From positions 62,001-126,000 of the forward strand of contig NZ_KB890458.1 in NCBI RefSeq assembly GCF_000373105.1: DNA of 64,000 bases, read 5' to 3'. The translations under genes and the position numbers were made by a program. Source of the DNA: Neolewinella persica DSM 23188 (GTDB taxonomy: Bacteria; Bacteroidota; Bacteroidia; Chitinophagales; Saprospiraceae). How positions within the stretch are numbered: position 1 is the first letter of the stretch; every line of letters begins with the position of its first letter. Below, one piece after another: positions 1-64,000 of the stretch. Below the pieces are notes generated by a model. That model saw only the letters and a list, made by a program, of their open reading frames with translations, ran no database searches and had not been told where the DNA came from.

Positions 1-339
1 GGAGTACTCGCCGGCATGCCCTCCTTGCCTTCCTTCCCCGACGTAAGCATAATCCGTAAGCCTGCCGTTCAGCCAATCGATTTGTTCGGGGAGGCCTTCC
101 TGGGTGCCCATGACGTCGGGAGCATGAAATTCAACCTGGCTGGCCAGGAACTCCTTACGCTCCGGCCAGGCATTTTTACCGTCATTGGGCGTATTGAGCC
201 TGATGTTATAGGTCATGACCTTCAAACGCTGCTCTCCATCATCTTCACACTGCACCTGCGCGCCGCCGCCCAAAGGACAAAGGAAGAAGAGGAGAAGGAA
301 TAAAAGGGAGCCGTGCACCCGAAAAAAATTGATCGACAT
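1..339 (-). CDS. endonuclease/exonuclease/phosphatase-family protein, 5' part only
   Basis: N-terminal 113 codons of a secreted EEP-superfamily (DNase I-like fold) protein; the rest lies beyond the window edge. The translation starts with a hydrophobic signal peptide (F-R-V-H then a Leu/Phe run, ending near GGGAQ). It continues with the EEP opening strand KVMTYNIRLN, the NAWPERK motif and the metal-binding Glu in MGTQEGLPEQ. In this family these residues bind the divalent metal used for phosphoester hydrolysis; extracellular Bacteroidota members often act on nucleic acids, sugar phosphates or phospholipids. It lies 98 bp downstream of susD on the same strand, so it is probably the third gene of the SusCD operon and works on the surface or in the periplasm. 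The ATG is the only start that retains the signal peptide. The substrate cannot be told. Confidence 0.82.
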   Translation of the reverse strand, partial: MSINFFRVHGSLLFLLLFFLCPLGGGAQVQCEDDGEQRLKVMTYNIRLNTPNDGKNAWPERKEFLASQVEFHAPDVMGTQEGLPEQIDWLNGRLTDYAYVGEGRQGGHAGEYS

Positions 340-437
340 AACTTGACATTTTACGGTTCAGGGAAGCTGGAAGACTCCTTAGAGTACTTCTCCATCAGCG
401 TGCTTCCAACTATGGACTTCCGACTACGAATTACTCT

Positions 438-2024
438 CTAGTAACCTTCATTCTGCGGGTAATTGGGACCCAGTAAATCTAATTCCGCTTCCGGAATTAC
501 CCAGTTTACGTGTTCAGGCTGGATCCGCTCCCGGGCAAAATTCACCAGGTTGTCGTTGGCGGCATGGTCACGGATGTAGTCAACCAGTACGCCCATGCGC
601 TTCAGCGTATACCAGCGCTGCCCCTCGAAGAACAATTCGCGGGCCCGTTCATCCAGCAGTATTTCCTGGTTGATCTCGGTGAAAGGTGCTGCTCCCGCCC
701 GGTTACGGATGGCATTGATCCGATCTAGCGCCATAGGGGTGTTGCCCTGGCGCATATGTGCCTCGGCGGAAATCAGGTAGGTCTCGGCCAGGCGGTAAAC
801 AATGATGTTCTTGATGGTATTGGCTTCGTTCGGGTCTGCGTCCCGCTGCTGGAATTTAAGGACCCCAGGATTCATCGTTTTGTAATACTGGGTATAAATA
901 TTGGAGTTGGGGCTGTCGCGTTCATATATCTTTATGGTGTCACCGATCGAAACGCCGTCCGGAAGATTTGTCGGATCATTATATATGTAAGCCGAAATCA
1001 TGTAGGTATTGTCGTCTCGGGTATCTCCCGGATCTTCGGCCAATAAGTCGACGAGGTAGTTGTTCGGGATAAGTAAAGCAGCACCACGTCCGCCATTTTC
1101 GTTGGAGCGAGTGATGCCTGGGATTTCGAAGTAATTGGCCACCAGGTTGAAGTGGATTTGGTTGCGGCTGCCACCACCGATTGCCCCATCCTCGAACTGG
1201 ATGGCAAAAAGCGTTTCCGAATTATTCAGATCACCGGCGAATACGTCGCGGGTATTCGGTATCAGGGCGTAATTCTCGTTGCCGATCACTGCTTCGGATT
1301 GGGTGATGGCCTCCGGCCAGTCTTCTTGCCACATAGCGGTCTTTGCCCGCAGGTGCCTGGCGGATGCCTGGGTCCACCGGCCAAAATCGGGCGTGGTCCA
1401 GGCAAGGTTTTCAATAGCAAAATCAAGGTCGGAATTGATCAGCGCGAATATCTCTTCGGGCGAACTTTTGTCCTGCGGTACGTCAAATACATTCTCCGGC
1501 GTAGTTGGCTCGGTAGTAATGAAGATGTTGTTGAATAACCGATAAAGGGTAAAGTAAGAATTTGCCCGCATCGCCCGGGCTTCCCCCAATATTTGGTTCT
1601 TTCGTCCCGCTTCACTTGTCGGAAACGTTACTTTCTCCGCCCCGGCAATGACCGCATTAGCACGGTCGATTACCCGATAGTGATTACGCCAGTAATGGCT
1701 GTAACCTCCCAGTCCGCCGGTGGTCAGGTCTCTGCCCCATCCCAGACGGGCATAGAGGGCTACTTCACCTGCCCGGCCTGCGGTCAGGTCAGATTTGGCC
1801 TGAATGATCAAGGCACGGTGATCGTTGTTGCCGGCACCGCGCTCGATATAGGACCGGTTAAGGTTGTAAAGTCCGACCACTGCATTCTCCAACCCTTCCG
1901 GGCTATTGTACAGGAAGTCTGCCGAGGTCTCGGAAAGAAGTTCATCTTTAAGAAACTCCTGGCAGGAGAACATCAGGAAAAGTAATGGCACAATTGCCAG
2001 AACTGCTTTGGTGAAAAGTTTCAT
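438..2024 (-). CDS. RagB/SusD-family nutrient-binding outer membrane lipoprotein
   Basis: Surface lipoprotein that captures oligosaccharide or another ligand and lids the SusC-type TonB-dependent transporter encoded just upstream. A lipoprotein signal peptide with lipobox FMFSC-like (LMFS-C, Cys21) is followed by the typical SusD start QEFLKDELLSETSADF. The first half holds the TPR-like helices (LGEARAMRANSYFTLYRLF). The C-terminal half ends with the family hallmark around AETYLISAEAHMRQG, the INAIRNRAGA segment and the ELFFEGQRWYTLKRMG stretch. At 528 residues it is a normal length. It is separated from susC by 75 bp, so the two are co-transcribed. No sigma/anti-sigma pair or hybrid two-component regulator lies beside it, so the inducing substrate is unknown; GH1 and GH3 glucosidases in the window suggest a beta-glucoside, which is inference only. 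Confidence 0.95.
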   Translation of the reverse strand: MKLFTKAVLAIVPLLFLMFSCQEFLKDELLSETSADFLYNSPEGLENAVVGLYNLNRSYIERGAGNNDHRALIIQAKSDLTAGRAGEVALYARLGWGRDLTTGGLGGYSHYWRNHYRVIDRANAVIAGAEKVTFPTSEAGRKNQILGEARAMRANSYFTLYRLFNNIFITTEPTTPENVFDVPQDKSSPEEIFALINSDLDFAIENLAWTTPDFGRWTQASARHLRAKTAMWQEDWPEAITQSEAVIGNENYALIPNTRDVFAGDLNNSETLFAIQFEDGAIGGGSRNQIHFNLVANYFEIPGITRSNENGGRGAALLIPNNYLVDLLAEDPGDTRDDNTYMISAYIYNDPTNLPDGVSIGDTIKIYERDSPNSNIYTQYYKTMNPGVLKFQQRDADPNEANTIKNIIVYRLAETYLISAEAHMRQGNTPMALDRINAIRNRAGAAPFTEINQEILLDERARELFFEGQRWYTLKRMGVLVDYIRDHAANDNLVNFARERIQPEHVNWVIPEAELDLLGPNYPQNEGY

Positions 2025-2099
2025 TGTTTTATGTTTTTCGCCTGAAGGCGGTAGCGTAAAGGAAGTAAGGAGTAAAGAAGGAAAAGGGAAGCTTATCCC

Positions 2100-5069
2100 T
2101 TAAAAGCCAACTTTAAGGCCGAAGGTGTAACCCTTGGCGTCCGGGAATGCTCCGGGGTTAGTTTCCGGGCTGTAAGAAAGATATTCTGTATCGGTGAACA
2201 GGTTGGTACCGGTGAAGTAGACTTTTGTCGTCTTCAGACCAATTTTACTAACTAGGTCAGCGGGGAGATTATATCCCAGCGTGAGCGTGCGCAAACGCAG
2301 GTAACTGGCATCATCTACTGCCAGAGCGAAAAGGTTACTTGGCGTTCCGGGGCGTGGGCGTGGCGCAGTATTACTTGGGTTTTCGGGAGTGAAATAGTCG
2401 CGAGCGATGCCGTTGCGCGAGCCCTGTAGTGTTCCACCAAGGGCAAAATCAGCGAGATAGGGATTTGATTTGAGGGCTCCGCTGACGAAGTAAACGTCTG
2501 CAAATAAGTCAAATCCTTTCCAGGCCAGACTGGTATTTAGCGAGCCGTACCAATCGGGGTTTTCCCGGAAGATCATCAGGTCATCGTCGGTGATCATACC
2601 GTCGTTATTTAGATCTTGCACCCGGATGTCACCGACGATCGCATCAGGCTGGGAGGACGCGGCGATCTCTTCCTCGTTCTGGAAGATGCCGTCAAAAACC
2701 CGTTGGCGGATATTGTCAATTGGCTCACCAATGAAGAGCCCCTGAGACACAAAGTCAATCGGCACGCCCTGATCGTCCACACTGCCATCAAGACTGATGA
2801 TTTTGTTACGGTTTTGGGACCATACCGCGCCGATGTTCCAACGAAGAGCTTCATTGCGTACCAGGTCGTAGCTCAGCGTAAGTTCAACACCACTATTTTC
2901 TACTTCCCCGATGTTGAAGCGGGTAACTTCGAAGCCAGTGGTGCCGGCCAGTACGCGGTCCAGCAGGAAGTCCGTTGTGCTGGAACGGTAATACTCTGCG
3001 GAGCCCTTCAGGCGATTATTCCACAGGCCGAAATCAATGCCAGTATTCAGCGTAGTGGTGGTTTCCCACTTCAGGTTCGGGTTGGGCAACCGGCTCAGGG
3101 GAGCGAAACCACCAGCGGAGGTCCCACCGAACGTATAAGGAAGGTCATCCGCCAAACCAAGGGACTCGGATGGGTTGATACCCTCGTTGCCCGTAGCGCC
3201 GTAGCTGACCCGGAGCTTCAGTTGAGTAATGGCTTTAGAATCGCTAAGGAAGGATTCTTCGTGCATTTTCCAGGCGACCGCAGCTGCTGGGAAATAACCC
3301 CACTTGTTGTTCTCTGAAAAAACGCTTGAACCATCGGCCCGCATTGTCAGGGTCAGCAAATAGCGGTTTTTAAGGTTGTAGCGGGCACGGCCGAGGAAGG
3401 AGACGAGGCGGCGGCGGCTGACGTCGCGCGTTGTGCCACGGATCTCACTGGCGTTGCCATTGAAACCAAGAGCGTCGTTAGGGAAGCCGGACTTGGTAAT
3501 GCTACTTTCTTCGTTATTTCGCTGGTTGGTTGCCTGTACGAAGAGGAAGTCGAGCACATTGTTTTTGTTGATCGTCGGGCTGTAGTTGACAATGTTCTCC
3601 AACAGAAACTCACGATAGAACTCATTGCCCAGTGTTGCCAGCCCCTGGATGTCAGCATCTCCTTCGGAGTGTTCGGTGGAGCGGTAGATACCCTGGTTGG
3701 CCGCTCGGTTACGGAAGAAGGTGTTGAGCTTGTAGCTTAAGCCGGGGAGAAGTTCGTAGTTGCCAACGAAGTTCAGGTCAATCAGCGTCGTCTCAATCTG
3801 ATTGTCAGATTCCCGGATATTCCAAAGGGGGTTCACGGTCGTAGAGCCTTCTCCAAGCGGGAATTTGGTTACGTTCCCATCCTCGTCGAAGGGGCGGGCA
3901 AGAGGAGAAATGGTAATGTAATTGATCGAGCCGGACTCTCGGTCCTGATCGCTTTTTTGAAAGTTGACGTTGGCCTGAAGGCTCATTTTACTGTTGATCT
4001 TCTGGTCTACGTTGAGGCGTACGGCCCCCCTTCGGAAACCAGAAGTAGGGATGATGCCATCCTGATCAAAATAGTTGAAGCTGGAATAGAACTTGGTGCT
4101 TTCGCTACCACCGGCCAGGGTAAGCGCGTGGCTCTGGATTACGGCGTTTTTAATCAAAAGGTCCTCCCAATCTACAAAGGAGCCCTCTTCTAACGATTGC
4201 AGTTCCTGTGGTTCGAAAATGATGTTGTCGTCGAAGTATTCGTCGTTATTTTCAGTTCGTTGTGCTTCGCGGCGAAGCTGCGCAAACTCAGGCCCAGTGA
4301 AGAGCTCGAAATTTTTGGTCAGTTTCTGTGTGGTGGTGTAGCCGTGGTAGTTCACCACGAGTTTGCCTGCTTTACCACGCCGGGTGGTGATCAAAATGAC
4401 CCCGTTGGCCGCCCTGGCACCATAAATGGCCTGGCTGGAGGCATCTTTGAGTACCTCAATGGACGTGATGTCTTCCGGAGCAACGTCGTTGATGTTGTCA
4501 TAAGGAACGCCGTCAACGATGATCAACGGATCGTTGCCTACCAGGGAAACCTTCCCCCGAATAACGATATTCGAATTTCCTCCCGGGCGCGCATCAGCCA
4601 GGTTGACCTGTACTCCGGCTGCACGGCCGCGCAGCATTTCGCTTACGTTCGTGGTCGGAATCGCAGTGGCTTCATCAATGTCAACGCTCGAAACAGCGCC
4701 CACCACGTCGCTTTTCTTAACGGTTCCGTAGCCTACGACCACCACTTCATTGAGCAGGTTGGCATCTTCCCCCAGCCGAACAATGATCGGACCTTCACCG
4801 ATGGTAACCTCCTGAGTCGCATAGCCGAGGTAGGAGACAATCAGCGTATTAATTCCCTCGGGAACTGACAAGGTGAATTTTCCGTCGAGGTCGGTTATCG
4901 CACCGGAACTGGTTCCTTTTGCAAGAATACTGGCAGCAATCAGTGGTTCGTCGTTTTCGTCGGTTACCGTGCCGCTAACCGTCCGCTGGGCGCAGACGGA
5001 AAGGGTTAGTAATAAAGCAGTGAGCAACATCCCCAGGCGGGGTGCACAAAAAAGGAAAATCTGTTTCAT
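2100..5069 (-). CDS. SusC/RagA-family TonB-dependent outer membrane transporter
   Basis: Outer membrane beta-barrel that imports the ligand held by the SusD partner, energised by TonB-ExbBD. After a signal peptide (start MKQIFLFCAP, ending SVCAQ) comes a carboxypeptidase-regulatory-like beta-sandwich (RTVSGTVTDENDEPL through VSYLGYATQEV). Then comes the SusC TonB-box region NEVVVVGYGTVKKSDV, the plug with DPLIIVDGVPY and the IEVLKDASSQAIYGARAANG hallmark, and the 22-strand barrel ending in the aromatic GLKVGF. About 989 residues is standard. I chose the internal ATG because upstream in-frame codons add only non-signal sequence. It is the first gene of the operon susC-susD-EEP. Confidence 0.96.
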   Translation of the reverse strand: MKQIFLFCAPRLGMLLTALLLTLSVCAQRTVSGTVTDENDEPLIAASILAKGTSSGAITDLDGKFTLSVPEGINTLIVSYLGYATQEVTIGEGPIIVRLGEDANLLNEVVVVGYGTVKKSDVVGAVSSVDIDEATAIPTTNVSEMLRGRAAGVQVNLADARPGGNSNIVIRGKVSLVGNDPLIIVDGVPYDNINDVAPEDITSIEVLKDASSQAIYGARAANGVILITTRRGKAGKLVVNYHGYTTTQKLTKNFELFTGPEFAQLRREAQRTENNDEYFDDNIIFEPQELQSLEEGSFVDWEDLLIKNAVIQSHALTLAGGSESTKFYSSFNYFDQDGIIPTSGFRRGAVRLNVDQKINSKMSLQANVNFQKSDQDRESGSINYITISPLARPFDEDGNVTKFPLGEGSTTVNPLWNIRESDNQIETTLIDLNFVGNYELLPGLSYKLNTFFRNRAANQGIYRSTEHSEGDADIQGLATLGNEFYREFLLENIVNYSPTINKNNVLDFLFVQATNQRNNEESSITKSGFPNDALGFNGNASEIRGTTRDVSRRRLVSFLGRARYNLKNRYLLTLTMRADGSSVFSENNKWGYFPAAAVAWKMHEESFLSDSKAITQLKLRVSYGATGNEGINPSESLGLADDLPYTFGGTSAGGFAPLSRLPNPNLKWETTTTLNTGIDFGLWNNRLKGSAEYYRSSTTDFLLDRVLAGTTGFEVTRFNIGEVENSGVELTLSYDLVRNEALRWNIGAVWSQNRNKIISLDGSVDDQGVPIDFVSQGLFIGEPIDNIRQRVFDGIFQNEEEIAASSQPDAIVGDIRVQDLNNDGMITDDDLMIFRENPDWYGSLNTSLAWKGFDLFADVYFVSGALKSNPYLADFALGGTLQGSRNGIARDYFTPENPSNTAPRPRPGTPSNLFALAVDDASYLRLRTLTLGYNLPADLVSKIGLKTTKVYFTGTNLFTDTEYLSYSPETNPGAFPDAKGYTFGLKVGF

Positions 5070-5195
5070 ATGACTAGTGTTATTGAAAATCAGCCGTAAA
5101 TATCTAAAGTACAAAGTAAATTGATAGACGCCTAAAGTTACCTTTTAGTTACTAAATGATCGACTCCTTATTGCTCGACCAGGTTTAAACCTATT

Positions 5196-5212
5196 GCACC
5201 TGCGTACGCGCC
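5196..5212 (+). repeat. dispersed 17-mer GCACCTGCGNNCGCGCC, copy 1
   Basis: Exact copy (variable pair TA) in the divergent gap between susC and the GldM-like gene, preceded by TT. It belongs to a family of seven exact and four one-mismatch copies found across the window. Confidence 0.8.
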
Positions 5213-5274
5213 CAGAATCCTTAACACAGCAACACATGCTTTGGCCCACCGTTATTTTTTGAAACCCACCTTCC

Positions 5275-6138
5275 ATGTCTCTTCGTTATGCACTGGCCTT
5301 AGTTGTCCTCATCCTTGCCCAATTTTGTACAATTTATGCCTGGCAGCAATACGAGCGGAACGAAGAATTAACTGTAATTACGTCTAGCCTGCTGGCTGCC
5401 CACGAGATGGCCATTACCGGCCAGGAAGAGCTACTGGAGGCAGACATAAGAAGCTACGAGGAATTAATGAAGGACGATACCAAGGCTCGGTTCTTGCCAC
5501 TTTTGCGCTTCGTGACCGAAAACCATGCTGCTTATCAAGCACTGATCAACGGCGAAGACGAGCACAGCTTCCGGGAGGAATCCATTGCGCTTATTGAGAC
5601 GGTTTCTGCAGATTATGAGGCGATGATGATGACCCATCATGGATCAATGGATCTGAACGAGGAGGAAGCTAAAATCAAATGTAACAGGACTATGGAGTTC
5701 GCGGCAGAATCTCGGGCTCAGCTAGGCGCCATCTCCCAGGATCTTCATCCTGCATTACAATGCGATGTGGTACGGATTATTACCCTGAATTACCTCCAGA
5801 AGACACTATTCGACGCCATGGCAACAAGTTCTGACCGTGCCATTATTTTTGACCAATTCTTCCCGGTCTTCATGGCAGACCGCTGCGCCTATGAACGAGG
5901 AGACTCCCTCAATGCCCGGGTAGCCGTCGGCAGCTACAGTAATTCTCTTGACCCGGCGAACGTGAAACTCACCGTCGATGGGCAGGAACTTAAAATCGGC
6001 CCCGATGGTACGGCAAGATTCAAGGCTCCGGCGGGGAGGCGTGGTGAGCATTCGCTGGAAACCAAGGTTGTCGTCTCAAATCCGCTGACCGGTGAGGTGA
6101 AAATTGGGGCCGGATCGTTCAGTTACCGAGTGGAGTAA
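5275..6138 (+). CDS. short GldM-like inner-membrane/periplasmic protein
   Basis: 287-residue protein with one N-terminal transmembrane helix (about 5-24, ALALVVLILAQFCTIYAW). A long all-helical periplasmic section follows (about 30-200), then one immunoglobulin-like beta domain (about 205-287, with SLNARVAVGSYSNSL and HSLETKVVVSNPLTGEVKIG). The order TM-helical bundle-Ig domain matches the first half of GldM, the T9SS/gliding motor shaft protein, whose usual length is about 510 residues with three Ig-like domains. This copy ends after the first Ig domain and is not beside gldK, gldL or gldN. It could be a truncated paralogue that modulates the motor, or a separate adaptor; this is inferred from fold pattern, not from a search. 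It reads divergently from susC and ends 5 bp before the convergent GH1 gene. Confidence 0.6.
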   Translation: MSLRYALALVVLILAQFCTIYAWQQYERNEELTVITSSLLAAHEMAITGQEELLEADIRSYEELMKDDTKARFLPLLRFVTENHAAYQALINGEDEHSFREESIALIETVSADYEAMMMTHHGSMDLNEEEAKIKCNRTMEFAAESRAQLGAISQDLHPALQCDVVRIITLNYLQKTLFDAMATSSDRAIIFDQFFPVFMADRCAYERGDSLNARVAVGSYSNSLDPANVKLTVDGQELKIGPDGTARFKAPAGRRGEHSLETKVVVSNPLTGEVKIGAGSFSYRVE

Positions 6139-6143
6139 GTGCT

Positions 6144-7598
<1,455 letters not shown>

Positions 7599-7639
7599 TC
7601 ACTAGAATTATTTGTTGAGTTTGACCCCTTGCTATGTCC

Positions 7640-7697
7640 TGAAGGCTGACGCTTGATACCTGAATTCTGATCCTTGAAACCTAACTACTGAAACCTG
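7640..7697. repeat. iterated CTGAA-word repeat at a gene 3' end
   Basis: Degenerate runs of words such as CTGAATTCTGA and CTGAAACCTGA, overlapping the stop codon of the following minus-strand lipoprotein gene. It is the same word family as at 9440-9640, 17190-17325 and 28978-29065. Confidence 0.5.
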
Positions 7698-8434
7698 ATC
7701 AATACCTGGCTGCTTCGTTTCAGATCACTAATCTCACTTAACTCGATCTTGCACTTTAGTGAGCGACGATCAGGACTGATGATGATGTTGGGTTGGTCTA
7801 CTGACTTAATACGCTCGGCGAAATGAACGGTAAGTAGCATGGTGGCACTGCCCATCTCGGAACTGAAGGCCTGATATTCCTTAAAATCCATGCTGAAGAG
7901 GTCCACATTAAGAATGTTCCAGCGAATTTCTTTACGACTGACCCTGCTGAAAGTATTCGGGATGTATTTGAAATACCATTTGGTACCGTCTGAGAGCTGG
8001 TCCAACAGAAGATTGTACGCTTGCTTATCTCCGATCTGTGGCTGGTCGCTGTTGAAGTTGAACGAGACGCGTAGATACTTGTCGTCCTGCTCCATCTTAT
8101 AGTTGCTGATATTGTCAAGCTCAGCAAAAAGCTGTTCTATGATGGCAATATCCGTTCCGGCATCACCCATGGCTTCCATCAAGCCGGCACGAATGGCTTC
8201 TTCCGTGATTTCGTCCTCTTCTTTCGGGAGGTCAATAGTGTCCTCCTTTTCATCTTCCAGTGTATCCTCCTCCCAGGAGTCCTCCAGGCTATCGTCCATA
8301 AAGCCATTGGTGTCAGGCAATTCGAATTCAATGACTTTAGTGCCAGAAAGGTCTTTATTCAGGGTGATGGTTTCGCCAACGGTACAGCTGCACAAGCAGC
8401 TGGCGAGCAGGAGTAAGAGGCATAAATGGCGCAT
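7685..8434 (-). CDS. lipoprotein of unknown function
   Basis: 249-residue SPII lipoprotein: a Leu-rich signal with lipobox LCS-C (Cys17) followed by TVGETITLNKDL. Residues about 40-75 form a very acidic linker rich in Asp and Glu, after which a mixed alpha/beta domain follows (NYKMEQDDKYLRVSFNF, GTKWYFKYIPNTF, LLTVHFAERIKSV). I do not recognise the family. The pattern of a lipidated start, an initial beta strand (TKVIEFELPD) and repeated hydrophobic strands suggests a periplasmic or outer-membrane beta-sandwich. It lies 76 bp downstream of RNase Z on the same strand and 153 bp upstream of GH1. Its 3' end runs into a word-repeat element. Confidence 0.7.
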   Translation of the reverse strand: MRHLCLLLLLASCLCSCTVGETITLNKDLSGTKVIEFELPDTNGFMDDSLEDSWEEDTLEDEKEDTIDLPKEEDEITEEAIRAGLMEAMGDAGTDIAIIEQLFAELDNISNYKMEQDDKYLRVSFNFNSDQPQIGDKQAYNLLLDQLSDGTKWYFKYIPNTFSRVSRKEIRWNILNVDLFSMDFKEYQAFSSEMGSATMLLTVHFAERIKSVDQPNIIISPDRRSLKCKIELSEISDLKRSSQVLIRFQ

Positions 8435-8509
8435 AATTTGAATGTCTTGGTGGTAAAAGGGGGAAGATAAGTTATTTGTATGGGCGGCCTAACATTTAGG
8501 CAAACCCTG

Positions 8510-9436
8510 CTACCTACTGGTAAAGGGAACCTCAATCCGCCACAAATCGTCCCCCGCGTGGCTATTGGAGAAGATGGTTCTTGCCTCTTGTTCGTGTGCA
8601 GCCCCGTTTTCGTACCGGGTGCTGAAGTGTCCCATCACCAGCTGTCCGACCCCGGCATCTCGGGCAATTGTTGCCGCCTGTTCGGCGGTGGAGTGACCTT
8701 TTAGGGAAGCATCTTCCGCCATGTCTTGCAGGAAAGTGGCTTCGTGGTATAACAGGTCTGTGCCACTTATAAAGTTAGTTAATTCAGGGAAATAGATGGT
8801 GTCTGAGCAGTGTGCGTAGCTGCGGGGTGGGGGAGGCGGCGTGGTTAGTTGGTCGTTGGGGATGACCTTGCCGTCAGGCAACTGATAATTTCCTCCTGCC
8901 TTGATATCCCTGATGGCTGGCCAGGGGATGTCGTATTGTGCGATAGCATCCTTACGAATATTGGCTTCGCGTGGCTTTTCACGCAGCAGGTAACCATTGG
9001 TGGGGATCCGGTGCCGGAGTGGGAAGGCCAGGATTTCCAGATCACCACTGATGTGCAAAGGCTCAAGGGAAGTGGCGTGAAAAGTATGAAAGGTGACTTC
9101 GAAGGGTAAGTCGTATTTATCCATTTCCAGCATAGCACTCAGGCGCGGCCGCAGGTGCTGGGGGGAGGTAATGGAGAGCGGGGCGGTACGTCCGTTGAGC
9201 CCGAGGCTGGAGAGTAAACCCGGTAGTCCGAAGAAGTGGTCGCCATGTAAATGAGTAAGGAGGATGTGGGAAACTTTCCCCATCCCCAGACCAGCCAGCA
9301 TCAGCTGGCGCTGTGTCCCTTCTCCGCAATCGATCAATACATCCGTTGTGTCCGTTCGCAGCATCGCCGCAGAGCAGTTGCGGGTAGTGGTAGGGACGCC
9401 ACCAGAGGTGCCTAGGAGGATAAGTTCGAAACGCAA
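8510..9436 (-). CDS. rnz: ribonuclease Z (tRNA 3' endonuclease)
   Basis: Metallo-beta-lactamase-fold nuclease that removes the 3' trailer from tRNA precursors. The N terminus MRFELILLGTSGGVPT is diagnostic. The zinc motif HLHGDH lies at about residues 62-67, and further ligands appear in LYHEATFLQD and KGHSTAEQAA, with the final His in VMGHFSTRY. 308 residues is the normal short RNase Z length. The start codon is TTG; it is chosen because it gives exactly the family N terminus. An iterated-word intergenic region and a STAS gene lie upstream on the same strand, a neighbourhood often conserved in Bacteroidota. Confidence 0.95.
   Translation of the reverse strand: MRFELILLGTSGGVPTTTRNCSAAMLRTDTTDVLIDCGEGTQRQLMLAGLGMGKVSHILLTHLHGDHFFGLPGLLSSLGLNGRTAPLSITSPQHLRPRLSAMLEMDKYDLPFEVTFHTFHATSLEPLHISGDLEILAFPLRHRIPTNGYLLREKPREANIRKDAIAQYDIPWPAIRDIKAGGNYQLPDGKVIPNDQLTTPPPPPRSYAHCSDTIYFPELTNFISGTDLLYHEATFLQDMAEDASLKGHSTAEQAATIARDAGVGQLVMGHFSTRYENGAAHEQEARTIFSNSHAGDDLWRIEVPFTSR
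9142..9158 (-). repeat. dispersed 17-mer GCACCTGCGNNCGCGCC, copy 2 (in rnz)
   Basis: Exact copy (variable pair GG on the minus strand), in sense orientation inside rnz, where it encodes HLRPR. It is one of only two exact copies on the minus strand. Confidence 0.7.
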
Positions 9437-9439
9437 TGT

Positions 9440-9640
9440 GAAGTGTTCAGCGGTCAGGGTTCAGTGACCAGTTTTGAGTATTCAGTTTTCAGTAACACGA
9501 GTGATAGGTAACCTTTGCTGTGAAAAGTTCCTTTATCTGCTGAGCCCTGATAACAAAGTATCAAATCAGCGCACTGAATTCTGAGCACTGTCAACTGAAT
9601 CTTAAGAACTGTAACCTGAACCCTGAGTACTGAATCCTGT
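9440..9640. repeat. long imperfect inverted repeat of TTCAG/CTGAA words
   Basis: The left half is dominated by TTCAG-type words (GGGTTCAGTGACC, GTATTCAGTTTTCAG). The right half carries the complementary CTGAA words (CACTGAATTCTGAGC, CCTGAACCCTGAGTACTG). Together they can fold into a long imperfect hairpin at the 3' end of the STAS gene. Confidence 0.6.
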
Positions 9641-10015
9641 CTACTCCTCTCCCTGAAGGTCCCGTTGCAGTTCCTCCATCATGATGAAGTCACTGGATTC
9701 GGAGACCGTTGGTAAAATGGTCAATACGGAGTCTACCTTGGATATTTCCACCAGCCGCTTAACTGCGGGGTGGTCTACACCCGTAACGACGAAGGTGCCG
9801 AGGTTAGACCACAGGCGACGAGCCGTCAGAATGGCGCTAAGGCCAGAACTGTCGACGTAGTGCACGGAACTTAGATCAAGGATAAGGTTAGTGATGCCCT
9901 CGTTGGCGAGGATCACGAATTCCGACTTGAGCTGCGGCGCAACGGCGGAGTTCAGGTTCTCTTCCTCCGGCTTAATGAGCGTATAGCGTTCCTGCTTGTC
10001 GATGCTGAATTTCAT
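9641..10015 (-). CDS. STAS-domain protein (anti-sigma-factor-antagonist-like)
   Basis: Single STAS domain of 124 residues. The start MKFSIDKQERYTLIKP matches the first strand of the SpoIIAA fold. The core SSVHYVDSSGLSAIL contains the conserved Asp-Ser-Ser-Gly phosphorylation site of antagonist proteins, followed by FVVTGVDHPAVKRLVEIS. Such proteins bind anti-sigma kinases or are scaffolds in partner-switching. No kinase or phosphatase partner is next to it. I chose the internal ATG because the 19 upstream codons do not belong to the fold. It lies upstream of rnz on the same strand; the gene pair is common in Bacteroidota, so a link to RNA metabolism is possible. Confidence 0.85.
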   Translation of the reverse strand: MKFSIDKQERYTLIKPEEENLNSAVAPQLKSEFVILANEGITNLILDLSSVHYVDSSGLSAILTARRLWSNLGTFVVTGVDHPAVKRLVEISKVDSVLTILPTVSESSDFIMMEELQRDLQGEE

Positions 10016-10495
10016 GCAAATGTATTTTGGCGCAAAGATAAGTTTTTGCTGTTTATTAGTTAAGACAGGCATAAAGTATGCCAGTTTTGGCGAAACAAAC
10101 CAATAGACTGGGCAATTGTCAGTGTGTTTAGTCGTCCTTTAACCAACTAATTGTGACCTGCATTTGTTTCCTTGGGGAGTTACCGATTGTATAATAATCC
10201 AGGCTCGTGCACAGCTGTCAGGAAACCGGCGAATTGTCAGGTTCTTTTGTCAGGATAAGACGAGTGGCATGTTTATTTCACAAGAGAACGTAACTTTCAC
10301 GAAGTAATGCTCAACTCTGCTCTTCGCAAATTGTCTTTGCACCAGCGGCCGCGCCAAAGCTAAGTAAAGTATACCCCCAGGTCTGGAATCTGGAAAACAG
10401 GTTTCCGAGCACAAATTGCCAATTAGGAATTTTTCCTTTACTTGGTACTTGCGAAGACCGCCCCATCGAACGAAGAATTGTTAAATATCTATAGA
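10016..10495. other. divergent intergenic region, STAS / clpC
   Basis: 480 bp without a supported gene. It must hold the divergent promoters of the STAS-rnz unit and of clpC. A one-mismatch copy of the dispersed 17-mer (10339-10355) lies in it, directly preceded by TGTCTTTG, one base away from the Bacteroidota -7 consensus TAnnTTTG. No CIRCE or CtsR-like inverted repeat was seen upstream of clpC. Confidence 0.4.
10339..10355 (+). repeat. dispersed 17-mer, one-mismatch copy (upstream of clpC)
   Basis: GCACCAGCGGCCGCGCC, one mismatch to the consensus (T to A at position 6), preceded by TTT. It ends 140 bp before the clpC start. Confidence 0.65.
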
Positions 10496-13066
10496 ATGAA
10501 TCCTAGCCAGAGAGAATTTAGCCCCGAGATAAAAAAGGCCATGGCCAGGGGAAAAATGGAAGCCGAAAAGATGGGCCACGCCTACGTCGGCCCCGAACAT
10601 TTGTTGCTTGGCGTTCTTAGCATGCCTGATACCCTGGCCTCCCGCGTTTTGCGGAATCTGGCCGTGGATATTCAGGCGCTGAAGGACACTATTCGTGACA
10701 ATGTTAACCGCAACGGCGGCCAAACCAGTGTAAATACTATCTCGCAGTTGCCCCTTAATGATAAAGCGGACCGGGTGCTGAAAGTTACTTTCCTGGAAGC
10801 CAAGGCGCTGAAAACTTCAATGGTCAGCCCCGAACATCTTATCCTGTCTATCCTACGTAATAAAGAATTGCCGGCGACAAAAATCTTACGGCAGTTTGAA
10901 GTGGAGTACGACATTTATAAAGCAGAACTCGATTACGTGAAAGACGAAAAAGACTTTACTGAAGATACCAACCTGCCCCTCGGCGCCGCTCCCGGCAATG
11001 ATGATGAGCAGTATGATGAGGAAAGTGAGCAAGGCCGTGGTTTCCAGGGCGGAGGCCCTCGCAAGGGAGCTGCCAATAAAAGCCGGACACCGGTACTCGA
11101 TAATTTCGGTCGCGATATTACTTCACTGGCCGACGAAAATAAACTGGACCCGATTATTGGTCGGGAAACGGAGATCGAACGCGTTAGTCAGATCCTTAGC
11201 CGGCGGAAAAAGAACAATCCGATTCTGATCGGAGAACCCGGTGTTGGTAAAACCGCGATCGTGGAAGGCCTGGCCCTCCGGATCAAAGAAAAACGGGTTA
11301 GTCGTACGCTTTTTGATAAGCGGATCGTGATGCTCGACCTCGCAGCGCTCGTAGCTGGTACCAAGTACCGCGGTCAATTCGAAGAGCGGATGAAAGCCAT
11401 CATGACCGAGCTGGAAAAAAGCCGGGACGTGATCCTGTTCATTGATGAGATCCACACCATCGTAGGTGCTGGTGGTGCAACCGGTTCGCTTGATGCCAGT
11501 AACATCTTCAAGCCAGCGCTTGCAAGAGGGGAGCTCCAATGCATCGGTGCTTCTACGTTGGACGAATACCGCCAGCACATTGAAAAGGATGGTGCCCTCG
11601 ACCGGCGCTTCCAAAAGGTGCTCGTCAATCCACCAAGCCCCGAAGAAGCTATTCATATTCTTAACAACATCAAGTCAAAGTACGAAGACTTCCACAGTGT
11701 GGAATACTCGGATGATGCCATTGAAGCTTGTGTGAAGTTCAGCGATCGGTACATTACCGATCGGTTCCTGCCCGACAAAGCGATTGATGTGCTCGACGAG
11801 GTAGGTGCCCGCACCCACCTTAAGAACATCATTGTGCCCGAGCACATTGAGCAGGTAGAAGCACAGATCGAAGAGGTGAAGGAAGCTAAGAATGCTGCGG
11901 TGAAAAACCAGCAGTACGAAAAGGCTGCCGACCTGCGCGATCAGGAAAGCAAACTACAGCGTAACCTGGAGGATGCGAAAGTGCAGTGGGAGGAGGAGTC
12001 CAAGACCCGCCGTTACCCCGTCAACGAAGAGGACATTGCTGAGGTAGTGTCAATGATGACGGGTATCCCCGTAAATCGCGTGGCACAGAACGAAAGTAAG
12101 AAGCTTGTCGGTATGGCTGAAGACCTGAAAGGAGCCGTGATCGGCCAGGACAGTGCCATTGAGAAGGTGACTAAGGCCATCCAGCGTAATCGCGTCGGTC
12201 TCAAGGATCCGAGTAAGCCAATTGGTACGTTCATTTTCCTCGGTCCTACCGGTGTCGGTAAAACCGAGCTCGCCAAAGTGCTGACGAAGTACATCTTTGA
12301 TAGCGAAGACAGCCTGATCCGCATTGATATGTCGGAGTATATGGAGAAATTCAGCGTGAGCCGCCTCATCGGTGCGCCTCCCGGATACGTGGGCTACGAA
12401 GAAGGTGGACAGCTGACGGAGAAAGTACGCCGGAAGCCTTACAGTGTAATCCTGCTCGATGAAATCGAGAAGGCGCACCCCGATGTGTACAACATCCTGC
12501 TGCAGGTGCTTGACGATGGTCAGTTAACCGATGGTATGGGCCGCAAGGTGGACTTTAAGAACACGATGATCATTATGACTTCCAACATTGGTGTACGCCA
12601 GTTGAAAGACTTTGGTCAGGGCGTTGGTTTTGCCACCAAAGCGCGAACTGAGAATGCGGAGGAAAATACTAAGGCCGTGATCAACAACGCGTTGAAGCGG
12701 ACTTTCTCTCCTGAATTCCTTAACCGGATTGACGACGTGGTCATTTTCAACAGCCTGGACCAGGACAACATCTTCAAGATCATCGACATTGCGTTGAACG
12801 ACCTATACAAGCGCCTGAGTGGCCTTGAGTTCACGATGACGCTGAGCGAAGAAGCGAAGAAATTCGTTGCGGAGAAAGGTTTTGATCCCCAATTCGGCGC
12901 AAGACCGCTGCACCGGGCGATTCAGAAATACATCGAAGATCCACTGGCGGAATTCATCCTCAATAATAACCCCGAAGGCGGCGCTGCACTGGTAGCGACC
13001 CTCAACGAGGAAAAAGACGGACTGGATATTAGCCAGGAAGCTACCGTAAGCTCTGAAGCCGAGTAA
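10496..13066 (+). CDS. clpC: ClpC-type AAA+ unfoldase, ATP-binding subunit of Clp protease
   Basis: Hsp100 unfoldase that feeds substrates to ClpP. Two N-terminal Clp repeats ([15 protein letters not shown] and [12 protein letters not shown]) are followed by a Gly/Glu-rich linker. AAA1 has Walker A GEPGVGKT and Walker [14 protein letters not shown] motif lies in the middle region ([17 protein letters not shown]). AAA2 has [10 protein letters not shown] and [15 protein letters not shown], and the C-terminal D2-small domain includes [15 protein letters not shown]. 856 residues is typical. I use the ATG before [14 protein letters not shown] rather than an upstream TTG, because this gives the family N terminus. 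It is monocistronic, followed by a strong terminator. Confidence 0.95.
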
Positions 13067-13087
13067 ACACTTTAGGAGATAAAGTTG

Positions 13088-13125
13088 ACAGCCGGCTGCG
13101 TTTTACGTGGCCGGCTGTTTATTTT
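13088..13125 (+). terminator. rho-independent terminator after clpC
   Basis: Perfect 9-bp stem ACAGCCGGC / GCCGGCTGT around a 13-nt loop, followed by TTATTTT. It starts 22 bp after the clpC stop codon. Confidence 0.8.
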
Positions 13126-13127
13126 GG

Positions 13128-13215
13128 AAGGAAACACGGAAAACACAGAAATTTAGGCTGGAAACCTTGGTTTTCAACCCTGGATGATTTTTTGTGCCTT
13201 TTGTGCCTTTTATCT
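13128..13215. repeat. word-repeat inverted element downstream of clpC
   Basis: The left arm AACACGGAAAACACAGAAA faces a right arm of TTTTGTGCC words (TTTTTTGTGCCTTTTGTGCC). It lies directly after the terminator. The remaining bases up to infC hold nothing else I can support; the last 60 bp are the infC leader. Confidence 0.45.
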
Positions 13216-13418
13216 CAGGCATACACCACAAAATTCAGTCCTTTCGACTATTTTTGTAGGTGATGGAAATACCTTAACCAGAATTTTCAGCAAATACAGG
13301 GAACTTATCCCGTCAAAAAGCCTTTTTACTAAGGTATAACTACTTGAAATGCAGTCGCCTCGACCACACACCATAAGAGACGCCCGCTTTCCTTTTTTAA
13401 ACTAAACGCCATAATTTT

Positions 13419-14144
13419 TTGGGTAGACGTAAAGGCGGCGGCCGCAAACGCACTTTCCGCAGAGAAGATACTGCACCGAAACACCGGATCAATGATATGA
13501 TTCGGACCCCAGAGGTTCGCCTTGTTGGGGATAACGTAATGGATATTGCCAAGGAACTGGGCCTCGATATTGGCCCCGGTCAGGTACATGATACCCGCCG
13601 GGCCAAGCAATGGGCTCGTGACGTGGACCTCGACCTGGTAGAGATCAGCCCTAACGCTGAGCCGCCAGTTGCTAAAATTATCGATTACAAAAAATTCCTT
13701 TACCAGCAAAAGCAACGGGAGAAGGAACTCAAAGCCAATACCGTGAAAACGGTGGTGAAAGAAGTACGCTTCGGCCCTAATACCGATGACCATGACTTCG
13801 AATTCAAAACCCGCCACGCCCGTAACTTCCTCGAGGATGGAGCTAAGGTAAAAGCCTACGTCCATTTCCGTGGCCGTTCGATTGTCTTCAAAGACCGGGG
13901 AGAGCTCTTGCTGCTTCGTTTTATGAAGGAACTGGAAGACCTCGGCGTTGCTGAGGCCATGCCTAAGATGGAGAAGCGTCGGATGAACGTCATGATCGCG
14001 CCTAAGAAACGGCCGAGCAAGAAGAATGAGAAGAAAAACGATGCTCCCCTTAGCAAAAAAGCTAAGAAAGCCCAGTCGGCTGCTGAGCTTGCTGAAGCTG
14101 AAGAAGTGGAGAAGCGTTTGATGTCTACTGGCGAAGAGGAATAG
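13419..14144 (+). CDS. infC: translation initiation factor IF-3
   Basis: IF-3 controls start-codon selection and 30S/50S dissociation. The N domain is visible (RINDMIRTPEVRLVGDN), then the helical linker (FLYQQKQREKELKANT) and the C domain (VKEVRFGPNTDDHDFEFKTRHA, VHFRGRSIVFKDRGE, MMIAP-like end). A Lys/Glu/Ala-rich C-terminal tail makes it 241 residues against the usual 170-180. The start is TTG (GGT AGA CGT follows); no in-frame ATG or GTG precedes the N domain, and the next ATG would cut the conserved domain. Non-AUG starts are classic for infC because IF-3 discriminates against them, giving autoregulation. The usual downstream rpmI-rplT genes are absent: a terminator follows. Confidence 0.95.
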   Translation: MGRRKGGGRKRTFRREDTAPKHRINDMIRTPEVRLVGDNVMDIAKELGLDIGPGQVHDTRRAKQWARDVDLDLVEISPNAEPPVAKIIDYKKFLYQQKQREKELKANTVKTVVKEVRFGPNTDDHDFEFKTRHARNFLEDGAKVKAYVHFRGRSIVFKDRGELLLLRFMKELEDLGVAEAMPKMEKRRMNVMIAPKKRPSKKNEKKNDAPLSKKAKKAQSAAELAEAEEVEKRLMSTGEEE

Positions 14145-14170
14145 GTAGATTATTGACCTAATCTGATAAA

Positions 14171-14225
14171 GGGTAGTAAGTAGCGGACCGCAAAACGTGT
14201 GGGGTGTTGCTTACTACCCTTTTTT
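14171..14225 (+). terminator. rho-independent terminator after infC
   Basis: 10-bp perfect stem GGGTAGTAAG / CTTACTACCC with a 29-nt loop, followed by six T. It isolates infC from the convergent SDR gene. Confidence 0.8.
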
Positions 14226-14276
14226 AGTTGAGTAGGAGAGAGAGGCTTCCTGAAAAACTAATGCGTCAAGCAGGTA

Positions 14277-15134
14277 TTAAAAGTATTTTTCAATCCCTAC
14301 CATCTCCTCCGTCATTTCCCACAAAATACGCGCCTCGTCTTTGTCGTAAGAGCTGGAGTAAGACTTTTTCGGTGCAGCGTTGTCCCAGTATAATCCGGAC
14401 TGGTCGGCTAAGTTAGGCTCGGTGGCCAGGAAGATGCTGGTGGCTGCGCCTTCAGCCGGCGTTTTATTACCGCTCATGCGGCGGCGAACCTTCCAGGCCA
14501 GGCTGTGCAGCCAGGTGTTGCCTTTGAGGCCGATGTCGGTCTGTACGAGGCCGGGCTGTACGGCAAAGATGGTGGGGTCATCAGACCGGCGTCGGCGGTC
14601 GAATTCATAGCAGAAAAGCACGTTGGCCAGTTTACTCTGCGCGTAGGCGCGCAGGCCGTGGTAGTTGCCATCCAGGTTGATGTTATCGAAGAACATGCCT
14701 TTAATCTGCTGGTGGCTGTCTGAAGCAACGCAGACGATCCGCCCATCAGAAGAACGTCGAAGTGACGGGAGTAGCAGATGGCTTAGCAAAAAATAACCCA
14801 GGTGGTTGACGGCAAAGGTTTTTTCTACGCCTTCGCTGGTAAGTTCTTGTTTGGAGTTCCAAACGCCGGCATTGTTGATTAATACATCCAGCGTAGGGGC
14901 AAGGATCAGAACTTCCTCCCCCAGACGGCGGACTTCCTCTAGCCTGGCCAGGTCGGCCATCACTATCTTTAATTCGGCATCCGGTTGCCCGGCGAGAATG
15001 GTATCCCGCGCAGCTTCTGTTTTCTTCCGGTTTCGACCGTGCATGATCACGGTGTATCCACGCCCTGCAAGGTCAGTGGCTGTAGCCAGACCAATGCCGC
15101 CCGTGGCACCGGTAATGAGGACTGTTTTAGACAT
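14277..15134 (-). CDS. short-chain dehydrogenase/reductase, retinol-dehydrogenase-like
   Basis: Classical SDR: the cofactor loop TGATGGIG at the very N terminus (MSKTVLITGATGGIG), NNAGVWNS, the catalytic Tyr-Lys in YAQSKLANVLF, and PGLVQTDIG after the active site. Arg residues just after the second strand (HGRNRKK) suggest NADPH. 285 residues. The pattern with YxxSKLAN and a long C-terminal part resembles the retinol dehydrogenase/WWOX-like subgroup common in environmental bacteria, where the natural substrate is mostly unknown. I chose the internal ATG because an N-terminal extension would sit before the Rossmann strand. It is convergent with infC. Confidence 0.85.
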   Translation of the reverse strand: MSKTVLITGATGGIGLATATDLAGRGYTVIMHGRNRKKTEAARDTILAGQPDAELKIVMADLARLEEVRRLGEEVLILAPTLDVLINNAGVWNSKQELTSEGVEKTFAVNHLGYFLLSHLLLPSLRRSSDGRIVCVASDSHQQIKGMFFDNINLDGNYHGLRAYAQSKLANVLFCYEFDRRRRSDDPTIFAVQPGLVQTDIGLKGNTWLHSLAWKVRRRMSGNKTPAEGAATSIFLATEPNLADQSGLYWDNAAPKKSYSSSYDKDEARILWEMTEEMVGIEKYF

Positions 15135-15227
15135 TTTCTTGATTTGACCACAAAAGTAAGGAAAGGTGTTCACCTTACTGTTGTGCACCATTAATTATCT
15201 ATGAATAGCGCCGGACCTATGGGAAGC

Positions 15228-16247
15228 TTATTCGAACCCTTGTTCAGAGATCGTATTCAAAAGGAATTGGTATTCTTCTGCCATGGTGTCCTGGAGACTC
15301 ATCTGCTCGATGGTGCTTTTAGCGTTAATGGCAGCCTCATAGAACCAGGGCATTTCTTTAACCACGGATAGAAGCTTCACTAGGCCTGGAATATTTTTGC
15401 CAGCCTCTAACATCTTATATGCATACCGCGTGCGGTAATGAGGGCTCCAGTAGAATTCAGACTCATACTTCTTCCATACATCCAGCGTAACGCCGGGCGC
15501 AAAATCGAGGTAATTGCTTACATAAAGTGGGGCGTAAAGTGGGCCGTGGTATCCTACCAAATCCATCAGGCTTATGTTGGTTTTGTCAGGATTTAGCGCT
15601 TTCCATTCCTGTGCCAGCTTTTCATAAGCCGAATGGGCTTCAGTCGCACGATCCGTCATGTGGTAAACATCAGCGAGTAGGGCATGGGCTTGTTTGTCTT
15701 GCAAGTTTAGCTGGAGGGCTTTATCCAGAGAGGCTTCCGCTTCAGCGTAATTGGTCAATACATAATAGGCCCGGCCTAAAGCTAGGTGGAATCGGGAACT
15801 GGCTTCATCTTCGGGTGTGGCGTTTTCAAGCCCGGTTTTTACGCCTTGTGCAGGGTAACGATCTAGGGTGAAGCGCTCGATTACGGCCGCAAGGTCCCGT
15901 TGGTCTGCGAGAAGGTTATCGAGAAAGTAAATAATGACCATGCGACGATCATACGCTGACTGTACGGACTGCCATTGCATAAAATTGTTCTGAAAAGCAA
16001 GGTCAAGAGACACTTCTCCTGCTTCGGTACTCCATTTGAAGTTGGGGGAGTCAGCACCCGGCTTGCATAGATAACGGAGGATTGCCTCATTAAAAGCGGA
16101 AGTGTATTGTGCTTCCGGAGATTCCGGGCGAGGCAAATTAGCAGCGTCTTCTTTAGTGGTCTTTTTATGCCCAATTGATGCCTTAGGCGTTGTCATTTGG
16201 GTGGAAGGTTGTTCTTTCTTTCCAAATAGTTTTTTTAAAAAATTCAT
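15228..16247 (-). CDS. TPR-containing protein of unknown function
   Basis: 339 residues. The N terminus MNFLKKLFGKKEQ is a short amphipathic basic helix followed by a Lys/Thr-rich disordered stretch. The middle carries two clear tetratricopeptide repeats (SRFHLALGRAYYVLTNYAEA and QAHALLADVYHMTDRATEA). The C-terminal part is helical with YNxxxLDFAPGVTLDVWKKY-like sequence. There is no signal peptide, so it is probably a cytoplasmic or membrane-attached scaffold. I do not recognise a named family. It starts 150 bp from the divergent lipoprotein gene and stands alone. Confidence 0.75.
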   Translation of the reverse strand: MNFLKKLFGKKEQPSTQMTTPKASIGHKKTTKEDAANLPRPESPEAQYTSAFNEAILRYLCKPGADSPNFKWSTEAGEVSLDLAFQNNFMQWQSVQSAYDRRMVIIYFLDNLLADQRDLAAVIERFTLDRYPAQGVKTGLENATPEDEASSRFHLALGRAYYVLTNYAEAEASLDKALQLNLQDKQAHALLADVYHMTDRATEAHSAYEKLAQEWKALNPDKTNISLMDLVGYHGPLYAPLYVSNYLDFAPGVTLDVWKKYESEFYWSPHYRTRYAYKMLEAGKNIPGLVKLLSVVKEMPWFYEAAINAKSTIEQMSLQDTMAEEYQFLLNTISEQGFE

Positions 16248-16397
16248 GGGTGTGTACAGGGTAATGGTGAGGAGGTCTGGCAAATGTAGTGACGATTATT
16301 TTGTTTAGAATCCGAAAGGTGATTGTTAAGTCAATTACCGGTGAGGGTCATCTTTATTAGGTGTCAAACGGTTTGCTCACTAAACTACCCAACAATT

Positions 16398-17189
16398 ATG
16401 CTCCGACTGCTGCTTTTCTGCGTGACCTTGATCCTGTGCCTTACTGCTTGTCAACCGGGAGAGACTTCATCCACAACTATCTCCGAAACGCCCTTTGCAC
16501 CTGCGTCCGCGCAAGAAAAAACACCCGCAGAACTGGTGCTTGATCAGGCACTCGCAGCACACAGCAATGGTAAATACGATCAGGCCCACTACCAGTTTGT
16601 CTTTCGGGGAAAGACGTATACTTTTTATAATAATGGTGGCCAATATACCTACACCCTAACCCATGAAAAAGATGGTTCTGTCCTATTCGATCAACTGGTC
16701 AACGGGGAGTTTACTCGTCAAGTCGACGGTAGTACAGTATCTCTCAGTGTTAAAGAAACAGCCAGCGGTATCGAGGGTCTCAACTCCGTAATCTATTTTG
16801 CTACGCTTCCGCACAAGCTCTCCGATCCGGCCGTGAACCTACAGCTTTCCGGTACCGATACCATCAAAGGGCAAGCCTATGATGTGCTCGACGTCAATTT
16901 TAATAAAGAGGGTGGGGGTGTTGATCACGACGATAATTTCCGGTACTGGATTAACCAGGAAACTCACCGTATTGACTACCTCGCCTACGATTACCTGACC
17001 AGTGGAGGCGGGGTTCGTTTCCGTTCAGCCTATAACCCCCGGGTGGTTGACGGTGTGCTTTTTCAGGATTACGTCAACTATAAGGCACCACTTGGGACGC
17101 CGCTGTCTGATTTGGCCGCAATGTTTGATAACGGCGACCTCGAGAAATTATCAGTTATTGCCACGGAGGAAGTAGTTAGTATTCAGTAA
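16398..17189 (+). CDS. DUF6503-like lipoprotein
   Basis: 263-residue SPII lipoprotein (lipobox LTA-C, then QPGETSS). The mature part reads like the Bacteroidota DUF6503 group: YQFVFRGKTYTFYNNGG, SVIYFATLPHKLSDPAVN, GGGVDHDDNFRYWINQET, DYLTSGGGVRFRSAYNPR, FQDYVNYKA. These look like antiparallel strands of a LolA/outer-membrane-lipoprotein-sorting type fold, which suggests lipid or hydrophobe binding in the periplasm; the function is not known. The start ATG is the one in front of the signal peptide. A near-exact copy of the dispersed 17-mer sits in its 5' region, in the disordered linker after the lipidated Cys (residues about 34-39). Confidence 0.8.
   Translation: MLRLLLFCVTLILCLTACQPGETSSTTISETPFAPASAQEKTPAELVLDQALAAHSNGKYDQAHYQFVFRGKTYTFYNNGGQYTYTLTHEKDGSVLFDQLVNGEFTRQVDGSTVSLSVKETASGIEGLNSVIYFATLPHKLSDPAVNLQLSGTDTIKGQAYDVLDVNFNKEGGGVDHDDNFRYWINQETHRIDYLAYDYLTSGGGVRFRSAYNPRVVDGVLFQDYVNYKAPLGTPLSDLAAMFDNGDLEKLSVIATEEVVSIQ
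16497..16513 (+). repeat. dispersed 17-mer, one-mismatch copy inside a lipoprotein gene
   Basis: GCACCTGCGTCCGCGCA, differing only in the last base. It lies in the linker just after the lipobox and is preceded by TTT. Confidence 0.65.
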
Positions 17190-17325
17190 GCAGGAGCCAG
17201 GGTTCAGGACTTAGGGCTCAGTGCTTAGGAGTCAGGGTTCAGCTATTAGCGACCTGAATCCTGATGGCTAATGACTGAACACTGATAACTGAGCCCTGAA
17301 CACTGAAACCTGACTACTCCTCAGT
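17190..17325. repeat. long inverted repeat of TTCAG/CTGAA words between convergent genes
   Basis: The left arm repeats GGGTTCAG, GGGCTCAGTGCTTAGG and AGTCAGGGTTCAGC. The right arm repeats CTGAACACTGATAACTGAG, CCTGAACACTGAAACCTG and GACTACTCC. The arms are reverse complements with mismatches and would fold into a long cruciform or hairpin that can serve both converging transcripts. It overlaps the 3' end of xseB. Confidence 0.65.
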
Positions 17326-17496
17326 CTCTCCCAACTTAGCCAGAGCTTCCTCCGCTCCCCGGAGCTGCGCCCGGCATCCGGCGATAATAGCTTCTGCGCG
17401 AGCTACGCGCGCGTGGAGCTGGTCGATGTCAGCGGGGACCTCCTGTAGTCGGGCCAGGAGGGTTTCTAGTTCAGCGATGGCGGTGTTATAGTCCAT
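17314..17496 (-). CDS. xseB: exodeoxyribonuclease VII small subunit
   Basis: 60-residue XseB: MDYNTAIAELETLLARLQ, then a two-helix coiled coil with VARAEAIIAGCRAQLRGAEEAL. XseB is a multi-copy regulatory subunit that binds the XseA catalytic subunit in the nuclease degrading single-stranded DNA. The ATG two codons inside a TTG was chosen because it matches the usual start. No xseA is adjacent, which is uncommon; it must be encoded elsewhere. Its 3' end lies in the word-repeat hairpin shared with the convergent lipoprotein gene. Confidence 0.85.
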   Translation of the reverse strand: MDYNTAIAELETLLARLQEVPADIDQLHARVARAEAIIAGCRAQLRGAEEALAKLGETEE

Positions 17497-17624
17497 ATTC
17501 AAGGAGTCAGAGCGTCAGGTAGTCGGGCAAAATTAGCGTATTTTATACAGAACGACCTAAACGAACGAAGTGCGCAAAGCTGTGCAGTAACGACGATGAC
17601 TGCCGAACTCCCTGACTAATAAAG

Positions 17625-17655
17625 GGCGCCCCGATAGCTATCGTAGCAGGTGCAA
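17625..17655 (-). repeat. long-form relative of the dispersed 17-mer
   Basis: Read on the minus strand: TTGCACCTGC, then a near-palindrome (TACGATAGCTATCGGGG), then CGCC. Compared with the 17-mer, the GCG-NN-CGC centre is replaced by a longer hairpin. A second such copy is at 27328-27357. Confidence 0.55.
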
Positions 17656-17741
17656 GAAAAGTTTGCAGGGTATTGGTCGTAACCCACCTATGACATAGGT
17701 GTCCCGCTGAATACCTAAATTGCCCATTCAATCTATTAACC

Positions 17742-20132
17742 ATGCGCTTGCTGATACTTTTGTTTCTTCCCTTCCTGGCCGCACTTGACGGTTGTTTTGA
17801 AGAGAAAGCCGACGAAACCGCTGATGCTCCGGAGCAAACGATTACGGTAAATAACACAGGCAAGCCTTCCGCTTCAGCCGTTTATCGAGACGCTTCCCAA
17901 TCGGTTGATGGGCGGATCACCGACCTGTTGGCCCGGATGACCGTGGAAGAAAAAGTAGCCCAGGTCACCGCCGTCTGGAATGACAAGCGGCGTATGGACA
18001 ATGCTGATTACAGTTTTAATCCCGACAGCGCACGTACGCTCATGCCCCACGGTATTGGTCATCTCTCCCGGCCGAGTGAACTTGCCGGCAGCCATATTGC
18101 TGGGCGGACTGGGAGTGAACAGGTAGCGTACATTAATTCGGTACAAAAATGGCTCGTTGAAGAGACCCGGCTAGGGATTCCTGCGCTGTGCCATGAAGAA
18201 AGCCTCCATGGACTCGCAGCGGTAAACGCCACCAGTTGGGGGCAACCCATTTCGGTTGCCGCTACCTTCAACCGGGAGTTGACGCGTAAACTTTATGCGA
18301 CTGCCGCCCGGCAGGCTGCCTCACGAGGTACACACGTGGTCCTCACGCCAGTTGTTGATGTTGCCCGCGACCCCCGTTGGGGCAGGGTAGAGGAAACGCT
18401 GGGAGAAGATCCTTATCTGGCGGGCCAGATCGGCCTGCAGGCTGTTCTTGGTTTTCAGGGAGACGACGATAAATGGGATGAAGGAGAAGTCTTCGCCACC
18501 CTTAAGCACATGGCCGGGCACGGAGAGCCCGAAGGCGGTAATAATATTGCTCCCGCCAATATTTCTGAACGCACCCTGAGAGAAGTCTTTCTAAAGCCGT
18601 TTCGCTATATCGTTAAAAACGGAAACGTACGTAACATTATGGCCAGCTATAATGAGGTGAACGGCATTCCCAGCCATGCCAACGGCTGGATGTTGAATAC
18701 CCTGCTACGCGATACCTGGGGCTATAAAGGGGCCGTTGTTTCCGATTACTATGCAGTACGAGAACTTACCGATCGCCATGCAGTTGCGCCTGATTGGAAG
18801 GCCGCAGCAGTGCTCGCCATTTCCTCCGGGGTCGATATTGAATTGCCAGACCGGGAGGCTTTCCCCAGTCTGGTTGAAGCGGTCAATGATGGTTCGCTTG
18901 ACTTAAAGGTGCTCAACCAGGCCGTCAGCCGTATCCTGAGGCAGAAGTTTGACCGAGGGTTATTTGACAATCCATACCAAGACCCGGCCAGAGCACTGGA
19001 TAACACCAATGCTGATAAAGTACTCGTACGCCGGGCGGGCGCTGAAGGGATGATCCTACTGAAAAATGAGGGTATCTTACCGCTTTCCGATGAAGTCAGC
19101 CAAGTCGCCATCATCGGTCCGAACGCAGATAAGGTATTACTTGGTGGATACAGTAATGTGCCGGATGGCTTCGTAACGGTAAGGGATGGCCTGGAAAACC
19201 ATTATGGCGATAAGACTAAACTGGTGACTTATGCCGAAGGGGTGCGAGTGACTGAGCCAGGGAGCTGGTATGCAGACTCTGTTGTTGCAGTGCCTGATAG
19301 CGAAGACCGGTTAAGAATAGCGGAAGCCGTGGAAGCAGTCCGTAATGTAGAAGTCATCATACTAGCCCTCGGCGGTAACGAACTTACGAGTAGGGAAGCC
19401 TGGGCGGAAGGACATATGGGAGATCGGCCAAGCCTTGAGTTAGTTGGGCTGCAAAACGAACTGCTGGACGCTTTGGCGGAAACGGGGAAACCCATAATTA
19501 GTTTGATCTTCGGTGGCCGGCCACTCATTATCAGTAACGTGGTGGAGAAATCTGCGGCGGTCTTTCAGTGTTTTTACCTTGGGCAGGAAACAGGGAACAG
19601 TGTTACCGATGTATTACTGGGTAAGGTGGCGCCGGGAGGGAAGTTGCCCATCAGTATTCCCCGTTCTACGGGGCACATCCCTGCTTACTATAATTACAAA
19701 CCTACTGCACGACGTGGTTACTTATTTGATGACGTGTCGGCAGCCTGGGCCTTCGGCTACGGGCTTAGTTATACCACTTTCAGCGTGTCTCCACCTACGC
19801 TTGACGTACAAGCCATTGAGAAAGGTGCTACAGGTCGGGTATCTGTCGACGTTACCAATACTGGAGATCGGGCTGGTTCTGAAGTGGTACAATTGTATAT
19901 AAGGGACAAGTTCAGCTCCGTTACCCGACCAGTAAAGGAGTTAAAAGGATTTGAAAAGGTATTTCTGGAACCCGGTGAGAGCCAGACGGTCAGCTTTGAG
20001 CTTGGCCAGGAACAACTTGAATTGCTTGACATTAACATGGAATGGACCGTAGAGCCAGGAGATTTTGACATCATGGTGGGTACCAGCAGCAGAACAGAGG
20101 ATTTAAGGTCGGTAATGTTGACCGTACGGTAA
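17742..20132 (+). CDS. family 3 glycoside hydrolase (beta-glucosidase/xylosidase type), secreted
   Basis: 796-residue GH3 enzyme with an N-terminal secretion signal (LLILLFLPFLAALDGC; the Cys could be a lipobox). The order is the GH3 N-domain (ARMTVEEKVAQVTAVW; catalytic nucleophile Asp335 in VVSDYYA, where SDW is more common), the GH3 C-domain (GAEGMILLKNEGILPL, VAIIGPNAD), and a C-terminal fibronectin III-like domain (VDVTNTGDRAGSEVVQLYIRD). The motifs GTHVVLTPVVDVARDPRWGR and KHMAGHGEPEGG line the -1 site. It acts on beta-glucan or xylan oligosaccharides in the periplasm or at the surface. It may complement the cytoplasmic GH1. It is followed by two stem-loops and a word-repeat element. 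Confidence 0.93.
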   Translation: MRLLILLFLPFLAALDGCFEEKADETADAPEQTITVNNTGKPSASAVYRDASQSVDGRITDLLARMTVEEKVAQVTAVWNDKRRMDNADYSFNPDSARTLMPHGIGHLSRPSELAGSHIAGRTGSEQVAYINSVQKWLVEETRLGIPALCHEESLHGLAAVNATSWGQPISVAATFNRELTRKLYATAARQAASRGTHVVLTPVVDVARDPRWGRVEETLGEDPYLAGQIGLQAVLGFQGDDDKWDEGEVFATLKHMAGHGEPEGGNNIAPANISERTLREVFLKPFRYIVKNGNVRNIMASYNEVNGIPSHANGWMLNTLLRDTWGYKGAVVSDYYAVRELTDRHAVAPDWKAAAVLAISSGVDIELPDREAFPSLVEAVNDGSLDLKVLNQAVSRILRQKFDRGLFDNPYQDPARALDNTNADKVLVRRAGAEGMILLKNEGILPLSDEVSQVAIIGPNADKVLLGGYSNVPDGFVTVRDGLENHYGDKTKLVTYAEGVRVTEPGSWYADSVVAVPDSEDRLRIAEAVEAVRNVEVIILALGGNELTSREAWAEGHMGDRPSLELVGLQNELLDALAETGKPIISLIFGGRPLIISNVVEKSAAVFQCFYLGQETGNSVTDVLLGKVAPGGKLPISIPRSTGHIPAYYNYKPTARRGYLFDDVSAAWAFGYGLSYTTFSVSPPTLDVQAIEKGATGRVSVDVTNTGDRAGSEVVQLYIRDKFSSVTRPVKELKGFEKVFLEPGESQTVSFELGQEQLELLDINMEWTVEPGDFDIMVGTSSRTEDLRSVMLTVR

Positions 20133-20141
20133 AAAATGAAG

Positions 20142-20174
20142 CTCCCGGCCACAGACTTGGTGCCGGGCCGGGAG
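20142..20174 (+). terminator. stem-loop after the GH3 gene
   Basis: 9-bp stem CTCCCGGCC / GGCCGGGAG, followed by an A-rich rather than T-rich tail. It could terminate either direction with the run of A before and after it. Confidence 0.5.
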
Positions 20175-20197
20175 ACAAAACAAAAAACAGCAGAATA

Positions 20198-20236
20198 AAG
20201 AAGTCGGCGGGTTGGAATCCTTGAAACCGACTTCTG
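20198..20236. terminator. second stem-loop between convergent genes
   Basis: Stem AGAAGTCGG / CCGACTTCT with a 19-nt loop, lying between the GH3 gene and the convergent repressor gene. Confidence 0.45.
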
Positions 20237-20253
20237 GTTCTTGGTCATGGAGT

Positions 20254-20374
20254 AACCATTAAGGCACTAAAGCATTGAGGGCTAGGCTAAGGAGTGTAGA
20301 TAAGTACTTATAGAATAAGCAACATATTTAGAAATTCCTTAATGGCCACTTAATGTCTTAGTGCCTTAATGGTT
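20254..20374. repeat. long inverted repeat of CATTAAGG words
   Basis: The arm AACCATTAAGGCACTAAAGC (20254 on) pairs with CTTAGTGCCTTAATGGTT (ending 20374). The arm sequence GGAGTAACCATTAAGG recurs in the tandem repeat at 48084-48248. It lies between the convergent GH3 and repressor genes, 15 bp from the repressor stop. Confidence 0.65.
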
Positions 20375-20389
20375 AAAAACGGAGAAGTC

Positions 20390-21121
20390 CTAGATTTCGC
20401 TGATGCGACGAACTACCTCATAGAGTTTGGTCGACATTTCAACTTCCTCTACCCAAGGGTCATGCTCGAGGTAGTTAGCGGAAATGAGTTTGAGACCAGT
20501 GATGCGACCTTTATTATCGGGTACTTTCTGGACGTACTTGATCCAGATGCTTCCTTTGCTACGTACGGCGTAGATGCGGTTTTCCCGAATCTGGCTGATA
20601 CCGTCGATTTCTTTACAGATCACCACGTCGCCGTTGTTGATAACGGGTTCCATGGAATTACCAGTAATTGGAAAAGCAACGTAGCCTGAGCCCATGATGC
20701 CGGGAAGACGGAAGAAGTCTGTATCCTCAGTAGTAAAGCTGTCGGTGTCAATGCTGGCACCAGCGAAAGCTTCTTTGGAGGTAAACATGATATTCAGCGG
20801 AACATCGGTTCCGGTAACCGTAGGCGGTTCAGGAAGCTCCATGCCGAAGGGGGTACCTTCTCCCTCCAGTAAATAACCGAGGTTGACATTGTACTCATGG
20901 CATACCCGGCGGGCCTGCTCATAGTTGATGCAACGCTTGTCGTCATCATTAAGGAAGGCACGGACGATGTGCCCATAGGAACGATTGTTGAGGATGCGTT
21001 TGGCAAAATCACCAAGACCACGGCCATTACGGTCGTTTTTGATGATCTCACCACGTTCTTCCAAAATATGGAAGACCTCTTTAAAGCGATCGTTCAATTC
21101 GCGGCGATCTTTTGTAATCAT
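20390..21121 (-). CDS. LexA/CI-like self-cleaving repressor (S24 family), copy A
   Basis: 243 residues. The N-terminal helical DNA-binding region (about 1-90, with LNDRFKEVFHIL and INYEQARRVCHEYNVNLGYL) is followed by a linker and an S24 peptidase domain. The catalytic Ser156 lies in GNSMEPVI and the Lys195 in WIKYVQ. A conserved Ala120-Gly121 (AFAGAS) lies 35 residues before the Ser, the same spacing as the LexA scissile Ala-Gly. This is what RecA-stimulated self-cleaving repressors need. It therefore probably controls a DNA-damage or stress response. No phage genes are nearby, so it looks like a chromosomal regulator. It is a close paralogue of the next gene, 147 bp upstream. Confidence 0.85.
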   Translation of the reverse strand: MITKDRRELNDRFKEVFHILEERGEIIKNDRNGRGLGDFAKRILNNRSYGHIVRAFLNDDDKRCINYEQARRVCHEYNVNLGYLLEGEGTPFGMELPEPPTVTGTDVPLNIMFTSKEAFAGASIDTDSFTTEDTDFFRLPGIMGSGYVAFPITGNSMEPVINNGDVVICKEIDGISQIRENRIYAVRSKGSIWIKYVQKVPDNKGRITGLKLISANYLEHDPWVEEVEMSTKLYEVVRRISEI

Positions 21122-21268
21122 AATAAACTATTCTATTGGTATCTACAGCAAATTAAAACATTTTAAACCTCCCGCGCAACTTTTCCTCTTAAAATCTTTA
21201 AATTTTATGTTTTTTTCTTAAAATTAGTTAGGGATTTCTGGTAAAAAACAAAGTGTTGGAGGTTGGCT

Positions 21269-21994
21269 TTAGAACTTTACTACCTTGCGGATAACCTTGA
21301 ACAGCTTCATTGCTGGATCTACTTCTTCCTCCCAGGGTTGGTGTTCAAGTTTGTTCTCTGAAATGAGCCGAAGGTGGGTAATGCGTTGATCTTTATCGGT
21401 AATCAGCTGGACGTACTTGATCCAGATTTTCCCATTGGTGGTGATGACATAGATTTCGTTGTGCTTTAACTCAAGAATATCTTCAAGCTTCCGACACACG
21501 ACCAGCTCACCACTACTAATTACCGGCTCCATAGAGTTGCCACTAACGTCAAAGGCAACGTGACCTTCTCCCTTGATGCCGGGTAAACTGATATAACGTT
21601 GATCTTCGAAACCCTCATTGCCAATACTTGCGCCCGCAAAGGCTAGCTCGGTGGTGTATAAGATGTTAGGCGCGTCCCCAGAATCCAGCGCTGAAGGAGC
21701 CGGTGGAATATCTGTCCCAAATGGTGCTCCCTTTCCTTCCATCAGGTAACTTAGATTGACGCCAAATTCCTCACAAACTTTGCGGGCTTGCTCATAGTTG
21801 ATCAAACGGTTGTCATGATCATTGAGAAACGCTTTAATAATATGGCCGTAAGTGCGGTTACCGAGGACGCGTTTGGCAAAATCTCCCATTCCACGACCCT
21901 TTCGATCATGCAGAATAACAGCATTCCGCTTCTTGAGTATTTCAAAAACTTTTTTGAAACGCTCATTTAGTTCCTGTCGCTCTTTTGAATACAT
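21269..21994 (-). CDS. LexA/CI-like self-cleaving repressor (S24 family), copy B
   Basis: 241-residue paralogue of the neighbouring repressor, alignable almost end to end without gaps in the first 100 residues (ELNERFKKVFEIL, GRGMGDFAKRVLGNR, INYEQARKVCEEFGVNLSYL). All catalytic features are kept: Ala120-Gly121 in AFAGAS, Ser154 in GNSMEPVI and Lys193 in WIKYVQ. The strongest conservation is in the DNA-binding half, so both may bind the same operator, perhaps as heterodimers or in a relay. The intergenic leader is very AT-rich. GTGGTT / AACCAC arms lie just upstream of its start and could be an operator. Confidence 0.85.
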   Translation of the reverse strand: MYSKERQELNERFKKVFEILKKRNAVILHDRKGRGMGDFAKRVLGNRTYGHIIKAFLNDHDNRLINYEQARKVCEEFGVNLSYLMEGKGAPFGTDIPPAPSALDSGDAPNILYTTELAFAGASIGNEGFEDQRYISLPGIKGEGHVAFDVSGNSMEPVISSGELVVCRKLEDILELKHNEIYVITTNGKIWIKYVQLITDKDQRITHLRLISENKLEHQPWEEEVDPAMKLFKVIRKVVKF

Positions 21995-22125
21995 GTGGTT
22001 GGATTTGTTGGTGAAACCACAATGTACAACAAAAAATAGCTAGTATAGAAATTTCAAACAAAAAAAACCGGGAATGTTTGCTGATTCAATAAAATAAATT
22101 GCGGAAATACTACATTCTGTACTTG

Positions 22126-22860
22126 TTATCCCAGGAGTAGCTCTGCTGAAAAACGGGCGACGTACCCCAAGCTCTCCATTGTGCTATGCTCCCGCTTATA
22201 AAGCAGGTTGTGTTTTATCCCTGCGATGACCCGGGGGGATTTGGCGGCAATAGCCACGGCAATCTCCATGACACCTGCCATGAGCGCTTCCCGGTCGGCG
22301 AAGGTGCGATTAACCATACCCTGAGCTGAAGCTTCGGGGCCATACATTTTACGGCCGGTAAAGGCCAGTTCCGCAACCATACCAGGATGCAGGACGTGGG
22401 GCAGGCGTTGGAGTGTGCCGATATCGGCGACGATGCCAAAGTCTACTTCCTTTACCGTAAAGTAGGCGTCTTCGGTACAATAGCGGATATCGCACGCTGT
22501 GACGATGTCAACGCCACCACCAATGCAGCCACCATGAATGGCCGCCAGTACCGGCTTGCTGCACTGCTCGATGGCAGAGATGCAGTCCTGAATGTCTTCG
22601 ATGAAGTCAATAAGCTGTTTTCGGGTTTCTTCCGGGGTGTCGGCCATACGGTGCTGCAGGCTGCCCAGTACCGCAAGGTCCATGCCGGCGCAGAAGTGTT
22701 TTCCTTCTCCGGCCAGTACAATTACGTGGACGTCGGGATTTACATCTGCTTCATGGAAAGCTTTCCGCATCGCAGCCCAGGCCGCTTCGTCAAGGGCGTT
22801 CGCCCGTTCGGGAGCGCCAAAAGTCAGGGTGGCAATGTGATTGGAGACGGTTGTTTGCAT
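22126..22860 (-). CDS. crotonase-family enzyme, dienoyl-CoA isomerase-like
   Basis: 244-residue enoyl-CoA hydratase/isomerase fold. Oxyanion-hole segments are HFCAGMDLAVL and GGCIGGGVDIVTACDIRYC. The acidic segment VKEVDFGIVADIGTLQRLP is the signature of delta3,5-delta2,4-dienoyl-CoA isomerase (ECH1), including the Glu and second Asp used for proton shuttling. Such an enzyme handles unsaturated fatty acids during beta-oxidation. Its upstream neighbour on the same strand is a PECR/DECR-like reductase, which fits the same pathway. An alternative is a plain enoyl-CoA hydratase, but the Glu pair typical of hydratases is not evident. Confidence 0.85.
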   Translation of the reverse strand: MQTTVSNHIATLTFGAPERANALDEAAWAAMRKAFHEADVNPDVHVIVLAGEGKHFCAGMDLAVLGSLQHRMADTPEETRKQLIDFIEDIQDCISAIEQCSKPVLAAIHGGCIGGGVDIVTACDIRYCTEDAYFTVKEVDFGIVADIGTLQRLPHVLHPGMVAELAFTGRKMYGPEASAQGMVNRTFADREALMAGVMEIAVAIAAKSPRVIAGIKHNLLYKREHSTMESLGYVARFSAELLLG

Positions 22861-22977
22861 GGTCAGGTGGTCAGTTTATCGAACTCCGTAAGCTCCTGGT
22901 GGGCGCCGCCAGAAATTTCTGATTTTATGCTGGTCGGGCGGGGGCAAGCCCAGCCCGTGCTAGCGTCAATTTTATTG

Positions 22978-23002
22978 ACCGCGTTCGCTCAGCGAACGCG
23001 GT
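22978..23002. repeat. perfect 12-bp palindrome
   Basis: ACCGCGTTCGCT / AGCGAACGCGGT around one C, in the gap between the crotonase and reductase genes. It is flanked by imperfect inverted copies of a GGGCAAGCCC-type sequence (22938-22960 and 23026-23046), so the whole block can form nested hairpins, as in REP-like elements. Confidence 0.7.
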
Positions 23003-23097
23003 ATGATTCTGTTCTGGCCAGTAGGGGCGGGGCTTGCCCACGCCCCACTGGTGCGATTTGTAGCTGGACCTTCTGGCGTCAACTACAAACCCTTAAG

Positions 23098-23892
23098 TTA
23101 CCTAAAAGCATCAACCATCCGCATTCGGTTTGAATGCAGGTGGTCTAACCCATCGACGTAGAGCGTCGTTCCGCTGGTGTAGGCTGAAAGGGGAGAGGCG
23201 AGGAAAAGCACAGCGTTAGAAACGTCTTCGATGGTTCCGTGGCGTTTCATCAGGTTATCTTCCTTCATTTGATCGAGCAGTTCCTTGACGGGTTCGGCGT
23301 AAGTGTCGAGGCCCGAGGAGATGATGGTGCCGGGAGCCACGCAGTTGATCCTGATGTTATAAGTTGCCCATTCCTGAGCGAGGGACTTAGTCAGGTTTTC
23401 TACCGCGGCGCGGGCCGCACCGGTGTGCGCCATGCCGGGAAATCCGCGAAAATGGTTGACAATGATGTTGACGATGTTCCCTTCCTGCTGTGGAATGAAG
23501 AAACGGTTGGCCATGATCCTGGTCACAAAAAAGGTACCGTTGACGTTAGTATTGATCACTGCTTTCCATCCGTTGTCCGAAATATAACGGGCGAGGCTGG
23601 GGAATTGGCCGCCGGCGTTATTGACCAGAATGTCCAGCCTTCCGAATTCTGCTTCAATAAGGTCTGCAAGTGCTTCCACCTGATCACTTTCCCGAATATC
23701 ACAAGGGCGGTGCACGCAGGTGCCCAGTTCGGATAATTGAGCAGCGGCCTTGGCCAGCGGCTCTTCTTTTCGGGCACAGATGATGACTTTGGCGCCGAGT
23801 TTCAGTAAGTGCTCGGCAATACCGTAGCCGATACCGGAGCGGCCGCCGGTGACAAGGGCTACTTTATCCTGGAAGAGGGTGGGGGAATACAT
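23098..23892 (-). CDS. SDR reductase, PECR/2,4-dienoyl-CoA reductase-like
   Basis: 264-residue SDR: cofactor loop [29 protein letters not shown]. The usual YxxxK is replaced by [20 protein letters not shown], which is the pattern of peroxisomal trans-2-enoyl-CoA reductase (PECR, HSGAARAG). INCVAPGTI and [11 protein letters not shown]-like residues close the fold. These enzymes reduce 2-enoyl- or 2,4-dienoyl-CoA with NADPH. Together with the downstream crotonase it forms an unsaturated-fatty-acid module, probably co-transcribed across a 237-bp gap. A GGGGTTGCA tandem array starts 11 bp upstream of its start codon. Confidence 0.85.
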
Positions 23893-23902
23893 AGAGGTGG
23901 CA

Positions 23903-24000
23903 GTTGTTGCAGGGGTTGCAGTTGTTGCAGGGGTTGCAGGGGTTGCAGGGGTTGCAGGGGTTGCAGGGGTTGCAGGGGTTGCAGGGGTTGCAGGGGTGCA
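23903..24000. repeat. tandem array of 9-bp GGGGTTGCA
   Basis: About ten head-to-tail copies of GGGGTTGCA, the first few interrupted by GTTGTTGCA. It lies 11 bp upstream of the reductase start codon. The next bases (24050-24130) contain the complementary words CTGCAACGGGAG and ATGCAACCC, so the array has an opposing arm. Confidence 0.9.
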
Positions 24001-24132
24001 ATTTAGGCTTTATGAGCGGAACTATGGTATTCAGCAAGAATGGTTTATGCAAATCCTGCAACGGGAGTGAAGCGACCATGCAACCCTTGACCCTTGAAAC
24101 AGGAGTACAGCGACGCACATCCGCAGGCCAGG

Positions 24133-25212
24133 TTAAGCAAACCGTCGGAACGCCGCCACCAACCGGTCTGGTAAGGTTTGTTTCCCACTAGCCGTAAGGT
24201 AATCCTGATAGGTACACGGTACTAACCGGTGGCGCTCTTCACCTTTGCGGCCCTGGGCTGGTACCTGTACCCACCAGCGGTTGCTCCGGGGGGAGCGCCA
24301 AAAGGTAAGCCGGTTGAACCCTTCCAGGTCGACGACGTATTCCAGCATGCCTTTACTGCTGACGGGAAAGTCCCCTTGCCTGCGGCTAAAGCCATGAAGG
24401 AAGTACCAGGCAAGCTGAGCGTAAGCTGCGGAGGTCAATTCGACGTCCGTTGGTGTGCCGGCGGACAAGTCGAGGCCGTAGAGCCCGAAAGAGGACAACT
24501 TATCGCTATTGCCGGCATAATAGGCAAGCTGGGTTGCCTCCTGTAGAGAAAAGCCGCTGGGGTGAAAACCACTCCTGGCGGGTGCTTCATTATGGCCGAT
24601 GGCACGGATGTTGAGACCAATCAGGTCGGCGTCTCGTAGCAGCGGTTCCATCGCCGATAAGTCGCCTCTGGCTGGCCCCAGGCTAACGGCTTCGTAGGCC
24701 TGGCCTTCACACAGCTCCAGTATGGCGGGATCGATCAGGTGCTGCTGGGCTCCAAGGTGAGTGAGGTGAAAACGGCGGCGACCTTTTTCATGAACGGCAT
24801 TATCCAGCACGCCATCCGCAGCTCCCTGGGGTGAAAGGCTGATCGTTCGGTCTACTTGTAACAGGCTCACCTGCCGGTTCAATTCCGCGAAAGCAAGATA
24901 CTGGGCTTCGAAGGCCCGATCGCTTCCCCCAATCAGAATTGGGGTGATGTTGGCAGAGTGAAGCTCCCGAAGCAGCGGAATGATGAAATCCGGCGTTGTC
25001 TTGCGCAGGTTGCCCAGGTCACGTACCGCCAACTTTCCGAAGTCCCAGCTGGTGGCGTAGAGATGGGTACGTGTCTTTTCGGCAATCTCTGCGTCTATAC
25101 CAATGATCGCAACGGCGACCTTTCTGGAACGTTGGCGCAGATGTTTGCCGAGAGTATGTGCCGCCAGATCGGCGGACGGTTTAGCGGGGGCAATTAACCA
25201 GGGATTGTACAT
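24133..25212 (-). CDS. arginase/formimidoylglutamase-fold protein lacking metal ligands
   Basis: 359 residues with the ureohydrolase sequence order. Every metal-binding motif is replaced: GGxHxxxxG is [10 protein letters not shown], DAHxD is VDRTISL, and SFDxDxxDP is [13 protein letters not shown]. It therefore probably does not hydrolyse guanidino compounds. Homologues annotated formimidoylglutamase are common in Bacteroidota, so the degenerate fold may be a conserved scaffold or a ligand-binding protein. The C-terminal part ([36 protein letters not shown]) is an extension beyond the ureohydrolase core. The start is the ATG two codons inside a TTG. It is divergent from the OmpA gene. Confidence 0.75.
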
Positions 25213-25355
25213 AGGCAATATCGAATGCGCCGAAGGTACTTAAAGCCTTGTGAAACCAACAAAGTAGACTGGAAAAACGAATGTAATTTTTTACTAATAC
25301 GAAAAAAAATTATATCCGTTTCCCTAAAAAGTACTACCGTTTCGAAAACAACTAC

Positions 25356-25363
25356 TACCTTTG
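25356..25363 (+). promoter_or_regulatory. candidate -7 element of the OmpA-family gene
   Basis: TACCTTTG fits the Bacteroidota -7 consensus TAnnTTTG exactly, about 155 bp upstream of the start codon. I see no clear -33 TTG. The leader that follows has a GGTGCCGTTCC / GGAATTGTACC hairpin. Confidence 0.35.
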
Positions 25364-25517
25364 AACTGTGAAAAATGCACGTTTTGCCCTAGAATGGTGC
25401 CGTTCCTTCTCGGAATTGTACCGTTCCCGGTAAAAACAGATCCTTTTTAATCTTTGCATTTTACCGGACAGCCGACTATTAATCCCATTTAAGAAACTAA
25501 TCCTTACTACCGATCCT

Positions 25518-27056
25518 ATGAAAGTATTGCAACTTTCCCTCTTTAGCCTGCTGCTTTCCTTAAGCGCAGGAGTATTGGCCCAGGGAACTCCCGTTCCTGC
25601 CACCAATGATGCCGAAACCGTAGAAACCACTGACATGACCATTGATGATCTCAATGGTGATGAAAAGATGGACAAGAAGTCCAAAATGTCTGGTGAGAAA
25701 TCAGGCACGATGCTTGAGATCGGTATTCGCCCATCTTACATGTTTGTTGCTGGAGACGTACCATCCGAAGCCGGCTATGGTATAGGTCTGCATTTCCGTA
25801 AGTCTCTTGACCACTTGTTCTCAATTCGCGTCGATGGCATTTATGGTGTCAACAAAGGAATCAACGAGTCCATGACCCGCCAATTCGAGAACACCTGGAT
25901 CAGCGGTTCAGGTTTGGCCGTAATGACCCTGAACAATTTCCGCTTCAACGGAGACACCCGCTCCACCAATTTCTACGTTATGGCCGGTGCCGGCGGTAAC
26001 CTGGTGGAAGTTGAGCGTCAGGGTAACGCTATTCCGTGGCAGGACGGTCGAAACACCATCTTTGAGCAGGACTTGACCGTTCACGCCGTTGCGGGTGGTG
26101 GTGTTACTTTCCGCCTCAGCCCCAAAGTTAATATCGGTGCTGAATTCCAATCTTTCATCCCCTTTGGTAAGCGCGCTGACCGCCTTGACGGTTATACCGT
26201 TGGAGGTAACTTCCGGGACATCCAGAACGTAGGCTCCCTCAGCCTCAACTTTAACCTGGGCAATGCCTCTAAGAAAAGCGAACCTCTCTACTGGACCAAC
26301 GCTTTCTCTCCCGTCCGTGACGAATTAAACCGCGTAAGTGGCAAGATCGACGCGGCAACAACGGACTCTGATGGTGATGGTGTGGTGGATGCCATCGACC
26401 AGGAAGCCAACACCCCCGCTGGTGTACCCGTCGATACCAAAGGACGCGTACTCGACAGCGACAAAGACGGCGTGGCCGATTACAAAGACCTCGAACCGTT
26501 CTTCCCTCCCCGCGCCGGTGAACAAGTGGACGCAAATGGCGTGGTTATGAACCGCAATGACAAGCCGATTACGGAGGACCGCGTACAGGAGATGATCGAT
26601 GCTTCGATTGCCAGCCTGAAGAATTCTACTAATCAGCCCGGAACTACTACCGTACGTACTGATCGCGGAGAGGTTTACCTCCCGATGATTTACTTCCCAC
26701 TCGGCCAGTCTACCGTTAAGTACAGCGACTACGGCATCCTGTCCAGCGTCGCCCGCGTACTGCAGGGTAACACCGGCATGCGGATGGTTATTCGTGGTTA
26801 CACGGATCGTACTGGTAATGCTGCTAACAACGAGGTGCTTTCTTACCGTCGTGCTAAAGCCGTTGTCGATCACCTCGTGAATCAGCACGGCATCAACCGC
26901 AGCAGCCTTGTCCTGCAATTCCGTGGTGAGGAAAACGCTATTGTACCTCTTGATAAGTCCTACATCAACCGCCGTGTTGAGTTCCTGACCGCCGAAGCCG
27001 GTGCGTCTGAAGATGAAGCTCCAGCCGGTGGAAACTCCGGTCGTGGAGGTTTCTAA
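25518..27056 (+). CDS. OmpA-family outer membrane protein
   Basis: 512 residues: signal peptide (LSLFSLLLSLSAGVLAQ), an acidic linker, and an eight-stranded porin-like barrel (about 65-255). Calcium-binding TSP3-like repeats follow (TDSDGDGVVDAID and DSDKDGVADYKD), then a C-terminal OmpA peptidoglycan-binding domain (IYFPLGQSTVKYSDY, MVIRGYTDRTGNAANNEVLSYRRA, NRRVEF). It anchors the outer membrane to the wall and may be a porin. The Gly/Glu-rich tail after the OmpA domain is unusual but short. A long leader and a strong terminator suggest a highly expressed single gene. Confidence 0.93.
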   Translation: MKVLQLSLFSLLLSLSAGVLAQGTPVPATNDAETVETTDMTIDDLNGDEKMDKKSKMSGEKSGTMLEIGIRPSYMFVAGDVPSEAGYGIGLHFRKSLDHLFSIRVDGIYGVNKGINESMTRQFENTWISGSGLAVMTLNNFRFNGDTRSTNFYVMAGAGGNLVEVERQGNAIPWQDGRNTIFEQDLTVHAVAGGGVTFRLSPKVNIGAEFQSFIPFGKRADRLDGYTVGGNFRDIQNVGSLSLNFNLGNASKKSEPLYWTNAFSPVRDELNRVSGKIDAATTDSDGDGVVDAIDQEANTPAGVPVDTKGRVLDSDKDGVADYKDLEPFFPPRAGEQVDANGVVMNRNDKPITEDRVQEMIDASIASLKNSTNQPGTTTVRTDRGEVYLPMIYFPLGQSTVKYSDYGILSSVARVLQGNTGMRMVIRGYTDRTGNAANNEVLSYRRAKAVVDHLVNQHGINRSSLVLQFRGEENAIVPLDKSYINRRVEFLTAEAGASEDEAPAGGNSGRGGF

Positions 27057-27115
27057 AGATCTTTACAGCTTTTAATCCCATGAACCCCGTCTGCTTCGGT
27101 ATGACGGGTAGATTT

Positions 27116-27147
27116 AGCCCCTCGTCGCTTTTCGATGAGGGGCTTTT
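27116..27147 (+). terminator. rho-independent terminator after the OmpA gene
   Basis: 12-bp perfect stem AGCCCCTCGTCG / CGATGAGGGGCT with a short T-rich loop and TTT tail, 60 bp after the stop codon. Confidence 0.85.
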
Positions 27148-27461
27148 ATGTTCGCTTCGCTCGCTTTGCAGTGCGCCTGCGGCGCGATGCAGGTTGCAGC
27201 TACCGCACCAGGCAGCTAGCTAGGCTCGGCAGGCAATGCATCCTGCAACCAGAGCATAGCGACCCTGTACCCCCTTCAACTGGATTCCCAGTGATGCCTT
27301 ATACGAAATATTGCCAGGCTAATCAGAGCGCCCCGATAACTATCGGGGCAGGTGCAAAAGCTACACGTGTAGCCTCGTCTTCAACCGAGTTGCTCTCCAT
27401 AATACCTACCCCTCATTGAACACACCGGTCTTTTTTGAAAAATCAATTTGGAACAACAAAA
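27148..27461. other. gene-free region with repeat words
   Basis: No gene supported. It carries the same words as the arrays at 29.6 and 47.3 kb (TTCGCTTCGCTCGC, TTTGCAGTGCGCCTGCGGCG, GATGCAGGTTGCAG, TCCTGCAACC) in inverted arrangement, plus a long-form relative of the dispersed 17-mer. Confidence 0.5.
27328..27357 (-). repeat. long-form relative of the dispersed 17-mer
   Basis: Minus-strand reading: TTGCACCTGC, the perfect palindrome arms CCCCGATA / TATCGGGG, then CGC. It shares TTGCACCTGC and the GCGC end with the short family; only the centre differs. Confidence 0.55.
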
Positions 27462-27497
27462 AAACGCCCGACCCTCAATTAAGGAGGTCGGGCGTTT
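27462..27497. terminator. 12-bp stem-loop with U-tract on the minus strand
   Basis: AAACGCCCGACC / GGTCGGGCGTTT. On the minus strand it is followed by TTTTTTTGTTGTT, a good intrinsic terminator, but no minus-strand gene leads into it. On the plus strand the tail is poor. It lies 113 bp upstream of the next start codon, so an attenuator role is possible. Confidence 0.6.
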
Positions 27498-27609
27498 CAA
27501 GTATTCGCTCTAAAAATCAACTCGGTATTCACCCATAAGATACCCTGGGTTTTGGATGCGTTGCCCGAGGGAAGAAAAAAAGATTATTTTTTCCCACTAC
27601 CTTCGTTTT

Positions 27610-28119
27610 ATGCGTTTAATCCTTTTGATTTTAATCTTTGCCAGCGGCGCAGCCGCTGCTTTCGGGCAGGAGACTTTGCCCTCAACGACTCCCGCTACGG
27701 ACCTGCGTTCGCGCCTGCAGCCCCCCGTAAAACCCCTGGAGACGGACCTCAATGGCCTCTGGGTCGGTGAACTTCTGCAAAATGAGGGAGGCATTGCCGA
27801 TAAGTTTGAATTCAGCATGCAGCTGCATCAAAACGGTATTTTCATGAAGGGGACCGCTTATGTCCGGTTTGGGGACATCTGGGCTGAAATGAGGCTAAGT
27901 GGATATCAACTGCAAAATGGCTCCTGGAAACTGACGGAAACCGAAATTCTTCGCGCTAAAAAACCAGCCGATTTATCCTGGTGTATTAAAAAGTACGAAC
28001 TAAGGGTAACCTACACCAACGACGGAATAAGCCTGCACGGACCCTGGTGGGGGAACTCCGACTTCGGGCCATGTATCCCCGGCTCGGTGAGGCTGAAAAT
28101 GAAGAAGAAGAGTGCGTAG
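27610..28119 (+). CDS. secreted protein of unknown function
   Basis: 169 residues with a signal peptide (LILLILIFASGAAAAFGQ). The mature part is probably all-beta: GLWVGELLQNEGGIADKFEF, FSMQLHQNGIFMKGTAYV, WAEMRLSGYQLQNGSW, ending with a DFGPCIPGSVRLKMKKK tail. The alternation of LNGLWxGxL, a polar turn and FxMxLxQNG suggests a small lipocalin-like or avidin-like barrel. Two Cys (SWCIKK and GPCIPG) could form a disulfide. I do not recognise a named family. The start is the ATG in front of the signal; upstream in-frame sequence is not signal-like. Confidence 0.7.
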   Translation: MRLILLILIFASGAAAAFGQETLPSTTPATDLRSRLQPPVKPLETDLNGLWVGELLQNEGGIADKFEFSMQLHQNGIFMKGTAYVRFGDIWAEMRLSGYQLQNGSWKLTETEILRAKKPADLSWCIKKYELRVTYTNDGISLHGPWWGNSDFGPCIPGSVRLKMKKKSA

Positions 28120-28182
28120 GTTAGTTCGTAGTTCATTAGTCAGACATACTAGGAACTAATGAACTATGAACTACCGACTAAT
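28120..28182. repeat. inverted repeat of GTTCATTAG words between convergent genes
   Basis: TTAGTTCGTAGTTCATTAG pairs with CTAATGAACTATGAACTAC, with one extra word in the right arm. It overlaps the stop codon of yaaA and starts at the stop codon of the preceding plus-strand gene, so it can serve as a shared 3' end. Confidence 0.65.
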
Positions 28183-28939
28183 CTCTCGCCCAAACCCAGT
28201 CGTTCTCCGTGCTGAGTGATTCGTTGAAAACGTAGTCATTGACCACCAGATCTTTCAGCGGCTCTGCAGTAGTAATACCTTCCAGCGTGATTAATTTTGC
28301 CATTCGCCCCCGGGCACGTTTAGCGTTGAAGGCCACGACGCGGTATTTCCCGTTGTGCGCTTCTTTGAAGTGCGCGGTCAGGAGGCGAGCCTCCAGTTTT
28401 TTGGTGTTTACGCTTTTGAAGTATTCCTGGCTAGCCAGATTCAGGACCAACTGTTCTCCTTGTTCCTTTAGGTCAGCATTCAGCAAGTTCGTAATGCGAT
28501 CTCCCCAAAAATCATAAAGATTTGCCCCGCGCCGGTTCTTCAGCCGGGTACCCATTTCGAGGCGGTAGGCCTGCATCAGATCATTAGGGCGCAGAACGCC
28601 ATAGAGGCCGGAGAGTATTCGGATTTGCTTATTGGCAAAAGCCATCTCTTTATCCGAGAAGGTATCCGCTTCAAGGTCCTGGTACACGTCTCCCCGGAAG
28701 GCGAGCACGGAGGGCTTAGCGTTGTCGTTGGTAAAGGGCAGGTGGAAATCCTGATAACGCTGGTAGTTGAGGTCTGCTAAGTTTTCACTGATATGCATCA
28801 TGTCCTGAAGCTTGGTCCGCGACTTTTTCTTTAGTGCGTCGGCCAACTTCTTGGTATCCTCCAGTAAACGGGGTTGCGTAGCTTCTGTTGCTACGGGGGT
28901 CATGTCGAGGGTCTTGGCGGGGGAAAGAAGAATTAGCAT
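28178..28939 (-). CDS. yaaA: peroxide stress protein YaaA
   Basis: 253-residue YaaA/UPF0246 protein: start MLILLSPAKTLDM, then FRGDVYQDL, ILSGLYGVLRPNDLMQAYRLEM, NLASQEYFKSV, VVAFNAKRARGRMAKLI. In E. coli YaaA lowers free iron and protects DNA during peroxide stress; the fold has a DNA-binding helix-hairpin-helix. I chose the ATG giving this exact family start. It lies downstream of hscB (Fe-S assembly) on the same strand, a fitting iron context, although a word-repeat element separates the two. Confidence 0.93.
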   Translation of the reverse strand: MLILLSPAKTLDMTPVATEATQPRLLEDTKKLADALKKKSRTKLQDMMHISENLADLNYQRYQDFHLPFTNDNAKPSVLAFRGDVYQDLEADTFSDKEMAFANKQIRILSGLYGVLRPNDLMQAYRLEMGTRLKNRRGANLYDFWGDRITNLLNADLKEQGEQLVLNLASQEYFKSVNTKKLEARLLTAHFKEAHNGKYRVVAFNAKRARGRMAKLITLEGITTAEPLKDLVVNDYVFNESLSTENDWVWARD

Positions 28940-28977
28940 TTTGGTATTTTGGTCTTTTGGTCTTTTGGGCGGTGTGA

Positions 28978-29065
28978 TCACTGATCATTGAACCCTGATT
29001 ACTGAACTCTGAATCCTAAGTACTGAATCCTGAATCCTAAAAAACTGAGTCTTGAACTCTGAATC
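28978..29065. repeat. CTGAA/CTGAATCCT word repeat at the hscB 3' end
   Basis: Runs of CTGATTACTGAACTCTG, AATCCTAAGTACTGAATCC and TTGAACTCTGAATC, ending in the partly complementary CAGGGTTCCGG. It is the same word family as at 9440-9640 and 17190-17325. Confidence 0.6.
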
Positions 29066-29584
29066 TTAGACCTCAGGGTTCCGGTTTTTCAACCGCAGCA
29101 GGTATCTTTTTTTGAGGTAATAATCTTTGAGGCGTTGAAGTTCACCTTCATTCGTCGTCGCGTCGTCATAATTTTCGAGCAGATCGCCGACTTCAGCCCG
29201 GAAACCAGCTTCCAGTTCGTTGACCATACTGTCAATCCTGGCACGTGCGCCTGGGTCGTCGTCGAACTCCAGTTCCATCAATGCTTCGTTAACCTCCATA
29301 ATTTCCATGAGAAAAGACTGCGGCATCTTGTTGCTGCCTTCTTCCCCCAGGACTCCCTTGATGTCCAAAAGATGTTTCAGGGTGCGATCTTCGTCACTCA
29401 GTATCTTATACCCCTGGTTGTTTATGGTGCTTTGCTCAAGGGCATCATCACGGGTGGCGTCATCTGCCAGGGTATGGAAGTCGGGATGGAACTTTTTACT
29501 GTTGGCGTAGAAGGTCTTCTTTAGTGCTGCCTTGTCTACGGTGGGGGATGGGGGGAGGTTGAAAAAGTTGAAGTAGTTGATCAT
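29066..29584 (-). CDS. hscB: Fe-S cluster co-chaperone HscB
   Basis: 172-residue J-domain protein: NYFNFFNLPPSP, then the J-domain HPD at residues 33-35 (FHPDFH). The C-terminal HscB helical domain with SFLMEIMEVNEALMEL is the IscU-binding helix region. It delivers IscU to the Hsp70 HscA for Fe-S transfer. A normal-length protein. The usual hscA/iscU neighbours are absent. A repeat array begins immediately upstream of its start codon (3 bp), so its 5' leader consists of array sequence. Confidence 0.9.
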   Translation of the reverse strand: MINYFNFFNLPPSPTVDKAALKKTFYANSKKFHPDFHTLADDATRDDALEQSTINNQGYKILSDEDRTLKHLLDIKGVLGEEGSNKMPQSFLMEIMEVNEALMELEFDDDPGARARIDSMVNELEAGFRAEVGDLLENYDDATTNEGELQRLKDYYLKKRYLLRLKNRNPEV

Positions 29585-29586
29585 GG

Positions 29587-30060
29587 TTGCATTGGTTGCA
29601 GGGGTTGCAGGGGTTGCAGGGTCGCTTCGCTCCGGTTGCAGGGGTTGCAGGGTCGCTTCGCTCCGGTTGCAGGGGTTGCAGGGTCGCTTCGCTCCTGTTG
29701 CATTGGTTGCAGGGTCGCTTCGCTCTTGTTGCAGGGGGTGCAGGGTCGCTTCGCTACTGTTGCATTGGTTGCAGGGTCGCTTCGCTCCTGTTGCATTGGT
29801 TGCAGGGTCGCTTCGCTCTTGTTGCAGGGGGTGCAGGGTCGCTTACGCTCTTGTTGCAGGGGTTGCAGGGTCGCTTACGCTCCTGTTGCAGGGGTTGCAG
29901 GGTCGCTTCGCTCTTGTTGCAGGCTGCAACAATTGCAACCCTTGCAACGCGAACGAAGTGAGCTTCTGCAACGCGAACGAAGTGAGCTTCTGCAACGCGA
30001 ACGAAGTGAGCTTCTGCAACGCGAACGAAGTGAGCTTCTGCAACGGGAGAGAAGCGACCT
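29587..30060. repeat. compound tandem repeat array with opposing arms
   Basis: The left part (to about 29925) has roughly a dozen units combining GGGGTTGCA with GGGTCGCTTCGCTC. The right part (29944-30060) has four perfect copies and one variant of a 24-bp unit beginning GCAACGCGAACGAAG and ending GAGCTTCT. The right unit carries the complement of the left words (GCAAC, GAACGAAG), so the array is a giant imperfect inverted repeat. It fills the gap between hscB and rseP. There are no spacers, so it is not CRISPR. Confidence 0.9.
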
Positions 30061-30066
30061 TCGGCG

Positions 30067-31410
30067 CTAGCCGAAGAGTCCCCGCCAGATATCAAGCCCG
30101 TTGGCCAGTACTACGAGGCCAAGAACAATGACGAAGCCGACCATGGTGGCGTACTCCATGAACTTGTCGCTGGGCTTACGGCCAGAAACGACTTCGTAAA
30201 GTAGGAACATCACGTGGCCGCCGTCGAGTGCGGGGATGGGGAGAAGGTTCATAAAGGCGAGGATAAGCGACAGAGAAGCCGTCATGTACCAGAACCGTTC
30301 CCACTCCCAGGTTTTACCGAACATGGAACCGATGCTGGCGAAGCCGCCGAGACTCTCGGTCACCTTAATGTTGCCTTTGAACATTTCGCCAAATGCCTTG
30401 AACTGATCGCCGAGGAACCGTACCCCCTGGTTATAACCGGCGGGAAAGGATTCGATGAAACCATATTCGATGCGTTCGGTATCATAAAACACGGTAGGGC
30501 CGGCGGGGTTAACGCCGATCTGAGCATTCTCGTTGGTGATGAGGGTAACGTTTTTAACCGTTTCGCTGCCTTTAGATTTTATACCCAGGGTTATCTCCGT
30601 ATCCTTTTTTCCTTTGATGTAGGTGGAGAACTCATCGAAGTAGGCGATGGGACGACCATCTACACTGACGATCTTATCTTCTACTTCCAGTCCGGCTTCG
30701 GCGGCGGGTCCGCCTTTGCCTAGCTTGGCTATCATAAATGGAACCCGTGGTAGAAACAGTCTTTCCCGCTTGTTTTCGTGCCGGGTCAGAATGTCGGCCC
30801 ACTTATTGTCAATGCTGATCTTTTGCTCCCCGCCATCGCGATTAACGGTCAGCTCCCGGACGTTATTGATGGCCACAGCCCGCAGTACGGCCCGGTCATT
30901 GAAGCGTTCGAACTTTTCATTGCCGATCATCAACAGCTTGTCTCCGGTCATCAGGCCCATTTCCTGGCCTAGACTGTCGACGGCGATACCGGCCACAGCG
31001 TTTTCCGCTGGCAGGTACTCTTCTCCATAGCCAAACAAAACCATGGAGTAGATCAGGAAACCGAGGATAAAATTGACGGTAACACCGCCCAGCATGATGA
31101 TGAGGCGTTGCCATGCCGGCTTACTCCGGAACTCCCATGGTTGCGGTTCAGCTTCCATCTGGTCCGTATCGAAGCTTTCATCGATCATTCCGCTAATCTT
31201 AACGTAGCCACCCAGCGGTAGCCAGCCGATGCCGTATTCCGTTTCACCAATCTGCTTCTTGAACAGACTGAAGTAAGGGTCGAAGAACAGGTAGAACTTT
31301 TCTACACGGGTACCGAAAAAACGGGCCGGCAAAAAATGACCGAATTCGTGCAGAACGATGAGGATGGACAGGCTGAGGACCAGCTGCCCGATGGTAATTA
31401 AGAGATCCAT
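30067..31410 (-). CDS. rseP: site-2 intramembrane zinc protease RseP
   Basis: 447-residue M50 protease. The first transmembrane helix holds the zinc motif HEFGH (residues 21-25), with a periplasmic PDZ region in the middle (GGPAAEAGLEVEDKIVSVDG). The C-terminal membrane segment carries the third ligand in MNLLPIPALDGGH. It clips anti-sigma factors and remnant signal peptides in the membrane. Length is normal. The start ATG gives the usual TM start. Its neighbours are unrelated, with a repeat array at its 3' end and a 395-bp divergent gap to hemL. Confidence 0.95.
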   Translation of the reverse strand: MDLLITIGQLVLSLSILIVLHEFGHFLPARFFGTRVEKFYLFFDPYFSLFKKQIGETEYGIGWLPLGGYVKISGMIDESFDTDQMEAEPQPWEFRSKPAWQRLIIMLGGVTVNFILGFLIYSMVLFGYGEEYLPAENAVAGIAVDSLGQEMGLMTGDKLLMIGNEKFERFNDRAVLRAVAINNVRELTVNRDGGEQKISIDNKWADILTRHENKRERLFLPRVPFMIAKLGKGGPAAEAGLEVEDKIVSVDGRPIAYFDEFSTYIKGKKDTEITLGIKSKGSETVKNVTLITNENAQIGVNPAGPTVFYDTERIEYGFIESFPAGYNQGVRFLGDQFKAFGEMFKGNIKVTESLGGFASIGSMFGKTWEWERFWYMTASLSLILAFMNLLPIPALDGGHVMFLLYEVVSGRKPSDKFMEYATMVGFVIVLGLVVLANGLDIWRGLFG

Positions 31411-31805
31411 AGGCTTCTTTGGGGGCGGAACACGAATGAGCTCCGTTCCTATAACTAACGAAAACGCAAATTTAAGGTTGCGCAGCGGGATTATTTAGTC
31501 TAAAAGAAGACGTGAAGCCTTTTGGTTCGGTAGCACGGCACAATTTTGGCTAAGGTAGACGGCTCTTTTTTACCCCTCCCTGCACCTGCGTCCGCGCCCA
31601 AAAGAGAAGGAATGGATTAGGGAATGAGTGAATAACTGACGCTGCTATTACTTTCAGTGCTATGCCTGTTCGCCCACGGGGAAATGCGAAAAACAGAAGC
31701 CTTGAGCAAAATGTCCAGAAGTATACCGGGTGGATATAACCTTCTCCTGACGTAAGTCGGAACCGGACAACGTACCTTGCAGCCTGTAAAAAAGAATACT
31801 GCCTC
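31411..31805. other. divergent gap rseP / hemL
   Basis: 395 bp with no supported gene. It holds the promoters of both genes and an exact copy of the dispersed 17-mer at 31582-31598. CAATTTTG near 31540 resembles a -7 element (one mismatch). Nothing else stands out. Confidence 0.4.
31582..31598 (+). repeat. dispersed 17-mer GCACCTGCGNNCGCGCC, copy 3
   Basis: Exact copy (variable pair TC) about 210 bp upstream of hemL, in the divergent gap. Confidence 0.8.
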
Positions 31806-33116
31806 ATGAGCTTCGAACAACGAATCCCCCGACAAAAATCCGCTGACCTATTTGATGAAGCCAAGGGCTATTTCCCTGGCGGCGTCAATAGCCCTGTACG
31901 GGCATTTCGCAGCGTAAGCGGGCCGCCGCTGTTCATCAAAGAAGGGAAGGGCAGTCGAATGACGGATGAAGACGATAATGAATTTCTCGATTTTTGCTGT
32001 TCCTGGGGGCCCCTCATTCACGGCCACGCCAACGATTATATTGAGGCAAAAGTGATGGAGACGGTGCGCAAAGGAACCAGCTTCGGTACGCCGAACCGAC
32101 TGGGTAACCAGCTGGGTAAGCTTATTCTGGACAACCATCCTTACGTTGAGCGCATTCGCTTCGTCAGTTCCGGTACGGAGGCGGTCATGTCCGCATTAAG
32201 GCTGGCGCGCGGCGTCACTGGTAAAAACAAGATTCTCAAGTTTGATGGTTGTTACCACGGCCACGTCGATAGCTTGCTGGTGAAGGCGGGGTCTGGGCTG
32301 GCTACTTTCGGAACCAGCTCGTCTGCCGGCGTACCCGAGTCCGTAGCGGCCGATACCCTGGTCTTGCCCCTCAACGACCGCGACCTGCTGGAAGAAACGC
32401 TCAGCAAGCACGCAGACGACATCGCCTGTATCATCGTGGAACCGATACCTGCAAACAACGGACTGTTAATCCAGGATCCCAGTTGGCTAAAGTGCCTGCG
32501 GATCAAAGCCTGGAAGCACAATGTATTACTCATCTTCGACGAGGTCATCTCCGGCTTCCGTGTTGGCTTTACCGGCGCAGCTGGCTACTACGACGTACAA
32601 CCCGACATCATCACCTTCGGTAAGGTGATCGGCGGCGGCTTTCCGGTGGGTGCGTACGCCGCAAGTGCGGAGATCATGGACCATATCGCACCCGTCGGCC
32701 CGGTGTACCAGGCAGGGACGCTGAGCGCTAACCCCGTTGCCATGGCTGCCGGCCTCGCAGCACTGGAGCTGTGCCTTACCCCGGGTTTCTATGAATTGCA
32801 GGCCCAAAAAACACACGGTATGGCCACCGCCATCGAAGCCTATGCTCAGGAAAAAGGCTACCCCCTGCACGTACCGCACATTGGTTCTATTTTCTGGCTG
32901 GCCTTTGGTAACGAACGCATTACCCGCTCCGACCAAATCGACGCAGCTAACATGGCTTATTTCAAGGTCATTCACCACGAGCTGTTGCAAACTGGTGTTT
33001 ACCTCGGACCAAGTGGCTACGAGGTTGGCTTCGTCTCCGGCGCACACTCGGTAAAGGACCTGGAAGAAGGCGTCACTAAAATTTGCGCGGCTATGGATGT
33101 GGCTTTTGGGGGGTAG
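31806..33116 (+). CDS. hemL: glutamate-1-semialdehyde 2,1-aminomutase
   Basis: 436-residue PLP enzyme making 5-aminolevulinate for haem. Landmarks: YFPGGVNSPVRAFRSV, the substrate loop GHANDYIEAKVME, RFVSSGTEAVMSALRLAR, LIFDEVISGFRVG. The PLP Lys273 lies in TFGKVIGGGFPVGAYAAS, and QAGTLSANPVAMAAG follows. Length is normal. The other haem genes are not in this window. It is monocistronic; a long inverted repeat of CAGATT words lies behind it. Confidence 0.95.
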   Translation: MSFEQRIPRQKSADLFDEAKGYFPGGVNSPVRAFRSVSGPPLFIKEGKGSRMTDEDDNEFLDFCCSWGPLIHGHANDYIEAKVMETVRKGTSFGTPNRLGNQLGKLILDNHPYVERIRFVSSGTEAVMSALRLARGVTGKNKILKFDGCYHGHVDSLLVKAGSGLATFGTSSSAGVPESVAADTLVLPLNDRDLLEETLSKHADDIACIIVEPIPANNGLLIQDPSWLKCLRIKAWKHNVLLIFDEVISGFRVGFTGAAGYYDVQPDIITFGKVIGGGFPVGAYAASAEIMDHIAPVGPVYQAGTLSANPVAMAAGLAALELCLTPGFYELQAQKTHGMATAIEAYAQEKGYPLHVPHIGSIFWLAFGNERITRSDQIDAANMAYFKVIHHELLQTGVYLGPSGYEVGFVSGAHSVKDLEEGVTKICAAMDVAFGG

Positions 33117-33146
33117 GCCCACTGCAGCTAATTTGGCAAGGGAACG

Positions 33147-33251
33147 ATTTTCGAATCGCAGATTTAGGCAGATTACTCAGATGAACACAGATTTCCCTGG
33201 CTATTAATTCTGTGTCAATCAGCGTAATCCGTTATAATCTGCGATTCAAAA
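33147..33251. repeat. long inverted repeat of CAGATTA words after hemL
   Basis: A left arm from TTTTCGAATCGCAGATT to GAACACAGATTT matches the reverse complement of the right arm (AATTCTGTGTCAATC to AATCTGCGATTCAAAA) with few mismatches over about 46 bp. It sits at the hemL 3' end. Confidence 0.75.
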
Positions 33252-33422
33252 CATACTTCGCCAATGCCGCGGGCCGAGCGTATCCTTACTTCAGCTTCGT
33301 TCAATAACTCCCCTCTATGTAGAGTCTTGGAAGACGGTTTTTTGTAACGATTACAGCGACCGAAGAAAAGAGAGATGAGCACTGCAAATAAAATCGCTTT
33401 ATCTTACCAATAAAAACCAACC

Positions 33423-33842
33423 ATGCGTAACCTCCTTTACCTTCTTCCACTAGCCCTGGTACTGACCCTGGCCTCCTGTAATACCGCCGCTAAAGCCACT
33501 GCCGCCAAGTCGGAGATGGCCCCCAAGAAAGAAATGGCAGAAAAAGCCCCCAGCTTTGCCGGGACCTGGTCCGTCACCGTGGAAGACACCCCACTCGGTA
33601 CTACGACAGGTAAAATGATCCTGGAAGAGGAGGACAATGGCCTAAAAGGTACCTTCGTTACCGCCGATGGCAAGAGCCTGCCGCTGCAGAACATAAAAAC
33701 CACTGAGAGTGGCATAACCACCAGCTTTTACTTTGCTGATTATGACGTTGACGTCGACGTTAATCTGAAGGGAAAGCCGACGGATGCTATACTGGTTGGC
33801 ACATCTATGGGTGAATATAGCACTACGGCTAAGCGGATGTAG
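33423..33842 (+). CDS. small lipoprotein with a beta-rich domain
   Basis: 139 residues. SPII signal with lipobox LAS-C (Cys19), a Lys/Ala/Met-rich linker (ATAAKSEMAPKKEMAEKA), then a compact beta domain starting FAGTWSVTVEDTPLGTTTGKM and ending with GTSMGEYSTTAKR. The FAGTWxVTVEDTPxG start with successive beta hairpins is seen in Bacteroidota lipoproteins of unknown role; I cannot name the family. It is a single gene between repeat elements on both sides. Confidence 0.7.
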   Translation: MRNLLYLLPLALVLTLASCNTAAKATAAKSEMAPKKEMAEKAPSFAGTWSVTVEDTPLGTTTGKMILEEEDNGLKGTFVTADGKSLPLQNIKTTESGITTSFYFADYDVDVDVNLKGKPTDAILVGTSMGEYSTTAKRM

Positions 33843-33850
33843 GTACCGCA

Positions 33851-34005
33851 GCCAGCGAGTCACTGAGTCACAGCCTCAGAGAGCCACTGAGTGGCTGCCG
33901 CTGTTACCACTCTTCGCTGCGCTCGTTCGCCCAAGGTGAGCAAGCGCAGCGTCGCGAACGGTACCTTCGGTAGCCACTCAGTGACTCAACAACTCAAAGA
34001 CTCAG
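33851..34005. repeat. inverted repeat of CACTGAGT words between convergent genes
   Basis: GAGTCACTGAGTCAC and GAGCCACTGAGTGGC face GCCACTCAGTGACTC and CAACTCAAAGACTCAG. The centre contains a further inverted block with CTTCGCTGCGCTCG and GCAAGCGCAGCG. It overlaps the 3' end of the following minus-strand gene. Confidence 0.65.
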
Positions 34006-36590
34006 TACCACGCGCCGACGACCCACAGCCCCCGCAGTATTGTGGAAAACAACCGTGTACATGCCGGCGGGTAAGGGGCTAAGCGATACGGCCCGGTTAC
34101 CGCTTAGGGCACCGAAGGTTAGCACACGCTGGCCGGTAATGGAGAATACTGTAAGGGAAACCGGACCTAAATCAACCGGAATATCCAGGTTGATCCGGCC
34201 ATCACTGGGGTTGGGGTAGAGGCGGATGCGATCATCGTGGGGGAAGTTGTTGACGCCGTCAACCAGGCCGTTGAAATTTAAGGGGGTACCGTCACTACAA
34301 GTAGCATTGTTGAAGTAAAGCAAGCGGTTGATGACGTGTGAGCCTTCCACGGACTGATCAAACGGACCTGCTACTTGGTTGAGGTAGGTTCCACTGTGAC
34401 CTATCAATCCACTCATCCAATTGTAACACTCGTCATCTTGAGGCCCCCAGTGGAGGTCAAGTAAAAAGTACGTTCCGAGGCACCCGCCGGGAATGACTTG
34501 AAGTATGTTTTGGTCGCCGAACTGGCCCGGGAAAAGCTGGCTGGCCTGGCCTCCCAACCAAGGTTGCTCGCGAAGGTCATAGACAATGGTCTCCCGACGA
34601 TTCTCCCGATAGATGGAATCAGACAAATTTAGGGAGGGGGATGTCCCGTTGTAAGTCAGCTCGTTTTTCATGATGCTGACAATGACCAGACTGTCACCAA
34701 GTCGGTGGACGTCAAGTACCGTTGCCTGGGTTTCTACCGTTTGGTAATAGACCCGGTCCATATCTTCAATGGTGTTGATGGTCCGGGTGTGGTATTCGTC
34801 GCCGGGCGCAAAATTGGTCAGCGATTTAAAAGAGGGGGCTTGTAATCCTGCCTCCGGGTTGCTGAGTCCTGCCAAAGGCAAGGATTTACTACTCGCCAGA
34901 TCGTAAAAATAGGTAGCAGTCAGTAGACCATAGTTTTGCTTAGGCTGATCGTTGAGCCAATGGTTGCACCAGTTACTGCGTGCTTGAAACTGATGTGCTT
35001 CACGCTGTCGGCCATCCCGAAGAAAGTCTCCATCAATACGGAGTCAATAGTGGCAAGAGTAGTGTCATTTGCCATCCAGCTTTCGCCAGTTTGGGCGGCG
35101 GTGCGCAGGTGCAGGGAATCAGCATAAAAGAGCAAGGTGGTCAGTTCCGGTTCCTGCCGGATGCGTATGCCGGCAAAGGAAGGCACCCGTTCACGACAGT
35201 TAATATCTTCCCCACGTAAGGATTCGTAAACGGCTTCTTCCCCATTACCAGAGAGCTTCATGCCAAGGTATTCCGGCTCGTCAAAGCCGGGCTTTTCGTA
35301 CAGGTACTGAACGCCGGGGCGAAAGAGTTGCCAGTCAAAGGCCTGCCCAAGCACCACGTTATCAAAAAAGCTGAAGTCAAAGGGCTCGCCGCACAAAGCT
35401 CCGTCGGGAGCAAGGGTAGCCTCCAGGTCATTGAGGTTTTGGGACTGAGCACCCACCGTGAAATAAGGACCACCCAACTGCTGGAAATAATAGCCTGACT
35501 TGACTTCTTCCCTTAAGCCATTTACTTCCCAGACGCCTTCTGCTGTTTGAAAGAGATAAGGAGAACGTCTTTTACCCAACCCGAAGCAACTGAAGTCTTT
35601 TAGGTAGACCAATACCAGCGAAGTTTCTCCGTTGCTTCCGGGAGCCTCAGCGACTACGGCAGCGCCGGGTTGGGCGTTTAACCAATTGTGTCTTTCTTCG
35701 GTCAGCCGATATCTTCCGGATAGGTTCTCGGTGAAACTGAGGTCATAGGCTGCTTCCCGTTCTAAGTTCTTCACGGTGAAACGGAACTCATCGTAGGTGA
35801 AACCCTGTTCCCAGGAACCAGTGACGGAGTCTCGTTGGAAATCTCCAACCCTGATCTTGTGTTGCTTTGCGATATAAATGTAGTCTCCGGCCCCATCGAT
35901 ATAAGCTTCCTGAACGCGTTCAACATCAAGGATGGTACCCTCCGGAATTTCCAGCACGTTATCTAAAACGGGGAGCTGCTGTTCCTCCTCCGGAGTAATT
36001 GCCAGCCATCGGGGCATTGCCGTTTGCGGCTTAATCAGCTCATGGAAGAATACGGATGTTAACAGGCCATGGTTTTTGCTGATCCGAATAGAAGCGGCAA
36101 CGCTGCTACCGTCCGCTAAAAGCGCGAAACTGATGTATTTGACGCTGTCCGTAAACGTACCAAATACCTCCTCCCGAACGGAATCAACCCTGGCAAGAAC
36201 CAGACTTGTAGCCATCCAGCTTTCTCCGGGTGTAGCATTATTTCGGATAATGACATTTTCCCGGTCTGCTCCCATATTCATGGTGGTAGTCCCGTCAGTT
36301 TGCTGTACTTCTTCACCGGCAAAAGAAGGCACCAACTTGAAGCTGGCGCGTGAATGCTCAACAACCTCGTCAAGGGACCTATATGCGGCTAACGGGCCGT
36401 TCTCGTCAGGGTGGTCATCATCTACCTTCAGTTGCATCCCCAGCATCGGCGATTCATAGTCCCCGTCTGCGGTCAGGTCTTCAAACAGGTACTGAACGCC
36501 CAGGTGAAAGAATTGATAATCAAATCCCTCCTGAGCAAAAAGCTGCAAGGAGGAGACGCAAAAAAGGCAGGTAAGGATCAGGTGTCTCAT
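33994..36590 (-). pseudogene. T9SS-sorted secreted protein, broken by a single-base frameshift
   Basis: Two reading frames form one gene. The upstream part (signal peptide LTCLFCVSSLQLFAQ, two tandem homologous modules beginning FDYQFFHLGVQYLFED and FDWQLFRPGVQYLYE) stops at 34920 just after SLSKTMVY. In the next frame, in the same place, the sequence reads KNYGLLTATYFYDLASSK. This continues the second module exactly as the first continues (KNHGLLTSVFFHEL). The shift is at an A run (T run 34934-34937): one A is missing. The downstream part ends in a T9SS type A sorting domain (IRLYPNPSDGRINLDIP). The cause may be a sequencing error, a true mutation or a slippery site. The product would be exported by T9SS; its role is unknown. 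Confidence 0.8.
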
Positions 36591-36683
36591 AAGTTGTTTA
36601 GGTGAATACCTAATCAATATACGAGTTCAGCACTGTCGGTCCAAAAGGACTTATTTTATAATTGCTCCATTGTCCGTTCCATT

Positions 36684-36700
36684 GCACCTGCGACCGCGCC
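36684..36700 (+). repeat. dispersed 17-mer GCACCTGCGNNCGCGCC, copy 4
   Basis: Exact copy (pair AC), preceded by ATT, directly next to the word-repeat hairpin that starts at 36703. Confidence 0.8.
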
Positions 36701-36702
36701 TC

Positions 36703-36780
36703 ATTAGTCAGGGAGTCAAATAGTCAGGGAGTCTCGCCCACTATTTGAAACACTGACGTTCTGACTGCTTGACTAATCAC
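36703..36780. repeat. inverted repeat of TAGTCAGGGAGTC words
   Basis: ATTAGTCAGGGAGTC and AATAGTCAGGGAGTC face GACTGCTTGACTAAT and CACTGACG. It ends at the stop codon of the minus-strand lipoprotein gene. Confidence 0.65.
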
Positions 36781-37436
36781 TCCACGGAAGTGAAAAAGTT
36801 ACAGTCCACCGCACCATTCTCCATGGCCTGTTTTGCCAGCCCGAAACGGAAGGGCAACGCACCATTGGTGGTCATCTCTTCCATGGGCACAGTGTCCGGA
36901 TTTACGTTGTCCACCTTATGCGTGTAATGGTCGTATTTCTTCTTCAAAAATTTGAAGACAGTGCCGTCTTTCACATAATGACGGTACTGCGCCGTTGTAT
37001 TTTTGACGCCGGGAATCATATTGCCGTTACTGTCTTGCATCATAGGACCATCCAGCTGCCAGGTATTGGTTTCGGATAGCTGGAAAATGAGTTGCCCGTC
37101 CTGAAAGTACCAACGGTCGGTTGTCGTCTGCTGTGTACCGTCTTTGTACTGGTTGAGCGCGAGTACGATCTTTCCGTTTTCAGTGTGCAGTTGAATGCTG
37201 CCGTCGAGTTCACCACAGTGATAATCAACATTGCGTTGCTGCAACATCCCTTTTTCGTACTGGTCTTCAATCCGGCCGTATTCGTTGCGGATGGCGTCGA
37301 TCCTTTCGTCTCCACTTTCCTGCCGGTCGAGGGGAACGGCGGCAGGGGCGGGTTCCGTCGTAGTGGCGGTAATGGGGGCCTCGTTGCCGGAGCAACTGAG
37401 TAAAAGGGCGAAGACGAGCAGTGAGAAGTAGCGCAT
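36777..37436 (-). CDS. lipoprotein of unknown function
   Basis: 219 residues, SPII signal with lipobox LLS-C followed by a Thr/Pro/Ala-rich linker. The body begins with a helical stretch (RIDAIRNEYGRIEDQYEKGML). Then comes an antiparallel-strand region with GKIVLALNQYKDG, RWYFQDGQLIFQLS and KDGTVFKFLKKKYDHY. I do not recognise the family. A late Cys (DCNFF) is present. It lies in line with the next minus-strand gene (TonB-C protein upstream of it), separated by a 101-bp word-repeat gap, so an operon is doubtful. Confidence 0.7.
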   Translation of the reverse strand: MRYFSLLVFALLLSCSGNEAPITATTTEPAPAAVPLDRQESGDERIDAIRNEYGRIEDQYEKGMLQQRNVDYHCGELDGSIQLHTENGKIVLALNQYKDGTQQTTTDRWYFQDGQLIFQLSETNTWQLDGPMMQDSNGNMIPGVKNTTAQYRHYVKDGTVFKFLKKKYDHYTHKVDNVNPDTVPMEEMTTNGALPFRFGLAKQAMENGAVDCNFFTSVE

Positions 37437-37440
37437 AGTA

Positions 37441-37545
37441 TAAGAATCAGGGAGTCAATTAGTCAGGGGGGCAGGGAGTCAGGGAGTCAGATAGTCAAGG
37501 AGTCAGTCCAGTACTCTTTGACTATCTGACTCCTTGACTATTCTT
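37441..37545. repeat. GTCAG/CTGAC word repeat with an 18-bp hairpin
   Basis: Head-to-tail TAGTCAGGGAGTCAG-type words end in a near-perfect stem GTCAGATAGTCAAGGAGT / ACTCTTTGACTATCTGAC (one G-U type mismatch). It lies at the 3' end of the TonB-C gene. Confidence 0.7.
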
Positions 37546-38653
37546 CCTCCATCTTGCGGCAAAGCAGTGGCAAGACTGAGTCATACCAGTCGATCAGGGC
37601 AATTTCCTTTGCCAGCGTTAGATCTTCGCAGGCACCAGCGAGGCGGTTGTGGTCCATCCTGATCTGGCCTCGTATGATGCGGAAACGACCGTCGCGCGGG
37701 AACATATCAACAGCTTGGTCCATCTTGGCCAGGCCGGCCTCAAGGGTGATGCTATCCTGGGAAAGCTGCTGACCTTCGGAGATCATGGCAACTGCATCGT
37801 TATATTGGTCGAGAACAACTTTACATGCTGCTGATTCGGGTGCGAAGGTGAAGCTCACGTCGTAAGCTGAGCTTACCGGGCGGCCCTCATATTCACCCGG
37901 AGACCAAAGTCCGTAGGAGCTGGTGGCTACGTTTACGGCTTCGAAAGTGAAATCGGAGCCCAGGTCATTATAGTCGATAATGTCCTGTACGTCAACCTGC
38001 CCGTTGGGGTGCACGATAAGTTGTACGTCCAGCTGGCCGGTACTGCAGCTGTCTTCCCCACTGGCTGGATAGTTGATCTTACTGTTGAAATATCCACCGA
38101 GGTCGCCTTCGTTGCCGGTGAACGTAAGGGCTTTGGTTAATTCGGTATAAATGGTGTCCCGCCCGGAAAGCACGTAAGGCTTGCGCTCCTCCAGCCGGAA
38201 ACGGATGGGCAAGATATATTTAAAGCGGACGAACTCGCCGTCGCGCACCGCTGGTCGGAAGCGGACTTCGTTGGCCATCCCGGCGACGGCCCGCAGGGCC
38301 GAAAGGCCCAATTGCGCTCCAGGATCACGCAAAATTTGAGCCTTGGATATATAGCCATTGGCCTCCACCACGAAACCAATTACTACCATGCCACTGACGT
38401 TGTTTTCGCGAGCCTCCGCAGGGTATAGGGCACGGCCATTAATGTAACTTAAGAGGGCAATCTGAGAACATTCAGATTTGGCGGCAGCGGTGGTATCCAA
38501 CCGCTCGCAGGGAGAGGGGAACCGTGGCGCCTCATCGGCAATATCGTAAATGGTCGTATCTACCGTCACGGAGTCGGGAGCAACGGGGGCAGGGGCGTCC
38601 TGAGCCAACAGAAAGAATGGCAGGGAACAGAGGAGCGTAAGTAACGTTTTCAT
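37538..38653 (-). CDS. secreted protein with TonB C-terminal-like domains
   Basis: 371 residues with a cleavable signal peptide (LLTLLCSLPFFLLAQ). One clear TonB-C domain follows (YPAEARENNVSGMVVIGFVV to FKYILPIRFRLEE). A second, weaker TonB-C-like unit follows (INYPASGEDSCSTGQLDVQLI to SAYDVSFTF), then a short TPR-like tail. Unlike a true TonB it has no transmembrane anchor or Pro-rich spanner, so it is not an energiser of the SusC transporter by itself. Such secreted TonB-C proteins are common in Bacteroidota and their role is open. The start is the ATG directly before the signal. Confidence 0.75.
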   Translation of the reverse strand: MKTLLTLLCSLPFFLLAQDAPAPVAPDSVTVDTTIYDIADEAPRFPSPCERLDTTAAAKSECSQIALLSYINGRALYPAEARENNVSGMVVIGFVVEANGYISKAQILRDPGAQLGLSALRAVAGMANEVRFRPAVRDGEFVRFKYILPIRFRLEERKPYVLSGRDTIYTELTKALTFTGNEGDLGGYFNSKINYPASGEDSCSTGQLDVQLIVHPNGQVDVQDIIDYNDLGSDFTFEAVNVATSSYGLWSPGEYEGRPVSSAYDVSFTFAPESAACKVVLDQYNDAVAMISEGQQLSQDSITLEAGLAKMDQAVDMFPRDGRFRIIRGQIRMDHNRLAGACEDLTLAKEIALIDWYDSVLPLLCRKMEEE

Positions 38654-38897
38654 TTGCGTAAGCGTAGGGGAGTAGTAGATAGTTGGTTTTGGCGCTCTCG
38701 TGTGAATGGAGGGCAAATATAGGGTACTGGGGGCGAGATTTTGGAAAGATGTGCTACCTCGACCTTTACAAACAGCCTCTTGTACAGTTCCTGTTCGTCC
38801 GTCCCCGTCTTTGCAGCCCCGCTTAGTTATTCCCTTCGGTCATGCTCTCCGCTTCGCTCCTGGTCAGAGACCGGGTTGCCCTAAACGCCCTTGCAGC

Positions 38898-39125
38898 TTG
38901 CTAGGAACCTCGTGCCGACTGGAGCAGGAATGCCGCGTCAATATGGAAACGATGTGGTTGACCAGAAATTCGCAGCCGAAACATAAAACCATTGCTGAAT
39001 TTCCAGAAACTTATCCAAAGCTGATTAAGAGGGTATTTCGCGACTACGTTCTGCTATTGAAGGATCGGGATTTGATCCTGGTCACGTCCCAGACAAGCTT
39101 GAAAAGCAATACGTTTTCGGTATTT
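38898..39125 (+). pseudogene. decayed IS1182-family transposase fragment
   Basis: About 76 codons in one frame read SCRLEQECRVNMETMWL, then HKTIAEFPETYPKLIKRVF and RDYVLLLKDRDLI. This matches, in order, the IS1182 transposase pattern SSRRLExExxRNxExMWL, DFKTIADFRxDN, AxxxVFxxFVLL and LIGG. The catalytic region downstream is missing and the upstream 190 codons are not recognisable. No inverted repeats or target duplications were found. The surrounding 738-bp gap (38654-39391) otherwise holds only low-information sequence, with an AT-rich stretch after 39120 and the promoter of the next gene. Confidence 0.6.
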
Positions 39126-39268
39126 AGAGCAGCAGCTATAAAAGCCATCATTCTGATGGTTTCAGATGAATTGTGGACTATTAATATAATTGATTTGTAA
39201 TTTAATAAGTAGTCTTAATCACCCAATTAAGTAGTTATACCCATTATTAATAATGCGCGTTTTTACGC

Positions 39269-39299
39269 TTGCGCTCCCTTGTCTGCCGTACTAATTTTG
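39269..39299 (+). promoter_or_regulatory. Bacteroidota-type promoter for the glycine-rich protein gene
   Basis: TTG (39269-39271), a 20-bp spacer and TAATTTTG (39292-39299): both match the -33 TTG / -7 TAnnTTTG consensus and spacing. The predicted start is about 85 bp before the ATG. Confidence 0.55.
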
Positions 39300-39391
39300 G
39301 TGTATCAAGGCAACGGGGAGGAGCGAATCACTTTCGGTTAAATCTTTTCCGGTGCCATTTTTTTCACCTCTTTATTTAAATCATTGTTATT

Positions 39392-39847
39392 ATGGAAAAT
39401 CAAACCACTTTCCAGGCTGAAGCTACCCACCAAGCCAAGCAGCGTCACCTCGTCGAGATGTCGAAACTCCACGCCAACCTGAAGTTGGATGCGCAGGCCT
39501 ACACAACTACCGTGGCATCGGGATCTTGTGCCTTCGTATTCCTGTACCTTCAGTGCGACTGTAACCTCACTTTTTCCGATGGATTAAATCTTACCTTCAA
39601 TGGTAAAGGTATTGTAGCGGGGCTTGGTGCTACGGGCTCTATGGCCGGCCAGGCTTCCTTCAACGTAGATCCACATACGTTGAAAGGCGCGAGTGGCATT
39701 TCTTTCGAAGCTGCCGCCATCGGAGTCGGAGTCGCTGGCTTTCAGGTAACCTGGTATAAGGACAACCAGTATATCGGTCACGGAGAATTTGCCGGAGCCG
39801 GAGCACAACTTGGTACGCCGGGTGGCGGCTGGGGCACCTTCTCCTAA
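39392..39847 (+). CDS. small glycine-rich beta-barrel-like protein without signal peptide
   Basis: 151 residues. The first 35 are polar and helical (AKQRHLVEMSKLHANLKL). From about 36 a strand-rich region begins with Cys-containing SGSCAFVFLYLQCDCNLTF. Gly-rich strands follow: GKGIVAGLGATGSMAG, GISFEAAAIGVGVAGFQVTW, IGHGEFAGAGAQLGTPGGG. The alternating GxG strands and the last GHGEFAGAGA-type strand resemble the Vap (virulence-associated protein) eight-stranded barrel, although no secretion signal is present. That link is weak. It has the best promoter in the window and its own terminator, so it is probably expressed. It borders the IS remnant. Confidence 0.7.
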   Translation: MENQTTFQAEATHQAKQRHLVEMSKLHANLKLDAQAYTTTVASGSCAFVFLYLQCDCNLTFSDGLNLTFNGKGIVAGLGATGSMAGQASFNVDPHTLKGASGISFEAAAIGVGVAGFQVTWYKDNQYIGHGEFAGAGAQLGTPGGGWGTFS

Positions 39848-39911
39848 TTACTTTCGGGTAGCCGTTTTGTCCATCAGGACTATCGGATTTTAGTATCGCC
39901 GATGCTGAAAG

Positions 39912-39949
39912 CGGTCATCAGGTGCCTTCGCGCACAAGGTGACCGTTTT
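39912..39949 (+). terminator. terminator after the glycine-rich protein gene
   Basis: CGGTCA / TGACCG stem with a 22-nt loop that can pair further, followed by TTTT. Confidence 0.5.
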
Positions 39950-40118
39950 CGGAGTCGGCTTTGCTTTTTTAAGCGTACACCGCTATACACATGGCGTTGC
40001 TTTTTCCCAACGTACATTCTGTGATCTTTATGGAAAATCGACCGTAAAGTGGGTCATGTATATTCCCATAAAGCGCAATTATGATAAAATAAGAAGTAAC
40101 GCTTATTGACCTATTCTC

Positions 40119-41357
40119 CTAAATCCCACTAATAACCACCACGGTGTCCACCCCCCAAGGTGGATTAGGTGGCTTACGGCGCGCACCATTGTCCAGATCA
40201 AAAATACCAAAGATGACCGGCAGGTCGTACCGGTGTGGCGGGTACGGGGTGAAGCCGTCAGTCAGCACCAGAATAGAGTCTGGTCGGGGAACTTGCTCCA
40301 GCGCGGCTTCGATCCCTGCAACCATATTGGTGCCACCGCCGCCAGCCAGCTGATGAACCTTAAAGGCTTCGGCAGCAGCCACCAGGGTAACGGGCTCGTA
40401 GACCTTGTTGTCACAAGGAATGATCGTTACGGGGTATTGAAAGACGCGTAATACACCGGCGACCTCGGCCAGCGCGCGTTGCAGGAGGTCCGGGCCCATA
40501 GAGCCGGAAGTGTCGACCACAACAGTAATTCGGGCGGTTTTATCTCCCCTTAATGAGGGTGTGAGAATGGGATGGTAGACCGATTGCCGCCGGCTGGGCC
40601 GTTGGAAACTGTAGTCGATCCGGCTACCCAGTCCTTTGCGAATGGCGACACTCATGCGGTGGCCGAGACTGCGTCGCCAGTCGACTTGCGGGACTAGTGT
40701 GTCTTCGGCCCAGGAGCGCCAGCTTTCGGGGATACTGCTGTTGCCTGCCTTCCGGATACGTTGTGCCACTTCCCGGCGTAACACCTGATCGTCGAGCGAG
40801 CTGATGTGCTGTCGTTCATTGCCCGCTTCCCAGTCCCGGGATTGGTTATGGACGCCGCTGCCGTCGTCGTGTGGAGCTTGCAAGTCCGGATGGTCAGAAA
40901 ATATGGTGGCGTAGTAGACTTCAGCTAAGAGGCCACGTTCCAGTCCAAAGGCGTCGGGTAACATCCCCGGATAATGCAGCGGCATGGTGAGGCCAGCCCA
41001 TTGGCCGTCGTTGATCTCGAAGTCTGCCGCAATGTTCCAAAGCCTGGCGGCTTTATCTCCCACCAGGTTGCCGTCCTTAGCCCGCTCCGCGTGCTGTCGT
41101 AGCCGATGGCTGATCTCGTGAACCCAGATAAAGCCAAGTTCTGCCAGGGCTTCAGGTCTTGGCCGGCGCGTCCAAATGTCTTCAACTACCTCCGGATTCC
41201 AGTATACGTTGTAGTGTAGGTCTATTGCTGCAACGTCGACGGACGGCGTCACCAGTATCCGGCAGCGAAAGAGTGCAGGTGCAAACCAGGGCAGCTTCTC
41301 CGCTGCGTAGGCACGAGCGAATCGAAGATGGTCAAGTAGTTCGTTAGCTGAGGACAC
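40119..41357 (-). CDS. HExxH metallopeptidase-like protein with C-terminal vWA domain (DUF2201 type)
   Basis: 412 residues. The N-terminal domain contains a zinc-protease motif HEISH (80-84) with DFEINDGQW further on, and AELGFIWVHEISHRLRQHA around it. The C-terminal half is a von Willebrand A-like domain with the MIDAS motif DTSGSM (282-287) and LVLTDGF, ending VVVISGI. This matches the DUF2201 putative metallopeptidase/vWA family. The start is GTG, and the gene overlaps the 3' end of the upstream MoxR-type ATPase gene by 14 bp, so the two are translationally coupled. MoxR ATPases typically remodel vWA partners. What this pair acts on is unknown. Confidence 0.85.
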   Translation of the reverse strand: MSSANELLDHLRFARAYAAEKLPWFAPALFRCRILVTPSVDVAAIDLHYNVYWNPEVVEDIWTRRPRPEALAELGFIWVHEISHRLRQHAERAKDGNLVGDKAARLWNIAADFEINDGQWAGLTMPLHYPGMLPDAFGLERGLLAEVYYATIFSDHPDLQAPHDDGSGVHNQSRDWEAGNERQHISSLDDQVLRREVAQRIRKAGNSSIPESWRSWAEDTLVPQVDWRRSLGHRMSVAIRKGLGSRIDYSFQRPSRRQSVYHPILTPSLRGDKTARITVVVDTSGSMGPDLLQRALAEVAGVLRVFQYPVTIIPCDNKVYEPVTLVAAAEAFKVHQLAGGGGTNMVAGIEAALEQVPRPDSILVLTDGFTPYPPHRYDLPVIFGIFDLDNGARRKPPNPPWGVDTVVVISGI

Positions 41358-42543
41358 TGATGAATTCGTTGAGGCCGGGATCGCTGAACAGGCTGGTGAT
41401 GTGGGTATGTACGTCGGCTAATTCATCGGGGCCTGCAGCCTGAGCGGCATTGACCAGGTCGTGCATCCATTTTGTCCGGGCCAGGTCTTTGAGCGGGACG
41501 AAGACAACGTCACGCCGTCCACTACTGAAGGCCACCTCGGCCAGGGTGAGATAAACCCGGGAATAAGCAAGTAATTCATCCTCAGAGGAAACATGTTTCA
41601 ACTGGTCGTTCAGGCTGGCGAAGAGCACGAAGACTTCACCATCGTCAAAATCCTTCAGGTCAATGCTCGTTTTTCCGGACAGGAGCTCGACCGGGTCCGG
41701 CAGGCGCAGATTAGTCAGGTATTCGAGCAGCATGATGGCGACGGGTTCCCCAAGGCAACCAGTAGTAAGCTCGAAGAGGACGTTGTTGTTACCTCCGTCG
41801 GAGAGGTGGTAGCCGAGGAGGTCCGCTGCGGCTAGCAGGGCTGCTGCAAAATCCCAGCTGCGAGGACTTGCGAAGCCGTATTTGTTTTCTTCCGGGCTGG
41901 CGTGCAGCGCATCGGGTTTGATGCGGAAGAAACCCGTGATCTTTGTCTGGTACTCCCGAAGTTTCTCGGCGTGGGCTGCAGGATCAATTTCGGGTAGTAC
42001 TCCCATCTCCCAGCCATGGTTGAGGGCGTTGATGTAGACGTCGGCGGGTATGTCCCAGTTAAGGTGGACGAAGCGGTTACGGAGTGGGGGAGAGAGCTCC
42101 CAGCCACCGACCATAAGGTCGGGCGGATTGGCCGCTGCCACAATCCTAACCCCGGAGGGTAGTGGGTGAAAACCAACTTTGCGTTCGAAGACGACGCGCA
42201 GCAGGGCAGATTGCACGGAGGGAGGTGCGGTACTTAGTTCATCGAGAAAGAGGATGCCCGTTTCGGTTTCTTTGAAATCGTCGACCCAGCGGGGGACAGC
42301 GTAATTTACTTTTCCGTCTTCGAGTACTGGAAGTCCACTGAAATCAGTGGGGTCATGAATGGAAGCGATCAAAGTGGTTACGGCCAGGTCTTTGGTGGCC
42401 AGGCCCTCGATAAAGCTGGACTTACCAACGCCGGGCCTGCCCCATAGCAAAACGGGGATTCCGGTCAGGCCCTGGGGAGAAGGGGTGGCCAAGGCAATGA
42501 GTAGGGCTTCGGCGCCGGTGGGGAGATGCTGAGATGTGTTCAC
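41344..42543 (-). CDS. MoxR-type AAA+ ATPase
   Basis: 399 residues. Walker A GRPGVGKS at 35-42, Walker B FLDE at 99-102 with GILFLDELSTAPPSVQSALLRVV, sensor segment VRIVAAANPPD, and then SPPLRNRFVHLNWD (arginine finger region). The C-terminal half is helical with a MoxR-like lid. Such ATPases act as chaperones for vWA proteins, often inserting metal ions or assembling complexes. The start is GTG. It forms a two-gene operon with the HExxH/vWA gene. No third partner is adjacent: the neighbouring genes are an unrelated lipoprotein and the glycine-rich protein. Confidence 0.88.
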   Translation of the reverse strand: MNTSQHLPTGAEALLIALATPSPQGLTGIPVLLWGRPGVGKSSFIEGLATKDLAVTTLIASIHDPTDFSGLPVLEDGKVNYAVPRWVDDFKETETGILFLDELSTAPPSVQSALLRVVFERKVGFHPLPSGVRIVAAANPPDLMVGGWELSPPLRNRFVHLNWDIPADVYINALNHGWEMGVLPEIDPAAHAEKLREYQTKITGFFRIKPDALHASPEENKYGFASPRSWDFAAALLAAADLLGYHLSDGGNNNVLFELTTGCLGEPVAIMLLEYLTNLRLPDPVELLSGKTSIDLKDFDDGEVFVLFASLNDQLKHVSSEDELLAYSRVYLTLAEVAFSSGRRDVVFVPLKDLARTKWMHDLVNAAQAAGPDELADVHTHITSLFSDPGLNEFISVLS

Positions 42544-42795
42544 GAAGATTAGTAAACGGGGAAGGCGATGGTTAGTTGAGGTTAGTGAGCTATTGATTAC
42601 ACTAATGGGTGTTTTCCGAACCGGACGCTCGCAGTACTCGAAAACCCTCCGTTCCGCTTCGGGTTCGAGACCTTACGAGGTCCTAATCGCCCTACTTAGT
42701 ACCTCGCAGCGTCTTCGTCAATAGAGCCGAAGGCGAAATTGAGGAGGTCCGCATCCGGTCTCAATTTGAAAAAGTCCAGTAGTCTGGCAATTGAC

Positions 42796-43473
42796 TTACC
42801 TGCTTACACCAATGTTGAACGTAATGTCGGCCTTGACCCTTACGGAGTCTGTGGGCATAATTGCCCGATATAAATAACCATTATATTCTAACTCGGCTCT
42901 CAGTAAAAACGCGTTGGATATTCGGCACTCGTTCCCCAAGTTGCCAAAAAGCTCGGGGGTTGCTATAACTTCAGCAGTAGGATCGGTCTTGGTGAAAAAG
43001 ACCCCCTCAATGTAGTTGATGGAACGAACGTGAGAGGTGTAATAGTCACCGTTGATGATGCAGGCAACTACAAAGTATACGTTGGGGTCATTGAAGATGC
43101 CTACACCGGTTTCCAGCACATTATTAAGATTTATAAATCCTTTGTCGGCTCCGGATTGGCCAAAATAATAGATAGCAACAGGAGGTCCCTGCCAACCTGA
43201 GTCGGTAGTGAGGTAGCCCCAGGAATAGCGCTCATAAAAATATTCGCCATGACTCCCTCCCGAAATTTGGGTGCTTCCCGCTACGTAAGGGCTGTTGCAC
43301 CAATCATCATAATGTGCATACAGTAGGGTGTCACTGTTCTCGAGGTTAGTAATGAAGAATTCAGTTGTTTCATGTTCTGCCGGTGGCAGGATGACCTCCT
43401 CATCATCGGGAGCGCATCCATTTATTTGAATGCCTAAGAATACGAGGAAGAGGAACCTGAAGAGTTGTTTCAT
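42796..43473 (-). CDS. lipoprotein of unknown function
   Basis: 225 residues with SPII signal (FLFLVFLGIQINGC; Cys20) and a Glu-rich start after it. The mature region is Tyr/Gly-rich with probable beta structure: ISGGSHGEYFYERYSWGYL, PPVAIYYFGQSGADKGFIN, AFLLRAELEYNGYLYRAIM. I do not recognise the family. It stands 252 bp upstream of the MoxR operon on the same strand. The gap holds only a weak inverted repeat (GACGCTCGCAGTACT with AGTACCTCGCAGCGTC). Confidence 0.7.
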   Translation of the reverse strand: MKQLFRFLFLVFLGIQINGCAPDDEEVILPPAEHETTEFFITNLENSDTLLYAHYDDWCNSPYVAGSTQISGGSHGEYFYERYSWGYLTTDSGWQGPPVAIYYFGQSGADKGFINLNNVLETGVGIFNDPNVYFVVACIINGDYYTSHVRSINYIEGVFFTKTDPTAEVIATPELFGNLGNECRISNAFLLRAELEYNGYLYRAIMPTDSVRVKADITFNIGVSR

Positions 43474-43617
43474 TAAAGGCTTGTTTAGGGTCTGTTAAAA
43501 GGTGGGACTTTCATCCCATTGCTAAAAGTAAATGACCGCCAGAGCGCAACCAAATCTAGGTAGAGAATAAATTTTAGGAGTGTCCGTCGTTTCCCACCTT
43601 GCTTTCGTCGACCTTTT

Positions 43618-43648
43618 TTTGCACCTGCGGCCCCGCCCTGCATATTTG
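43618..43648 (+). promoter_or_regulatory. candidate promoter of the DUF805 gene, containing a 17-mer copy
   Basis: TTTG, a 19-bp spacer and CATATTTG (one mismatch to TAnnTTTG) end 40 bp before the start codon. The spacer itself is the one-mismatch 17-mer GCACCTGCGGCCCCGCC (43621-43637). Confidence 0.45.
43621..43637 (+). repeat. dispersed 17-mer, one-mismatch copy (DUF805 promoter)
   Basis: GCACCTGCGGCCCCGCC, one mismatch to the consensus, lying between the putative -33 and -7 elements. Confidence 0.6.
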
Positions 43649-43687
43649 TATCATCAACAACAAAAGAACTTTAAAATACCCTCAAAA

Positions 43688-44089
43688 ATGATCTGGAAGA
43701 ATTTTATCCTCGCACTTAACAATTACCTGAAATTTGAAGGAAGAAGCCGCCGGGCAGAATTCTGGAGTTTCGTTTTGGTAACGATGTTGTTCGGAGCCGC
43801 TGCGAGTTTTTGGGATAACCTGATTTTCAACGAAAGAGAATTCTTTGAAGGTTTGGTAAACCTGGCCTTCCTGGTTCCTTCTATTGCTGTATCAACCCGT
43901 CGTCTTCACGATATCGGTCGCAGCGGCTGGTGGCAATTACTTTGGCTGACGGGAATTGGTGGTTTAGTGCTGATTTACTGGTACGCTCAAGACAGTGACA
44001 GCAACCGCAACGAATACGGCAGTAGCCCCAAGTACGACTTCGTTGATAACGACAACGATACCCTGTACAATGATAATGAGATCGTCTGA
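43688..44089 (+). CDS. DUF805 membrane protein
   Basis: 133 residues. The start MIWKNFILALNNYLKFEGRS followed by RRAEFWSFVL is the DUF805 hallmark, with three to four hydrophobic segments (FWSFVLVTMLFGAAASFW, LAFLVPSIAVS, WWQLLWLTGIGGLVLIYW) and the STRRLHDIGRSGWW motif. The acidic tail (DNDNDTLYND) is short. The function of DUF805 is not established; it is a small inner-membrane protein. The start ATG was chosen over longer in-frame possibilities because it gives the family N terminus and is preceded by the promoter-like element. Confidence 0.88.
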   Translation: MIWKNFILALNNYLKFEGRSRRAEFWSFVLVTMLFGAAASFWDNLIFNEREFFEGLVNLAFLVPSIAVSTRRLHDIGRSGWWQLLWLTGIGGLVLIYWYAQDSDSNRNEYGSSPKYDFVDNDNDTLYNDNEIV

Positions 44090-44119
44090 TCTCGCCGATA
44101 AATTTTATGCATCAGTTTC

Positions 44120-44154
44120 GTGGCGATGTCTCTTATGGGGACATCGCCACTTTT
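44120..44154 (+). terminator. terminator between DUF805 and ccmB
   Basis: 11-bp perfect stem GTGGCGATGTC / GACATCGCCAC with a 9-nt loop and TTTT tail. It serves the plus strand; the reverse strand has no U-tract. Confidence 0.85.
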
Positions 44155-44164
44155 GTTGAAGCGC

Positions 44165-44824
44165 CTAGTCCCGCCAAACAAACGGAAACAACACCAAGCC
44201 CACAGCCAGCGCCAATAAGTCGATGGCCAGTGCCAATAGAAGGTAAGAGGTTTCTTGTCCGGAGGTCAGCCCAACGGCGTAGCCTCCAGCATTGACCAGT
44301 AAATAAAGCAGTGGAATAACCAGCGGAAAACTAAGCACCGCCATTAAGGTGCCACTGCCGCCAGCCCGGGCCGCCAAAGCGGCTACGAAGGTAAGGATCG
44401 CACTCAGTCCGGCTCCGGCCAGCATCAATGCCAGGATGAAATAGCCTGGTTCGAGTACATAATTCTGTGAGGTAAAGAAACCCAGTAAAGCCCAGGTCAG
44501 CCCACTCACGAGCCAAATGATCAGGGTGTTGTAGAGGAATTTACTGATCAGTAAAGCCTCCGGTCCGGCCAGGGTGTAATAGTAGTAATGTCGTTTACCT
44601 CCCTCCCTAAGGAAGCTTCGTCCTGAAGCAACCGTTGCTCCGAAAAACAACACTACCCAGTATAAAGCGTTAAAGGTCATGGGGCTGAACCGCTGCACCG
44701 CAAAATAAATAACAACGGTGGTTGCTGCCACATAGAGTAGTACGCTTCCAAGGGCATATCTATTCCTCCATTCCGTCCTCACCTCCCACCCCAGGAGGTG
44801 AATTATTTGCCGTAGGGTGCTCAT
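44165..44824 (-). CDS. ccmB: haem exporter subunit CcmB
   Basis: 219-residue six-TM permease of the CcmABC haem exporter used in cytochrome c maturation. The N-terminal cytoplasmic stretch LGWEVRTEWRNRYA is followed by TM1. The conserved GRSFLREGGKRHYYYYTLA loop contacts CcmA, and the remaining helices are Leu/Ala-rich. No ccmA, ccmC or other cytochrome c genes are adjacent; Bacteroidota often have ccmB away from the rest. It lies 62 bp from the divergent amidase gene. Confidence 0.9.
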   Translation of the reverse strand: MSTLRQIIHLLGWEVRTEWRNRYALGSVLLYVAATTVVIYFAVQRFSPMTFNALYWVVLFFGATVASGRSFLREGGKRHYYYYTLAGPEALLISKFLYNTLIIWLVSGLTWALLGFFTSQNYVLEPGYFILALMLAGAGLSAILTFVAALAARAGGSGTLMAVLSFPLVIPLLYLLVNAGGYAVGLTSGQETSYLLLALAIDLLALAVGLVLFPFVWRD

Positions 44825-44886
44825 GGCGCTAAGGTAAGCGCTTGACTTACTATCTTGCGCCTTCCCTGGATTATTGTCTTTCCCTT

Positions 44887-46122
44887 ATGCCATTGAAACA
44901 GCTCTTTTTTACATTATCTCTACTTGTTCTCACTTCGACCCTGGCGGCCGAGCATCTGCTCGTGACTGCACAAAAAGGCGATGGTATTTATGCTGTGTTG
45001 CGCCGCTACCAGTTGTTAGACTATAGTTGTAACCTCGAAGAATTTTACCGACTGAACAGTCTGAAACCGAATGCTAATCTCCTGGTGGGGAGAACCTATA
45101 AGCTGCCCATCGAAGTAGTTAACTATAATGGTAAGAGCATCCGGAGCTCAACGGGGAATGAGGATTTTACCCGGGCACTGAACATCCAGTATTACAATGA
45201 GGAATTGCTGGAATTGGAGGTTCGCTCCAAGGATTTCCGGGAGGATAAAATCCTGTATGTTCCTTACCACATCGATAATTGCTACGAGGAGAACCTGAAA
45301 GCTGCGCCGGAAGAAATCGTTGGTACCGGAGAGATCGCCAAAACGGGAGGGAACCCCGACAGCCTGGCGCAGGTGCCGAGCCAGGTGACGACGAGTGCCT
45401 ACCGGACCTTCAACATTTTTGGCGAAAAGTATGCTTATGTTCCTAAGATGGACGATAAGCTCGCCGGCCGGATCTTCTACGTCGTCTCCGGACACGGTGG
45501 CCCCGACCCGGGAACGATCGGTAAGCGATCAGGTCATCACCTACACGAAGATGAATATGCTTACGATGTAGCCCTGCGGGTAACCCGTAACATCCTGGCC
45601 CACGGCGGTACGCCCTACATGATTATCCGGGATACTGACGGCATCCGTGACGAGCGCTACCTGAAAGGAGATAAAGACGAGACAGCCTGGGGAGGGCAAC
45701 CAATCCCTTACCAACAAAAAGCCCGGCTGGGACAGCGCAGCACCATCATCAATAAGCTTTATGATGAAAACCTGGCTAAAGGCATTACGGACCAGACAAT
45801 GTTGGCCATCCACGTAGACAGCCGGCAAAAAAACAAAACAATTGACCTCTTCTTCTATCATTTCGAGGGAGACCTCGTGGGCGCCAAACAGGCCGAACGG
45901 ATGCACACCATGATAAAAACGCAATATGACCGGGTACGGAAAGGCCGTGGCTATACCGGCACCGTAGGTGCACGTGACCTTTGGGTGCTCCGTGAAACCA
46001 AACCAAGTGGCGTTTTCATCGAACTGGGCAATATTACCAATCCATCGGACCAGGTCCGGATAGTGGAGCCGAGTAACCGGCAATTGATTGCGGATTGGCT
46101 GGTGATGGGACTGTTTAAGTAG
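44887..46122 (+). CDS. N-acetylmuramoyl-L-alanine amidase with LysM-like domain
   Basis: 411 residues: signal peptide (LFFTLSLLVLTSTLAA), LysM-like domain (LLVTAQKGDGIYAVLRRYQ through GRTYKLPI), a linker, then an Amidase_3 domain. Zinc ligands: His203 in VVSGHGGPDPGT, a Glu in HLHEDEYAYD and His309 in AIHVDS. The catalytic Glu379 lies in FIELGNITNPSD. It cleaves the amide bond between MurNAc and the stem peptide during cell separation. The start is the second ATG, which directly precedes the signal. It is divergent from ccmB. Confidence 0.9.
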   Translation: MPLKQLFFTLSLLVLTSTLAAEHLLVTAQKGDGIYAVLRRYQLLDYSCNLEEFYRLNSLKPNANLLVGRTYKLPIEVVNYNGKSIRSSTGNEDFTRALNIQYYNEELLELEVRSKDFREDKILYVPYHIDNCYEENLKAAPEEIVGTGEIAKTGGNPDSLAQVPSQVTTSAYRTFNIFGEKYAYVPKMDDKLAGRIFYVVSGHGGPDPGTIGKRSGHHLHEDEYAYDVALRVTRNILAHGGTPYMIIRDTDGIRDERYLKGDKDETAWGGQPIPYQQKARLGQRSTIINKLYDENLAKGITDQTMLAIHVDSRQKNKTIDLFFYHFEGDLVGAKQAERMHTMIKTQYDRVRKGRGYTGTVGARDLWVLRETKPSGVFIELGNITNPSDQVRIVEPSNRQLIADWLVMGLFK

Positions 46123-46315
46123 GCGAAAAGTCGCTGACTCCTTTTCTCGGTAAACGGGCCTTCGGCCCTGGTAGACGGCCTTCGGCCTTGCAGATTGATA
46201 GGCTACCGCATGAGGCAGCTCGCTTCGCTCGTACGGCTTCGCCTACCGTGAATAGTAGCAAAATTTGATCAAAATGACGGTAAGACTTGCAGGCGTAGCC
46301 TGAGGATTGTTTCTT
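46123..46315. other. intergenic region with short hairpins
   Basis: 193 bp with GGGCCTTCGGCCC and GGCCTTCGGCC hairpins (about 46156-46180) behind the amidase gene, and inverted GCTCGCTTCGCTCG / TACGGCTTCGCC words. No gene is supported. Confidence 0.5.
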
Positions 46316-46388
46316 CCGACAACCCGACAACCCGACAACCCGACAACCCGACAACCCGACAACCCGACAACCCGACAACCCGACAACC
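46316..46388 (+). repeat. octanucleotide microsatellite (CCCGACAA) of about nine copies
   Basis: Perfect 8-bp tandem repeat of 73 bp that ends at the base before the queG start codon, so the whole leader and ribosome-binding region are repeat. Because 8 is not a multiple of 3, a change in copy number would change any reading frame passing through it and the promoter-to-start spacing. Confidence 0.9.
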
Positions 46389-47309
46389 ATGACCTTAACC
46401 TCCAATGTCAAACAACTCGCCCAAGCCGCCGGCTTCTCCTTCGTAGGGGTAGCCAAAGCGGAGATGATGGACGAAGAGGCCCACCGGCTGGAGGAATGGC
46501 TGAGCCAGGGCCGCCATGGCACCATGCGGTGGATGGAGAACCATTTCGATAAACGTGTGGACCCGACTAAACTGGTGCCGGGGGCGAAGACGGTAATCTC
46601 ACTACTGTACAACTACTTCCCGGAAGATGAATCACCTAGCCAGGAGGCGCCAAAAATCAGCCGATATGCTTACGGGGAAGACTACCACCGGGTGATTCGG
46701 GCAAAGCTGAAGGAATTGGTTTTCCGGATCGAAGAACTGATCGGCGCGCCGATGGATGGGCGGGTATTTGTGGACAGTGCGCCAGTGATGGAACGAGACT
46801 GGGCCAAACGCGCCGGGGTAGGGTGGGCTGGCAAAAATACCCTCCTCATCAACCCAAAAGCCGGTAGCTATTTCTTCCTGTCTGAGATTATCTCGGACCT
46901 GGACCTTGAACCAGACACTCAAATTAAAGATTATTGCGGTACCTGTACGGCCTGTATCGACGCTTGTCCAACCGAGGCGATCAGCCCACAGGGCTTTTTA
47001 CTCGATGGTAGTAAATGCATCAGTTACCTGACGATTGAATTGCGCGAGGCCATCCCGGAGGAATTTGCCGGGCGGATGGAAGGATGGGCCTTCGGCTGTG
47101 ATATCTGTCAGGAAGTTTGTCCCTGGAATAGATTCAGCACCCCGCATAAAGAACCCGCCTTTTCCCCACATGCCGACCTGCCAGAGATGACGACGAGAGA
47201 AATGACGGAGATGACGGAAGAGGTGTTCCGAAAGGTATTCCAGAAGTCGGCCGTGAAGCGAACTAAATATGCCGGGCTGCGGCGTAATATTGATTTTTTG
47301 TCCCGATGA
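46389..47309 (+). CDS. queG: epoxyqueuosine reductase
   Basis: 306-residue QueG, last enzyme of queuosine tRNA modification, a cobalamin and [4Fe-4S] protein. The N-terminal cobalamin-binding region has GFSFVGVAKAEMMDEEAHR. Two ferredoxin-type clusters appear as CGTCTACIDACP and CDICQEVCPW. The motifs HYMRWMENHFDKRVDPTKLVPGA-like and WAGKNTLLINPKAG are typical. The length is that of the short Bacteroidota form. The leader is a microsatellite. Confidence 0.93.
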   Translation: MTLTSNVKQLAQAAGFSFVGVAKAEMMDEEAHRLEEWLSQGRHGTMRWMENHFDKRVDPTKLVPGAKTVISLLYNYFPEDESPSQEAPKISRYAYGEDYHRVIRAKLKELVFRIEELIGAPMDGRVFVDSAPVMERDWAKRAGVGWAGKNTLLINPKAGSYFFLSEIISDLDLEPDTQIKDYCGTCTACIDACPTEAISPQGFLLDGSKCISYLTIELREAIPEEFAGRMEGWAFGCDICQEVCPWNRFSTPHKEPAFSPHADLPEMTTREMTEMTEEVFRKVFQKSAVKRTKYAGLRRNIDFLSR

Positions 47310-47335
47310 GGGGCGCTACGCGCCTGCGGCGCGTT

Positions 47336-47640
47336 GCAGTAGTTGCAGGGTCGGTTCGCTCCTTGTTGCAGAGGTCGCTTATGCTCCCGTTGCAGTGCGC
47401 CTGTGGCGCGTTGCAGGGGTTGCAGGGTCGGTTCGCTCCTTGTTTCAGAGGTCGCTTATGCTTCCGTTGCAGTGCGCCTGCGGCGCGTTGGAGTAGTTGC
47501 AGGGTCGCTTCGCTCCTTGTTGCAGAGGTCGCTTATGCTTCCGTTGCAGTGCGCCTGCGGCGCGTTGCAGGGGTTGCAGGGTCGCCCTCGCTCCTGTTGC
47601 AGGTGTTACATTGTCGCTTCTTGTAAAGGCGGCGCTGCAA
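47336..47640. repeat. tandem array with an exact 77-bp period
   Basis: Units starting TTGCAGGGTCGG recur at 47343, 47420, 47497 and 47574. Each also contains AGAGGTCGCTTATGCTTCC and TTGCAGTGCGCCTGCGGCG. The block up to 47700 then gives the opposing words CTGCAACCCCTGCAACGCG and GAGCGGAAGCGAACC. It fills the 409-bp gap after queG. No gene is supported in it. Confidence 0.9.
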
Positions 47641-47718
47641 AAACTGCAACCCCTGCAACGCGAGCGCTAGCGAGCCTTTTGCAACGTGAGCGGAAGCGAA
47701 CCTCAGAATTCAACTAAT

Positions 47719-48108
47719 ATGTACCAACTAACCTTTCCCCTAGCCCTGCTTCTTTTAACGTTCCTGGCACCTGCGTGCGCGCCAAAGGACCCACCGTCTC
47801 CGCCCGCAACATTACAAAATCTGGTTTTGCTTACGGATACTACGCAATGGGAAGCGACCACGCTGCAGTCCCTGCAAGACAGCCTGGCTTCAAGCGGCTA
47901 CCGCGTCATCACCAGTGGCTATCCTGGTGAAACGGCTGCGGAACTAACGGCCCGACTGCCCTGGCTTTTGCAGCCTGGAGTGGATGTCTTGCTTTATGAC
48001 GATCGGCTGGCGGGAGCTGCTTTATTTGATAGTCTTGTGCAGAGGGTTGGCTTGTTGTCTCCTCATACTGAGGTACAGGGTTTAACCACTAAGGCATTCA
48101 GGCATTAA
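47719..48108 (+). CDS. truncated SGNH-hydrolase-like lipoprotein (probable remnant)
   Basis: 129 residues: SPII signal (LALLLLTFLAPAC, lipobox Cys), then a segment resembling TesA-type SGNH hydrolases: LVLLTDTT in place of ILVLGDSL, SLQDSLASSGYRVITSGYPGETAAELTARLPWLL, VDVLLYDD in place of DLVILELG. The catalytic GDS Ser is replaced and the C-terminal DxxH block is absent. The frame stops inside the tandem repeat that follows (TTKAFRH). It is therefore probably a degenerated esterase whose 3' end was overwritten by the repeat. An exact 17-mer copy lies right at the lipobox codons. Confidence 0.55.
   Translation: MYQLTFPLALLLLTFLAPACAPKDPPSPPATLQNLVLLTDTTQWEATTLQSLQDSLASSGYRVITSGYPGETAAELTARLPWLLQPGVDVLLYDDRLAGAALFDSLVQRVGLLSPHTEVQGLTTKAFRH
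47767..47783 (+). repeat. dispersed 17-mer GCACCTGCGNNCGCGCC, copy 5 (in a lipobox)
   Basis: Exact copy (pair TG), encoding APACAP at the lipidation site of the SGNH remnant. Confidence 0.75.
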
Positions 48109-48248
48109 GGAGCTACACTAAGAGCTAAGGTGTTGGAGTAACCATTAAGGGCATTAAGGAGCTACACTAAGAGCTAGGGTGTTGGAGTAACCATTAAGGG
48201 CATTCAGGCATTAAGGAGTTACACTAAGAAGTAGGGTGTTGGAGTAAC
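48084..48248. repeat. three tandem copies of a 49-57-bp unit
   Basis: Units start with AACCATTAAGGGCATT at 48084 (variant), 48140 and 48189, and a partial one at 48246. Each also contains AAGGAGCTACACTAAGAGC and GGTGTTGGAGTAACC. The first unit contains the stop codon of the SGNH remnant. The word GGAGTAACCATTAAGG is shared with 20251-20266. It lies between convergent genes. Confidence 0.85.
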
Positions 48249-48358
48249 TATAAGGGCCACACGAGCGAGGCGAGCATTCACTTGCGGTAGCACTTCCTAC
48301 TACCCGCTACAAGGGCGGAGCCCGCACTACAACGAAAAGGAGCGCAGCGACTTTTGGA

Positions 48359-49177
48359 CTACCCTTTCGGAATCAAAACATACCCAGTCGTAGCCAACCG
48401 CCCAAAATCATCGTAGCTGATCCGGACGTAGCCCGCATCGGCCCAGTGCCGTCCGAAGAGGCCACGAAGTTCAAACGTTTCGCTGTTGCCATCGTAGCCA
48501 ACCACGGTGAGGAAGTGTGTTTCCCCGGTTGGGGTAGCTGTTGAATAGGCATTGGTCCGCAGGGAAGAAAAGGTCGCATCGGTATGGAGTTCCACGATCA
48601 CCGGATTGCCGCGACTGAGGGCTTTACGCGTTTCGAAAACGCGGTTGCGCGCCCGGGTTTCGGGACGGAACAGGTAGCCGAAGTTCGTGATGGTGTACTT
48701 AGGCACGGAGTACACGGCCGTTGGGATGGTCGGGCTGCCATAAGGAACGATGGCCGCTGAAACGGTTCCTTGCTGGACTAAAAAACGCAGTCCGTCCTCC
48801 ATCGTAGGGCGCTTGCCCTGGGCGGCGAGGTTAAGGGTAAGGAAATCTGGGCTCAGGTTGTCTTTGAAGTTACTGTTCAGGTTTTGATAGTACTCCAGTG
48901 TGCCGGTCAGTGCATAGGCCCACTCCATTTGCGGGTGGGGTGCCTGGCGAATGGGCATCATGTAGCTTTTGATGTTCTGCCGGAGCAGATCTTCCCGTGA
49001 ATCGCTGCCGATGCCGGGGATGTAGAACATCATCTGGTCGAGCATTGACGCGTCGTCCAGACCAAGTACAGCGGCTGTGCCACGTGTTTCGCCGTAACTG
49101 ACAGCGGGTCTTTGGGCGCGGACGCTGGTGCAAGCCAGGGTGAACAGGAGCAGGGTAAGGAAGCCACGGTAAAGCAT
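48359..49177 (-). CDS. secreted papain-fold (C1-like) protein without the catalytic Cys
   Basis: 272 residues with a signal peptide (GFLTLLLFTLACTSVRAQ). The mature part follows the papain order. PQMEWAYALTGTLEYYQ stands at the position of QGxCGSCWAFSAVAxxE, but the nucleophile Cys is Glu here. GETHFLTVVGYDGN keeps the catalytic His of the NHAVxxVGY motif. FELRGLFGRHWADAGYVRISY matches the NSWGxxWGExGYxRI motif with the Asn missing. It is thus a probable pseudo-protease, perhaps an inhibitor or binder of peptides. It stands alone, convergent with the SGNH remnant. Confidence 0.7.
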   Translation of the reverse strand: MLYRGFLTLLLFTLACTSVRAQRPAVSYGETRGTAAVLGLDDASMLDQMMFYIPGIGSDSREDLLRQNIKSYMMPIRQAPHPQMEWAYALTGTLEYYQNLNSNFKDNLSPDFLTLNLAAQGKRPTMEDGLRFLVQQGTVSAAIVPYGSPTIPTAVYSVPKYTITNFGYLFRPETRARNRVFETRKALSRGNPVIVELHTDATFSSLRTNAYSTATPTGETHFLTVVGYDGNSETFELRGLFGRHWADAGYVRISYDDFGRLATTGYVLIPKG

Positions 49178-49366
49178 ATTCTATCGGTCTCTGATGATGA
49201 AAGGAACTATAACTCTCAACGCTCCGTGAACAGCTTTTCGTTTAACCATTACCGGATGGTTTAGGGAACGGTCGTTTATCTTAGTGTTCAGTAATCCGGA
49301 TTCGGGGATCAGCCATCAATAGCCTGGATTCAGTGTTCAATAGTCACCAATCAATAATTAATAATT

Positions 49367-50188
49367 ATCAATCAACCATCAACGCGCCTGGCACCCACAC
49401 CTTCGGGCTATCTCCACCGGGGCAACGCAGCTAACTTCGCCCTGAACGCTCTCCTTGCCGGAGAGAATGGCCATATCCTGCTTCGCATCGATGACCTCGA
49501 CCGCGCCCGCTTTCGTGAGGAATACCTCGAAGACATCTTCAAAGTAGTCGACTGGTTAGGCATCACCGTCACCGACGGTCCGAGGGACGCAGCTGACTTC
49601 CACGCCAACTGGAGCCAGGAGCACCGCCTGTCCCAATACCGGGAGGCATTGAGTCGACTCCGTGGCCATCCCTTAGTTTTCGCCTGCCCCTGTTCCCGTA
49701 AAGATCTCGCCTCCGGCGAGCATCGCTATGATTGCCTCAACGGAGAACGCTCCCTTGACGACGTGAACGTAGCCTGGCGCATCAATACCCGGGAGCTTGG
49801 CCCGGTGACCATTCCCGACCTCGTCCGGCCAACGCCCTTCATCGTTGACCTGCACCAGGAGATGCCAGACTTCGTCGTCCGCAAAAAAGACGGCCGGCCG
49901 AGTTACCAGCCGGCCTGTGTTGTGGACGATGTCATCTTCAATATCAATTATGTGGGCCGTGGGGAAGACCTGCTGCCGAGCACGGCCGCTCAGGCGGTGT
50001 TGTCAGAAATGCTGGGCTTCGCCCCGCTGTTCGAGCGGATCAGCTTCGTCCATCACCCGCTGGTGACAAGTACTGATGGTGCGAAACTGAGTAAGTCTGC
50101 CGGGAACGCCGAAGGACCAATCGTCGGCACTTCCGGAGAACCCGCCGACTTTTTTGACGTCGCTCGGAGTTGGCTGACTACTGCCTAA
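49367..50188 (+). CDS. gluQ: glutamyl-Q tRNA(Asp) synthetase, start codon ATC or lost
   Basis: GluQ-RS ligates Glu to queuosine in tRNA(Asp). TRLAPTPSGYLHRGN (HIGH-type motif), LRIDDLDRARFREEYLEDI, the zinc-site CPC and YDC, NIRELGPVTIPD-like region, DFVVRKKDGRPSYQPACVVDD and GAKLSKSAGN (KMSKS-type motif) are all intact over about 270 residues. The frame has no ATG, GTG or TTG before the HIGH motif: open sequence runs LIIINQPSTRLAP from 49358 after a stop. The most natural N terminus, MNQPSTRLAP, would use ATC at 49367. Its 3' end overlaps the convergent M56 gene by 4 bp. Confidence 0.85.
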   Translation: MNQPSTRLAPTPSGYLHRGNAANFALNALLAGENGHILLRIDDLDRARFREEYLEDIFKVVDWLGITVTDGPRDAADFHANWSQEHRLSQYREALSRLRGHPLVFACPCSRKDLASGEHRYDCLNGERSLDDVNVAWRINTRELGPVTIPDLVRPTPFIVDLHQEMPDFVVRKKDGRPSYQPACVVDDVIFNINYVGRGEDLLPSTAAQAVLSEMLGFAPLFERISFVHHPLVTSTDGAKLSKSAGNAEGPIVGTSGEPADFFDVARSWLTTA

Positions 50189-51789
50189 TTTCGTTGCGCC
50201 TGCTGCCTGCGTAACTCTGCCAGTCGCTCCTTAGTCATCAGGTTCACCTGGTATGGGTACTTACCGTAGTTTTTCGCATTTTTCATCAACTTACTTACCC
50301 TGAAAAAGCTAAAATTATCGGGCGAATAGTTGACCAGTTCATCGTTCGAAATCTGCCGGCGGTCTACCCAGACGCCATATTCCTTACTGTCTTGCCATTC
50401 CTTAAGCTGCGCGGCTGAGGGAGTCTTTTCCTCAAATTCATTCCAGTCCATTGGTGGTGGTGGCGGTGGAATTGCCGGAGGAGCTGGCGGGGCTACACCG
50501 GGTGGCGCCGGTGGAGCAGGAGGCGCGGGAGGCGCCGGAGCAGCAATGGGAGTTGCCGCTGGAGCCTTTGGAGCTTTACCGGGAGGCATGGGCGGGAACG
50601 GCGGTGGAGGTGGCGGTACGTCAGGCCAGGGATACGCCTTCTCGGTAAACAGGAAAACATGCAGGCCATTATCTCCAGATCCCTCAGGTGCTTTCAGCAC
50701 ATAGTACTGACTGAAGTCTTCTGGTTTATAATCTTTTAGCCTGGAAGCATCGACTCGTTGCTGATCAATGCGAAACTCATTGTCCTTATTTGCTTCCCAG
50801 GTTGCCAGCTGTTTTGCGGTGGGAATGGCCTGCTTGACGTCCTTGAAGCGGTGCTGCACTGACACAGGTGCCTTGGTTGGTGGCGGTGGCTTTTGAGCGT
50901 AGCCTACTTGCCCGAACAGGAACAAGAGTGCTACCCAAAGCAAACCGGAAGTGAACAGTTTCATCAACGGGCGCGGACTGCCTGCTGCGTGTAAATTCAT
51001 CATTTGAAATCGTTTTTTGGTGAGGTAGAAATCAACGCCGCTGCTGAATTCCGGTGAAGCCGGACGCCGCAGGGCCGCAAGTAATTGTTGTTGGTAGGAA
51101 ACAGGATCGATGCCCTGCTGAAGTACTGCCTGGTCGGCAAGCAACTCATGGTTCACCCGGATAGCGCGCTCATAATGACCAAGCAGCGGGTTGAACCAGA
51201 AGACCACCCGTAACGCCCCAACGAAAAGGCGGTCGATACTGTGCCACTGTCGGGCGTGAGCCAGCTCGTGGGCCAGGACCTCCTTCGCTGGAGGGGCGGC
51301 TTCGTAGAAAAATATCCAGTGCCCAAAGGTGTGCGTCGCCGTCGGCTCCGCCAGCCCAATTAGCCGAATGCCCGGTGCAATTTCTTGTGAACTGGTCGCC
51401 TTAGAAAGGCAGTTTCTTACCGACCAGAGCGCCTTCAGCATACGGACGAGGTAAACCAAAACGCCAAGGCCATACAGAACTACCACCAGTGGCCACAACA
51501 AATCACTCAGGGAATACACTTCGACGGGAGGGAACTCCGGCGTGCCGGAGAAACCGGTGCCTGGTTCAATAGGTATGCCGCTGCCGATAGTCGGCGCGAA
51601 GACGCGTACGGGCTGAGCAAATAACGGCGGTACGGCCACCAATGGAATGACGAAGGACAATAGCAGGCTGCCCAGCAGATAAGCCCGTTTCCAATGTCCG
51701 AGTGGCTCTTGATCCAGGAGAAGTTTATAACAGCCGAAGGCGATCAACTGGATCAGCACCGTCTTCAATAAATAACTTAGCCAGATCAT
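50185..51789 (-). CDS. BlaR1/MecR1-like M56 metallopeptidase sensor
   Basis: 534 residues. N-terminal membrane helices (LSYLLKTVLIQLIAFGCYKLL; LLGSLLLSFVIPLVAVPPL; LLWPLVVVLYGLGVLVYLV) and the cytoplasmic zinc motif HELAH (174-178, AHELAHARQWHSID) are followed by another membrane helix (FTSGLLWVALLFLFGQVGYA). A periplasmic part then carries Pro-rich repeats and two homologous domains ending in AAQLKEWQDSKEYGVWVD. No penicillin-binding domain is seen, so the signal is probably not a beta-lactam. It is translationally coupled to the upstream BlaI-like regulator (4-bp overlap), as in blaI-blaR1 systems. Confidence 0.9.
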   Translation of the reverse strand: MIWLSYLLKTVLIQLIAFGCYKLLLDQEPLGHWKRAYLLGSLLLSFVIPLVAVPPLFAQPVRVFAPTIGSGIPIEPGTGFSGTPEFPPVEVYSLSDLLWPLVVVLYGLGVLVYLVRMLKALWSVRNCLSKATSSQEIAPGIRLIGLAEPTATHTFGHWIFFYEAAPPAKEVLAHELAHARQWHSIDRLFVGALRVVFWFNPLLGHYERAIRVNHELLADQAVLQQGIDPVSYQQQLLAALRRPASPEFSSGVDFYLTKKRFQMMNLHAAGSPRPLMKLFTSGLLWVALLFLFGQVGYAQKPPPPTKAPVSVQHRFKDVKQAIPTAKQLATWEANKDNEFRIDQQRVDASRLKDYKPEDFSQYYVLKAPEGSGDNGLHVFLFTEKAYPWPDVPPPPPPFPPMPPGKAPKAPAATPIAAPAPPAPPAPPAPPGVAPPAPPAIPPPPPPMDWNEFEEKTPSAAQLKEWQDSKEYGVWVDRRQISNDELVNYSPDNFSFFRVSKLMKNAKNYGKYPYQVNLMTKERLAELRRQQAQRN

Positions 51790-52154
51790 TTCTTGTCCTT
51801 TAATTGGCTGTCGATCATTTGCTGAAGTTCTTCCAGCTGCTCACGCGTCAAGTCGGCCCCGTCAGTAAACAGGGACGCAAAAGCGGTCGGAGAATCGGCA
51901 AAAAAGTCGGAAATCATGCCTTTTACCTGCTTGCCGAAATACGCCTTTTTACTGACCAGCGAGTAGTACTCCCGACTGTTGCCCCGCAGGCGGTAGCCAA
52001 CTACTTTCTTATCCGTCATCCGTCGGATCAGCGTAGCCACGGTGGTTTTTGCCGGCTTGGGGTCGGGTAGGGCCTCCAGCAGGTCCTTCATGAAGCAGGG
52101 CTCCAACTCCCACAGGTACTTCATCAGTTGTTCTTCGGTATTTGAAAGCGGCAT
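51786..52154 (-). CDS. BlaI/MecI/CopY-family repressor
   Basis: 122 residues, winged helix: LSNTEEQLMKYLWELEPCF, AKTTVATLIRRMTDKKVVGY (recognition helix) and GNSREYYSLVSKKAYFGKQ wing, then the dimerisation helix with a MISDFFADSPTAFASLF cleavage-like region. BlaI-type repressors are inactivated by proteolysis by the partner M56 sensor. A perfect TACAnnTGTA dyad lies 24 bp upstream of the start. The operon is blaI-like then M56; the downstream target beyond autoregulation is unknown. Confidence 0.92.
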   Translation of the reverse strand: MPLSNTEEQLMKYLWELEPCFMKDLLEALPDPKPAKTTVATLIRRMTDKKVVGYRLRGNSREYYSLVSKKAYFGKQVKGMISDFFADSPTAFASLFTDGADLTREQLEELQQMIDSQLKDKK

Positions 52155-52177
52155 GGTCTATGTTTGTGGACTTTGTT

Positions 52178-52189
52178 CTACAAATGTAG
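52178..52189. promoter_or_regulatory. BlaI-type operator dyad
   Basis: CTACAAATGTAG, a perfect palindrome containing TACAnnTGTA, the core of BlaI/MecI operators. It lies directly upstream of the repressor gene and suggests autorepression. Confidence 0.8.
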
Positions 52190-52512
52190 ATCAATTAGCG
52201 TGAATTTGCAAATTCTCCCTGAAATCTGATCACGAAAATGTCGCTTAATCTATTTTTCACCCATGAGATTCCTGAGTCGCCTTAGCCAGGAACTCGTCAG
52301 CTGAGGATTTAGTGAGTGGTCAATCGGCAGTTAATAAATATTCTGGGAGGGCACGTAATAGCGGATGGAACCTGGATAAGTGCTGCCATCTTGTTGTTGT
52401 AGATGTTCCTGCATCGTGACTTTCTGCCCATGTAGGTTGGGAGATAAACAGCACGAATCATGCAATAGATGTACCTGGTCATGACGGGAAAATTTGCGAC
52501 CTTCGCCCGCCA
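52190..52512. other. gap between the BlaI operon and the RluA gene
   Basis: 323 bp without a supported gene; a short reading frame on the minus strand (52331-52513) has no recognisable features. It contains divergent promoter regions only. Confidence 0.4.
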
Positions 52513-54201
52513 ATGAAATTACCCCTGACTTCCTTTATTCATGATTTACCCCCTGAGGTGTTGAATACGCAACTTCCTGAGCGTTTCACTTTCCCGTTTC
52601 ACTATGTTCCCCATCCGGTGGCAGTGGCTGCGGTAGCTGACCTGCAGCGGCACCTGGAAACGCAGTCGGATTGGGTACACGATTTTGGCCACGGTGAAAC
52701 TGCTGGGGTAGGGGCTAAAGGTAAAATGTTTGGCGTCCTGGTAGTCAGGAAAAATAACGGTAGCCTCGGTTACCTGGCTGCATATTCTGGTAAACTGGCC
52801 GACTCCAATCATCTGCCGGGATTTGTTCCGCCGGTGTACGATGTCTTGCTCGCCGAAGGCTTTTACAAGCAGGGCGAAAAGGAAGTGAACGCCATTAATG
52901 CCCGGATCGAAGCGTTGGAAAATGCGCCAGAATTGGCGGCAGCACGTGATCAGTTGGCGCGGGCGCAGGTGCAGGCAAAGGACGAATTAGCAAAGGAAAA
53001 GGCATCGGTTAAAGCTGCGAAGAAAGCGCGTAAACTCCGGCGGGAAGCTGCCCGGGAAACCATGTCTCCCGAAGCTGTTGAAGCATTAGAAAAGGAGTTG
53101 GTCCGCATGTCCGTTGGTCGGCACTTCGGTTACAAAGACCTGGTCCGTGCCTGGGATGCCCGCCTCCAAACGGCCACTGAAAACCTGGAGGAACTCACCG
53201 GTGAGATAAATCGGTTGAAGGACCTGCGCAAAACAATGTCCAACGACCTCCAGCGTCGCATCTTCGAGGAATACCGTTTTCTTGATGCCGACGGTACGGA
53301 GCGTGATCTGACGGACATCTTCAAGGACACCATCTTCAAGACCCCGCCCGCAGGGGCGGGGGAATGTGCGGCACCTAAGCTGCTGCAATTCGCTTATCTC
53401 CACGGGCTGCGCCCGGTGGTTATGGCGGAGTTTTGGTGGGGGCAAAGCCCCCGTTCCGAGATCAGGAAACACGGCCATTTTTACCCCGCTTGCCGGGGGA
53501 AGTGTGAACCCATCCTGGGCCACATGCTCGTTGGTTTGCCCGTTGACCCTAACCCGATGCTGGATAACCCTGCCCTGGGTAAAGTTCTTCCGACAATCTA
53601 TGAAGACGATCAGTTGCTGGTGGTTAATAAACCCGCTGAGTTTTTGTCCGTTCCAGGGAAAAATATCGAGGATTCCGTTTGGCTGCGCATCAAAAAGAAA
53701 TACCCTGACGCAACGGGCCCACTCATTGTGCACCGGCTCGACATGAGTACCAGTGGCCTGTTGTTGTTAACCAAAACTAAGGATACCCATAAGCTTCTCC
53801 AGCACCAGTTCTTCAAACGCTCGGTGCAAAAGCGCTACGTCGCGCTTTTGGAAGGCGTAGTGAAAGGGGAGGAAGGGACGATTGACCTGCCGCTGCGCGG
53901 CGATATTGAGGACCGGCCGCGACAGATCGTTTGCCACGAACACGGAAAAACATCGCGTACCCACTGGAAGGTAATTGGCCGGGAGGAAGGCCGGACCCGC
54001 GTCCACTTCTGGCCGGTTACCGGCCGGACGCACCAGCTACGGGTTCATGCAGCTCATCCGCATGGCCTCAACGCTCCGATTGTGGGCGATGACCTGTACG
54101 GGCAGCCGGCCGAACGTCTGCACCTGCACGCGGAGTGGATCAGTTTTGTGCATCCGGATACCCGGGAAGAGGTGGTGTTTGAGGCTCCTGCGGAGTTTTG
54201 A
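52513..54201 (+). CDS. RluA-family pseudouridine synthase with a long N-terminal extension
   Basis: 562 residues, about 340 more than a usual RluA catalytic domain. The C-terminal half is a typical RluA synthase: IYEDDQLLVVNKPAEFLSVPG, the catalytic Asp410 in HRLDMSTSGL, QKRYVALLEG, GRTHQLRVHAAHP. The N-terminal half has FHYVPHPVAVAAVADLQRHL and FGVLVVRKNNGSLGYLAAYSG. A Lys/Ala/Glu coiled coil (about 120-250) and Cys-containing GECAAPKLLQFAY and CRGKCEPILGHML follow. This fused form occurs in Bacteroidota; the RNA target is not known. An exact 17-mer copy sits inside the coiled-coil coding region. Confidence 0.9.
   Translation: MKLPLTSFIHDLPPEVLNTQLPERFTFPFHYVPHPVAVAAVADLQRHLETQSDWVHDFGHGETAGVGAKGKMFGVLVVRKNNGSLGYLAAYSGKLADSNHLPGFVPPVYDVLLAEGFYKQGEKEVNAINARIEALENAPELAAARDQLARAQVQAKDELAKEKASVKAAKKARKLRREAARETMSPEAVEALEKELVRMSVGRHFGYKDLVRAWDARLQTATENLEELTGEINRLKDLRKTMSNDLQRRIFEEYRFLDADGTERDLTDIFKDTIFKTPPAGAGECAAPKLLQFAYLHGLRPVVMAEFWWGQSPRSEIRKHGHFYPACRGKCEPILGHMLVGLPVDPNPMLDNPALGKVLPTIYEDDQLLVVNKPAEFLSVPGKNIEDSVWLRIKKKYPDATGPLIVHRLDMSTSGLLLLTKTKDTHKLLQHQFFKRSVQKRYVALLEGVVKGEEGTIDLPLRGDIEDRPRQIVCHEHGKTSRTHWKVIGREEGRTRVHFWPVTGRTHQLRVHAAHPHGLNAPIVGDDLYGQPAERLHLHAEWISFVHPDTREEVVFEAPAEF
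52956..52972 (-). repeat. dispersed 17-mer GCACCTGCGNNCGCGCC, copy 6 (in the RluA gene)
   Basis: Exact copy (pair CC) on the minus strand, inside the coding sequence of the coiled coil. Confidence 0.7.
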
Positions 54202-54337
54202 TAGAACAATGACAAGATTGACCGGATAACCAAGCCATTGTTCGCCGTCCGACAGCTGCTTAGTTAGCGCCTGAATGCAATTGGTTGTCCCCACCTTACT
54301 GGAGCATAAGAACCTCACGGCTAATCTACCCTTCCTT

Positions 54338-54354
54338 GCACCTGCGGCCGCGCC
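54338..54354 (+). repeat. dispersed 17-mer GCACCTGCGNNCGCGCC, copy 7
   Basis: Exact copy (pair GC), between the convergent RluA and YihY genes, preceded by TT. It ends 9 bp before the YihY stop codon. Confidence 0.8.
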
Positions 54355-54363
54355 TGAAAATCG

Positions 54364-55344
54364 CTAAGCGGGCTGTATCTGATCATCGGAACTCACCTTA
54401 AGCGATGTCTCCGGTTGTGGGTTGACGGTCTCATCAGCTACACGCACCAGTTCCCGTTTCACCTTTACGGCATCTTTCGTAGGGACGATGGGATTACCTC
54501 GCCACCGGGCCCAAACCTGGGTGAACTCCGCCCCAAGGAAGAGAATTTGGCTGTTATAGTAGGTCCATACCAATAGCGTGATCAGTGCGCCAGCTGCTCC
54601 GTAGGTACTGGAGAAATCACTGTTGCCGATGTAAAAACCAATCAGGAAGCGTCCCAATCCAAAGAGAAGAGCGGTGAAAATAGCACCAGCCCACAGGTCG
54701 CGCCAACGCGCTCGGGCATCAGGCAGAAAGCGAAATAGCAGTAGGAAGATGAAGGCGGTGACGATGGTGGAGACAAACCAGCTGGTGACGGCTAGCATCA
54801 GTGGTCCGAGTGCAGGGATGAAGGAGGCTATCTGGTCCATAAAACCAATTACGAATGCATTGATGATAAGGGTCGTCATTAGCAGAAAGCCCATGCCAAT
54901 CACGAAGCTGAAGCTCAACAGTCGCGTGAAGATGAAGGCAAGGATTCCGTTGGTCGGCGTGGATTGAATGTTCCAGATTTTGTTCAGGCTAATCTTCAGG
55001 TTACTGAAAACACCGGTAGCGGCGAAAAGTAGCGTACCGAGGCTGATGGCCGTGGCCCAGAGGGTGTCTCCAGAGACGTAAGCATTGCTGATGATCTCCG
55101 ACAAGGTCTGGGCGGCATTTGGCCCAAGAAGACTGATTAGCTCACTGTTGAGGCGACCATTGATGGCCTCCTGACCGAAAAAGTAGCTGGCAACGCTGGT
55201 CGCAACTACCAACATAGGCGCGAAACTGAAGACGGTATAGTAGGCCAGGGCGGCCCCGAGGTTCAACGCGTCATCTTCCGTGTAGGCGTTGATTAGGTCT
55301 TTGGTGAATTGGAATATTTTCTTGAAAAAATTGGTCTGTTTCAA
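54364..55344 (-). CDS. YihY/BrkB-family integral membrane protein
   Basis: 326 residues with six predicted transmembrane helices. NLGAALAYYTVFSFAPMLVV is the YihY start, then TLSEIISNAYVSGDT, TGVFSNLKISLNKIWNI and GAAGALITLLVWTYYNSQILFLGAEFTQVWA. Historically misannotated RNase BN; its function is unsettled, probably transport or envelope related. The Lys/Glu-rich tail after the last helix is cytoplasmic. The start is TTG (MKQTNFFKKIFQF); no ATG in the N-terminal region fits better. Confidence 0.9.
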   Translation of the reverse strand: MKQTNFFKKIFQFTKDLINAYTEDDALNLGAALAYYTVFSFAPMLVVATSVASYFFGQEAINGRLNSELISLLGPNAAQTLSEIISNAYVSGDTLWATAISLGTLLFAATGVFSNLKISLNKIWNIQSTPTNGILAFIFTRLLSFSFVIGMGFLLMTTLIINAFVIGFMDQIASFIPALGPLMLAVTSWFVSTIVTAFIFLLLFRFLPDARARWRDLWAGAIFTALLFGLGRFLIGFYIGNSDFSSTYGAAGALITLLVWTYYNSQILFLGAEFTQVWARWRGNPIVPTKDAVKVKRELVRVADETVNPQPETSLKVSSDDQIQPA

Positions 55345-55403
55345 CGATTTTTTTTGGTGAAACGGGCAGGAGGATGTGCAGGTTCGCTGTTAGTCAGCAT
55401 TGA

Positions 55404-56228
55404 TTAAGCTTCTTCGTTTAGTCGGCCTCCGCAGTATTTACAATAAATGGCGTCGTTGGCGTGGCCTTCCCTGGTGCAGTACCGACAAACTTGCGTGTTG
55501 GTAAATTTAGCGCCAGAGTTTCCGATCATTTCATTGGTGACAATCCCGGTAGGTACGGCGATGATCGCGTAGCCCAGAATCATGACTACTGCAGAAAGAA
55601 ACTGGCCAATGGAGGTTTGGGGCGTAATGTCACCGTAGCCGACGGTCGTAAGGGTAACGATGGCCCAGTAAACGGATTTGGGGATGGAACTAAAGCCGGT
55701 GTTCGAGCCTCCCTCGACTAGGTACATCACGGAACCGATCAGGACAACTAACAAGGTGACGGCAAAAAGGAATACCGTTATTTTGTTTCGGCTGGCGATG
55801 AGCGCACGCCGCAGCTGATCGCCCTCGGTCAGGAACTTACCCAGTTTGAAGATCCGGAATACCCGCAGCAGGCGGAAGACGCGGATGATCACGAAGTACT
55901 GTGTCCCCGCGAGGAAAAAACTCAGATAGCTCGGCAGAATGGCGATCAGGTCAATGATGCCGTAGAAACTAAGCGCATACTTCCAGGGCCTGATGGTGAC
56001 CCATAGTCGGAGCAGGTACTCGATGGTGAACACAATGGTGAAGATCCATTCGAGTATAATGAAAAAATTATGGTAAGCCTCATTCCATTCATCCGAGCTT
56101 TCTAACATCACCGTGATGACTGATAGAACGATGAGAATCAGGAGGCTGATGTCGAAGAGCTTACCGGTGGGGGTATCTGCTTCAAAAACGATCTCATGAA
56201 TACGGTCACGTAAACGCCGGTTGGCCAT
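55404..56228 (-). CDS. voltage-gated potassium channel-like protein with C-terminal zinc ribbon
   Basis: 274 residues, one six-TM subunit. The S4 segment has four Arg at three-residue intervals (R116, R119, R122, R125 in FVIIRVFRLLRVFRIFK). The pore has the selectivity filter TTVGYGD (194-200). The cytoplasmic tail carries a rubredoxin-like zinc ribbon: Cys248, Cys251, Cys263 and Cys266, with His256. Four subunits would form a potassium channel. The ribbon suggests redox, metal or partner sensing; such tails are not part of the classic KvAP/MlotiK layout. There is no regulatory neighbour. Confidence 0.9.
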   Translation of the reverse strand: MANRRLRDRIHEIVFEADTPTGKLFDISLLILIVLSVITVMLESSDEWNEAYHNFFIILEWIFTIVFTIEYLLRLWVTIRPWKYALSFYGIIDLIAILPSYLSFFLAGTQYFVIIRVFRLLRVFRIFKLGKFLTEGDQLRRALIASRNKITVFLFAVTLLVVLIGSVMYLVEGGSNTGFSSIPKSVYWAIVTLTTVGYGDITPQTSIGQFLSAVVMILGYAIIAVPTGIVTNEMIGNSGAKFTNTQVCRYCTREGHANDAIYCKYCGGRLNEEA

Positions 56229-56547
56229 AAATTCTGGTTGCTGCCCGCCAAATGTAGGTAAAAGGGTAGAGTTGCCGGGAGCAGAAGGGCGCGCGAAATC
56301 CGATTTATTGTATCCCGGGCGATAAAATGCAGGGGGAAGCCTATGACAAATTGGTATAAAGTAGCTGGTGAGCTATTTTACGTCTCATATAAAAATAGTA
56401 CATTTGTTCTCAGGTTATAGGATTACCACCCAAAACGGTCTTTGCACCTGCGACCTCGCCAAATGCCGGGAAAACGTTCTGTGCCGAGCCCGGAATTTAG
56501 TTGGCAGTGTCCCATAGTTCCACCCAAAAACGATTAAAATAAAAAGT
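56229..56547. other. gap between the channel and LytTR regulator genes
   Basis: 319 bp with no supported gene; divergent promoters are expected here. It contains a near-exact 17-mer copy at 56444-56460. No CGGT direct repeats like those at 57344-57389 are evident. Confidence 0.4.
56444..56460 (+). repeat. dispersed 17-mer, one-mismatch copy (upstream of the LytTR gene)
   Basis: GCACCTGCGACCTCGCC, one mismatch, preceded by TTT, about 90 bp upstream of the LytTR regulator start. Confidence 0.65.
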
Positions 56548-57312
56548 ATGTTACTCAACGCCGTAATCATTGAGGACGAACGCAACGGCCTCATCAACCT
56601 TAAGCACTTGCTGGCTGAGCACTGCGACGAAGTCGAAGTAATCGGCGATGCTGATGGCGTCGAAAGTGGCTTGAAACTGTTTAGTCGTGAGGATATAAAA
56701 CCCGACGTTGCTTTTCTGGACATCAACCTCCAGGACGGTAAAGTCTTTCAGCTGTTGAACCAACTCACCAGTATCGAATTTGACGTGATTTTCGTTACGG
56801 CCTATGATCAGTTTGCAATGAAGGCCTGTGAATATTCCAGCATCGGTTATATCCTCAAACCCATTGATCCGGACAAGTTAGTGGAGGCTGTTTCACGCGT
56901 TCGCCCCCGCCGTCAGGGCCGCACGGAGGAAAGGTTACAGGTGATGCAGCAGTACACCAGTCACCCCAATTCTTTCGAGAAAATGTCCATTGCGGCGCTT
57001 GATGGGATACATTTTGTGAAAATCAGGGATATTGTTCGGTTCGAAGCAGAAGATAATTATACTCACATTTTCCTCCACGGTGGTGGTCGGATCACGGCCT
57101 CTAAAACCATCAAAGCCTACGAGGACATGTTGACGCCGTTTAACTTCTATCGCGTGCATAAACGCCACGTGATCAACATGAATTATATGAAAAAATTCGT
57201 AAAAGGTGACGGTGGGTACCTGATTATGGATGACGATGTAAGGATTGAGGTCAGCCGCCGCCGCCGGCCTGCCTTCATGACACAACTTCGTGTCCTTCAA
57301 GACGTTCTTTAG
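56548..57312 (+). CDS. LytTR-family response regulator
   Basis: 254 residues: receiver domain (AVIIEDERNGLINLKHLL; phospho-acceptor Asp58 in AFLDINL; VFVTAYDQFAMKACEYSSIGYILKPI) and a LytTR DNA-binding domain (about 145-250: IVRFEAEDNYTHIFLHGG, TIKAYEDMLTPFNFYRVHKRHVINM). It would be phosphorylated by the kinase two genes downstream. Three CGGT direct repeats at 21-bp spacing lie just after its stop codon and are likely LytTR sites. It is probably the first gene of a unit with the GG-leader peptide and the kinase, separated by a 110-bp gap that carries its own promoter-like element. Confidence 0.93.
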   Translation: MLLNAVIIEDERNGLINLKHLLAEHCDEVEVIGDADGVESGLKLFSREDIKPDVAFLDINLQDGKVFQLLNQLTSIEFDVIFVTAYDQFAMKACEYSSIGYILKPIDPDKLVEAVSRVRPRRQGRTEERLQVMQQYTSHPNSFEKMSIAALDGIHFVKIRDIVRFEAEDNYTHIFLHGGGRITASKTIKAYEDMLTPFNFYRVHKRHVINMNYMKKFVKGDGGYLIMDDDVRIEVSRRRRPAFMTQLRVLQDVL

Positions 57313-57332
57313 GTAGTATCAAAACTATGTGC

Positions 57333-57389
57333 TATTTTTGGAGCGGTATTTAAAACACCCAGATCGGTGTCCCCCATCCGATTAGCGGT
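57333..57389 (+). promoter_or_regulatory. promoter-like element and three 21-bp-spaced LytTR-type direct repeats
   Basis: TATTTTTG (57333-57340) matches TAnnTTTG exactly. GCGGTATTT, TCGGTGTCC and GCGGTTAGA follow, with CGGT cores at 57344, 57365 and 57386, exactly 21 bp (two helical turns) apart. LytTR regulators bind such same-face direct repeats. The repeats lie between the -7 element and the peptide start codon (57423). Confidence 0.55.
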
Positions 57390-57422
57390 TAGAATTACAA
57401 ACGTGTTATTAAGGATCTCTCT

Positions 57423-57572
57423 ATGTCTCAAAACGGGAAGAAAACAATCGAGGAACTAAAACGGGACCAGAAGGATAAAATTCTGGACCGGAAGAGTATG
57501 GATCAGGTGACCGGCGGAAAGCGTCGGGGAAGCTGGCTTCGTCGTGTCTGCGGCGGTATCATGCCACAATAA
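57423..57572 (+). CDS. 49-residue double-glycine-leader peptide (candidate signalling or bacteriocin precursor)
   Basis: The leader ends with ILDRKSMDQVTGG: Val at -4, Met at -7 and Leu at -12 relative to the cleavage after GG, the exact hydrophobic spacing of GG leaders cleaved by C39-type exporters. The mature part would be KRRGSWLRRVCGGIMPQ, strongly basic (five Lys/Arg in 17) with one Cys. The leader is polar (KKTIEELKRDQKDK). It lies between the LytTR regulator and kinase genes, 54 bp before the kinase start. This is the layout of peptide-pheromone loci. It could also be a RiPP or bacteriocin precursor. No exporter or C39 peptidase is in the window. Confidence 0.65.
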   Translation: MSQNGKKTIEELKRDQKDKILDRKSMDQVTGGKRRGSWLRRVCGGIMPQ

Positions 57573-57626
57573 AGCACGGGCAGTTTACGTAACTTGCGGA
57601 GATATATTCCGGATTTTACCCAGCCC

Positions 57627-59573
57627 ATGTCAGTAGTTCAACCTCCGCTTCATACAGCTTCGATACTGGAAGATAAGCTCTCCACCGCTACCGACCCCTA
57701 TTTGCGGGTCAGGTACATTAATGATCTTATATCAGATTATGTCTACACTAAGCCCGTTCGGGCCAGGAAGCTTCTTGGGCAACTTGCAGCTATATATGCT
57801 GCCGGGCACCCCAGAGAGTCAGACTACCTTTACTTTCTGCATTTAGGTAACCTGGAAAACCAGGAATACGACGATCAAAAAGCATTGAAGGCTTTTGAAA
57901 AGGCTGTATTGAGAGTAGATGAGCATGGTGATATTGGCGAAAAAATAGAAGTTTACCTCGATTATCTCGGTATTCTGGTTAACCTGGGGAACATGGACCT
58001 GGCCAGAGATTTCTACGAACGAAGCCTCCGGTTGATGGGGTCCTACTCCTCGGCGCGCCTACGTGCCAGAGTGCTGTGCCGACAAGGGTTTTTCTACCTC
58101 CATGATCATAGTTACGCAAAAGCTACGCCTAAATTCTTAGAAGCAGATCGTCTGCTTTCCGGAAAAGAGTTTGAACTCAACACCAAAGACCATTACTTCT
58201 ATACCCTGGTACATTCAGGTCTAGGTACACTTTGGACCAGGCCGGATAGTGAAGATAAAGCTGCCAGTGCCTTTCAGCAAGCAATCACCAGATGTGAAGA
58301 GAAAGGTTTAGGAGCACGGCTTCCCTGGCATCAACTCAATTTGGGTAAGGTGCTGATGAGTATGGAGGCTTATGAAGAGGCCATTGGGAATTTCCAGTCG
58401 ATCATCGATAATAATGCCAATGGCAGTAAGCCTGCTCTGGCTGCGGCCTATGTCAACCTTGGTCTCTGCTACTACGATACGAACGAGTCTCCGGGAGCGG
58501 TCATTCGGTTGCTCAATCATGCGGAGAAAATTTTCCTGCAAAGCAAGCAACCTAAGAAACAAGACCTCGTCTCCATTGAATTGGTCCGTGCGCAGTTGTT
58601 TTTGGACAAAAAAGACTTCGTGGGCGCCATCGAGAAACTGCAGGGTACCCTGGAGGGAATTGAGCAAGAGAAAGATACGGAGAACCTGACCCTAACGGGC
58701 CACGCTGCAGAGATTTGCCAAACATTGGCCCGCTCTTATGCTGAGATTGATGCTTTTGACCTGGCCTACTACAGCCAGGTGGAAGCAGAGATGTACCTGG
58801 ACAGGTACTACGAGCTACAGGATGCCAAACAACAGGAACAGTTTGCTGCCCGTTTTGAAGCCGAAGCCAGAGAAAAAGAAAGAGAGAGTTTACAACTCAG
58901 GGCCAGCCAGCTTCAGCTGCGCGCGCTACGCGCACAGATGAATCCTCATTTTCTCTACAATGCCCTGAACAGCATTCAGTCTTTCATTACCACCAAGGAT
59001 GCCAGCACCGCCTCGAAATACTTAGCAAAGTTCGCCATGCTGATGCGGCGAAGTCTGGAATATACCAACCGGGAATACATTACCCTGGAAGATGAAATAC
59101 TGTTTTTATCCGATTATCTGGACATCAACTGTCATCTGCGATTTGACGGACAGCTTTCTTTCAATGTGGATATTCAGGGAGAGCTAGAGGAGGACATTAT
59201 GGGGGTTCCGACTATGATACTGCAGCCGTACGTAGAAAATGCGATAGAACATGGTCTACGGACGCGCCCCAAGGGGCACATCCAGGTTACTTTTACCCAA
59301 ATCCCTGACGATGACGACAATATCATTGCCACCGTCGTTGACGACGGTATTGGACGGGCCCGGGTCCGCGAAATGCAGGAGAACGATGTAATCAGGCCGT
59401 ATCACCAATCACGCGGGACGGACATCACACAGTCCCGACTGGAATTGCTTACGGATGATCCCGATAATCGGGTGCTGATCGAAGATCTATTCCATTCAGA
59501 CGGAACTGCTGCGGGAACTAAAGTAACCGTTCGCATACCGGTAGCCGATGTTTTGATGAGAAGAGGAGGATAA
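57627..59573 (+). CDS. cytosolic TPR histidine kinase (LytS/YpdA type)
   Basis: About 648 residues, without any transmembrane segment. Roughly 1-400 are tetratricopeptide repeats (KALKAFEKAVLRVD, YEEAIGNFQSIIDNN, DKKDFVGAIEKLQGTLE), then a coiled-coil linker (EQFAARFEAEAREKE). A His_kinase domain follows with His441 in MNPHFLYNALNSIQ, and a HATPase with ENAIEHGL and VVDDGIGRARV. It is the predicted partner of the upstream LytTR regulator. TPR domains bind peptides in RRNPP-type quorum receptors, so an internal ligand such as the neighbouring peptide is conceivable; this is inference. A TTG 33 bp upstream is an alternative start. Confidence 0.9.
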   Translation: MSVVQPPLHTASILEDKLSTATDPYLRVRYINDLISDYVYTKPVRARKLLGQLAAIYAAGHPRESDYLYFLHLGNLENQEYDDQKALKAFEKAVLRVDEHGDIGEKIEVYLDYLGILVNLGNMDLARDFYERSLRLMGSYSSARLRARVLCRQGFFYLHDHSYAKATPKFLEADRLLSGKEFELNTKDHYFYTLVHSGLGTLWTRPDSEDKAASAFQQAITRCEEKGLGARLPWHQLNLGKVLMSMEAYEEAIGNFQSIIDNNANGSKPALAAAYVNLGLCYYDTNESPGAVIRLLNHAEKIFLQSKQPKKQDLVSIELVRAQLFLDKKDFVGAIEKLQGTLEGIEQEKDTENLTLTGHAAEICQTLARSYAEIDAFDLAYYSQVEAEMYLDRYYELQDAKQQEQFAARFEAEAREKERESLQLRASQLQLRALRAQMNPHFLYNALNSIQSFITTKDASTASKYLAKFAMLMRRSLEYTNREYITLEDEILFLSDYLDINCHLRFDGQLSFNVDIQGELEEDIMGVPTMILQPYVENAIEHGLRTRPKGHIQVTFTQIPDDDDNIIATVVDDGIGRARVREMQENDVIRPYHQSRGTDITQSRLELLTDDPDNRVLIEDLFHSDGTAAGTKVTVRIPVADVLMRRGG

Positions 59574-59616
59574 GTAATTCCCTTTCATCAGTATCTCTCA
59601 TACTTAATTCCCGTTA

Positions 59617-61923
59617 CTAACCGATTCTCCGGACCTCCTCTGCAATCCGCGCCAGTTCTCCTTCGGGGTCTCCCCAAATATCTAAAGCAGGTAAGGAGAG
59701 GAGTTGAAAACCTGCCGTTTGTAGTTCACGCAGGCGGAATTTTTTCGTCGTAATGGTCCCGTGGCCGGGCAATTCACCGTCAGGCAAAAGCACACTTTTT
59801 TTCCCGGTAGGTGAAAGGATGACCAGTGGCAGGAAGGTGTCTCTCCAGGGCTGATGGATTTCGAAGAAATGGTCTGGCAAGTAGCTTTTAAGCTTATCAC
59901 CAAAGTGTTCTGCCAATGGGTGCGGAGCAGGGGCTGGAAGTCCGCAACGTAGCAGTATCTCCTGACCCAGCGCTACTAATGCCTGCCGGTCAAACGGCTC
60001 AAATTCCGCAGCTTCTGCTGCACGGAGCAGTGCTGCAGACAAAAAGCCTGCGGTAAAGCCATCGGAAAGCAGCGCTTGCGTTATATCGTCCGGAGTCCAA
60101 TTATGAAAGAACGTTATTTCCTCAGTCGTCGAGATCAGGTATTCCCAGATCTCCAGCAGGCGCTGTGCGTCTGCTGGCGTTGGTAAAAGCGGCAGGAACA
60201 GATGAAGACCAGTTGATGCGCTGAGTGGCCAGTTGGAAATAGGAATCCACTCGGTAGCATTTGCTGCCTGGCAAAGAATGGTACCTTCCGGAAACCCTGG
60301 GGGAGGGATTGAACTTGTTCGTGCATGCCAGGCTGGAGGCGTGAGCGGGAAGAACGTTTGAGAGAACAACAATACCGGGTTCCGAACTCCTGCAACAGCA
60401 ACGAAAACTGCCTCCTCGTCATGCAATGGAGCAAGGCGAATGGAAGGACAGGGTAGGTTAGCCCTCAGGGTGGTTGCTGCATCCAGAGCGATAAACAAAT
60501 CCTCTTCGGTCATTTCTCCGGGCTTGGCTCCTTTCGCGGTTACAAATACGACACGGCCGGTCTTCGTATCGTTTGGATCACTGTCCACTGCTTCTTGCCT
60601 GGAAGCGGGGAGTACGGGAGTGTGGTCTTTGGTCCACCTTTCGATGCACCGATCAAAATACCAGGAAGTAAATGCCGTCTCCCAGTCTGACGTAGGCAGA
60701 TTAAGAAGCGGTGCCAGGAGGCGCCGCAAATGAGCTGGCTGGGCGTACCAGAAATGACGGCGACCGTAAAAATCTGGCAATTCCGATAAGTGGCGTTGTG
60801 TATTTCTAAGTTTGTCGAGTAGACCTTCTAACCGCAATAGTTGCCGGTGGGTGGTAGCTGCCTCGGTCCCGCTAAGGGGGAGTTGGTATAGGCCGGCCTC
60901 ATCTACTTCCCTGATCAGATCAGTCAGGCGGGTCTCGAGAGAAGAGAGCATGGTGGGATCGACAAATCTGGGATCAGCGGTAAGGGAATTCAGGCCGAGC
61001 CCCGCTGATTGAAGATCTCTGAACAACTGGTCTTGCCGTTTGCTAATGTCCTCAAGTTCATGGTTGAGCTGTACCTCCATCGGTTGATCGGGCGCAGGCG
61101 TGAGCTTGTGTTCCTCGTGGTATTCCTGCCAGCGCTGTTGGGCTTCACGCCTCGCTCTTTTAGCCACCCTGCCGGATTCGCTTTTGGCTGAACTTAGCAC
61201 CTCCGAAATGTCGGCTAGCTGCTCCTTGCGTTTCCGGAGCTGAGCTCTCCCCGAAAAAATAGACTTCCGTGTGTAGCGGTTGATTTTCATGAGGTAGTCA
61301 CGATGCAGATCATCCCCCTTATTCAAATAAATACTAAGCCTTTCTGTGATAAATTCCTGGCTCTCTTCCAGCGAGCGGTGACGAAAAAAACCGGTGTTTA
61401 AGTCCTCCAGCCCACGCGACACATTAGGCAGGCGTTCATACCTGCGAATGGCCGTTTGTAGTCGTTCCCGCAGGTCAATGAATTCTTTTGGTGTGAAGGA
61501 GAACCCTTCGGTGGAAATGAAGGGGCTGAGCAGGGCAGCAGCATCGGTTCCCATACCCTTAAACCAAAGTCCGACTGTCGCAGCGAGGGAATAGTCACCA
61601 AAGGCAGGTGGTTGGATTTGATCATGAATCCAAGCTTTTTCATACCCGAAGCCAGGATCAGGGATAACGTTCTCTGTAGTTTTTTTCAACCAGTCAGTTA
61701 TCGATTTTTGGAGCGCTGGAGCTTCTGCCTGAATCCATACTTGGCCTCCTTTTGTCAGCGTTTTCCTAGCCTGTTCCAGCGCCCAGGTCCATTTTCCCGC
61801 TCCTCTGACAGCAGTGTGGCGTGAGCTGGCGGTTACTGCCAGGGTATAGGTCATCGTGGAGGAGGAAAAAGGGAGAGAGTTGCTCATGATTTTGAACGCC
61901 AGCTGATAAATTCGCCTTTTCAT
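59617..61923 (-). CDS. large orphan protein with a nuclease-like C-terminal domain
   Basis: 768 residues, no signal peptide or membrane segment. The N-terminal 100 residues contain TYTLAVTASSRHTAVRGAGKW. A long helical middle section with coiled-coil character follows (SGRAQLRKRKEQLADISEVL, EVQLNHELEDISKRQDQLF). The C-terminal 90 residues (FLPLVILSPTGKKSVLLPDGEL, then KKFRLRELQTAGFQLLSLPALDIWGDPEGELARI) have the strand order of Vsr/DUF559-type restriction-endonuclease-like domains. Those domains are found at the end of DNA2/NAM7-like helicases and in toxins. The usual catalytic D-ExK pattern is reduced (LPDGEL, TTKK). There is no helicase motif. I do not recognise the whole protein. MSNSLPF (61887) is an alternative start. 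Confidence 0.65.
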   Translation of the reverse strand: MKRRIYQLAFKIMSNSLPFSSSTMTYTLAVTASSRHTAVRGAGKWTWALEQARKTLTKGGQVWIQAEAPALQKSITDWLKKTTENVIPDPGFGYEKAWIHDQIQPPAFGDYSLAATVGLWFKGMGTDAAALLSPFISTEGFSFTPKEFIDLRERLQTAIRRYERLPNVSRGLEDLNTGFFRHRSLEESQEFITERLSIYLNKGDDLHRDYLMKINRYTRKSIFSGRAQLRKRKEQLADISEVLSSAKSESGRVAKRARREAQQRWQEYHEEHKLTPAPDQPMEVQLNHELEDISKRQDQLFRDLQSAGLGLNSLTADPRFVDPTMLSSLETRLTDLIREVDEAGLYQLPLSGTEAATTHRQLLRLEGLLDKLRNTQRHLSELPDFYGRRHFWYAQPAHLRRLLAPLLNLPTSDWETAFTSWYFDRCIERWTKDHTPVLPASRQEAVDSDPNDTKTGRVVFVTAKGAKPGEMTEEDLFIALDAATTLRANLPCPSIRLAPLHDEEAVFVAVAGVRNPVLLFSQTFFPLTPPAWHARTSSIPPPGFPEGTILCQAANATEWIPISNWPLSASTGLHLFLPLLPTPADAQRLLEIWEYLISTTEEITFFHNWTPDDITQALLSDGFTAGFLSAALLRAAEAAEFEPFDRQALVALGQEILLRCGLPAPAPHPLAEHFGDKLKSYLPDHFFEIHQPWRDTFLPLVILSPTGKKSVLLPDGELPGHGTITTKKFRLRELQTAGFQLLSLPALDIWGDPEGELARIAEEVRRIG

Positions 61924-62172
61924 ACCTGTTTGCTGCCGCTGGGTTGAAAAGACACAACGAAGTTAGTTCATCGAGGCACTTTGCGGGTATAATTTAGATT
62001 TTTCTTGAGTTTCAAGGGTTTATGCAAATGTTTCGTTGCTAAAATGAGTGGATTGTGACTTGAGGTTACTATCTTTAAAGGAGCACGAAATATTTTTCGA
62101 AATTCCATGTTTTCATACTGATACCTTCATTGATTATCAGTGCGTTTTCCTGTTTGTAACTATCTATCTAAA

Positions 62173-62928
62173 ATGAATCAAGTAGCTGTAATTCTTACCG
62201 ATGCAAGACGTCGGATATTGTGGGTAAACCGTGACTTTGAAGCCATCACTGGCTACGAGATCGGAGAGGTGGTTGGAATGAACCCGGGGCAAATACTACA
62301 GGGCCCAAAGACGGAGCCGGACGTTATCGAACGAATCCGGCAAGGTCTGGCACGTGAAGAGCCTTTTAAAGAAACGATCACCAACTACCGAAAGAACGGC
62401 GAAGCCTATCAGTGCAAACTGGTTATTCATCCAATCCACAACAAAAATAAGGAATTGGTGAACTACCTGGCTTTTGAAGTAGATGGAGATGCAGTACCAA
62501 ATGAAAACCGCATATCTCTCCTTAACCTCAAGGACAGGTATCGGACCAGCAGCCTAAGGGGACTCGATGAGCTTCAATTATTCGAGCGCATAAAGGAGAT
62601 TATGATCAACGAGCAGCTTTACCTTGACGCTGATCTTACCCTACGCAAATTGTCCGCCCGCTTAGATACCAACACTAAATACCTAAGCCAGGTGATCAAC
62701 CACCACGGTAGTGCTAACTTTCTAACTTTCATTAATTCGTACCGCATCGATGCCATCATCGAACGGATCAAAGCAGGAGATTTCCGCGGGCATACCTTCT
62801 ATGGGATTGCTCAGCGTTGCGGCTTCAAGAATAAGAGTACGTTCTATAAAGTATTTCGGGATGTTACCGGACAAACACCCAAAGCATTTACCGATAGGTT
62901 GATGAGCCTGAACAAGATCGAAGGATAA
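62173..62928 (+). CDS. PAS-domain AraC-family transcriptional regulator
   Basis: 251 residues: one PAS domain (about 5-110: RILWVNRDFEAITGYEIGEV, then MNPGQILQGPKTEPD and NYRKNGEAYQCKLVIHPI) and a C-terminal AraC helix-turn-helix (YLDADLTLRKLSARLDTNT, ISQVINHHGSANFLTFIN-like; GIAQRCGFKNKSTFYKVFRDVTGQTPKAF). The PAS domain resembles LOV (LQGPxTxPD, NYRKNG), but the photoactive Cys of GRNCRFLQ is absent, so light sensing by flavin adduct is excluded. The ligand is unknown. The start ATG was chosen just before the PAS domain. Confidence 0.88.
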   Translation: MNQVAVILTDARRRILWVNRDFEAITGYEIGEVVGMNPGQILQGPKTEPDVIERIRQGLAREEPFKETITNYRKNGEAYQCKLVIHPIHNKNKELVNYLAFEVDGDAVPNENRISLLNLKDRYRTSSLRGLDELQLFERIKEIMINEQLYLDADLTLRKLSARLDTNTKYLSQVINHHGSANFLTFINSYRIDAIIERIKAGDFRGHTFYGIAQRCGFKNKSTFYKVFRDVTGQTPKAFTDRLMSLNKIEG

Positions 62929-63004
62929 TTGCACTCGGTGCAAATAGAAGCGTCGGTGGAAGCAACAGGCTAAAATCAGCCCTATTCGGACACGCTCCTA
63001 ATGC

Positions 63005-63601
63005 TCATTCCTTGATCCCTCCAGATACGCGTTCATCATCTTTGTAAAGGTACTCGAGAGTGACTTTGCCTTCGTCGTTGTAATAGCGCATGTATCCGTC
63101 CTTAAGGCCCATCTTATAGCTGACTTCCTGCTTAATCTTTTGGTTGCGGTAGTCATACTCTGCCATTACGCCGTCGAGCGCGCCATCAACGTAATTCGCC
63201 GTTAATTCAGCCCGGCCGATGCGGTACTTTCCATAATATCCATGAAGCTTGTTGGCCCTGTAATTGGCAATCAAAGCGTAACGGCCCTGTACGTCCATTT
63301 CAATGTAGGGGCCGTTAAGCGCGCCGTCAATGTAGCTCATTAGTTTTTCCGGTGCCCTGCTGTCCTTGCTGTAATAAGTCCAGGTACCCTGTTTCTTGCC
63401 GTCAAGGACGAATCCTGACTCAAGGATCTGTCCCAGGGTATCCTTTCTTTCGGCTTTTTTTGTAGTGGTGCCGGCAATGTCGGTCAATTCGTATTCTTTT
63501 TCGTCAACGATTGCTTTTTCTACTTCTTCAACAATGGACTGGCCTGCCTGCTGGCAGGCAAAGAGATGGAGGGCAAAAAGGGAAAGTATAAGAAAGCGCA
63601 T
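63005..63601 (-). CDS. YwqK-like lipoprotein with MORN-type repeats
   Basis: 198 residues. SPII signal (MRFLILSLFALHLFAC, Cys16). A Glu-rich linker is followed by repeated MORN-like units: LDGKKQGTWTYYSKD, YIDGALNGPYIEMD, VDGALDGVMAEYDY, KMGLKDGYMRYYNDEG. These match the family often annotated toxin-antitoxin system YwqK antitoxin in Bacteroidota; that name is a legacy annotation and the role as lipoprotein is open. I chose the ATG that begins the lipoprotein signal; upstream in-frame codons add nothing signal-like. Confidence 0.82.
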   Translation of the reverse strand: MRFLILSLFALHLFACQQAGQSIVEEVEKAIVDEKEYELTDIAGTTTKKAERKDTLGQILESGFVLDGKKQGTWTYYSKDSRAPEKLMSYIDGALNGPYIEMDVQGRYALIANYRANKLHGYYGKYRIGRAELTANYVDGALDGVMAEYDYRNQKIKQEVSYKMGLKDGYMRYYNDEGKVTLEYLYKDDERVSGGIKE

Positions 63602-64000
63602 GGCACTGATTTTTGACAAAGTTATCATGAGAACTGATTTCACCGGGTGACTTTTTGAATTTCTCCGCGTCATAAATGCGGTTTGTCGCTCCGCTGCAGC
63701 CCCGTTCCGTTATTTAACACATGTTTAAACGAGGGGGGAATTGAACCTCCCGGGGCTTGATTCCGGGACTTTCTTTGGTGAGAATCCCAAAAAGTGTTAA
63801 GGTTTTTTAGGGCGTAACAAGTAGCGAAACCTGCCCGTTTTGAAGGCATAAATTTGCTGAAGCACGACCCCAGACCCACCAATTTGGGTGCAGACTGCAT
63901 TTTCTTAACAGTTATTAAGGTTTCCTCCGGTACGCATCGTTTTTACTGGTCTTCCAGCGGCCCGGAGTAGTGAAAACTTTTATGGGCCTGAAAACCTGCC
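63602..64000. other. terminal gap, no supported gene
   Basis: 399 bp without a convincing gene. Around 63733-63752 on the minus strand GGAGGTTCAATTCCCCC resembles a tRNA T-arm with one mismatch, but no acceptor partner, D-arm or anticodon arm can be built, so it is not called as a tRNA. Confidence 0.4.

What the first reader, a model, noticed from the sequence alone, without database searches (positions are those of the whole stretch)
56548..59573. Candidate peptide-signalling locus: LytTR regulator, GG-leader peptide, TPR histidine kinase
A 49-codon gene sits exactly between a LytTR response regulator and a histidine kinase. Its product has a perfect double-glycine leader (V-4, M-7, L-12) and a short cationic tail with one Cys, KRRGSWLRRVCGGIMPQ. 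Gram-positive com/bac/pln loci place GG-leader pheromones beside LytTR regulators in this way. Here the kinase has no transmembrane helices but a TPR array, the fold used by RRNPP receptors for intracellular peptides. A Bacteroidota peptide circuit of this build is not one I can name from known families. The exporter is missing from the window.
Basis: partly seen in the sequence, partly recalled or inferred. Interest (0 to 1): 0.88.

Follow-up and report, generated by a model that had tools for sequence, protein, structure and literature searches.

The report
Bacteroidota peptide-signal cassette with TPR kinase
A tiny gene lying between two signalling genes in a Neolewinella-like bacterium is real and conserved in many relatives, and looks like an exported peptide message read by a soluble sensor kinase inside the cell, a design not found described in the literature searched.

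Summary
Window 56548-59573 holds a LytTR response regulator (RR), a 49-codon GG-leader peptide (PEP) and a soluble TPR histidine kinase (KIN). The peptide is a real gene: 15 congeners match full length at 71-98% identity and pN/pS is 0.22. A peptide profile hits 166 of 398 family genomes. RR-PEP-KIN stand together in 62 loci with distinct kinases. No exporter lies in the window, but the genome has three C39 exporters. All 58 peptide-positive genomes among 120 have one. Lineages without any C39 lack the peptide, two of them keeping the kinase; a tree-based test gives p=1.6e-6. The kinase has no transmembrane helix, and its TPR fold resembles LGN and, lower in the list, Rap and NprR peptide receptors. 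Most likely: a C39-exported peptide signal read by a cytoplasmic TPR kinase. Reception is inferred: modelling gave no docking and coevolution no signal.

The parts
56399..56406 (+). TACATTTG, Bacteroidota -7-type box upstream of the RR gene
   Evidence: Letters checked; a TAnnTTTG box lies within 200 bp upstream of RR in 17 of 17 orthologs (no shuffle control for this one). The -7 consensus is recalled.
56548..57312 (+). LytTR response regulator (254 aa)
   Evidence: Pfam Response_reg and LytTR over cut-off; orthologs of about 48-94% identity beside the peptide
57333..57340 (+). TATTTTTG, probable -7 box of the peptide gene's own promoter
   Evidence: Letters checked; such a box within 160 bp upstream of PEP in 34 of 63 loci (one genome counted twice) against a mean of 8.0 (max 12) in shuffles
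57423..57572 (+). 49-aa GG-leader peptide gene (PEP): leader 1-32, basic linker, C-terminal CGGIMPQ
57627..59573 (+). soluble TPR histidine kinase (KIN, 648 aa from ATG; an in-frame TTG lies at 57594)
   Evidence: Pfam His_kinase and TPR; model with helices 11-373 as a TPR array then a long helix 377-454; H441, N538, D572, G574, G576 invariant in 17 sequences; no TM-like segment in the own sequence

Best explanation
The three genes are a peptide-signalling cassette. PEP is a precursor with a double-glycine leader. A C39 peptidase-type ABC exporter encoded elsewhere (best candidate: G000:C16, L115:7917-10112, with a downstream HlyD-like gene) cuts after GG and exports a short basic peptide ending in CGGIMPQ. 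The conserved C-terminus is the recognised part. It is bound by the TPR groove of the cytoplasmic kinase, either after re-entry of the peptide or of a C-terminal fragment, or on the precursor before export. Binding changes phosphotransfer to the LytTR regulator, which controls its target genes and perhaps the PEP-KIN promoter. Shown: gene conservation and selection, cassette order, co-retention with KIN and C39, soluble TPR kinase, promoter-like boxes. Inferred: cleavage and export of this peptide, ligand-receptor relation, route to the kinase, target genes.
For: RR-PEP-KIN order in 62 loci with distinct kinases. Each of 58 PEP-positive genomes among 120 has KIN and a C39 exporter. Congeners G013 and G019 lack PEP, KIN and C39 together; G029 keeps RR-KIN with no peptide gene between and has no C39; G045 keeps a kinase with an in-frame stop and has neither PEP nor C39 found. 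Pagel test PEP~C39 on the corrected rpoB tree p=1.6e-6. The C16-type exporter is the only C39 match in PEP-positive G003 and G007 (86% identical). C-terminal conservation in 62 loci: P(-2) 61, C(-7) 50, I(-4) 50, Q(-1) 50. In G085 the cassette copy and an unlinked copy both end CGGIMPS; in G052 two copies end WNGCGGIIPH and WNGCGGIIPQ, although leaders differ. The TPR fold matches LGN-peptide complexes best, with phage Phi3T Rap plus pheromone at rank 10, RapF 45 and NprR 49 of the 50 shown. No TM helix in the own kinase.
Against: A read-through PEP-KIN single chain modelled with 24 rows gave pLDDT 23-52 for the peptide: no docking. Tail and TPR distances do not correlate beyond RR and catalytic-domain distances (partial 0.098, 89 of 1000 permutations as high). 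Concave TPR positions are not significantly more conserved than others (p=0.125). Part of the plain Fisher signal is shared ancestry. No import system was looked for. In several genomes PEP and KIN lie on different contigs (G034, G052, G059, G070, G100, G112), L180 and L184 have RR-PEP without KIN in the stretch held, and in genus g40 the PEPs seen stand alone. G082 and G047 keep KIN and C39 with no PEP found. L207 has lost GG but keeps the tail. Most further weak profile matches in genomes with more than one match end otherwise.
Confidence: 0.5

Rival explanations
1. Intracellular gauge: the kinase reads the unexported precursor, so signalling reports production or export failure inside one cell and there is no cell-to-cell message.
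For: Kinase is soluble; the conserved C-terminus is already present on the precursor; PEP is not found where C39 is not found.
Against: A conserved cleavable-type GG leader and co-retention with C39 are most simply read as export for use outside.
Confidence: 0.2
2. The peptide is an output, not the signal: a small cationic class II-like bacteriocin or other secreted effector whose production the TPR kinase/LytTR pair controls.
For: Basic, Trp-containing tail in many members; weak hits to bacteriocin families; Gram-positive bacteriocin loci have the same LytTR context (recalled).
Against: C-terminus conserved across the family instead of diversifying; the three-gene cassette itself has no immunity or modification gene; a TPR kinase gene accompanies it in 62 loci.
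Confidence: 0.2
3. Non-exported small protein that binds the kinase or regulator as a structural or inhibitory subunit; the GG is coincidental.
For: L207 keeps the tail without GG; there are no secretion data.
Against: GG in 61 of 62 loci; association with C39.
Confidence: 0.1

Closest known systems
ComCDE/Blp/Pln-type GG-leader pheromone systems (Gram-positive)
   Same: GG-leader precursor beside a histidine kinase and a LytTR regulator; C39 exporter (general features recalled)
   Different: Kinase there is a membrane receptor (ComD; start of abstract of PMC4873836 seen); here it is a soluble TPR protein, the exporter is unlinked and the phylum is Bacteroidota
RRNPP(A) receptors (Rap, Rgg, NprR, PlcR, PrgX)
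   Same: TPR receptor in the cytoplasm next to a small precursor; structural matches to Phi3T Rap, RapF and NprR among the 50 shown
   Different: 648 aa with a histidine kinase domain, GG leader, Gram-negative; RRNPP_detector used 250-500 aa receptors and analysed Firmicutes and viruses (passages of PMC10075063)
GG-leader RiPP clusters of Bacteroidales (PMC10352776) and TIGR04149 precursors
   Same: Bacteroidota GG leaders with PCAT exporters; some clusters carry HK/RR or TPR genes (passages)
   Different: Those clusters carry modifying enzymes; here no exporter or modifying enzyme in the cassette and a conserved C-terminal motif
PF06580 kinase + LytTR pairs (LytS, BtsS/YpdA type; recalled)
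   Same: Kinase and regulator families
   Different: Soluble TPR sensor and an added peptide gene

Membership tests
ComCDE-like GG-leader pheromone systems | GG-leader precursor gene beside the TCS genes | tested here: met
ComCDE-like GG-leader pheromone systems | LytTR response regulator | tested here: met
ComCDE-like GG-leader pheromone systems | Polytopic membrane receptor kinase | tested here: not met
   own max 19-aa KD window 0.92 against 2.74 in one TM-type TPR kinase; 3 of 63 orthologs reach 1.6, about ten of the 63 being cut by the end of the locus
ComCDE-like GG-leader pheromone systems | C39 exporter | tested here: inconclusive
   present in the genome and co-retained but unlinked; transport of PEP untested
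RRNPP | TPR receptor adjacent to a propeptide gene | tested here: met
RRNPP | Receptor of 250-500 aa that is itself the effector (HTH or Rap type) | tested here: not met
   648 aa, ends in a histidine kinase module; size range from PMC10075063 passages, effector type recalled
RRNPP | Peptide re-enters and binds the TPR groove | tested here: inconclusive
   no docking in the read-through model; import not testable here
TIGR04149 / Bacteroidota rSAM-modified RiPPs | Match to the precursor model and a modifying enzyme nearby | tested here: not met
   6 of 30 members match weakly (best E 1.9e-4), the window's peptide not at all; Pfam of five window ORFs around the gene shows no such enzyme
Class II bacteriocins | Antimicrobial activity and an immunity gene | not tested
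   activity needs a bench test; no dedicated search for immunity genes was made

The most novel reading that the evidence does not exclude
A widespread peptide pheromone system of Gram-negative Bacteroidota that joins two Gram-positive designs: GG-leader export by a C39 transporter, and intracellular reception by a peptide-binding TPR domain fused to a histidine kinase, with a conserved C-terminal CGGIxPQ ligand acting as a common language across many genera.
Probability: 0.4. Interest if true: 0.9.

Novelty: new variant of a known kind. Interest (0 to 1): 0.74.

Why it matters
In the passages read, peptide quorum sensing is ascribed to Firmicutes, and the searches listed no Bacteroidota peptide circuit of this build. 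Here is a defined ligand candidate, receptor candidate, regulator and exporter candidate in named culturable genera such as Neolewinella, so the question becomes directly testable. The TPR-kinase fusion would link RRNPP-type sensing to two-component signalling, and two natural genomes in which peptide and exporter are not found but the kinase remains offer a built-in control.

Tried and rejected
Diversifying pherotype tail: rejected; the C-terminus is conserved. Obligatory Cys thiolactone (Agr-like): unlikely; 12 of 62 loci lack Cys at -7, for example L007, L159, L166 and L185, and L013 too. Exporter in the cassette: tblastn of the three own exporters against the loci over 5 kb held (132, by the later count, many of them not cassettes) found, besides their own loci, one weak ABC match in L124 only; loci fetched later were not searched so. 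Docking by a read-through PEP-KIN chain: none. Tail-TPR coevolution: none beyond phylogeny. Concave-groove conservation: p=0.125. LytTR operator: the intergenic alignment showed promoter boxes but no clear paired repeat to the eye.

Tree: the first rpoB tree had the wrong reading frame for G046, which set its root; (p=2.4e-5) are superseded. In the corrected tree deep nodes are weakly supported and the carriers do not form one clade (Fitch changes: PEP 10, C39 13, KIN 6). Losses of C39 near carriers: G013+G019 (sisters, 0.995, inside the genus), G103 (inside a carrier group of support 0.913), G045 with G088 and G060 (inside a group of support 0.955), G029 (placement weak, 0.243). Peptide absent with C39 kept: G082, G047, G046, several non-carriers, and G018, whose kinase is cut by a contig end and which was left out of the test. 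The test uses one gene tree with midpoint root; root set to PEP+C39+ or flat gave p=1.8e-6 and 1.6e-6. The odds given did not change.

Limits: PEP-negative calls rest on a first look that scored at most about 17 candidates a genome; local scans later found weak peptides in G078, G080, G091, G094 and G098 (G098 without GG), counted as positive in the second table and. I assumed, without a complete printed list, that the 120 family genomes were among the 398. The tree holds 100 of the 120 genomes: 10 congeners and 10 others (rpoB missing, partial or not searched) were left out. One search dropped L126 and L207. Searches count one genome twice (L011 and L039; found).

Full report
Observation. The small product carries G31G32 with hydrophobic residues at -4, -7 and -12.

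The gene is real. tblastn of the 49 residues over 198 genomes gave, besides the window itself, 15 congeners with full-length matches of 71-98% identity and one of 53%; 57 of 198 genomes, own included, had any match at E<=1, many of the weak ones likely chance. In codon comparison of 17 orthologs pS is 0.73 and pN 0.16 (pN/pS 0.217; leader 0.242, middle 0.234, last seven codons 0.081). A profile of 30 members hits 166 of 398 genomes of the same family at E<=0.01. In a phylum-wide sample 24 of 395 genomes match at E<=0.1; only the two of the window's genus match strongly, and eight fetched loci of the others look like other GG-leader peptides. In the window's genome only this copy is clear; one more match has E 0.96.

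Anatomy. Scans of fetched loci found regulator, peptide and kinase in this order in 66 loci, 63 after removal of identical kinases and 62 after one more duplicate was found; these are not phylogenetically independent. The gap from peptide to kinase homology is 47-527 bases. The peptide has three parts: a leader ending in GG (61 of 62), a basic linker that varies in sequence and length, and a C-terminus in which proline stands at -2 in 61 of 62, and Cys at -7, Ile at -4 and Gln at -1 in 50 of 62 each. Sixteen genomes with more than one match were looked at again. In G085 an unlinked copy ends CGGIMPS like the cassette copy; G052 has WNGCGGIIPH beside a regulator and WNGCGGIIPQ alone; G054 (CGGLVPQ and CGNIVPQ) and G233 (CGGLVPQ and CGNIVPE) keep it less exactly; G418 has a second cassette; G281 shows two contig-end pieces; G065 has a tandem second gene ending SVFAPQ. 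The second matches in G059, G201, G338, G371, G379 and G397 end otherwise, that in G257 ends SPIVPQ, and the fetched G224 match has another tail; these may be other GG families. A Bacteroidota -7-type box lies within 160 bp upstream of the peptide gene in 34 of 63 loci against 8.0 expected, and within 200 bp upstream of the regulator in 17 of 17 orthologs, so both probably have own promoters.

Kinase. Pfam finds the His_kinase domain and TPRs. The model (mean pLDDT 84.6, 17 sequences) shows a helical array from 11 to 373 joined by a long helix to the catalytic part. The own kinase has no membrane-like segment; 3 of 63 orthologs reach a hydropathy of 1.6 against 2.74 in one membrane-type TPR kinase. 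H441, N538 and D572/G574/G576 are invariant in 17 sequences. The best structural matches are eukaryotic LGN TPR-peptide complexes; phage Phi3T Rap with pheromone stands at rank 10, RapF at 45 and NprR at 49. TPR folds match each other widely (280 matches at E<=0.001), so this says what it could work like, not what it is.

Exporter. The window has none; the genome has three C39 exporters. Among 120 family genomes, 58 of 58 peptide-positive ones have both the kinase and a C39 exporter; of 62 peptide-negative ones 10 have the kinase and 19 have C39. Part of this is ancestry, so an rpoB tree of 100 of these genomes was built. The first tree had a frame error and was replaced. On the corrected tree a Pagel test of peptide against C39 gives p=1.6e-6 (1.8e-6 with another root state). 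Near carriers, C39 is missing in G013 with G019, in G103, in G045 with G088 and G060, and in G029 (weakly placed); all lack the peptide, and G029 and G045 keep the kinase, the latter with an in-frame stop. G082, G047 and G046 lack the peptide but have C39; G018 is cut by a contig end. The C16-type exporter with its HlyD-like partner is the only C39 match of the peptide-positive genomes G003 and G007, so it is the best candidate.

What did not come out. A read-through PEP-KIN chain showed no docking; this is a weak test, with a tethered C-terminus and few sequences. Tail-TPR coevolution and groove conservation gave nothing significant. No importer was searched for. In G034, G052, G059, G070, G100 and G112 the peptide and the kinase lie on different contigs.

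Reading. Most likely a peptide signal exported through C39 and read by the cytoplasmic TPR kinase, with LytTR output; the gauge and effector readings remain open. It works like a cross of ComCDE and RRNPP but fails a defining feature of each (membrane receptor; small self-effector receptor), so it is filed under neither.

Literature. Searches for GG leaders, peptide pheromones, RRNPP, LytTR, TPR kinases and Lewinella/Saprospiraceae listed nothing that describes this cassette; only the listings shown were read there, and several searches had more hits than were listed. Passages of PMC10352776 and PMC10075063 were read. Subscription papers are mostly not in that library.

Noticed in passing
L362 (G379:C104) 1269-2011, minus strand: Tandem array of small GG-leader genes with a core like KSEPPPFGVETGE, repeated within one gene; a different GG peptide family.
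   Followed up: no
G659:C20:11581-24298 (one match held as L142): Six profile matches with GG-leader-like genes along one stretch in a genome of another family; the one examined is Cys-rich.
   Followed up: no
L114 (G000:C45:3000-22000): One of the own C39 exporters sits in its own gene group with several uncharacterised neighbours, perhaps a separate RiPP cluster.
   Followed up: partly
L126/L339 (G065:C160): Two different peptide genes in tandem between regulator and kinase, ending TGGIVPQ and SVFAPQ.
   Followed up: partly
L170, L194, L196, L197 (genus g40): Peptide genes without regulator or kinase in the stretch held; in L194 and L197 next to a large ORF of the same kind.
   Followed up: partly
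L122:2358-4963 (G052): A membrane-type TPR kinase with a LytTR-type regulator and no peptide gene between, about 2.5 kb from a regulator-peptide pair.
   Followed up: partly
L180:4761-5171 and L184:5272-5691: A small membrane-protein-like gene (about 137 aa, DoxX-like by eye) upstream of the regulator in two loci.
   Followed up: no
window 59617-61923, minus strand: 768-aa ORF with no Pfam match over its cut-off next to the cassette.
   Followed up: no
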